Source of the DNA: a virus
DNA length: 30,941 nt
IMG/VR virus record: IMGVR_UViG_3300049595_004411
Location: 1-30,941 of that record
Direction: 5' to 3' (one strand)
Below are positions 1 through 30,941 of this stretch, in pieces. Below the pieces are notes generated by a model that saw nothing but the letters and a program-made list of their open reading frames with translations, was not told the DNA's origin and did no database searches. The stretch's first letter is position 1; each line of letters begins with the position of its first letter. The translations under genes were made by a program, and so were the position numbers.

Positions 1-89
1 GATTGTCTGATACCTGCGAAGATTTTACCGTATACCACGACATTTGCGGTACCGTAGGCTAAAATCATCCATAAAATAAGTGCTGTCAT
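1..89 (-). CDS. Small membrane protein, N-terminal fragment (runs off left edge)
   Basis: An open frame starts with ATG at 89 and continues to the window edge, giving 29 full codons. The visible residues begin MTALILWMILAYGTANVVVY and form one hydrophobic segment, followed by GKIFAGIRQ with positive charges. This looks like a short inner-membrane protein with one N-terminal helix. Its ATG shares four bases (ATGA) with the stop codon of the preceding coiled-coil gene, which suggests translational coupling at the end of the 1-2241 operon. The family is not recognised and the length is unknown because the gene is cut by the window. Confidence 0.6.
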   Translation of the reverse strand, partial: MTALILWMILAYGTANVVVYGKIFAGIRQ

Positions 90-484
90 ACTCTTGAATT
101 TAAATTTGAACTTGAATGGTAAATGGCCCCCCGTGATAATACTACGTCCTTGAATTGGGTTACCATATCTTCAAGTTGGTTTATTTTTTCGTTTTTTAAT
201 GATAATTCTTTTTTTAATGTCTGTAAAGTACCCTCCAACAATTTAATCTTTGTCTCATCGCAGGGTTTATCTACAATTTTCTCAACTATTTTTTCTACTT
301 CAATCTGAATGACTTCAGGTTCTTTTCCGTTAATGAGTCCGTATTTATCGATTGCATATCCCTTCTTAAAACAATATTGAATGTATTTCTCAACATCTTC
401 AATATTATTTAATTCACAAAACTTTTGAACATTTTGTAAGTCCGAGTCCGATAACTTAAGCATTGACAAGTCGTTCTGTTCCAT
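86..484 (-). CDS. Coiled-coil protein of unknown function
   Basis: The 132-residue product has an N-terminal part of about 50 residues with helix-like composition. An acidic-basic linker follows (EKIVEKIVDKP, near residues 64-74), then a strong heptad-like coiled coil at about residues 78-113 (KIKLLEGTLQTLKKELSLKN and onward). No enzyme motif or signal peptide is visible. The start lies inside the end of the gp47-like gene (29-base overlap), and the stop overlaps the next gene as ATGA, so it is made as part of the same operon. A structural or adaptor role is plausible from the coiled coil, but no function can be assigned. Confidence 0.75.
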   Translation of the reverse strand: MEQNDLSMLKLSDSDLQNVQKFCELNNIEDVEKYIQYCFKKGYAIDKYGLINGKEPEVIQIEVEKIVEKIVDKPCDETKIKLLEGTLQTLKKELSLKNEKINQLEDMVTQFKDVVLSRGAIYHSSSNLNSRV

Positions 485-1235
485 CTACTAAATCTTCTAT
501 TGAGTTTATTTTAAATGATAGGAAAGGTTTTGGGTTAACTAGGTCAACAAATTCGTATTTGTCTTGGTTAACGTTATAAATTCCATATCCGTGTTTATTG
601 ATTGTTTCACCATAGTTCTGTTGTATTGTAGAACCAATCATATATGCTTTTTTTCCTCTTGGGATATCAAACACCTGTCTTTTGTGAATATCCCCACATA
701 ATACCAAATCACAACCTTCAAACTTCGATGATTCAAACCCTGAATCAAACTTATATCCTACATCTGTTGATAATCCTTGTACCGGTCCGTGAAACAAACC
801 AATCTTTAATCTATTTGATTCAGGAATTGATGGCGGAATGTTATGGTCAGTTAATGAATATACTACCCAATCAATGTTTAAATCCTCATAAACTCCTCTT
901 TGTTTGTAATATACAACATTTTCGTTTTTCAATGAATCAATAATCGGTGTAAGAGCATCCAACCTTGATTGGTTATTTTCCAAAAAGTCGTGGTTTCCTA
1001 TAATAATGATTGTCTTTGTAATTTTAGAACATTCATTAAGAACCCAAGCCACAAACTCAACAAGTTCTGGCGTCATTTGGTTTTTACTGTGAACCAAATC
1101 ACCGGTAAAGACAATCCTATCAGGAGCGATTTGTTTCCACTGTTCAAAAGCGTCGACCAAAATTTTTTTATATAGGTCGTGGTCTTTGAATAGACGGATA
1201 TGTAAATCTGAAAAATGGACTATCTTATTTATCAT
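456..1235 (-). CDS. gp47/SbcD/Mre11-type recombination nuclease subunit
   Basis: A calcineurin-like metallophosphoesterase of 259 residues. The metal-binding motifs appear in order: FSDLHI (D10, H12), TGDLVHS (D46, H49), GNHD (N81-D83), LFHGPV (H149) and CGDIHKR (D182, H184). The HGPV-plus-GLSTD segment is typical of phage gp47 proteins. In T4, gp47 pairs with the ATPase gp46 to process DNA ends for recombination-dependent replication. I chose ATG 1235 because the motif-bearing N-terminus starts there and it overlaps the preceding stop by only 11 bases; an upstream ATG at 1292 would add 19 unrelated residues inside the zinc-ribbon gene. It is shorter than T4 gp47 (about 340 residues), mainly at the C-terminus. 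No gp46-like gene lies in the window. Confidence 0.9.
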   Translation of the reverse strand: MINKIVHFSDLHIRLFKDHDLYKKILVDAFEQWKQIAPDRIVFTGDLVHSKNQMTPELVEFVAWVLNECSKITKTIIIIGNHDFLENNQSRLDALTPIIDSLKNENVVYYKQRGVYEDLNIDWVVYSLTDHNIPPSIPESNRLKIGLFHGPVQGLSTDVGYKFDSGFESSKFEGCDLVLCGDIHKRQVFDIPRGKKAYMIGSTIQQNYGETINKHGYGIYNVNQDKYEFVDLVNPKPFLSFKINSIEDLVDGTERLVNA

Positions 1236-1461
1236 CCTCTGCTTCAATTGCGAATGGGTTAAATTCATTATTGACATGACCACACTTCTCACACATATAA
1301 GTTGGAAAAGGTACGTCAGTATCTTTAGGTGTTGCGGTTAATAGTTTTGAAACTCGTTTAATGATTACAATTTCTTTAAAGAACATGCTCCCGCAACTAT
1401 CACAAGTCACGGTTGGTTGGTCTCTCAAATCGATTTTTGGTTTTCCAATGTCTAAATCCAT
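1225..1461 (-). CDS. Small zinc-ribbon protein
   Basis: This 78-residue protein carries two CxxC knuckles, C20/C23 (TCDSCGS) and C57/C60 (MCEKCGH), about 34 residues apart. That is the layout of a four-cysteine zinc ribbon. A basic middle (KRVSKLL) lies between the knuckles, and the C-terminus is acidic (EAEDDK). Small zinc ribbons like this are common beside replication genes in T4-type phages, often without a known role; nucleic-acid binding or an accessory role in transcription are possibilities. It sits between the RecB-type nuclease (12-base gap) and the gp47-like gene (11-base overlap), so it is co-transcribed with recombination functions. Confidence 0.85.
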   Translation of the reverse strand: MDLDIGKPKIDLRDQPTVTCDSCGSMFFKEIVIIKRVSKLLTATPKDTDVPFPTYMCEKCGHVNNEFNPFAIEAEDDK

Positions 1462-1473
1462 AATTTATATATT

Positions 1474-2241
1474 TTATTTTTTTATTGTTTCCAACATAAG
1501 TTTGATTTCCGCTTGAACATCTTTACACGGAATCACTTTGTAAGTATCGTTAACCTCATTTATCCAAATCAAATATAAGTTACCTAACTCTAAACCTGTA
1601 TTTTTTTCTATGATGTGTTTATACAAGTTCAGTTGTAAAGAGTAGGTATTTAATTCACAATAATCAAGATGTGATATGGGAGTTTTGAAGTATTGACCAT
1701 AAGTGTTTTTGGTTTTGATTTCCTTGTTTGTCTTATAGTCATAAATCTCCAACTTGTTTGACTTTTTGTTATAGAACAAACAATCGACCATGCCAGCAAT
1801 TCCATAATCAAGGTCACCTACCACAAACTCCATCTTAACAGGAATCAGGTTTTCTTTTGCGTCATTATAAAACTTCTTAAAGATATCAACACACTTCTCA
1901 AATTTCTCCTTAATTATATCCTGACCAAACTTTCTAACAACAGGTAGTGGGTCGTAGGGGAATACCTTGTTATACCACCAGTTCTCAGCAAAGTTATGGA
2001 CCAAAGAACCTTTCACGGTTGACACATCCCTTTTCAAATCCCACTCATTAATCACATCCTGAACATCAAGACCTCTTTTGGTGGCATAACTTTCGGCAAT
2101 ATTTTCGGTATCGAACTTATCTTTGAATTTACCGATAAAAGTAGTTGCACTTGTGAGCTCTCTATCACCAACATAATACTTATGTGGTTCATCATAATAT
2201 TTGATATGAGAGAACTTATTTAATTCTAATAGTATTTCCAT
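1474..2241 (-). CDS. PD-(D/E)XK nuclease, RecB/Cas4-like
   Basis: The 255-residue protein shows the ordered motifs of the RecB/Cas4 branch of PD-(D/E)XK nucleases. These are GSLVHNFAENWW (H82), a glutamate at MEFVVGD (E138), the metal-binding aspartate in GMVD (D153), IYDYKTN (D168, K170) and the QxxxY-type motif QLNLYK (Q203). The family cuts DNA, often as a 5'-3' or 3'-5' exonuclease acting on ends. It is the first gene of the minus-strand operon that continues into the zinc-ribbon and gp47-like genes, which supports a role in DNA-end processing or recombination. No helicase or iron-sulfur cysteine cluster of true Cas4 is visible, so it is probably a stand-alone phage exonuclease. Its exact substrate is not known. 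Confidence 0.82.
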   Translation of the reverse strand: MEILLELNKFSHIKYYDEPHKYYVGDRELTSATTFIGKFKDKFDTENIAESYATKRGLDVQDVINEWDLKRDVSTVKGSLVHNFAENWWYNKVFPYDPLPVVRKFGQDIIKEKFEKCVDIFKKFYNDAKENLIPVKMEFVVGDLDYGIAGMVDCLFYNKKSNKLEIYDYKTNKEIKTKNTYGQYFKTPISHLDYCELNTYSLQLNLYKHIIEKNTGLELGNLYLIWINEVNDTYKVIPCKDVQAEIKLMLETIKK

Positions 2242-2285
2242 AGTATTTTTTTAAAAGGTAATCAATATTTTTCACGATTACAAGG

Positions 2286-2293
2286 TATTTATA
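2286..2293 (+). promoter_or_regulatory. TATTTATA element upstream of the 2308 gene
   Basis: An exact TATTTATA lies 14 bases before the ATG at 2308. The same octamer or a near match recurs before several other transcription-unit starts in this window. Read on the other strand it is TATAAATA, the T4 late-promoter core, and it could then serve the divergent nuclease gene starting at 2241. Direction is therefore unresolved here. Confidence 0.4.
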
Positions 2294-2307
2294 GATAAAT
2301 TTAATTT

Positions 2308-2790
2308 ATGAAAAACTTATTTAATGATATCTCTAATGATGAGAGACAAAGAATTTTAGAAATGCATCAAAATGCTACTAAAAGAAATTATTTGAATGAA
2401 CAACCAGTACCTTCTAGCGGTAACACCTCCAATGAAGACACAATAACAAGAATCAAGACTTCAGAAGATGATTTGAACAGATTTTTAGTATTGGACCAAA
2501 ACTACATTAATTCATTATTCCCTAATTTAGTTGTTCAAACTAAGTCTGACTGGGATTCTGTTAAATATCCACTACAACAAGCTTTGACTTGGTATGCTAA
2601 AAGCGGTAGGAATCCGTCTACAAATGTATTATCTTCTGTTGTAAATAACATTGGCGGAAATTTTCCTGAGAGTTATCAGATGATGATAAAAGGTAATCCT
2701 TACGCATCATCAAAAGGAAAGATAACTTCTCCAAAAGAACTCGATGAAAAAATGATAATAATATATAATCATCAGTTAACTAAAGTATAA
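2308..2790 (+). CDS. Unknown phage protein with ERQRILEMH N-terminal segment
   Basis: The 160-residue protein has no signal peptide, membrane segment or enzyme motif that I recognise. The first 30 residues form a charged, helix-like segment (NDERQRILEMHQNATKRN, then YLNEQ). A low-complexity linker rich in Ser, Asn and Thr follows (residues 35-48), and then a mostly helical domain. The N-terminal segment looks like a tag or docking helix attached to a separate domain; I have an unverified impression that similar tags occur in other large Bacteroidetes phages. It is transcribed alone on the plus strand, diverging from the nuclease operon, and ends at a strong terminator. The TATTTATA element it shares with structural genes hints at late expression. 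Confidence 0.75.
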   Translation: MKNLFNDISNDERQRILEMHQNATKRNYLNEQPVPSSGNTSNEDTITRIKTSEDDLNRFLVLDQNYINSLFPNLVVQTKSDWDSVKYPLQQALTWYAKSGRNPSTNVLSSVVNNIGGNFPESYQMMIKGNPYASSKGKITSPKELDEKMIIIYNHQLTKV

Positions 2791-2808
2791 TATCTTTAAT
2801 AAGATTTA

Positions 2809-2837
2809 AAAAAAGGGGGGATAACCCCCCCTTTTTT
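2809..2837. terminator. Bidirectional intrinsic terminator
   Basis: A perfect inverted repeat of 12 pairs, A6G6 (2809-2820) against C6T6 (2826-2837), surrounds a five-base loop ATAAC. The U-run is present on both strands, so it can end transcripts from the plus-strand gene stopping at 2790 and from the minus-strand gene stopping at 2836. It sits exactly between these convergent genes. Confidence 0.9.
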
Positions 2838-3267
2838 ATTTCATAGAAACTTTAGCATCATTACAATAAAAACCAACACTATTATTACCTTCTTTTTCAA
2901 AATTTTGAATGATTAGACTCATCTTTCCGTCTATATTTTCGGAAACAACAAAATTGTAGTATTTACCTTCGAACTCGGCATCGACATTGACCAATGATTT
3001 AGTTGGTATCACTTTAACAATTTTTGAAACCTTAATCTCATTTTGGTATCCTACCATCACAATTTCTTGAGTGTCAAAATTTATAGTATAATTACCCATT
3101 CCAGTCTTAGTATACAAAGTTTCAACTGAATCAGAAATCATTGCTACGTGTAATGTCATAGTTTTGGGGTGAGAATATTTACTCCACTTTTCTATTTTTA
3201 CCTCAATAATTTGAGAGTTGAGAAATGTGGAAACTAACCCTAATAAAATAGTTGCGAAAATTTTCAT
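2836..3267 (-). CDS. Secreted small protein of unknown function (possible moron)
   Basis: The 143-residue product starts with a clear signal peptide: MK, then IFATILLGLVSTFLNS, then a likely cleavage near NSQ-II. There is no lipobox cysteine, so it should be a soluble periplasmic or exported protein. The mature part is predicted beta-rich from its alternating pattern, and its only cysteine is near the C-terminus (FYCNDA). No family is recognised. It has its own host-like promoter (3292-3321), its own terminator (2809-2837) and a separate location from the phage operons. These are the marks of a moron, a self-contained gene that may be expressed in the infected or carrier cell. A role in superinfection exclusion or envelope modification is only a guess. 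Confidence 0.75.
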   Translation of the reverse strand: MKIFATILLGLVSTFLNSQIIEVKIEKWSKYSHPKTMTLHVAMISDSVETLYTKTGMGNYTINFDTQEIVMVGYQNEIKVSKIVKVIPTKSLVNVDAEFEGKYYNFVVSENIDGKMSLIIQNFEKEGNNSVGFYCNDAKVSMK

Positions 3268-3291
3268 GGCCCTTTATGTTTATGTTTTTTT

Positions 3292-3321
3292 CAAAAGTAC
3301 AAAAAATTATTTTACTTCAAA
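3292..3321 (-). promoter_or_regulatory. Bacteroidetes-type promoter for the secreted protein
   Basis: Read on the minus strand, TTTG (3321-3318) is followed after 18 bases by TACTTTTG (3299-3292). This matches the known Bacteroidetes housekeeping pattern of a -33 TTTG (usually about 19-21 bases upstream) and a -7 TAnnTTTG. It would start transcription about 15-20 bases before the ATG at 3267. The -33 part lies within the end of the primase gene. The match is good, but the region is AT-rich and untested. Confidence 0.5.
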
Positions 3322-4206
3322 ATAAAATTCATCAATTTTTCCCTGTAAATCACAAACATCCTGATTTTCAGGTAATTTAATTACTTTCACCTTTCCGAAC
3401 AATCTCCCCCCATTTAATTCGTGAAACAACTTTATACTATTTTTCCAAGCATCACCATCAAGTGAGATTATTATATCACCATTTGCCTTTTCATATAAGG
3501 TTTCAAACAATAATTTTGACATAGTTTTACCCAACATAGGTATTGAGTTCGGTAAGAAAACCGCATCAAACACACCCTCACATATATAAATATCTTTATC
3601 CCAATCAATTAAACTTTCGTTGAATATGATTTTATCTTTCTCGGCTTGTGGGTTTTTGTATTTGGACCTTGTTGTTTTATTCCAAGAACGAGCGATGAAA
3701 TAGTTTGGGTTTCCGTCTTTATCGAAGGAGGGTATAATAATTCTTCCCATAAAATCACCTTGGTCGCAGAAACCTATTTTATATTTTTCTATAATTTCTT
3801 GACTTATGTTTCGTTCTTTTAGGTAATTGATTGCCTGTTTGTAAACAGGATAAACTGGGTTTGAGTCCTTGAATTGAGTGAATCCTTCAGGTAATCTGAA
3901 CTTTGGTTTTTTTGGTTCTTGTTTTTTCTCTTCTTCGGGTTTAAATAAAGAATATATTTTCTTTTGTTTTTTTGTACCAAACTCATCTATTAGTTTTCCA
4001 AGTGCTCCGTGAGTTCCGTTAGAGTCTCCACATGCCCAACACTTATAAACATGTTTGAATACGTTGACCTCCAAGTTACCTTTGTTTTGGGCTTGGTCAC
4101 AGTAGGGGCAGTTAAAGGAATACTGACCCTTACTTTCGTAATGGAGTTTTTCTTTACCCAAGAAACCTCTAACGATATCTACAACTATTTCCTGTTCGTC
4201 TTGCAC
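3307..4206 (-). CDS. DnaG-type DNA primase (zinc finger plus Toprim)
   Basis: Numbered from GTG 4206, an N-terminal zinc finger has CPYC (C33, C36) and CWAC (C56, C59). A Toprim domain follows, with the glutamate in ICEGVFDAV (E210) and the acidic pair in SLDGDAW (D250, D252). This is the architecture of DnaG and T4 gp61 primases, which make RNA primers for lagging-strand synthesis with a replicative helicase. At about 300 residues it lacks a long C-terminal helicase-binding region. The frame extends to a TTG at 4242, but those 12 extra residues (FNFYCIFVF) are hydrophobic and unlike primase N-termini, so the GTG seems better. No in-frame ATG precedes the zinc finger, and neither start has a clear ribosome-binding site. 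Confidence 0.88.
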   Translation of the reverse strand: MQDEQEIVVDIVRGFLGKEKLHYESKGQYSFNCPYCDQAQNKGNLEVNVFKHVYKCWACGDSNGTHGALGKLIDEFGTKKQKKIYSLFKPEEEKKQEPKKPKFRLPEGFTQFKDSNPVYPVYKQAINYLKERNISQEIIEKYKIGFCDQGDFMGRIIIPSFDKDGNPNYFIARSWNKTTRSKYKNPQAEKDKIIFNESLIDWDKDIYICEGVFDAVFLPNSIPMLGKTMSKLLFETLYEKANGDIIISLDGDAWKNSIKLFHELNGGRLFGKVKVIKLPENQDVCDLQGKIDEFYFEVK

Positions 4207-4268
4207 AAATACAAATATACAATAAAAATTAAACCCAATCAATATTCACAAGTTTTTGGTACCTGTTA

Positions 4269-4276
4269 TATTTATA
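4269..4276 (+). promoter_or_regulatory. TATTTATA element upstream of the 4293 gene
   Basis: An exact TATTTATA lies 16 bases before the ATG at 4293. Its downstream context (TATTTATAATCA) is identical over 12 bases to the element before the 542-residue tail protein (9728-9721, minus). Because the region is divergent, the TATAAATA on the opposite strand could instead serve the primase. Confidence 0.4.
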
Positions 4277-4292
4277 ATCATAAGTTTAAAAT

Positions 4293-4523
4293 ATGCCGAC
4301 AAATATTGTTATTAGTGGTGTTACCGGACAATCTCCCTATAATGTGTATGTATGTGATGATTTACTAACTAACTGTAGTTGGGTTTCAAGTTTTTCATCG
4401 GTTCCATTCACTTTTGAGTTACCTACAATTTTTTTGGGTGAAACCGATTTTGCGGTCAAAATTATTGACTCCAACGGGTGTTCAGTAATAAAATATAGTG
4501 GTCAAACTTACTCTGAATGTTAA
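4293..4523 (+). CDS. Small adhesin-module protein, paralogue of a tail protein N-terminus
   Basis: This 76-residue protein matches the N-terminal region of the 247-residue tail-block protein at 9744-10487. NIVISGVTGQSPYNVYVCDD aligns with NIIISSITGLTPPYEISICN, and the following DLLTNC and FLGNDC also line up. It ends in Cys (YSEC) and has four cysteines. There is no signal peptide. The next gene follows after 11 bases on the same strand, forming a two-gene unit preceded by a TATTTATA element. I infer it is a small virion-associated or fibre-associated domain protein; no named family is recognised. Confidence 0.72.
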   Translation: MPTNIVISGVTGQSPYNVYVCDDLLTNCSWVSSFSSVPFTFELPTIFLGETDFAVKIIDSNGCSVIKYSGQTYSEC

Positions 4524-4534
4524 AATAAAAAAAA

Positions 4535-5140
4535 ATGGATTTTTGTCTCTCTACCAATTACACTACATACTCAGACTACGACGGTAATTATTTTTCTGCC
4601 GGTACCTTCGATGGTTACACATATTATACAGGTAATGGCGTGACTTTGGGTTACATATATTATAATACCGGTCAAACAAGTTGGTGTTTATCATCAACTT
4701 TAAGTGGTACTTGTATTATTTTCGGTGGTAATACTTGTCAAAGTGCAATTCCAAATTTTTCTTCAAGTTTTTTTACAAATTCGATTTGTCCCACTCCTAC
4801 ACCTTCACCTACTAATAACTGTAGTGTTTTGGATATCCAAGCGTACTTCGACTGTGATATTCCAATGCCAACACCATCTATAACACCAACAACAACAGTT
4901 ACTCCAAGTACGGGTTTTATTTATCCTACTCCTACACAGACTCTTACAATGAGTCCAACACCATCAGGAAATTTTTGTGCTAACGTCAACTTTTGTTTTT
5001 CGGTACAGAATGTCGGACCATCTCCATCTCCAACACCGACACCGACACCGACAATTGCCGCAAGTAGAAGTACTTACGGAGGTGTAGTCACGTTTACAAC
5101 TATAAATGGTGAAGTTATTTGTCCACCGATACAAAAGTAA
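4535..5140 (+). CDS. Fibre-like protein with Pro-Thr-Ser linkers
   Basis: The 201-residue protein begins with a Tyr/Thr/Gly/Cys-rich domain (residues 1-80), with cysteines near residues 4, 51, 60 and 68. Pro-Thr-Ser linkers at about 86-93, 112-125, 131-144 and 163-173 separate short Cys-containing segments. The only other such linker in the window is in the 542-residue SprB-repeat tail protein (its residues 170-184), which suggests a related virion role. The starting domain (FCLS, then FDGYTYYTGNG) is weakly similar to the segment after that linker (ICLQ, then VVNGKNTF), possibly a receptor-binding fold. The gene stops one base before the convergent RuvC-like gene's stop, with no terminator between them. 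The function is inferred from composition and paralogy only. Confidence 0.72.
   Translation: MDFCLSTNYTTYSDYDGNYFSAGTFDGYTYYTGNGVTLGYIYYNTGQTSWCLSSTLSGTCIIFGGNTCQSAIPNFSSSFFTNSICPTPTPSPTNNCSVLDIQAYFDCDIPMPTPSITPTTTVTPSTGFIYPTPTQTLTMSPTPSGNFCANVNFCFSVQNVGPSPSPTPTPTPTIAASRSTYGGVVTFTTINGEVICPPIQK
5018..5053. repeat. Short tandem repeat coding for Pro-Thr/Ser
   Basis: CCATCT-type hexamers pass into about 3.5 copies of ACACCG (5033-5053), coding SPSPTPTPTPT inside the 201-residue protein. A matching tract encodes the linker in the 542-residue tail protein on the opposite strand (9152-9170). Confidence 0.8.
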
Positions 5141-5141
5141 T

Positions 5142-5747
5142 TTATTTCCAAATTTCTTCTTGTTTCATATGTCCTAAACAACAGGTATACGCATCTGACA
5201 TATCAAAATTTTCTTTCTTAAGTGTTTGATTTTTTGTGTACTGCCATTTGATTTGAGGCTCCCTTTTAGCGACCAAATCCCAAATAATCATTTTCTTATC
5301 AATATCTTTAGGTAGTCCGCCAAATAAAACAAACTTACCTTTGTCATTTTCTCTAACTAAATCAGGAAATGCAAATTTTCTTGAGTTATAAGTTGAGATA
5401 TATTCGGGTACCACACCTAATGTATCGTATATTTCTTTCGAAATTAATGTATTAAATCTTAATAGGGTTTGTATTGTATATACATTATTAGAATTTAACA
5501 ACGGCTCCTCAATTATAACTTTAGTGATTCCTAAGTTCTTATATTCAACTAATTTTTGTTTGAATATTTCCGCCTTAAGGAAAAGTTCCTTAATTTTATT
5601 ATCCTCTTTTGGTTTTGGGACTGGTGAAATGTGGGTTAATTCTAATAATTCACCTGAAATCATATCAAAAAGTGCCCATCCGATAGTTTTCGTTGACACA
5701 TCTAAACCTAAAACTTTTGGGTTGTTTTTAATCTGTTGCTTTGCCAT
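5142..5747 (-). CDS. RuvC-like nuclease (RNase H fold), probable Holliday junction resolvase
   Basis: The 201-residue protein has the RNase H-fold signature of the RuvC/YqgF group. It starts with LGLDVSTKTIGWALFD (catalytic-type D16), has an acidic second strand VIIEEPLL (E80/E81), and ends with an acidic helix MSDAYTCC (D185). RuvC enzymes cut four-way DNA junctions. In T4-type phages the equivalent step, done by the unrelated gp49, clears branches before packaging. The gene lies immediately downstream of the late tail block (45-base gap) in the same direction, so it may be expressed late, in keeping with that role. A perfect dyad touches its start codon. Confidence 0.85.
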   Translation of the reverse strand: MAKQQIKNNPKVLGLDVSTKTIGWALFDMISGELLELTHISPVPKPKEDNKIKELFLKAEIFKQKLVEYKNLGITKVIIEEPLLNSNNVYTIQTLLRFNTLISKEIYDTLGVVPEYISTYNSRKFAFPDLVRENDKGKFVLFGGLPKDIDKKMIIWDLVAKREPQIKWQYTKNQTLKKENFDMSDAYTCCLGHMKQEEIWK

Positions 5748-5766
5748 ATATTAACTATGTTAATAT
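5748..5766. promoter_or_regulatory. Perfect 8-base dyad just upstream of the RuvC-like gene
   Basis: ATATTAAC, TAT, GTTAATAT forms a perfect inverted repeat of eight pairs with a three-base centre, ending directly at the ATG at 5747. It could be an operator for a small dimeric repressor, or an RNA hairpin that limits translation initiation. There is no GC stem or following U-run, so it is unlikely to be a terminator. Confidence 0.4.
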
Positions 5767-5792
5767 AAACCGTCTAATTGTAAATATTTTGG

Positions 5793-8045
5793 TTAGAAAT
5801 CGAGTTTTACAAGGAATTGTTGGATACTTTGCCTTTGTATTGGGGATTGTAGTTTCGATATTGCCATCAAGTCTCTATCGCCATCAAACAATCCTATTTC
5901 TGATACATAAGAAGTTGTGCCAGGTGTCCAAGTTGGATTTGATGAATTTAAGAATTGATTTTGAGATAAATTACATAGCCATCTCATTTCATAAATTGTT
6001 GCTTGTATTTCAGTTTCCAAATTACCGTAAAAGAAATACTCATCTCCAAAATTTAGAGTTGGGTTCGTATCACCTATTGATGGTAAACTAATATAGTTAT
6101 TCAAGTCATAAGTTGGAGCTGAGTTATATAGAGTGTTTGTAATAACAAAAGTCGTTGCTGATAAATTTGCCTGACTAATTATTGAGGATGGTAATTGAGA
6201 TGTTACATTAATTAATTTCCAACCTGTGGGGTCTGGTCTGTTATCTCCGACAACTTTTTGACATAAAATTTCAAATGTGTTGAAGTTGGATAGGCTCGGT
6301 AAACAAGCAAACTCATTTCCGAATGTAACTGAGAAATTTTGACTTGTCGAATTACAACTTTGATTAGGTCCCTGTAATTTTTGATAGTAATTACAATGTA
6401 ACGAATTAGTAAATAAAAGAGTAGACGACAATCTATATGTTATGTACATATATTGAGTGTTACCTGTAAGTACGCCTTGTTCCGAACCATCAGGGGTTAC
6501 AAGTGCAACTCTTGGTGCTGGTAAGGTCCAATTTCTATTAGACTTGTAAGATAATGCGGCTATGATTTCTTCATCATCAATTACTACAATATGTAAGTCA
6601 GGGAATACTTTACCAATTCTACTTGGGTAACCATCAACATTAGGGTTTGTATCCCATAAATGATAATATCTATGACCAGGTAAATTCATTTCTGTATTAA
6701 CATTCGATGTTAAGTAATGTTCTTCAAACAATGTCAGGTCTTCGAACCCTTCAGGGTCTACGTAAAAAGTTTGTCCTTGGCAACAATTTGTGGATTTGTG
6801 CCACTGTAAAGTAGGTATATGTAATCTGAAGTTTCTTGCCATACCAACCGTGTTTGTAACATTTTCAGAATCGAAAGGTTGTAATGCAAATTTTTCACCA
6901 TAAACAAAATCTATTGTATTGTTAGTATAGTGAATTATTGCAATAGCCTTTTGGTCCTTTCCTGGTACAGTTATTTGGTCACCAAGTGAATTATAATAAT
7001 ACACAGAACTTGAATCTGTTTGTCCTGTACTATTGCTGTAAGCAAAGTATTCTTTACTACCTAAATAATTAGTTGACCCGTAATTAGTATACCCTTGGTT
7101 TACAGAATCGTTTACACCCGCGGGAGATTCACTCCAAGGAATATTCATGTTCCACACATTAACATTAAATAAATCAACATCACAAACGGATTGAAAATTT
7201 AATACATCCTGATTCCAATGTGGTTCAGGAGTTGCACTATCATAAAAATTCGTCATCCCTGATGGATAAACCAATATTCTCGCATTACCAAACCCTCCCG
7301 AGGTTGCATAATTTGGTACTTTTCTATCCAATGTCAGTGTATTTCCTGCAACATTTATTATCTTATATGTCAAAATTGGATTACAACTTTGAAATCCTAA
7401 CAAACAATTTCTATCTGTTGGTGGTAAAGGAGGGCATGGGTTATAGGTTGAATATGGTGAAATGCAAGTACCTGATGAAGGCGTGTAAGTACAATTACAA
7501 GAAGTATCGGTTTGATAATAAACAGTAATATAATCGCCGGCAGAGAAACTCTGTGTTGTTGCGGTATTACAGGTATCCAAATTGACTGTCATTTGATTAG
7601 AATTGAAAGTCAATGTTGATATATCAACCACATAATTTGGATTTTTTACATATTCCCCTCCAGTTCTCGCATACCAATTAGTAGGTAATGAAGTTGTGTC
7701 TGCACTGAAAAAACCTCTCATTGGTGCTACGTTATAAACATCAGAAATAACGGAATCCATAAATGGTATACCATATTTTGGTCCACCTACTTCATCTATA
7801 TAATATGGATATTTTACATTTTGTGAATTGGCTTGCGGAACAGGTGCTCCATTTTGTGAGTTAAATGCGGGCTCTAATATTACAGTATTTGTTTGATTAT
7901 AACCTGTTATAGCATTGTAAGAAATTTCACTATCTCCTACTTGGAAATATTTTATATTGAAGTTACCTTGAGACATTTTTTCTCTTCCGATGTCGGTAAT
8001 TCTTGTATTTATTAATCCTGATGTATTTTTAAGAATATAAGCCAT
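5793..8045 (-). CDS. Large tail/baseplate-associated protein
   Basis: A 750-residue protein using ATG 8045, four bases after the upstream stop; an earlier ATG at 8069 lies inside the previous gene and adds unrelated residues. The N-terminus (ILKNTSGLINTRITDIGREK, then FNIKYFQVGDSEISYN) looks like a conserved docking domain. The C-terminus (YVSEIGLFDGDRDLMAISKL) resembles the SEIGLYD-type signature of phage tail-fibre and collar families. The middle is long and beta-rich, with several CxC/CC clusters (SCNCTY, TNCCQG). It is the last gene of the tail block, where fibres or their adaptors are usually found. I infer a fibre or peripheral baseplate component; the exact T4 counterpart is not clear. 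Confidence 0.8.
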   Translation of the reverse strand: MAYILKNTSGLINTRITDIGREKMSQGNFNIKYFQVGDSEISYNAITGYNQTNTVILEPAFNSQNGAPVPQANSQNVKYPYYIDEVGGPKYGIPFMDSVISDVYNVAPMRGFFSADTTSLPTNWYARTGGEYVKNPNYVVDISTLTFNSNQMTVNLDTCNTATTQSFSAGDYITVYYQTDTSCNCTYTPSSGTCISPYSTYNPCPPLPPTDRNCLLGFQSCNPILTYKIINVAGNTLTLDRKVPNYATSGGFGNARILVYPSGMTNFYDSATPEPHWNQDVLNFQSVCDVDLFNVNVWNMNIPWSESPAGVNDSVNQGYTNYGSTNYLGSKEYFAYSNSTGQTDSSSVYYYNSLGDQITVPGKDQKAIAIIHYTNNTIDFVYGEKFALQPFDSENVTNTVGMARNFRLHIPTLQWHKSTNCCQGQTFYVDPEGFEDLTLFEEHYLTSNVNTEMNLPGHRYYHLWDTNPNVDGYPSRIGKVFPDLHIVVIDDEEIIAALSYKSNRNWTLPAPRVALVTPDGSEQGVLTGNTQYMYITYRLSSTLLFTNSLHCNYYQKLQGPNQSCNSTSQNFSVTFGNEFACLPSLSNFNTFEILCQKVVGDNRPDPTGWKLINVTSQLPSSIISQANLSATTFVITNTLYNSAPTYDLNNYISLPSIGDTNPTLNFGDEYFFYGNLETEIQATIYEMRWLCNLSQNQFLNSSNPTWTPGTTSYVSEIGLFDGDRDLMAISKLQSPIQRQSIQQFLVKLDF

Positions 8046-8049
8046 ATTT

Positions 8050-9678
8050 TTAAGGTGGGCAGCTTCCAAGTGAAACAGTTAATGTCTGAGATTGACCTTG
8101 TGTGGATGTATTACAACATGTACATCCTTGTATTTGTGGTTGGTTTATGTTTAAATAATCTGTGACTTTAACACAACAACTTACATTAGATGGGTTTACA
8201 ATTGTTACAACTGATTGTCCACTAATAACATCTGAACCTGTTATAGTAATACCATTATATGTGTTAGTCACTCCTGTAATATGTTGGCTAATACCTTGAC
8301 CTCTAGAACAAGTTCCAATACTAGGACTTGTACTTGTGTTTTGTTGTGTAGTAGGTGTGATACCTAATATCGTTCCATTTTTAGTAATCTGTGTAGATTG
8401 GGTATAACTACCATTAGCAGGGTTATTACTGAATACTGCAAAATTCAAATTGTCAATTAAATTAAAGGTTATTGTGGTACCTATTGGTAAAGTTGTTGGT
8501 TGGTTCAAGTCGTTAAGAACGGCTACAACAAAATTTATTCTCTTTTGTGATGCCGATATTGTTGTTGTTGTGGCGTTTACCACCAATTTGTAATTAATTG
8601 GTGTTTGATTACTTGTAAGTGTAACCGTGTTTTGTATGATTGTGTTATTCGCATCTTTTGCATATACTGAGTATTGACCAGCATTTAAATTATTAAATAA
8701 TCTACTTAGTCCACCTGAAAAAACGGAAAGTCCGCCATCAATTGACCATAAAATTGGTGCCGTGGCATTTTGAACTTCCATAAATATTGAACCGTTGGTT
8801 TGTCCGACACAAGTAGGATTTGTACCATTCAAGGTTTTGAATGTCATTAACGGAGTAGAACAAGAACCAACATAAGATGTCGTTGGATTAGTATACTGAC
8901 CTATACCGTTGATTTGCCATTGACCAGTAGGTGGTGTACTCGGATTTGATAGTGTTAAAAATTGTGTACCTATCTGTGTAAACCAATAATTATTAGACGA
9001 GTTCCATGAAATTGTAGAAGTAGTCGAACTGAAAGTATTTTTACCGTTAACAACATTTGTTGTTTTGTTGAATTGAACACTACTTGTTGGTCCTTGTAGA
9101 CAAATAGTTTGTGGAACGAATGGTTGGGGGGCTGGCGTTACTGTCGGAGTTGGTGTAGGTGTAGGTGTGGATGGTATTAAAGTACATGTTGTAGTTGCAG
9201 TATAATCCGGCCCTCCGTTAGGCCAATCATAATCCGTAACAGTAATGGTATATATGGTAGTTGGATTAGCATTATTCAGAGTTGCCCCTAAAAACCCGTT
9301 ACTCCATAAAATTTTATATGGAGGTGTTCCCCCACTAACATTTATTGTTATAGTTGATGTAGAAACATTCGGACTACAACTTATGCTTAAAGGTACAATC
9401 GTCAGGATATCACATTCACTTGTTGCGGTTACCCGAACACAAGGATTTGTAGAAATACAAGTAGGACAATCTGTTTGGATGGTAAGTGTGGCTCCAACAG
9501 ATGAGTAAGTTGGCGAACCAGGTACTAATTGTGATGATGGTATAACAATTGTGCATCCCGTAAAATTGTTTGGTATTTGAGCGTAATTAGAACTACCTAT
9601 AGTTAATGGTGCGACCAAACCAGTTAGAGTGAAAGTGATATTACTATCACAACAGGATTTTAAATATGAAATTGCCAT
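8050..9678 (-). CDS. Modular tail adhesin with SprB-like repeats and a PTPTP linker
   Basis: This 542-residue protein is clearly modular. Residues 5-80 hold a Cys-rich module (CCD, then TGCTIVI, then DCPTC) that also ends the preceding 247-residue protein. Residues 98-165 are a SprB-like repeat (SGGTPPYKILWSNG, then YTITVTD). A Pro-Thr linker spans 170-184, followed by a beta domain with cysteines at about 193 and 273. A second SprB-like repeat spans 283-356 (NPTCVGQTNGSI, then LNAGQYSVYAKD). The last 180 residues are beta-rich and end in Cys clusters (GCTCC). SprB repeats are known from flavobacterial surface adhesins, so binding to the host surface is a plausible role. There is no signal peptide, as expected for a cytoplasmically assembled virion part. 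Confidence 0.82.
   Translation of the reverse strand: MAISYLKSCCDSNITFTLTGLVAPLTIGSSNYAQIPNNFTGCTIVIPSSQLVPGSPTYSSVGATLTIQTDCPTCISTNPCVRVTATSECDILTIVPLSISCSPNVSTSTITINVSGGTPPYKILWSNGFLGATLNNANPTTIYTITVTDYDWPNGGPDYTATTTCTLIPSTPTPTPTPTVTPAPQPFVPQTICLQGPTSSVQFNKTTNVVNGKNTFSSTTSTISWNSSNNYWFTQIGTQFLTLSNPSTPPTGQWQINGIGQYTNPTTSYVGSCSTPLMTFKTLNGTNPTCVGQTNGSIFMEVQNATAPILWSIDGGLSVFSGGLSRLFNNLNAGQYSVYAKDANNTIIQNTVTLTSNQTPINYKLVVNATTTTISASQKRINFVVAVLNDLNQPTTLPIGTTITFNLIDNLNFAVFSNNPANGSYTQSTQITKNGTILGITPTTQQNTSTSPSIGTCSRGQGISQHITGVTNTYNGITITGSDVISGQSVVTIVNPSNVSCCVKVTDYLNINQPQIQGCTCCNTSTQGQSQTLTVSLGSCPP
9152..9170. repeat. GGTGTA short tandem repeat
   Basis: About three copies of GGTGTA on the plus strand encode the Pro-Thr linker of the 542-residue protein on the minus strand. 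It parallels the tract at 5018-5053. Such tracts can change length by slippage and so alter linker length. Confidence 0.75.
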
Positions 9679-9720
9679 CTAATCTTTTTTATTCAAAAAA
9701 AATAATCTTGTATTTTTGAT

Positions 9721-9728
9721 TATAAATA
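9721..9728 (-). promoter_or_regulatory. TATTTATA element in the 65-base gap before the 542-residue gene
   Basis: Minus-strand TATTTATAATCA lies 42 bases before the ATG at 9678, in the widest gap between the distal tail genes. The 12-base context matches the element at 4269. It may start a separate transcript for the last two genes of the block. Confidence 0.4.
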
Positions 9729-9743
9729 TCTAAACCCATGTTT

Positions 9744-10487
9744 TTAACAAGGGTCAATTTCTTCACAATCATCACAACTTCTCATAATTGGGTTTGGAAA
9801 TACAATTGAATAATTTCTATTGGTTGTTGAATTCCAATCTGTACTACTAACGTATGTTTGATTTGGGGTATCGTAATTGCCAATTACTATTGTACAACCT
9901 GTATATCCTGTACCTGTTCCAGTACCTGATGGTGGTATTTCGACAAACCATGATATATTAGGTTCAAATGTTGATTGAAAATTTTCTTCAAATGTAAAAG
10001 TATAATCATCACAACAAGCACTAAAATATGTAGGTGCAACATTATCATAACACTCTTGGCAGGTGGTGTAACTAACACCCGTAATGACCAAATCAATTGC
10101 CGCGTTATTGGTAAACTGAAAACCTGAGAAAGTCCAACATTGTCCAAAGTTTTCCAATGATACTACATCCCCAAAGTTAAGTATTGGTACGTTTTCTGTA
10201 TACAAACAAACTGAAGTGTCAGCACAATTACAAAAAGTGGAATAAACACCAGGTAATAAAGTACATACCACAGGTATTTCTTTAAGACATGGAACCACAA
10301 GCTCATTAATTTTCAAAGAAATTGCAGGGGCTCCACTGAAAGCATCAGGTAAAGGAATTACTTGTATTGGCGGAACTGTAGATGATATTGTATCTATATA
10401 CACACAATCATTTCCCAAAAAATTACATATTGAAATTTCGTAAGGTGGTGTAAGTCCTGTTATTGATGAAATTATTATGTTTTTCAT
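9744..10487 (-). CDS. Cysteine-rich tail protein with two shared modules
   Basis: The 247-residue protein contains 16 cysteines, many as CxC, CC or CxxC (FCNC, TCQEC, SACCDD, SCDDC). Its N-terminal 70 residues are paralogous to the small plus-strand protein at 4293-4523. Its C-terminal 95 residues (CCDDYTFTF, then YTGCTIVI, then SCDDCEEIDPC) match the N-terminus of the neighbouring 542-residue protein. It is therefore built entirely from modules shared with other genes here. No catalytic motif or membrane segment is visible. It sits between two SprB-repeat proteins with a three-base gap upstream, so it is probably a linker or adhesin subunit of the same tail structure. The cysteines could bind metal or form disulfides after release. 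Confidence 0.78.
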   Translation of the reverse strand: MKNIIISSITGLTPPYEISICNFLGNDCVYIDTISSTVPPIQVIPLPDAFSGAPAISLKINELVVPCLKEIPVVCTLLPGVYSTFCNCADTSVCLYTENVPILNFGDVVSLENFGQCWTFSGFQFTNNAAIDLVITGVSYTTCQECYDNVAPTYFSACCDDYTFTFEENFQSTFEPNISWFVEIPPSGTGTGTGYTGCTIVIGNYDTPNQTYVSSTDWNSTTNRNYSIVFPNPIMRSCDDCEEIDPC

Positions 10488-10490
10488 TTT

Positions 10491-12725
10491 TTAACAACTA
10501 AGACAATTTATCACGTATCCGATTTTTAATTGTACCGTTATTGTTTGGTTTGCCAACCCAGTAGTGGATTCTTCACAACTTGTATTAATTGTAATTGTGT
10601 TGTTACTAACGTCTATTATAACATCTCCGATTCCAGAAACGTTGTTTAATAAACTTTCAACTGCGTTGTACCATTGAGCATCGGTTGGGACTGAAGTTAA
10701 GGTTGTTGCGGTAAAGAAACTTTGACTAAACCCTGTTCCAGCAACGCTTGTGAATGCTGAAAACGTGGCGGAACTAAATAAACAACCGGTACAACCATTT
10801 GTCACATCCAAGTATCCTTCATTGAACATTTTGGAAATTGTTCTTTCGGTTAGTACACCTGTGCTAGTAATTGTACTATCGCAAACTTCAAATAAGGAGT
10901 TGTTAGAGATGATATAATTACCTGTCAGTGTAATGCTTCTTGTTAGAGAACAACCGTCGTCATCGATTACTGTTAAAGAATAAGTTCCTGCAGATAAATT
11001 AGTAACAGTTGTTGTTGTTTGACCATTGACATTCGATGACCAATTCAGAGTGTAAGGAGGATTTCCTTGATAAATGTTGGCATAAATTTGTCCGTTTGAA
11101 CCATTGGTTGAGTTAGTAGGAATCAAAACAAAATCCAATTGTTGACTCGGGTCTATTGTAAAATTTTCAGTTTGTACACAGAATCCTTTGGTGTCCTCAA
11201 TTGTTATTGAATATGACCCTGATGATAAGTTATTAAACGTATATGAAGAAAGAAATGTTGGCGGTGAGGGGGCAATCTCTGTTCCATCTCCACCTTCAAT
11301 AGAATAAACAAAAGGACCGGTTCCTCCCGAACTTTTTGTGATTGTTACAGAACCATTGCTTTGACCACAGGTCACACCTGTAACACTTGATGTGATGTTG
11401 AACAAGTTTGTTGCTTGAACTTCATAGGTTCCGGAAAAAGTACAAATTGAATCTGATATTGTAAGGGTGTAATTATCGGCCAAAAGATTAGTAAAAGTGG
11501 TATTCGTGGTACCATTTCTTTGTTGTAAATTACCGTTTGAACTAATCAATGTATAGGTAAATGTACCAGTACCACCGACTAATGAAACACTTATTGAACC
11601 ATTACTATTATTACAGGTTGTATTAGTGATATTCACCGAACTCACACCAAAACTATTAGGTTGTGTTAAAGTTACAATAGTATTAAAATTACATAATGCA
11701 GAATCAGTAACTTCTATATAGTATGAACCGGCCGTCAATCCTGAAAAAACATAGTTTTGTGAATAACTAACATCTATATATGAATTAGATGGAATGTAAT
11801 ATCTATAAGGAGGTGTTCCGTCTATTACTGTAATCTGTATACTACCATTCGGTTGAAAACATGTTGGTGGAGTTGGTATAACTTCTCCTAAGGTTACTGG
11901 ATTGTTTTGTGAAACGGTTGCCGTTTTAGTTAGTGTACATCCTTGTGAGTCAGTGATTGTAATAGCATATTGACCTGATGTTAATCCTGTTATTGATGTA
12001 CCTGTTAATGGTTGACCTGTTGATTCTAAATATAGGACAGGGTTAACTGATTGCCATTGATATGTGTAAGGGGATACGCCAGTCAAACCGGTAATAAATA
12101 ACCTACCAACACCTGTTGAGGCATTTCCACAATCCGCGTCGTTGACAATATATAACCCATAATCAATTTCAACCGAACTTTGTATAATACAGGTCTCACT
12201 TTTACCTGTACATCCTCCACCATCATTTCCAATTACATAATAGGCACCATCAGGCAACGATTCAAATATATAACTATTTATAACACTTTGTACTGATTGT
12301 AATAACACATCATTTCGATATAAATCAAAAACTACAGTTCCGAAAGAGTTTAATGTAGATGCGCATAACGAACCGTTTTCTATTCCACAAGACGTATCAA
12401 TTATTTTACTTAAACTAACACAAGAACTAGCGGATGAAACATATATATTAATAGTTGAGATGTTATTTTGAGTAGTTGCGGTTGGATTTCCACAACTATC
12501 ATTTATTCTCATTATATATAAACCAGCACTAAGATTATTATATTCTTTTGCGCCGTTATTGATTGTTTCAGTGAATTGACCCGTATCAGGACTTGTTAAA
12601 GGTTGAATCCAAGTTATCGTAATTGGTTCTGCACTTGCACTCAAAAAAAGAGTAAAACCACCTGAACCATTATTTTGACAGTCCCCTGTTACACTAAAAC
12701 TACTAAGATTGGCTGGACAAGACAT
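10491..12725 (-). CDS. SprB-repeat tail adhesin, about seven repeats
   Basis: The 744-residue protein is almost wholly Ig-like SprB-type repeats. The clearest lie at about residues 195-272, 285-355, 365-437, 448-527 and 537-600, with two weaker ones at 10-95 and 105-185. Each has an entry such as TCNNSNGSI, a turn such as GGTGPFVYSI or GTPPYRYYI, and an exit such as LSAGTYSLTVIDDDGCS. SprB repeats occur in the long mobile adhesin of gliding flavobacteria. The final 140 residues are a separate module shared with the end of the preceding 993-residue protein (QWYNAVE, then IGYVINC). There is no signal peptide or type IX sorting domain, so this is a virion protein rather than a host adhesin. Five bases separate it from the upstream gene. 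Confidence 0.85.
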   Translation of the reverse strand: MSCPANLSSFSVTGDCQNNGSGGFTLFLSASAEPITITWIQPLTSPDTGQFTETINNGAKEYNNLSAGLYIMRINDSCGNPTATTQNNISTINIYVSSASSCVSLSKIIDTSCGIENGSLCASTLNSFGTVVFDLYRNDVLLQSVQSVINSYIFESLPDGAYYVIGNDGGGCTGKSETCIIQSSVEIDYGLYIVNDADCGNASTGVGRLFITGLTGVSPYTYQWQSVNPVLYLESTGQPLTGTSITGLTSGQYAITITDSQGCTLTKTATVSQNNPVTLGEVIPTPPTCFQPNGSIQITVIDGTPPYRYYIPSNSYIDVSYSQNYVFSGLTAGSYYIEVTDSALCNFNTIVTLTQPNSFGVSSVNITNTTCNNSNGSISVSLVGGTGTFTYTLISSNGNLQQRNGTTNTTFTNLLADNYTLTISDSICTFSGTYEVQATNLFNITSSVTGVTCGQSNGSVTITKSSGGTGPFVYSIEGGDGTEIAPSPPTFLSSYTFNNLSSGSYSITIEDTKGFCVQTENFTIDPSQQLDFVLIPTNSTNGSNGQIYANIYQGNPPYTLNWSSNVNGQTTTTVTNLSAGTYSLTVIDDDGCSLTRSITLTGNYIISNNSLFEVCDSTITSTGVLTERTISKMFNEGYLDVTNGCTGCLFSSATFSAFTSVAGTGFSQSFFTATTLTSVPTDAQWYNAVESLLNNVSGIGDVIIDVSNNTITINTSCEESTTGLANQTITVQLKIGYVINCLSC

Positions 12726-12730
12726 TTATA

Positions 12731-15712
12731 TTAAGAACAAGATATTGTAAAGTTTATTCCCACATTTATTTTAAATTGTGAATTAAGGTTGGTCCCATCA
12801 CATGTTGTTGTAAATACTGTGACTTGATTTCCTGATATAATATAATCTAAACCATAAATAATTAAACTATCCAATTGAGTTTGTAAAGCAATTAACCATT
12901 GAGATTGAGATGGATAACTTATTCCTTCAGGTAGCCCTATACCAACACCATCAAAGAATTTCTCATTAATTATCACGGTTCCGCCCAAACTTATATTAAC
13001 ATACCAATCAGTATTTATAGTGTTGAAATCACAATTTGAACCTATTGTATTATTGTTAACTACATTATTGAGTACACTACCGAAATTCGAACCTATTGAT
13101 GGATTAGAAGTCCAAGGATAAATATCACAAACGGTATTAGCCTCAGGGCAATCGTAAGTTAAGATTGGTCCAATTAAAGTACATGGGTTACAAGGTACAG
13201 GCACTATTTGACAACCTCTTTGTCTTCTCCAAACGAATTTTTGTCTATGGAAAGCCGAGTTTTCATACTTAACACCAGTATTCCAAATTGTTGTTGCCGG
13301 CATCATCTGTTCTATTAATCTAATCCAATAACTTCCGAGACCTTGCACATAATCAATCATTTTTTGATAAGTAAAAAGGCTGTCTGGAATATTTTGTAAA
13401 TCAACAGATTTGAGATATTTCCAATAAACCGATTCTAAGGTTGGATATCCGCCTGTTTTTCCATTTGTTATAAATTGTCTGTCTCGAACATTAATCATGT
13501 TCTGCCAAAAAGTTTGTGCAAACTCGAAGAATGTTTTCTGAACGGGATTAGGGTCAATTAAGGTTTTATCTAATATTGTTGGATTCAGATAGGTTGGGCA
13601 ATAGCAGTTACCTCCTACGGTATATCCCGTTGATGGTATGGGATAATCATAATTTGAAGATAAAAACCATGCATCATAAGTCAAAGCTTGTCCCGGATTA
13701 AGGTAAACTTCAGTATTTTTAACATTTAAAATCAAGTTTTCATCGTCTACAAAATAAAACGAATTATTTCCATCAGTATTACGCCTTAGTCCTGTTTGAG
13801 AACTTGGCCAACTTTTTTTATTATCTTTAAGTTTTGCCAATGTAAATCCTAAATCACTGTATGGAAAATCCCTAAATCTATCCAAATATCTTTGACCATA
13901 ACTGAAATCACGTAATACGGTTTGTATATTCGGATTTTGACCTGTAAATGTACTGTTGGTTATATCAAAAATTTCGTCGGACCTGTGTTGTACTGTTGAT
14001 TCAAACCATCCCTCACCTAATTGGAAGTAAAAACTTTCAGTGTCTTCGGGGGCTCTTGGGTATCCATTATCATCAACAGGATATTCATCTCTTGTAATAT
14101 TAGAGTCTTCTATATTTGCGGTGATTGTGAAACCTGTAAATTCTCTACCTTGAATTTTAAATAGTACTTCGGGGTCGTAAGCCGGTAATTCTTGATTATA
14201 TGTACCTCCAGTTATACTTGCAAATTCTTGATTGAATTGGCTCATATTTATTTTTTGGTCGGCAACATAAATAGTTTCATTAAATTCGATTAGAGCATCA
14301 GGAGCACCAATTAATTTCAAAAGACCTTCAATTGATTTTCTCGTACCTTTTGATTTAAACAAATAGGCGGAGTTCAAAATTAAATTTCTATAAAATTGAT
14401 AATTTAATTCGTCAGGTGTGTAACTTCTTGATAATCCTAAAAATTGTGATGGTTCGGTCGTTCCAAATACAGAATCTAAAAAGTTTGAGTTAGTTATCGG
14501 TGATATGTTATCTGACCAACCAAGTGTTTGGGCCAAATTTTTTAGAAGTTGTGATGGTATATCATTACCAACGTTGTAGTTTACTGAATTCATATATGCC
14601 AACGCATCTATGAATTTTTTTACTTGGTCAAAACTCCTACCATATATCTGTAATAATTTTGTTATTTTTTGGTCGTCAGTATCGAAATCTTTAAACGCTC
14701 CTGTAGTTAAAAATCTTACAATTAGGTTTGTTTTGAACTGGTCAAAATCCTCGGTTAGACTTGAAAGTTTGTTGACATAAGTATTAAAGCTCGGAGTTCT
14801 AATATCTATATTCCAAAGTCCGTCCTTAGGCCATGTCGCCGACTCAGATGCCAAATAGAACGTACCGTTATCTCTTTCCCTTATGATACTAAATTTTGCA
14901 GTATAAATAGGTGTAATTAATCTGTTTAATAAAAACTTTTCGACCTCGTCAAAATCTTGATTAAAAACCTTTTCAGTGTTTTCATTGTTTGGTTTTATAT
15001 ATAAATCATCGTATGAAATGGATTGACCCGAAAATGGATTTCCAACTACAGTAATGACTAAATTACCTGTTGTAAGTTTTGTTGTTGGAACTAACTTTAA
15101 CAGGTTGTATGATTCATCGTTAGTATACAATGCGTATTTAGTTGCCGAATCCACCATATTTCTCAATGGTGATAATTCTATCTCACTCACGGCAATGTTT
15201 CTTGCGGCATTTGTTGTAAAATCAATCGAAAATGGATTGGATATTTTACTTAAATCCAATGTAAATGTTGTCGAATTATTTACTGAATCAAAAAAGATAT
15301 TGGTTGCGGTTGCACCTGTTGTATAATCCTTTTTTTGAAATGTGGATTCTATGGATGCAGGAAAGAAATTAATAATTTTAGTTAAAGAGACTGACACTCT
15401 TTTTGATAAAGAACCATATTGACTAAAGTTTGTTACTTCACTCAAATCGAAATTTGGAAATACTTGAAAATTTTTTTCGACTATTGCTTTTGATTCCTCA
15501 ATACTTGCAACCCCTAATGAATCTAATGTTATGGGGTCAGAAAAGGTACCTATTATAAAATCCCTGTCACTTTTCTCAGTTATACTTGTGGTAAATTCAA
15601 AATTTCCCTGCGTTAATCCACCTCCCGCAACAAGTTGGAATCCAACCAAATTATCGGAAAATGTATTGTCGGCGGTCGCTTTTTGTGGTGGACAGAGAAA
15701 CTTTTTAGCCAT
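12731..15712 (-). CDS. Large baseplate wedge protein with P2 gpI-like region (probable gp7 counterpart)
   Basis: The 993-residue protein contains a helical region at about residues 315-480. It includes LLQIYGRSFDQVKKFIDALA, PSQLLKNLAQTLGW and YLFKSKGTRKSIEGLLKLIG. The last part resembles the GT-xx-IExLLxLxG pattern of P2 gpI-like baseplate proteins. In contractile tails a gpI/gp7-type protein joins two J/gp6-type proteins to form each wedge, and a J-like gene is upstream here. T4 gp7 has about 1030 residues, a similar length. Beta-rich domains flank this region, and the last 87 residues are a module shared with the SprB-repeat protein. The start overlaps the previous stop as TAATG. The gp7 equivalence is inference from order, length and the I-like part. 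Confidence 0.8.
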   Translation of the reverse strand: MAKKFLCPPQKATADNTFSDNLVGFQLVAGGGLTQGNFEFTTSITEKSDRDFIIGTFSDPITLDSLGVASIEESKAIVEKNFQVFPNFDLSEVTNFSQYGSLSKRVSVSLTKIINFFPASIESTFQKKDYTTGATATNIFFDSVNNSTTFTLDLSKISNPFSIDFTTNAARNIAVSEIELSPLRNMVDSATKYALYTNDESYNLLKLVPTTKLTTGNLVITVVGNPFSGQSISYDDLYIKPNNENTEKVFNQDFDEVEKFLLNRLITPIYTAKFSIIRERDNGTFYLASESATWPKDGLWNIDIRTPSFNTYVNKLSSLTEDFDQFKTNLIVRFLTTGAFKDFDTDDQKITKLLQIYGRSFDQVKKFIDALAYMNSVNYNVGNDIPSQLLKNLAQTLGWSDNISPITNSNFLDSVFGTTEPSQFLGLSRSYTPDELNYQFYRNLILNSAYLFKSKGTRKSIEGLLKLIGAPDALIEFNETIYVADQKINMSQFNQEFASITGGTYNQELPAYDPEVLFKIQGREFTGFTITANIEDSNITRDEYPVDDNGYPRAPEDTESFYFQLGEGWFESTVQHRSDEIFDITNSTFTGQNPNIQTVLRDFSYGQRYLDRFRDFPYSDLGFTLAKLKDNKKSWPSSQTGLRRNTDGNNSFYFVDDENLILNVKNTEVYLNPGQALTYDAWFLSSNYDYPIPSTGYTVGGNCYCPTYLNPTILDKTLIDPNPVQKTFFEFAQTFWQNMINVRDRQFITNGKTGGYPTLESVYWKYLKSVDLQNIPDSLFTYQKMIDYVQGLGSYWIRLIEQMMPATTIWNTGVKYENSAFHRQKFVWRRQRGCQIVPVPCNPCTLIGPILTYDCPEANTVCDIYPWTSNPSIGSNFGSVLNNVVNNNTIGSNCDFNTINTDWYVNISLGGTVIINEKFFDGVGIGLPEGISYPSQSQWLIALQTQLDSLIIYGLDYIISGNQVTVFTTTCDGTNLNSQFKINVGINFTISCS

Positions 15713-16620
15713 TACTGAGTTATATTATTAAAGTTTTTACTGTAATCAATATTATTATCTCTATCTTGTCTAACTTCATAAAGTAAAGTATTGAACTCAT
15801 CTCTAACTTCATACAAGTTATATTGTTTATAAATATTATTATCTGAGTCGTAGATAGTGTATATACCATCATCGAGAGATTTAGTTTGATTACCATAAAG
15901 GGCTATCGCTAATGTAGAAATATCATGTTCAACAATTTCGACCTCAACCGTAACAGGATTAAAAAATGTGTTTGATATAATTACATTTTGATTTGGCTGA
16001 CCTATGTATGGTGTTGCATTAGGTTTGTTACTTGGTGAAGATGATGGCGAAACTGTACAGAAAAGTAAATTAGTTGCACCATCCACATATCTATATCTTA
16101 TTGCCTTTTGTGAACTATTCGTAAGGTTTTCAACGACTGGTTCACAAAAAAATGAAGATGTTATTATTCTGAAAAAATTTGGTATTTTAGCACCTGACGG
16201 GTCTAAATATTCGATTCTAAAACCAACTAGTCCTTGTGCCACAAATTTGTTTTGGAACTGTGATGGGACTTGACTCAAGTCGAAAATTAAACCTTTTACA
16301 TTAGGTAGTGCAGATAAGACGCCACAATCTAAAATTGGAACTCTAATTTGTGCAGGTCTTATATATACGGTGTATATGCCAAGGGCGTTAAATTGTTCTG
16401 CGGGTAATTTAAGATTATATAATCCCCCTAAAATTTCTATATTAGCATTTCCACCCGTATCTCCATTATTGAAGTACGGTTTCAACACATCTTGGGCATT
16501 TAATGTTGTTAATATAAAATTATCTGTCTCATCTCGACTTTCAGTGTAATTTAATATTATTTCTACGTCGGCCGGTGATACATCCGCTGGTCTTATGGTT
16601 CCGTAAGTTCCTGTTGCCAT
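15712..16620 (-). CDS. Tail/baseplate structural protein, family unknown
   Basis: The 302-residue protein is predicted mostly beta. Its N-terminal domain has GTIRPADVSPADVEIILNY, and its middle has IRVPILDCGVL and a Ser/Asn-rich loop (VSPSSSPSNKPN). The C-terminal part is charged and repetitive, with EVRDEFN followed by EVRQDRDN. It is strongly linked to the 993-residue protein by a TAATG stop-start overlap, which suggests the two are made in balanced amounts and interact. A TATTTATA element lies 14 bases before its ATG, so a transcript may begin here. I do not recognise a family; a small wedge component is the likeliest guess. Confidence 0.75.
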   Translation of the reverse strand: MATGTYGTIRPADVSPADVEIILNYTESRDETDNFILTTLNAQDVLKPYFNNGDTGGNANIEILGGLYNLKLPAEQFNALGIYTVYIRPAQIRVPILDCGVLSALPNVKGLIFDLSQVPSQFQNKFVAQGLVGFRIEYLDPSGAKIPNFFRIITSSFFCEPVVENLTNSSQKAIRYRYVDGATNLLFCTVSPSSSPSNKPNATPYIGQPNQNVIISNTFFNPVTVEVEIVEHDISTLAIALYGNQTKSLDDGIYTIYDSDNNIYKQYNLYEVRDEFNTLLYEVRQDRDNNIDYSKNFNNITQ

Positions 16621-16634
16621 GTTTTAATTTTAAT

Positions 16635-16642
16635 TATAAATA
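16635..16642 (-). promoter_or_regulatory. TATTTATA element before the 302-residue gene
   Basis: Minus-strand GTATTTATAATT lies 14 bases before the ATG at 16620 and one base past the preceding stop codon. Here both neighbouring genes point the same way, so the TATTTATA orientation (not TATAAATA) is the one on the coding strand. Confidence 0.45.
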
Positions 16643-16643
16643 C

Positions 16644-17840
16644 TTATGAATTGTTTTTATTGACATTGAAAAATTTATATCCGTATACTGTAAGACCTCC
16701 TATTGTTGATACCTCACCTAGTCTCCGTATTCTTTCGTATGCCGAGTATTTTCCTCTTTCTATATAGACATTAGAGAATATTAAAGGTTGGTCAACAACA
16801 TTCATAAGTGTTTCATCCTTAGTTAGTCCTGATGATACTAACCAGTTGGAAGTTAAACCTGATGATTTAGCAATGTATATTGTGGTCCCATCATTATAAT
16901 CAATGTAATCAATACCGTTAATAGTGTAGGATACACCAAGTCCATCGTCAGTTGGTCCGTTGTAAACCCCAACCGTGTTACTTGTTCCTGTAACTTGTTG
17001 ATTTGTTTTGAAGGACCTACCTTTCACTATTGTATTACCTTTATATTGCGCAATATCATTTAGAGATGATGTTGTAAAACCTGTCACAATGATAGGAATT
17101 GTAGTATAGTTTGATGAAATATGGTCTTGTAAATCTGTGTTAGAGTCACCACTAAAAATATAGTCGTAAGATATTGGTACACCTGACCAATTACCCCCTT
17201 GTGGTATAAAGTAAGCGGTTCCATTTGGATTTGATATATCTACCTGTGTAAAAGGTATTTTTACTTTTTTTTCTATAATTGTTAATCCAAACATTGTTAT
17301 ACCTGATAACTTTATTGTGTAAGTCGCAGGAGCCGTTGGATAAACGTGTGGTGTCCCATTTGGTGCAAATGATGTAAGTGTTTGTATTTGGGACCCGTCG
17401 CCCCAATCAATTCTAAAAGTACTATTTTTTAAGAATTTAGAATATGTTATGTCTGAGGTGTTATAAACGTAATATGTTGATGAATTAACACCAGTGTTTG
17501 CAGAAAACAAAAAATTAGTAACAACGTCTTTTTGTGTAATTGCACCATCAAAAACTGAGTAATAACCAACATCAACTGTGTTTTGGGTAATCAAAATTGG
17601 TATTGTTAATCCTGTCAATAAAGAAGTGTTACCTGTCCCTCCAGTGACTACCATAGACATAGGTATTATTACATTTGTTTGACCTGTAATAAATGTATAG
17701 GTTGGGGTAAACGATGTGAAATCACAACATTCTTGGTCTATAGAAAATGTAACACCAGTTGACGCGGTATAAACTACAGTTCTGATGTCACTTTTTATAA
17801 CTTCAGGGGAAATCTTGATATAGTATTTTTGTTCTTCCAT
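16644..17840 (-). CDS. Structural protein with PKD-like domain
   Basis: In this 398-residue protein, residues 142-180 carry a PKD-like signature: FRIDWGDGS, then THxY-like PHVYPTAPATYTIKLSG. PKD folds are Ig-like and often mediate protein or surface contacts. The N-terminus (KYYIKISPEVI) and a CC pair (QECCDF, 38-39) precede beta-rich sequence. The C-terminus (NVYIERGKYSAYERIRRLGE, then YGYKFFNV) is charged and distinct, and looks like an assembly segment. It overlaps the upstream gene by one base (TAATG), so translation is probably coupled. It is likely a peripheral baseplate part; no T4 counterpart is recognised. Confidence 0.75.
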   Translation of the reverse strand: MEEQKYYIKISPEVIKSDIRTVVYTASTGVTFSIDQECCDFTSFTPTYTFITGQTNVIIPMSMVVTGGTGNTSLLTGLTIPILITQNTVDVGYYSVFDGAITQKDVVTNFLFSANTGVNSSTYYVYNTSDITYSKFLKNSTFRIDWGDGSQIQTLTSFAPNGTPHVYPTAPATYTIKLSGITMFGLTIIEKKVKIPFTQVDISNPNGTAYFIPQGGNWSGVPISYDYIFSGDSNTDLQDHISSNYTTIPIIVTGFTTSSLNDIAQYKGNTIVKGRSFKTNQQVTGTSNTVGVYNGPTDDGLGVSYTINGIDYIDYNDGTTIYIAKSSGLTSNWLVSSGLTKDETLMNVVDQPLIFSNVYIERGKYSAYERIRRLGEVSTIGGLTVYGYKFFNVNKNNS

Positions 17841-18664
17841 TAAATCGGATTATTATATTGAAACCAATTTATTGGTGCGCTCGATGAACCTACTCTAACA
17901 TCGGTACCTGTAGTGTATTTGAATATTTGATAGGTATAATCGGTATAATTCAACTTAACTTTATAGTAAAAATATTTCGCGGGGTCGAAATTGAATCTAC
18001 TTGATGATAATTCAGGTGACCCTTGACATGTATTTGTCATACTTATAAATTCACCTGTCTTACCATTAAAAAATTTTGCAGACATATAAAATGTATCAAT
18101 ATCCAAAAAGTCTTTGGATTTTAACCAATAAAAAAAATAACCTTCTTTTTGATTAATAAAATCTAATGTGTAAGATGGATAACTTATTTTGACCGGCGGT
18201 AAATAATCTGACAAAATTTGTTCAAAATCGGAACTTTGATTTGCGGGAAGTATTACCGAAAAATAATTTTTTTGAGTGGCTCCGTCGTTTGTGTCGTAGA
18301 AATCTAATTTGAAAAAAGAATTTTTAAAAGAATTCACCACATAGTAAATTTCATTATTTGTAAATTGTTGTGGGTTATAATTTAATCCCCACTTAGACAC
18401 ATTTGCCGTGTCGGATAAATTAGTGAACCCTGAATAAAAATTGAAATTGTATATAACTTGTGTTTCATATCCATTTGGATAGACTTTATTTTGGAATCTG
18501 GCTAATTCGAAGTCTTTTGGTTTTCCTATAATTTTTTCTATAGTTTCTTCTTGCCACTTATCTATTGAGTACTCTTGCCCATAAAAATCCCACTTCATCT
18601 CAATCGGTATGTTGAGTTGTTTGTCCGTAAGACTTCTAACCACTTTTATTTTATTCACACTCAT
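17840..18664 (-). CDS. Tail/baseplate structural protein, family unknown
   Basis: A 274-residue protein rich in aromatic residues, especially Tyr, Phe and Trp (YFFYWLKSKDF, KYFYYKVKLNY). Its N-terminus is basic (NKIKVVRSLTDKQL) and its C-terminus ends WFQYNNPI. No signal peptide, membrane helix or enzyme motif is seen. Its start overlaps the upstream gene's end by 14 bases, and its stop overlaps the PKD-like gene's ATG as TAATG. The three proteins are thus translationally linked and are probably parts of one sub-assembly. The assignment as structural comes from position only. Confidence 0.72.
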   Translation of the reverse strand: MSVNKIKVVRSLTDKQLNIPIEMKWDFYGQEYSIDKWQEETIEKIIGKPKDFELARFQNKVYPNGYETQVIYNFNFYSGFTNLSDTANVSKWGLNYNPQQFTNNEIYYVVNSFKNSFFKLDFYDTNDGATQKNYFSVILPANQSSDFEQILSDYLPPVKISYPSYTLDFINQKEGYFFYWLKSKDFLDIDTFYMSAKFFNGKTGEFISMTNTCQGSPELSSSRFNFDPAKYFYYKVKLNYTDYTYQIFKYTTGTDVRVGSSSAPINWFQYNNPI

Positions 18665-20444
18665 CTATCGTCGGTGAACTTACTATGTTTAGTGTTGATA
18701 AAACAGTTGTCGAACCTTCAGGTATCAACCTTAAGATTGTGTTTTTATAAGGATAATGAGTTCCGTTCATGAAGGGGAAATCAACCCCAACTCCATCGTT
18801 ATCTACGAATCCATATTGGTAAATATCTCTCCAAACAAAAGCATTTTCTGAAGTGTTAAATACTGCCCAATTTGGTATGTTACTAGTGTTAGCCGCATCA
18901 CCTTCTTCGATGTAAGATGAAAAGGCCCTTATCTGAATCGGAAATAATGGTTTATAATAATAACCCAATGGGTTCTCTGCAATAGATTCACCTGTGATAT
19001 TAATATCAAATACATTTTCGTTATATGTTATTTTATGGTAGATGTCTGATATTACCCTTTCAGTGTATTCCAAATCATTCCATTCACACAAATCACCATC
19101 AATTGTGTCACCAGCCTTCAGTGGTTTATTATAGTAAAATGTTTTCCCTGACTTGAGATACGAACCAACTTGTATATTTGTATATGAATCAGGATTTATA
19201 TTTTGTATGTTTGTTGTCCACCAATCACTCGGTTGATTGTTAACTTTAGGTATATTAAATTCATACCCTTGTCTTAATGCAATATTTTTTGTTGCTGGCG
19301 GTATTGGATACGAAGGTTTGTTAGTCCAACCTAAATAACCAATCCATTGAAATGTGAAGAATAACTCCGAAATTGGTCTTTGTTGGTTGTCAACCAAATT
19401 ATCTGTGATAATATCCTTAGAAAAGGATAATGTATAAGATTGACTTCCTTCTTTTATTGAAATTCTAGATACAAAATTTGGTGTCAATCCTGATGGTTCA
19501 TATTGTTTTAATACTTTGAATGGGTTAAGTTCGAATCCTGCATTTACTAAAACAGCATCTTGTGGATTAGTCATTAATTTATGTTTTCTAACATAATATT
19601 CTGACCTACTACTTATTGGATTATCTACACTCAGTACCCTTTTTGCGGTACCTTTTACTCCTGTGTCAAATACACTTCCACTGTATCCTATATTTGCAAT
19701 ACTAAATATATATTTTTCCGAACCAAAAGTTCCATCGCCTAAACTTGCAACTTCAAATAAATTTCCACCGTTATAAGAAAAAGACAATTCCACAAATTCA
19801 CCAACACTTAAACCATGTTTACATACACTTCTGAATGTAATATAAGGTTGTCCGTTAGATGATGATTGGTCAATAATGAAAGGTATTCCATCATAAGCAC
19901 TCCAATATAACGCTTGTTGGGTTTTTGGTTCAATAGCAAACAAACTTTTATTCACATTTTGATAAGCGTAACTCATAAAAAAATTCCAATTGTATGAGGT
20001 TGCACTTGTTGAGACAAAATTTATATGTCCGTTCGTATTTGGTTGAGTATATCCGTCCGTATCATTATCAGTTCTTGATAAATCAAACTCATTATATAAA
20101 GGATAACCTGACCAATAAACGGATTGTGAGTTTCCATTACACGCCTGTCTTGAAGCATCCAATGAATTTACATAAAATAAATTTTCTGTAAATGGAACGT
20201 AGTTTGTCTCACCGACATATGAATTCTTGAATAGAAAAGTTATTTTTGTGGACGGTCTGAATGTGTTAGAGTTTTCTCTTTCTCTGTTAAAAACATCAAC
20301 AAGATTTATGTTTTGGTTTCTATCAAATTCGATTGAAAGTTTAGAATTTTGTTTAAGTGGTACATTTAATTGATAACTTAAACTCGGTGCTGACTTATAC
20401 CGTAATGAACCTAGTATTATTTTAACATTATTTTCTTGTGTCAT
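18651..20444 (-). CDS. Tail/baseplate structural protein, family unknown
   Basis: A 597-residue protein with ATG 20444, one base after the preceding stop (TAATATG). A longer reading from 20501 would lie within the upstream gene, so it is rejected. The sequence is beta-rich and Asn/Tyr/Ser-rich. It starts NVKIILGSLRYKSAPSLSYQ and includes FFTFQWIGYLGWTNKPSYPI near its middle and a C-terminal half with repeated aromatic motifs (GYYYKPLFPIQIRAF, DIYQYGFVDND). No known domain was identified. The tight spacing to the 1774-residue gene upstream and the overlap downstream place it in the core of the baseplate operon. It may attach to the giant protein; the role is unproven. Confidence 0.75.
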   Translation of the reverse strand: MTQENNVKIILGSLRYKSAPSLSYQLNVPLKQNSKLSIEFDRNQNINLVDVFNRERENSNTFRPSTKITFLFKNSYVGETNYVPFTENLFYVNSLDASRQACNGNSQSVYWSGYPLYNEFDLSRTDNDTDGYTQPNTNGHINFVSTSATSYNWNFFMSYAYQNVNKSLFAIEPKTQQALYWSAYDGIPFIIDQSSSNGQPYITFRSVCKHGLSVGEFVELSFSYNGGNLFEVASLGDGTFGSEKYIFSIANIGYSGSVFDTGVKGTAKRVLSVDNPISSRSEYYVRKHKLMTNPQDAVLVNAGFELNPFKVLKQYEPSGLTPNFVSRISIKEGSQSYTLSFSKDIITDNLVDNQQRPISELFFTFQWIGYLGWTNKPSYPIPPATKNIALRQGYEFNIPKVNNQPSDWWTTNIQNINPDSYTNIQVGSYLKSGKTFYYNKPLKAGDTIDGDLCEWNDLEYTERVISDIYHKITYNENVFDINITGESIAENPLGYYYKPLFPIQIRAFSSYIEEGDAANTSNIPNWAVFNTSENAFVWRDIYQYGFVDNDGVGVDFPFMNGTHYPYKNTILRLIPEGSTTVLSTLNIVSSPTIDECE

Positions 20445-20445
20445 A

Positions 20446-23400
20446 TTAATCTCCGATTTCGTCAGTATCAATCCATTTAGTTGTGAATCTATCAAAAGCA
20501 CTTGCTCCTTTTGTTACTCCAAAATAGAAATAAAAGGGCGCCCCCATCAAATAATCACCTGGTAAACCAGGTTCAGGTTTGTAATCATATTCACCTGTTG
20601 CAGTATTAATAACACTTGGGTTATAGTTAGTAATCCAACCCTTATGATAATTTATTACATTTGTATTTGTAGGTTGGAAGTTTTTGGATTCAGATAAAAA
20701 TCTGTCTATTTTTTGGTATGGGTATTTAAATGCGTCTGATGATGAATACCAATTATTTTGTTGATTACCAAAAATATTAGAATTACTTCCGTTTTCATTA
20801 ATCTTCCAAAGATAAAATGGTACTTCTTGTGTTTTGAGTGGTATATAAGTTAACGAACATTGCTCGTTTACACCAATTTCAGCACTTGGATTATAAATTG
20901 TTCTATTGGGCGATATGTAATCTCTAACTTGACTATCGCCAGTAAAAAATATTCCGAAGGTAATATCTTTAACATTATTAACACCAAAAGGAAAATAAAG
21001 TGGTGAGTTCTGCCCTGACCCAATTTCAGGTTCAGGATAATTGGCGGGTTCAAAAGACGCTATACCCAATTGAGAATTTGTTGCAACCATTTGTGCATAA
21101 TCACTATCAACAAATAAAGCCTTCCTCGAAAAGAAGTTTAAAATATTAGCACCTTTAGTGGCAAATAATGCTCCGAATTTTGAACTAGCGAATCTTGATA
21201 ATATGAATAAATTTAAAATATCTGAGATGTCAGAATATGTTGTAGGTAACAATCTGTTCGCTATATATCCATCCCAATTTCCGCTTTGTGAAAGATATTT
21301 TTGTAGTTCGTCTCTTGGTCCCAAATCCATAATTGTAGTTGGGAACATATACTCTTTTTGGTTACCTATTTTTGTACCATTAAATGTGTACCCGTCTCTT
21401 CCTATGAAATCATTACCGTCCCAAGGTGAACTTCTGTAATAAAAATTAAATGTTTCAGGTTCCAAATATATCGTATCTCGACAATACTTGTTGTATGGTT
21501 GGTTAGGAGGATTACCTAATGGGCCTGTAAAAAATCTTTGGGACTTGAATGGAAACATGTATAAACCTCCATTAATCCAATTATTCATAAATATGTGAGA
21601 AAAAACTTCTCTACAAGCACCAAAATTGATATTAATTCGAGATGTCCATTCAGTTATTAATTGATAATCTTTTGTTAAATTACTTCCTAGGTATTTTGGA
21701 TGTACTAATGAATAACAAGAACCCTCAATAAAAAATCTTTCATTTGTACCTGAGTAATATTGACATTGGGTTGCGGGTAGTATGTTAATTGTGTCGGGTT
21801 CAACCGTTTGATAACAACCGATTGGTACCAAACTAGAACATGAAAAACTTTCTAGAAGTCTATCTACTTGCCCAAAACTTTCAGGGTCAGTACTATTTGG
21901 TACAGGTGTATCGGTACCTGTAACCGAAAATCCAGGTACCGATAATTCTGGCGAACCACCCGTGGTTATTCCCTCATCGGAAACCTCTGTAAGATAAAAA
22001 AGAGCATTTGCCATCAAAGTGTGAGACACTATAACTTCTCCGGTCCCGTCGGGAGGCTCAGGACTCGTATAAGACTGATAAACATCAGATGACGGGATTC
22101 TATCACTTCTCATCACTATTCTTTCAGAATTTAACATCAAAAAACAATCACTGTCGTTTTCAGGTTCTGAATAAACTTTGGAATAATAATATGATGTTAA
22201 CCTAGATTGGTAGTCGCATGTACCAGGACATACCAAATTTCCTCCTCCTTTTAACATAACACTACCTCCCTCAACACTTTCTCCAAGAACATATTTACAA
22301 TTGTCAAATCCTTTACCTGCTTCAAATTCTAAAGTTGTGTTCGCATAATCATCTAAACTATTTTCCCTTGTATAAAAATTATTAAGTCCAACTCTTAAAC
22401 CACCACCGTTTCCAGTTGTTGCAACGAAAGTGTAGACATTGAGATTTGGCACTATACAAGAGTTTAGTCTTATCAGTGGTGAACCGAACCTGTATTTTTG
22501 AAAAGGTTGGATGGTATCATTTATATCCAATTCTGAGATTGAGGAGTACTTATATACAGTTCTAGTTCTGAACGTGGTCCAATCGGTTTGTGATGGTCTG
22601 AAGTGGAAAGACTTATAAAATAATCTTCCACCTGTATATGAATCAACTCCATTATTATTATTTCCTGAAATGTTACTGTGTCTCGTGCATCGATGAGCCC
22701 TATTTTTAGCATTACCTTGACTCCCACCCGCAGGTGTTGAGCCAAAATCTAAATTGTCATTTGGCTGTAGAGGAATGTTCAATTTGTAATCCCCTTCAAC
22801 AGTATAAGCCCAGTGACTTTTTCTGTTAAAAAGTTTACCTAGACCGTATTTAACTCTCACTCTACTTGAATGTGGGTCAACTCCTCGGACAATAATATTA
22901 AAATATGTTTCCGTCTTTTCATTAAACGCCAACCAAGGATTTCCTCCATCCGTGTATGGTGCAAAAGGAACGAAATTTGGACCCGCCCAAGGTATATTGT
23001 TAGAACTACACTCGAAACTCAAACGTGATGGATATATTCTACCTATATTTTCAAAATTTTCAAAAATTCTTTGATTATAAGAACCATAAAATGAATCATT
23101 ATATTCTTGTGGTGAATATAAATTATCCAATATTGTTTTGAATTCAGAATACGTCAAGGATTTTATAACTTGAAAATATTCTTGATTAGTAGGGTACCTA
23201 AGGTACTTGTCTGCCTCACCATCAGTTTGAATTATATTATAAGGTGTGACTAATCTTTCTCCTGTATACGGATTTGTATGACTTACGTTTACTGTGGTCA
23301 CACCTGTATTAATTGCGGTTCCAGTAATTGAATAGGTTCCGTATATATTTCTGGTATTACCGCTCAAATTGGGGTCTTTATAATCGAATGGGTTATTGAA

Positions 23401-25770
23401 TGTTAGAATTGCACCGTCTTCATATCTATCTTCAGTTGGGATAATCATAATATTATCATAGTGGAACCCTAAGTTTGTATTATCTGATATGTTGAGATTA
23501 CCACCAAGTTGAGTTTCTAAATTCGTATTTTCCTGATTGATATCTGAATTGAATACTACTTTTATTTGGGTGTGACCTCCACCAATTGTATGTGTTGCAA
23601 GCTCTGAATTTACGTTTAATGGTGAATTACCTGATGCTACCGTTGTAAGTTTATAATTATTATTTCCAAAAAACTTACTTTTGAAATTGAATCCCGTTAC
23701 TCTTTCATGTAATGGTACCGCAGTTGAATAATAAAAAAGAATCGCTATTTCGGTCGCATCTCCATTTATATCATAACTGAACGGTTCGAGATTACTTGTT
23801 CTAAAACTCCAACCTAATAAGTTGTTAGGAATTTGATATCCGGCGAAAGTGTTTTGTATAGTCTGTGTTAAGTCATTTACCTCATCATCTGATTCAACAT
23901 CATATGCCCCTGTGTCAATAAAATTTGCTAGATTACTATTATTGACAAATGGTGGAACAACTGTTAACGAACCAACAGGAAATGTCACCGAACTAGAAGT
24001 GTTAGTTGTGCTTTGACAAGAACACAGTTCACAATCAGGATAAGTAAATAGAGGTATGTTTAAGTTACTGAATTTTTTTTCAATTTCTGAAAGTATTTTC
24101 CAATTTTTGAATGGTTGAATCCTTATTGTTTTATCTATGACCGGTATTTTGAATTGTATTTTAAAATCCCTTATAGCTGTAACCAAAAAACATATTATAT
24201 GGAAAATAGTTACGACGAATCTTAAAATAATTGAAATGAAGATTGCGACTATTGTAAATAAAATGAACAACAAATCAAATCTAAATTGAGTTTCATTTGT
24301 TGGAAATTTATTTGTAGTACTTTCACAAGAATCATCTGTAATATTCTTGATTGCCAAATAACGATTATTAGCATTTCCCTGTCTATAACCAGTAAGGAGT
24401 TGAGCAACAGTAAATACTTTATTATATGTCATTTCATAAAACATATCCTTACAGTCTATGGCATCTTGAATAACTTCTTCTGTTATTCCATAATCATCCC
24501 AATTCAAACTGAATGCGTAACTTCTTTGTGCCGCAATGTAACTTGGCGATGTTGAGGCTAACGTAACCAAAGGGTCATCTTGGGGTGAATTCCAACCGTT
24601 TTCTTTGACATTAGGCACCAAAAAATTAGCCCTCTTGACAGGTTCACTTAAACTTGGTGATTGATTCCAACTGACTTTGAATCTATATCTTGCTCTTGTA
24701 GGTACACCTTTTTTCTCATCTGTTGAAAAGACTTGTTCTCCAAACTCATTTGTTACAACATAATCTAAGTTCATGGGCACATCAAGTAACCATGTTCCGT
24801 TTTCATCAATAACTTTTCCGTTATTTTCGAATTCGAACTCCTCTAAAAGAGGTCTACCAAATATATCTTGTCTTATAGTTTGTCTAATCGCTAATATCTG
24901 ACCGGGTCCTGCAAACAATGAACATTGATAACCCCCCTTTAATTTCGGTTTACAATTCCTTTTTTGCGCTAATTCATCGGTATCTGAAAAAACAGACCCC
25001 ATGAAAATTGCGGTGGGTTTGATTTCAATATTAGCCTCACCTGTTAAATCAAAATCTGTTCTTGTGATTGAAATTTGACACAATTCAGGGTCACCCCATA
25101 ATGGTAATATTGTTACAGATTTTACTATTGATATAATTTGAGGAAGTGTACCTAAATTTTCTGAAGATTTGAACCTAACCCCATTTACTTGGCTTTCTGT
25201 TGCAATACCTAACCTAATCAGGTCCTGAGGTGCTTGTGAAAATGGTCCAATATCAGATATATCAACATTCATTACAATATCATAAGTTCCGGTAGGAATA
25301 CCAAAAATCATGAAGTCACCACTGTCATTTGTTGTTACAGTGAACTTATAATATTTGTCATATATTTCTACAGCGGTTGGATTGGTCAATACATCCTCTA
25401 AATCAGGAAACGAACCTGTTGCCGAATGTCCTGGATATGATGGTTTGTACGGAAGTAAATTATATTTGTACCCATCTTCATTAATATCTCCTACCGTCTT
25501 ATATGGATAAATTGCTGAGATTATTGGATTATTCTCATCATCTGAATCTAAAGGAATAAAAATAGACACTTTCGCATTTGGTACTCCAAACCCATCATTA
25601 ACTGAAACTCTACCCGCAACTACACCATAGTCAGCACATTGTCTTGTATAAATTTCAGATTGTGATAATTTGAGTGAAAGTATTTCTATAAATTCAAAAT
25701 CCTGTTCTAAATTTAAATCTACTTTGTTGTCGACGCCGACCTTTGTTCTAATCCGTATAGATTTTGGCAT
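20446..25770 (-). CDS. Giant baseplate-region protein with CarboxypepD-reg-like domain and membrane-like segment
   Basis: The 1774-residue protein is the largest gene here. Residues 48-170 resemble a carboxypeptidase regulatory-like beta-sandwich: AGRVSVNDGFGVPNAKVSIF, then TTNDSGDFMIFGIPTGTYDI. A second similar region follows at about 245-365. At about residues 498-535 lies a long hydrophobic stretch (FDLLFILFTIVAIFISIILR and onward to FLVTAI), long enough for one or two membrane helices. A CxxCxC cluster follows (PDCELCSCQ). The rest is beta-rich with many Gly/Asn turns and ends in a compact segment (APFYFYFGVTKGASAFDRF). It lies directly after the J-like gene, so a baseplate location is likely. 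The membrane-like segment is unusual for such a protein and may act during genome delivery. Confidence 0.8.
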   Translation of the reverse strand: MPKSIRIRTKVGVDNKVDLNLEQDFEFIEILSLKLSQSEIYTRQCADYGVVAGRVSVNDGFGVPNAKVSIFIPLDSDDENNPIISAIYPYKTVGDINEDGYKYNLLPYKPSYPGHSATGSFPDLEDVLTNPTAVEIYDKYYKFTVTTNDSGDFMIFGIPTGTYDIVMNVDISDIGPFSQAPQDLIRLGIATESQVNGVRFKSSENLGTLPQIISIVKSVTILPLWGDPELCQISITRTDFDLTGEANIEIKPTAIFMGSVFSDTDELAQKRNCKPKLKGGYQCSLFAGPGQILAIRQTIRQDIFGRPLLEEFEFENNGKVIDENGTWLLDVPMNLDYVVTNEFGEQVFSTDEKKGVPTRARYRFKVSWNQSPSLSEPVKRANFLVPNVKENGWNSPQDDPLVTLASTSPSYIAAQRSYAFSLNWDDYGITEEVIQDAIDCKDMFYEMTYNKVFTVAQLLTGYRQGNANNRYLAIKNITDDSCESTTNKFPTNETQFRFDLLFILFTIVAIFISIILRFVVTIFHIICFLVTAIRDFKIQFKIPVIDKTIRIQPFKNWKILSEIEKKFSNLNIPLFTYPDCELCSCQSTTNTSSSVTFPVGSLTVVPPFVNNSNLANFIDTGAYDVESDDEVNDLTQTIQNTFAGYQIPNNLLGWSFRTSNLEPFSYDINGDATEIAILFYYSTAVPLHERVTGFNFKSKFFGNNNYKLTTVASGNSPLNVNSELATHTIGGGHTQIKVVFNSDINQENTNLETQLGGNLNISDNTNLGFHYDNIMIIPTEDRYEDGAILTFNNPFDYKDPNLSGNTRNIYGTYSITGTAINTGVTTVNVSHTNPYTGERLVTPYNIIQTDGEADKYLRYPTNQEYFQVIKSLTYSEFKTILDNLYSPQEYNDSFYGSYNQRIFENFENIGRIYPSRLSFECSSNNIPWAGPNFVPFAPYTDGGNPWLAFNEKTETYFNIIVRGVDPHSSRVRVKYGLGKLFNRKSHWAYTVEGDYKLNIPLQPNDNLDFGSTPAGGSQGNAKNRAHRCTRHSNISGNNNNGVDSYTGGRLFYKSFHFRPSQTDWTTFRTRTVYKYSSISELDINDTIQPFQKYRFGSPLIRLNSCIVPNLNVYTFVATTGNGGGLRVGLNNFYTRENSLDDYANTTLEFEAGKGFDNCKYVLGESVEGGSVMLKGGGNLVCPGTCDYQSRLTSYYYSKVYSEPENDSDCFLMLNSERIVMRSDRIPSSDVYQSYTSPEPPDGTGEVIVSHTLMANALFYLTEVSDEGITTGGSPELSVPGFSVTGTDTPVPNSTDPESFGQVDRLLESFSCSSLVPIGCYQTVEPDTINILPATQCQYYSGTNERFFIEGSCYSLVHPKYLGSNLTKDYQLITEWTSRININFGACREVFSHIFMNNWINGGLYMFPFKSQRFFTGPLGNPPNQPYNKYCRDTIYLEPETFNFYYRSSPWDGNDFIGRDGYTFNGTKIGNQKEYMFPTTIMDLGPRDELQKYLSQSGNWDGYIANRLLPTTYSDISDILNLFILSRFASSKFGALFATKGANILNFFSRKALFVDSDYAQMVATNSQLGIASFEPANYPEPEIGSGQNSPLYFPFGVNNVKDITFGIFFTGDSQVRDYISPNRTIYNPSAEIGVNEQCSLTYIPLKTQEVPFYLWKINENGSNSNIFGNQQNNWYSSSDAFKYPYQKIDRFLSESKNFQPTNTNVINYHKGWITNYNPSVINTATGEYDYKPEPGLPGDYLMGAPFYFYFGVTKGASAFDRFTTKWIDTDEIGD
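24166..24279 (-). other. Membrane-like hydrophobic segment inside the 1774-residue protein
   Basis: Codons for residues about 498-535 encode nearly uninterrupted Leu, Ile, Val and Phe, with one central Arg and a flanking Arg-Asp. It is the strongest membrane-like segment in the structural block. It is preceded by a Thr/Asn-rich stretch and followed by a basic segment (KIQFKIPVIDKTIRIQPFKN). Confidence 0.65.
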
Positions 25771-25786
25771 TAATTACTTTTTTTTG

Positions 25787-25794
25787 AATAAATA
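25787..25794 (-). promoter_or_regulatory. TATTTATT element before the 1774-residue gene
   Basis: Minus-strand CTATTTATTCAAAA lies 16 bases before the ATG at 25770 in a 74-base gap. It is a seven-of-eight match to the recurrent TATTTATA element and could start a transcript for the giant gene and those after it. Confidence 0.35.
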
Positions 25795-25844
25795 GTTTAT
25801 ATTCTATTTTCAAAAAATAATCAAATAGTGTTGAAAATAAATTA

Positions 25845-27683
25845 TCAACTGAAATTAACTGTGGTAAGGTTTTTAACTCTAACTCTTATATCTTTACCAG
25901 GATATCTGATTTGATATGTTTGAGATGGTTCGGCGAATATTGTGTCATCAATTAATTCGATTTGTCTTGTTGTCGAATCAGAATATCTTTGAGAGGTTTG
26001 AGATGATGAGTACTGACCTCCAACCTCGTTGAATACGTCGATAGCCGCAACACTTATTACACCATTTAATGTTTGTATGTTTTTTCTGACCTCAGAAATG
26101 AAAACATTCTGGCCCATTTCTCTTTGACTTGGTGAGAAATAATCATTTACCGTGTTAACAATTTGAGTTATTACACTTCCTTGATTTTGACTCGAGTCCA
26201 AAACAACTGAAATATCAATACTCAAATCTATCACTTGAGCACTTTCAATACTGATATAATCATTTATCATCCTATAATTTGACAAATAATTCGCAATATT
26301 AGTTTTTAGAGTATTTGAAACAGAATTAGTCAATTTACCTGATGTATCGTAGGATAAACACTGAATTTTAATTTTATTTTCTTGTTCTGTAATTGCAACC
26401 TTGGCCGGCGCTCCAAATTGAGATGGCATTGTTTTGATTAGCGATTCATAATCACCGATTGTGACCGCTCTTTTTTGTGCTGAAAAATTGTAAGTAACAA
26501 GATTCCTAACCTCTTCTACGGTAGGTAAATTAGCACCTCCGATTGCCGCGGTAGGATTATTACATCTTAATGAACCAACAGTGGAAACATTTTGGTCCTC
26601 TGATGGGCCATTAACCACAAAATCAACTGTACCTAACTGATTGATTACATTAACACCTAAGTTACTTGAGATACCCCCACCAACTCTATATTGAACAAAT
26701 AATGTGCTATTAGGAGATAAAGTACTTCCCAATGCTAAATTGTTAGAATATTTAGATAAATTGAGTTGGAATCCGTTTGCTGCAAATTCTCTTAACTGTT
26801 CATCTGAAGACTGATTACCACCCCCAAATGTCATTTTAAAAAAACTTTCAGGTGTGTATTCTGTTATGAATTTATTAGAAGTGTTTATATATCTACCGAC
26901 CTTAATACCGGGTGAATCGGAAACCTTAGTTGGGTCCTCAACAAATACTTTATCTTGTATTAGAGCATCAACCTCATACCATCTATTTTCCAATCCAAGA
27001 AATTCTTGGTTAGTTGGAGTTCCGGCAAATTGTGTTCCTTCTTTTAATAAAACAGATGTTACATTCAATACATTTTTTTCAGGTAAAAATGCCTCAAAAA
27101 ATGGTTTCACATCGTTTGGTGATATGACTCTTTTAAAGACTTTAGTAACACCATTTACTACAGTTTCTCTTTTTGTTATTTGGTATCCTGTAATTATTCC
27201 ATTTGAATCGAAATTTGGAATTTTGGTTCTATTTGGGAACCCCTCATTATTGTTTGGTGATGTAAAATCTATATCATATACGGTTTCAAATGTTTGACCT
27301 GCACCCTGAACTTGTGAACCTCTACGTAATATACCACAATATCTAATATCTTCTTTATCACCAAATGCCGGAACTGTGATTGTAAAGTCAACTAACGCAA
27401 CAGATGGTCTTTGACCTGGAACTCTAAGCCCATATGTTCTTGCTATGTTATATACTGATGACCTTTGTTGAGCGTATTGTAAAACAGTTTCTTGAATACT
27501 TCTGTCGATTTGGAATTGTAGATTATCTGAAACCGCGGCATTAAGGTCTAATAAAACAGAAAATACTGAGGCGTCGTTTACGTTAGATAATAAATCAGGA
27601 TAGTAAGTTTTGACAAAATTAATTAATTCTGTTCTTATTGATTGGAAATCTCTAACTGTGTATGATATTTTTTTATTTGCCAT
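25845..27683 (-). CDS. Baseplate wedge protein, J/gp6-like
   Basis: The 612-residue protein has the typical N-terminus of baseplate J/T4 gp6 proteins: YTVRDFQSIRTELINFVKTY, DASVFSVLLDLNAAVSDNLQ and an Arg/Gln-rich helix with YGLRVPGQRPS. The middle has GGGxQ-type turns (FGGGNQSSDEQL), and the C-terminal half has the J-like pattern LVTYNFSAQKRAVTIGDYES and IDLSIDISVVLDS. Gp6 forms the ring that holds the wedges together and drives baseplate opening. T4 gp6 is about 660 residues, so this is near full length. It lies three bases after the gp25-like stop, the same gene order as many contractile phages. The assignment is strong. Confidence 0.92.
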   Translation of the reverse strand: MANKKISYTVRDFQSIRTELINFVKTYYPDLLSNVNDASVFSVLLDLNAAVSDNLQFQIDRSIQETVLQYAQQRSSVYNIARTYGLRVPGQRPSVALVDFTITVPAFGDKEDIRYCGILRRGSQVQGAGQTFETVYDIDFTSPNNNEGFPNRTKIPNFDSNGIITGYQITKRETVVNGVTKVFKRVISPNDVKPFFEAFLPEKNVLNVTSVLLKEGTQFAGTPTNQEFLGLENRWYEVDALIQDKVFVEDPTKVSDSPGIKVGRYINTSNKFITEYTPESFFKMTFGGGNQSSDEQLREFAANGFQLNLSKYSNNLALGSTLSPNSTLFVQYRVGGGISSNLGVNVINQLGTVDFVVNGPSEDQNVSTVGSLRCNNPTAAIGGANLPTVEEVRNLVTYNFSAQKRAVTIGDYESLIKTMPSQFGAPAKVAITEQENKIKIQCLSYDTSGKLTNSVSNTLKTNIANYLSNYRMINDYISIESAQVIDLSIDISVVLDSSQNQGSVITQIVNTVNDYFSPSQREMGQNVFISEVRKNIQTLNGVISVAAIDVFNEVGGQYSSSQTSQRYSDSTTRQIELIDDTIFAEPSQTYQIRYPGKDIRVRVKNLTTVNFS

Positions 27684-27686
27684 ATC

Positions 27687-28145
27687 TTATAAATTTATAA
27701 TTACGAAATCGGAACTTTCAAAAGCGCTTGATGTTACCTGGTAGTCTATTTTAACTCTTGCGGTGTGTTCTTTAGTACCAATACCTGGTACTCTGAATAC
27801 TCTTTGGTCTCCACTTATTACAGTTCTATTTTCACTTTCTTCTTCGGTTGAAGCATCATAAACCTGTATGCTTGTTATTTTTAGATTAGGTATGTATGTG
27901 GTAACCGATTCTCTAATTTCAGCCTCTAGTTGTGCAAAAGTAGGTCCATCCAAAGGTTCAAAAATGTATTCATATAATCTAGTACCAAAATCAGGTAAAA
28001 AATATCTTGTACCTTTTCTAGTTAATAATAGATGTATTAAATCTGTTCTGATTTCTTCATCCGGTGTATCTGATAAATCTAAATACCTACCGTCAAAAGA
28101 ATCTCTGAATGGGAAATTTATACCATATGTTTTGCCATTTGCCAT
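27687..28145 (-). CDS. gp25-like baseplate wedge protein
   Basis: The 152-residue protein matches the gp25/GPW family. It has an N-terminal GINFPFRDS, then DEEIRTDLIHLLLTRKGTRY (the conserved helix and RKGxR-type turn), then LPDFGTRLYEYIFEPLDGPT (the PxFGxxL...FEP signature), followed by the helix LEAEIRESVTTYIPNLKITS. Gp25 is a core wedge component that primes sheath assembly; the old lysozyme label does not imply active enzyme. The length is close to T4 gp25 (about 130). It is the first gene of the tail block, with a TATTTATA element four bases before its ATG and the block running to 5793. Confidence 0.93.
   Translation of the reverse strand: MANGKTYGINFPFRDSFDGRYLDLSDTPDEEIRTDLIHLLLTRKGTRYFLPDFGTRLYEYIFEPLDGPTFAQLEAEIRESVTTYIPNLKITSIQVYDASTEEESENRTVISGDQRVFRVPGIGTKEHTARVKIDYQVTSSAFESSDFVIINL
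27688..27695 (-). promoter_or_regulatory. AATTTATA element four bases before the J/gp6-like start
   Basis: Minus-strand AATTTATA-AGAT-ATG. Same spacing as the elements before 28145, 28935 and 30265, but lying over the end of the gp25-like gene. Such close spacing suggests a translation-start element rather than a promoter. Confidence 0.3.
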
Positions 28146-28149
28146 ATGT

Positions 28150-28157
28150 TATAAATA
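28150..28157 (-). promoter_or_regulatory. TATTTATA element four bases before the gp25-like start
   Basis: Minus-strand TATTTATA-ACAT-ATG at the head of the whole tail block. An exact match to the recurrent octamer. If it is a -10 promoter element, the transcript would be nearly leaderless. Confidence 0.42.
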
Positions 28158-28197
28158 TAATGTCGTGATATTTTAACTAAATAGTGTAAAAATAAAA

Positions 28198-28218
28198 ATC
28201 CCGACACTAAGTCGGGAT
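28198..28218 (-). terminator. Intrinsic terminator after the FMN-reductase-like gene
   Basis: ATCCCGAC and GTCGGGAT form a perfect eight-pair stem around a five-base loop. On the minus strand the stem is followed by TTTTATTTTT. It lies seven bases after the stop at 28225 and separates the metabolic genes from the tail block. Confidence 0.88.
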
Positions 28219-28224
28219 AACATA

Positions 28225-28935
28225 TCAAATTTTTTTAATTTTAAATTCTTTAAAAAACTTAGGATAACTTTCTAAATACCCTTGGTACGTTTCATCATCG
28301 ACATTGATATCTTCTGCCATCCAATACCAATAAAGATTATTATTTAATTTGAAACCATAGTAGTCGTGTATATTTTTTTGTAACTCAACTTCTTTATCTG
28401 CGTAATTAAGTTGTCCAACACATATAAACCCAGATGTAACATCTTTTATAACATTGGACTCATTACCAGGTACAAATCTATTATTAACCCAATTTAATCT
28501 TTCTATTAACTTTTGGTAAAACATGTTAGCACTACCCCATCTTATGGATGTGAAAAAAATAACACAATCAGATTCAAATAATTCTTTTGATATTTTCCAT
28601 AACTCATCATCTTCGTTATGTATGGACGCCCAACACCTATGATATCCTGATGGATTTTTTTCTTTATCTTTTAATAATGCCTTTTTAACTCCACAATGAT
28701 TCCCATCTTCCCTTGATACATTACCTTCGCATGGATAAATGTTCAAATCGGGAACATTTATTAATGTAACATTGTCTAATTTTTCCGCAATAACTTCAGC
28801 TATTATTGTAGATTTAGGTGCCTGTTTTTCTAATATTTTTTGATATCTATTAGAACAAGTTAGAAACAAAACTTTATCAAACTTTTTAAGTACTTCAATT
28901 GTTTTGTCTATATTTTTGAAATTTCCTGATTTCAT
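28225..28935 (-). CDS. NAD(P)H-dependent FMN reductase/flavodoxin-like protein
   Basis: The 236-residue protein has a flavodoxin-like fold pattern. A beta strand leads into a phosphate-binding loop (VLFLTCSNRYQ, then PKSTIIAEVIAEKL), then VTLINVPDLNIYPCEG, and a second strand VIFFTSIRWGSANMFYQKLIERL typical of FMN-binding reductases. Cysteines in PCEGNVS, HCGV and RCW are unusual extras. FMN reductases transfer electrons from NAD(P)H to flavin. In a phage such a gene may support redox chemistry, for example at ribonucleotide reductase, whose C-terminal part is encoded two genes upstream. It ends at a clear terminator. The family fold is fairly sure; the substrate is unknown. Confidence 0.75.
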   Translation of the reverse strand: MKSGNFKNIDKTIEVLKKFDKVLFLTCSNRYQKILEKQAPKSTIIAEVIAEKLDNVTLINVPDLNIYPCEGNVSREDGNHCGVKKALLKDKEKNPSGYHRCWASIHNEDDELWKISKELFESDCVIFFTSIRWGSANMFYQKLIERLNWVNNRFVPGNESNVIKDVTSGFICVGQLNYADKEVELQKNIHDYYGFKLNNNLYWYWMAEDINVDDETYQGYLESYPKFFKEFKIKKI

Positions 28936-28939
28936 ATCT

Positions 28940-28947
28940 AATAAATA
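28940..28947 (-). promoter_or_regulatory. TATTTATT element four bases before the FMN-reductase-like start
   Basis: Minus-strand GTATTTATT-AGAT-ATG fills the 12-base gap between this gene and the transferase-like gene. A seven-of-eight match at the same four-base spacing seen for other genes. Confidence 0.3.
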
Positions 28948-29568
28948 CTACGGTGTTATCCATTTTTCTCCTTCCCAATATTCAACACCAGTTATTTCTA
29001 ACTTATAAGGAAAATAGTCTTTGTAGGATTCATATATATATAAATAATTTTTTCCTTGTGTTTTTCCGTAATTACTTAACGATAATATTGAATCTTTTCC
29101 AAGTGAAAATTTAAACATGTTTTGTATAAACGATGTTTCCAATCCTAATAATGCGTTTTCGAATTCCCTAAATCTAGTGTATGCAACAACCTCATTATCA
29201 AATTTAACTTCCATGATTTTTAAATCATCAAAACTTGAGTTGTTATTGTAACTATCAAATAAATCAAAATTCTTTTCCTTAAAATAATTTGTAAAAAACA
29301 AATCTACCTCAGTTTTTTTATCAATATAATTAAAAATACTAATTTTTAATTGTGATAATATTTTTTTTCTTTTGTATGATAAAACTATTTTATCATTATT
29401 TATTCGACAACTTTTGGATTGATACCAATAAAGTGGTGGTTGAAGGTTTGGTAAGAAACCAAGTTCTAAAAGTTCATGTTCTTTTTCCCCTTCAGGAATT
29501 GCAAATGCCTCACAAAAAACTCTATCATTTTGAACATGACCGTGTAAATGGTCAAAGATTATTCTCAT
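28948..29568 (-). CDS. Arginyl/leucyl-tRNA-protein transferase-like (GNAT-type) protein
   Basis: The 206-residue protein aligns by eye to bacterial Bpt/ATE transferases. ELLELGFLPN, then YWYQSKSCRI, resembles their ELVRxGFRR and YRPYCDGCRAC region. MEVKFDNEVVAYTRFREFEN matches the start of the GNAT core. SLGKDSILSLSNYGKTQGKN, then YLYIYESY, then YKLEITGVEYWEGEKW matches the SxGxYxxLxxIxxAxxxGLPYVYLGY...YKARFRPxE...GxW core. These enzymes move Leu or Arg from tRNA to protein N-termini, marking targets for degradation by ClpSP. The N-terminal CxxC pair is reduced to one Cys here, so activity is uncertain. It overlaps the upstream unknown gene by 17 bases, which implies coupling. A generic GNAT acetyltransferase is the alternative. 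Confidence 0.55.
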   Translation of the reverse strand: MRIIFDHLHGHVQNDRVFCEAFAIPEGEKEHELLELGFLPNLQPPLYWYQSKSCRINNDKIVLSYKRKKILSQLKISIFNYIDKKTEVDLFFTNYFKEKNFDLFDSYNNNSSFDDLKIMEVKFDNEVVAYTRFREFENALLGLETSFIQNMFKFSLGKDSILSLSNYGKTQGKNYLYIYESYKDYFPYKLEITGVEYWEGEKWITP

Positions 29569-30265
29569 TTTTGTATTTTAAGTCTAAGTTATCGTATTCT
29601 TCAGAACGTTCCTTATTTGATTCCCCAGCTTCTAAATTAGTATGGTCGTAATTAAAAACGTCAGTATCAGGAGTTACCCACCTTCCATTCCTTTCCGCAG
29701 TCCAAAGTGTAGTATTATATTTTCTATTTATAACAATATCTTGTTTAACAGTGAAAGATGGGTCGTGCATTATTAAACGATTGTTTGGTTGAATTGCGAA
29801 ATTACCATTATCCATTTGAATAAAATGTCCACATTTATGCTGTGATGGGAATTCACTTAAACCAAAATCAGTATCACTCATATCGTCTGAACTTCCCCAA
29901 TCTAATGTAAATAAATAACGTCCCGAATATTGAACCCTTCTTCTTGATGTAAACTTACAAGTTTTATTTTTCAAAATAGGAAATGCGGTTACTCCAACAT
30001 GATAAGTAAACGAATCCCATAATACTAATTCATCTAATTCTTGTTCAGGTGCATCTTCTTTCCAACAAAAAGCATGTATTGGCATTCTCCACCACAATCC
30101 ACCATCTTCCATCATAAAATGGAATAATGGTGCTTGAGCAGGTATTGACGACATTCCAAAAATATAACATGGAAATTTTTTATCAAAGGAATCTTCTTGA
30201 TTTCTTAAAAAGTTACCTCTTATATATGCCTCAACAATAGGTATTGGCGTGTTTAAATACGACAT
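29552..30265 (-). CDS. Conserved-looking phage protein of unknown function
   Basis: The 237-residue protein has dense aromatic and acidic motifs that look conserved. These are FPCYIFGMSSIPAQAPLFHF, MEDGGLWWRMPIHAFCWK and VLWDSFTYHVGVTAF. After them come a basic patch (FTSRRRVQYSGRY), an acidic DWGSSDDMSDTDFG and a His/Cys pair (QHKCGHFIQ). The C-terminal 35 residues are highly charged and probably disordered. No known domain is recognised and there is no signal peptide. It lies between NrdA (21-base gap) and the transferase-like gene (17-base overlap), so the two are likely translated together and may act together. Confidence 0.75.
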   Translation of the reverse strand: MSYLNTPIPIVEAYIRGNFLRNQEDSFDKKFPCYIFGMSSIPAQAPLFHFMMEDGGLWWRMPIHAFCWKEDAPEQELDELVLWDSFTYHVGVTAFPILKNKTCKFTSRRRVQYSGRYLFTLDWGSSDDMSDTDFGLSEFPSQHKCGHFIQMDNGNFAIQPNNRLIMHDPSFTVKQDIVINRKYNTTLWTAERNGRWVTPDTDVFNYDHTNLEAGESNKERSEEYDNLDLKYKNENNL

Positions 30266-30269
30266 AATT

Positions 30270-30277
30270 TATAAATT
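30270..30277 (-). promoter_or_regulatory. AATTTATA element four bases before the 237-residue gene
   Basis: Minus-strand AATTTATA-AATT-ATG in the 21-base gap after the NrdA stop. A seven-of-eight match at the same spacing as the elements before 27683, 28145 and 28935. Confidence 0.28.
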
Positions 30278-30286
30278 TTTTAATAA

Positions 30287-30941
30287 TTAAGATGAACATC
30301 CAAAACATTCGACCAAACTACTGTCGGGTCTTGGAGGTAAGTTCATTTTACTGTAATCAACATCAGGTAATGGTTGTGGTTTTGACTCTTTACTAATATC
30401 AACCGCCAAGTGTTTTGCCCCTGTTGATATAGCCTTTGTTCTAACGTAATAACACATAGTTTTTAATCCGTTTTCCCAAGCCCTAAAGTGAGATGAAGTG
30501 ATTTTTGATACTGTTGGATTTGCCAAATAGATATTCATTGATTGAGATTGGTCGATAAATGGTGCTCTATCAGATGCCATATCAATTAATTCTTTTTGTG
30601 AAATCTCCCAAATCGTTTTGTATTTTTTCAACAAATGTTCAATTCTTTTTACTTTTTTGTTGTAGTTTTTATCCTCAGCGTCCAAGTATTTGTTGAAATT
30701 AATTGATTGGATTGAACCTTCATTTATAATAATTTCGTTTTTAACTTGTTCGGTCCAAATACCAATTTTTTCAAAGTCGGTAATTAGATATTTGTTAACA
30801 ATCATGATTTCTCCACCAACAACTCGTCTGTTAAATAATGCTGAGTGAGCGGGTTCTGTCATTTCATAAGACCCTGTGATTTTAGCTGATGACGCAACTG
30901 GCATCTGAGCGGTGGTAAGTGAATTACAAACACCAAAGAAT
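30287..30941 (-). CDS. nrdA: Ribonucleotide reductase large subunit, C-terminal part (runs off right edge)
   Basis: The frame stays open to the window edge, so the ATG at 30904 is internal. The visible 217 residues contain the class I NrdA signatures NSLTTAQMPVASSA (NSLxTAxMPTAS-type), GGEIMIVNKYL and RAPFIDQSQSMNIYLANPT. Next comes GLKTMCYYVRTKA, whose YY pair fits the radical-transfer tyrosines (Y730/Y731 in E. coli). The end ECFGCSS carries the CxxC that shuttles electrons from thioredoxin or glutaredoxin. NrdA reduces ribonucleoside diphosphates to make DNA precursors, together with NrdB. The active-site cysteines lie upstream, beyond the window. NrdB is not in view. This is typical of T4-type phages. 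Confidence 0.93.
   Translation of the reverse strand, partial: FFGVCNSLTTAQMPVASSAKITGSYEMTEPAHSALFNRRVVGGEIMIVNKYLITDFEKIGIWTEQVKNEIIINEGSIQSINFNKYLDAEDKNYNKKVKRIEHLLKKYKTIWEISQKELIDMASDRAPFIDQSQSMNIYLANPTVSKITSSHFRAWENGLKTMCYYVRTKAISTGAKHLAVDISKESKPQPLPDVDYSKMNLPPRPDSSLVECFGCSS

Follow-up and report, generated by a model that had tools for sequence, protein, structure and literature searches.

A seven-repeat SprB-type Ig-like protein encoded in the baseplate gene cluster of a family of uncultured phages is a candidate virion arm

Ig-like domains are known components of phage virions. The domain assignment has a precedent: an orthologue of the protein described here (A0A6J5LD72, 714 aa), encoded by an uncultured Caudovirales phage, is already named "SprB repeat" in UniProt. 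The orthologue, from a different, uncultured phage, matches over the full length (Foldseek E 6e-61, 33% identity) and is annotated by domain only. We know of no functional description of it, and a literature search found no paper on A0A6J5LD72 or on a phage SprB-repeat protein. Weak but significant profile matches link our protein to a T5-type decoration protein (5lxk) and to neck whiskers gp24 (9occ). These phage Ig-like proteins match over a single domain only and are located on the head or neck.

Outside phages, the same ~84-aa repeat with the same two-cysteine signature occurs in secreted SprB-type proteins of Bacteroidota, including SprB itself. Those sampled are repeat-rich and more homogeneous, whereas the phage protein has a fixed set of seven repeats and neither a signal peptide nor a T9SS tail. 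SprB repeats are a general extracellular Ig-like module of Bacteroidota. One is carried by a GH107 fucoidanase (PMC7698502) and others occur in T9SS substrates encoded beside toxin genes (PMC7073777), so the name "SprB" does not imply gliding. For the beta-sandwich repeat chain, the best PDB fold matches are to Aureispira GhpA (9flp, 9fly and 9flw; E 3e-18), a weapon on the bacterial cell surface, several thousand residues long, that is 15-18% identical and, unlike the phage protein, has no equivalent of its C-terminal domain (CTD) and no baseplate context. The likeness to this grappling-hook shaft hints, by analogy only, at a mechanical, extended role. The 642-kb phage LR756502.1 encodes a 1675-aa protein with 14 matches to the Pfam SprB family (PF13573) and 28.8% identity to our protein over aa 45-592. 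Its repeats (L055, LR756502.1:515422-518520) are homogenised (mean 47%) far more than those of the family described here, it has no CTD match, and the gp25-like match in that genome is ~300 kb away and unlinked. What is new here is a whole phage family with a Bacteroidota SprB-type Ig chain, in which the seven repeats are fixed over deep divergence, Cys pairs are invariant, the baseplate position is conserved and marked by a domain shared with a neighbour, and likely receptor-binding proteins are encoded alongside.

The analysed stretch (the window) comprises 30,941 nucleotides and is a linear virus record of IMG/VR. The protein of interest and its parts are as follows:

10491-12725, minus strand: 744-aa protein, seven SprB-type Ig-like repeats plus CTD (ORF from ATG; PF13573)
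12435-12701, minus strand: repeat D1, aa 9-97, with the invariant GDC(Q/E)NN motif (profile cross-matches, alignment)
12174-12434, minus strand: repeat D2, aa 98-184 (profile cross-matches)
11901-12173, minus strand: repeat D3, aa 185-275 (profile cross-matches)
11661-11900, minus strand: repeat D4, aa 276-355, the best Pfam SprB stretch (PF13573, profile cross-matches)
11412-11660, minus strand: repeat D5, aa 356-438, the fastest evolving of the repeats (PF13573 on DNA, profile cross-matches)
11145-11411, minus strand: repeat D6, aa 439-527 (PF13573 on DNA, profile cross-matches)
10917-11144, minus strand: repeat D7, aa 528-603 (profile cross-matches)
10494-10916, minus strand: CTD, aa 604-744, alpha/beta, 140 aa, unrelated to the repeats (AlphaFold model)

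PF13573, which has its curated cut-off at 28 bits, matches the 744-aa protein at 71.7 bits (E 3.8e-20), and all 27 aligned relatives have a SprB match. On DNA, three single repeats exceed this cut-off (11793-11876, 11538-11636 and 11283-11393) and none of 14 control genomes gave a match. The repeats show the SprB pattern NGS...GGTxPY...GxYxVxVxDxxGC and its Cys pair. The SprB-type identity proposed in an initial sequence-only reading is borne out by the HMM. When domain profiles from the family alignment were matched against one another, the repeats proved mutually homologous and exactly seven in number, each of ~80-90 aa (cross-matches 1e-7 to 1e-20; best E for composition-shuffled repeats 0.0013), and the CTD profile matched none of them. 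D1 and D2 have diverged furthest, in line with the earlier count of about seven, five of them clear and two weaker, and the repeats do fill most of the protein (residues 9-603 of 744). An AlphaFold model (mean pLDDT 77) has beta-sandwich domains D1-D7 in a chain, then the alpha/beta CTD; with a pTM of 0.35, it gives the domains and not their arrangement.

The 744-aa protein is encoded inside a conserved baseplate gene cluster, as the first reading had recognised. The upstream genes that place it there are:

27687-28145, minus strand: gp25-like baseplate wedge protein (GPW_gp25; domain match)
25845-27683, minus strand: gp6/Baseplate_J baseplate wedge protein (domain match)
12731-15712, minus strand: 993-aa protein directly upstream of the 744 gene, putative baseplate component (synteny, alignment)
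12734-13087, minus strand: C-terminal part of the 993-aa protein, a homologue of the 744-aa protein's CTD (HMM, hhalign, topology)

The gp25 and gp6/Baseplate_J homologues lie ~15 kb upstream of the 744 gene on the same strand. Searching viral contigs with an alignment of five sequences recovered 49 loci, in all of which the 744 homologue directly follows the gene for a ~990-aa baseplate-cluster protein. The order ...616-274-398-302-993-744 (numbers are the lengths of the window proteins) is invariant in all viral loci. The most conserved protein of the cluster is that of 302 aa (15712-16620, minus strand; 69-95% identity), which has no Pfam or PHROGs family match. The spacing of ~15 kb between gp25 and the SprB gene recurs in relatives' contigs of 199 and 321 kb, which places very large phages in the family. 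Two relatives, L046 (321,139 bases) and L052 (321,283 bases), suggest jumbo phages within the group.

An alignment of 27 sequences, 34-80% identical to the window protein, has all seven repeats and the CTD in every member, with no repeat gained or lost; repeat number as a length ruler was discarded for want of any variation. Three of the 27 have an added C-terminal extension with Pro/Thr linkers. All relatives are from uncultured phages. We found no relative of the whole 744-aa family in cellular genome contigs (genome_contigs search), and in 50,697 phage records SprB-like matches were confined to uncultured huge phages. The 744 gene can serve as a marker of these large uncultured phages, which form a widespread group.

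The CTD ties the protein to its upstream neighbour. With a family HMM, the 993-aa protein matches the CTD through its own final ~100 residues (best E 3.5e-8), and an hhalign profile-profile comparison of the two gave a probability of 95.5 (E 1.4e-8). The kinship was settled by these deeper profiles, and not by a BLASTP comparison of the 744- and 993-aa proteins or by hhalign with five close sequences each. Two separate models predict the same order in both: helix, two long strands, helix, three strands. As the adjacent 744 and 993 genes end in the same domain, it looks like a docking or assembly module, and the results suggest that the two proteins share such a function. The remainder of the 993-aa protein gave nothing significant in PHROGs or in PDB sequence or fold searches, and its model is poor except for aa 100-330 and the C-terminus.

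The repeats are old. Mean identity between repeats within one phage protein is 26%, against a median of means of 41% in host proteins (7-27 full repeats, counting those with at least 7), a sample that was picked by similarity to the consensus and therefore favours homogeneous proteins. In the repeat tree, phage repeats from the same position are monophyletic for each of D1-D4 and D7 (support 0.89-0.99), while the branching of D5 and D6 is not settled. Distances between 744-aa proteins track those between 993-aa proteins (r 0.97; the pairs are not independent). Because the repeats are orthologous by position, little alike within a protein and diverge in step with the 993 gene, the seven-repeat architecture is judged to be old and vertically inherited.

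A consensus SprB query found 80 loci in cellular genomes; where their titles name an organism, it belongs to the Bacteroidota. Scored with a profile made from phage repeats only, host repeats reach up to 71 bits, which falls within the phage range of 47-79 bits; phage and host therefore have the entire repeat in common. Both cysteines are present in 79% of phage repeats and 86% of host repeats. It had been suggested that a comparison with host sequences would tell whether the repeats came by capture from hosts. Recent capture is contradicted: phage repeats cluster by position across phages and not with host repeats, and identity within a protein is low. SprB repeats represent an old exchange between phages and Bacteroidota and not a gliding-specific part.

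On balance, and at only slightly better than even confidence, we read the 744-aa protein as a virion baseplate arm of seven SprB-type Ig-like domains with a CTD related to the 993-aa protein. The first reading had offered a receptor-binding arm or a spacer. An arm or spacer agrees with a protein that is fixed, alignable from end to end and correlated with the 993-aa protein. The receptor-binding part fares less well, being less likely for this protein than for its downstream neighbours:

9744-10487, minus strand: 247-aa protein, weakly similar in its C-terminal half to the 542-aa protein's Cys-rich domain (sequence comparison)
8050-9678, minus strand: 542-aa protein, candidate receptor-binding protein (PF13573 E 5.1e-9, alignment)

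The 542-aa protein begins with a Cys-rich N-domain that stays constant, followed by a first SprB repeat, a Pro/Thr linker, a region that varies and another SprB repeat. This pattern of an anchor plus an exchangeable C-terminal tip is absent from the 744-aa protein. In other clades the genes after 744 (247 and 542 aa) are replaced, reduced or missing, and in the more distant clades conservation of the 247-aa protein is limited to aa 1-60 to 1-79. The constant N-terminus, Pro/Thr linker and variable tip make the 542-aa protein, judged by its sequence, the better receptor-binding candidate, and this layout together with the turnover of the downstream genes leads us to place specificity downstream of 744. 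The 744 family in this way points to the neighbouring genes that are likely to encode receptor-binding proteins. The Cys-rich domain, CCD...GC..V...C..C with Pro/Thr linkers, recurs in the 247-aa protein (9744-10487, minus strand) and in downstream genes of three relatives (L013, L040 and L031); the evidence that equates the Cys-rich extension of L013 and L040 with the domain of the 542-aa protein is only suggestive.

It is unlikely, though worth weighing, that the 744-aa protein is itself a receptor-binding fibre whose repeats bind host surface glycans or proteins. Between the window and one relative (L008), its pN is 0.128, compared with 0.031-0.096 for the upstream genes compared and 0.142 for the 542-aa protein. 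This non-synonymous divergence, which among the compared cluster genes is exceeded only by that of the 542-aa protein, would fit a surface in contact with the host (dN/dS values were not used because synonymous sites are saturated). Host adhesins use SprB-type repeats, and the Pro/Thr-linker extensions of three relatives look like added tips. However, the protein has no hypervariable or swapped module, always has seven repeats, is alignable end to end and is co-inherited with a baseplate gene, and the variable-tip pattern is found in the downstream genes instead.

If the protein is a baseplate arm, its conserved ends, the N-terminal GDCQNN region and the CTD, probably dock, one to the baseplate and one to the 247- and 542-aa proteins. 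The seven repeats would set the reach of the arm and would present an Ig surface of Bacteroidota type that may be stapled by disulfides. Specificity would lie mainly in the downstream, fast-changing Cys-rich and SprB proteins, and the arm would sit between the baseplate and these variable recognition proteins.

A decoration or whisker protein (Hoc-like or T5 pb10-like) that happens to be encoded beside baseplate genes is a rather improbable alternative. The T5-type, neck-whisker and Hoc-like matches show that such Ig domains occur on virions, a capsid location is conceivable, and some room is left for this role; the Hoc-like family phrog_3945 is matched by 10 of the 27 members, the window protein not among them. 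These matches nevertheless cover a generic Ig domain only, and both the synteny with gp25 and gp6 and the CTD in common with the 993-aa neighbour favour the baseplate arm over decoration.

The baseplate-arm reading could be extended to a distinct class of Bacteroidota-phage arms, defined by seven Cys-paired SprB repeats and a duplicated baseplate docking domain (the CTD), that touch the host layer of SprB-repeat adhesins first, before the variable tips; we regard this as highly speculative.

The proposal that the repeats mimic or contact gliding adhesins found no support. The 744-aa protein lacks a signal peptide (its first 30 residues contain no K/R, and 15-mer hydropathy peaks at 1.2) and has, by Por_Secre_tail search, no C-terminal T9SS sorting domain, which upholds what had been read from the sequence. 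Por_Secre_tail matches in 11 members were considered as a sign of T9SS secretion and set aside, as those located are inside Ig-like repeats and below the cut-off. The gene neighbourhood in virus contigs is that of gp25 and gp6 and not one of gliding or T9SS genes, and no tie of the protein to SprB, RemA or T9SS was found. That the repeats engage or imitate SprB gliding adhesins, for example to ride moving adhesins or avoid exclusion, is the least probable reading: host repeats do score within the phage range on the phage-only profile, but SprB repeats are general in Bacteroidota extracellular proteins, the phage repeats are old, position-specific and no near copy of any sampled host repeat, and no gliding-specific domain was found.

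Bacteroidota typically have gene starts with A-rich leaders and no Shine-Dalgarno enrichment. In the phage, a Shine-Dalgarno sequence precedes 7 of 179 starts, compared with 7.5 in shuffles, and start leaders are A-rich. Together with the Bacteroidota-type repeats, this circumstantial evidence indicates that the host of the phage family is probably a member of the Bacteroidota.

Directly before the baseplate genes are a gene for a PHROG ferredoxin family protein (29552-30265, minus strand; phrog_3704, E 2e-50) and, adjoining it, a partial gene for a ribonucleotide reductase large subunit (30287-30940, minus strand). All 27 phage proteins keep the Cys pairs of D2-D6 without exception. Phage proteins are assembled in the reducing cytoplasm, and the invariance of these pairs despite this points to possible disulfides that would form after lysis.
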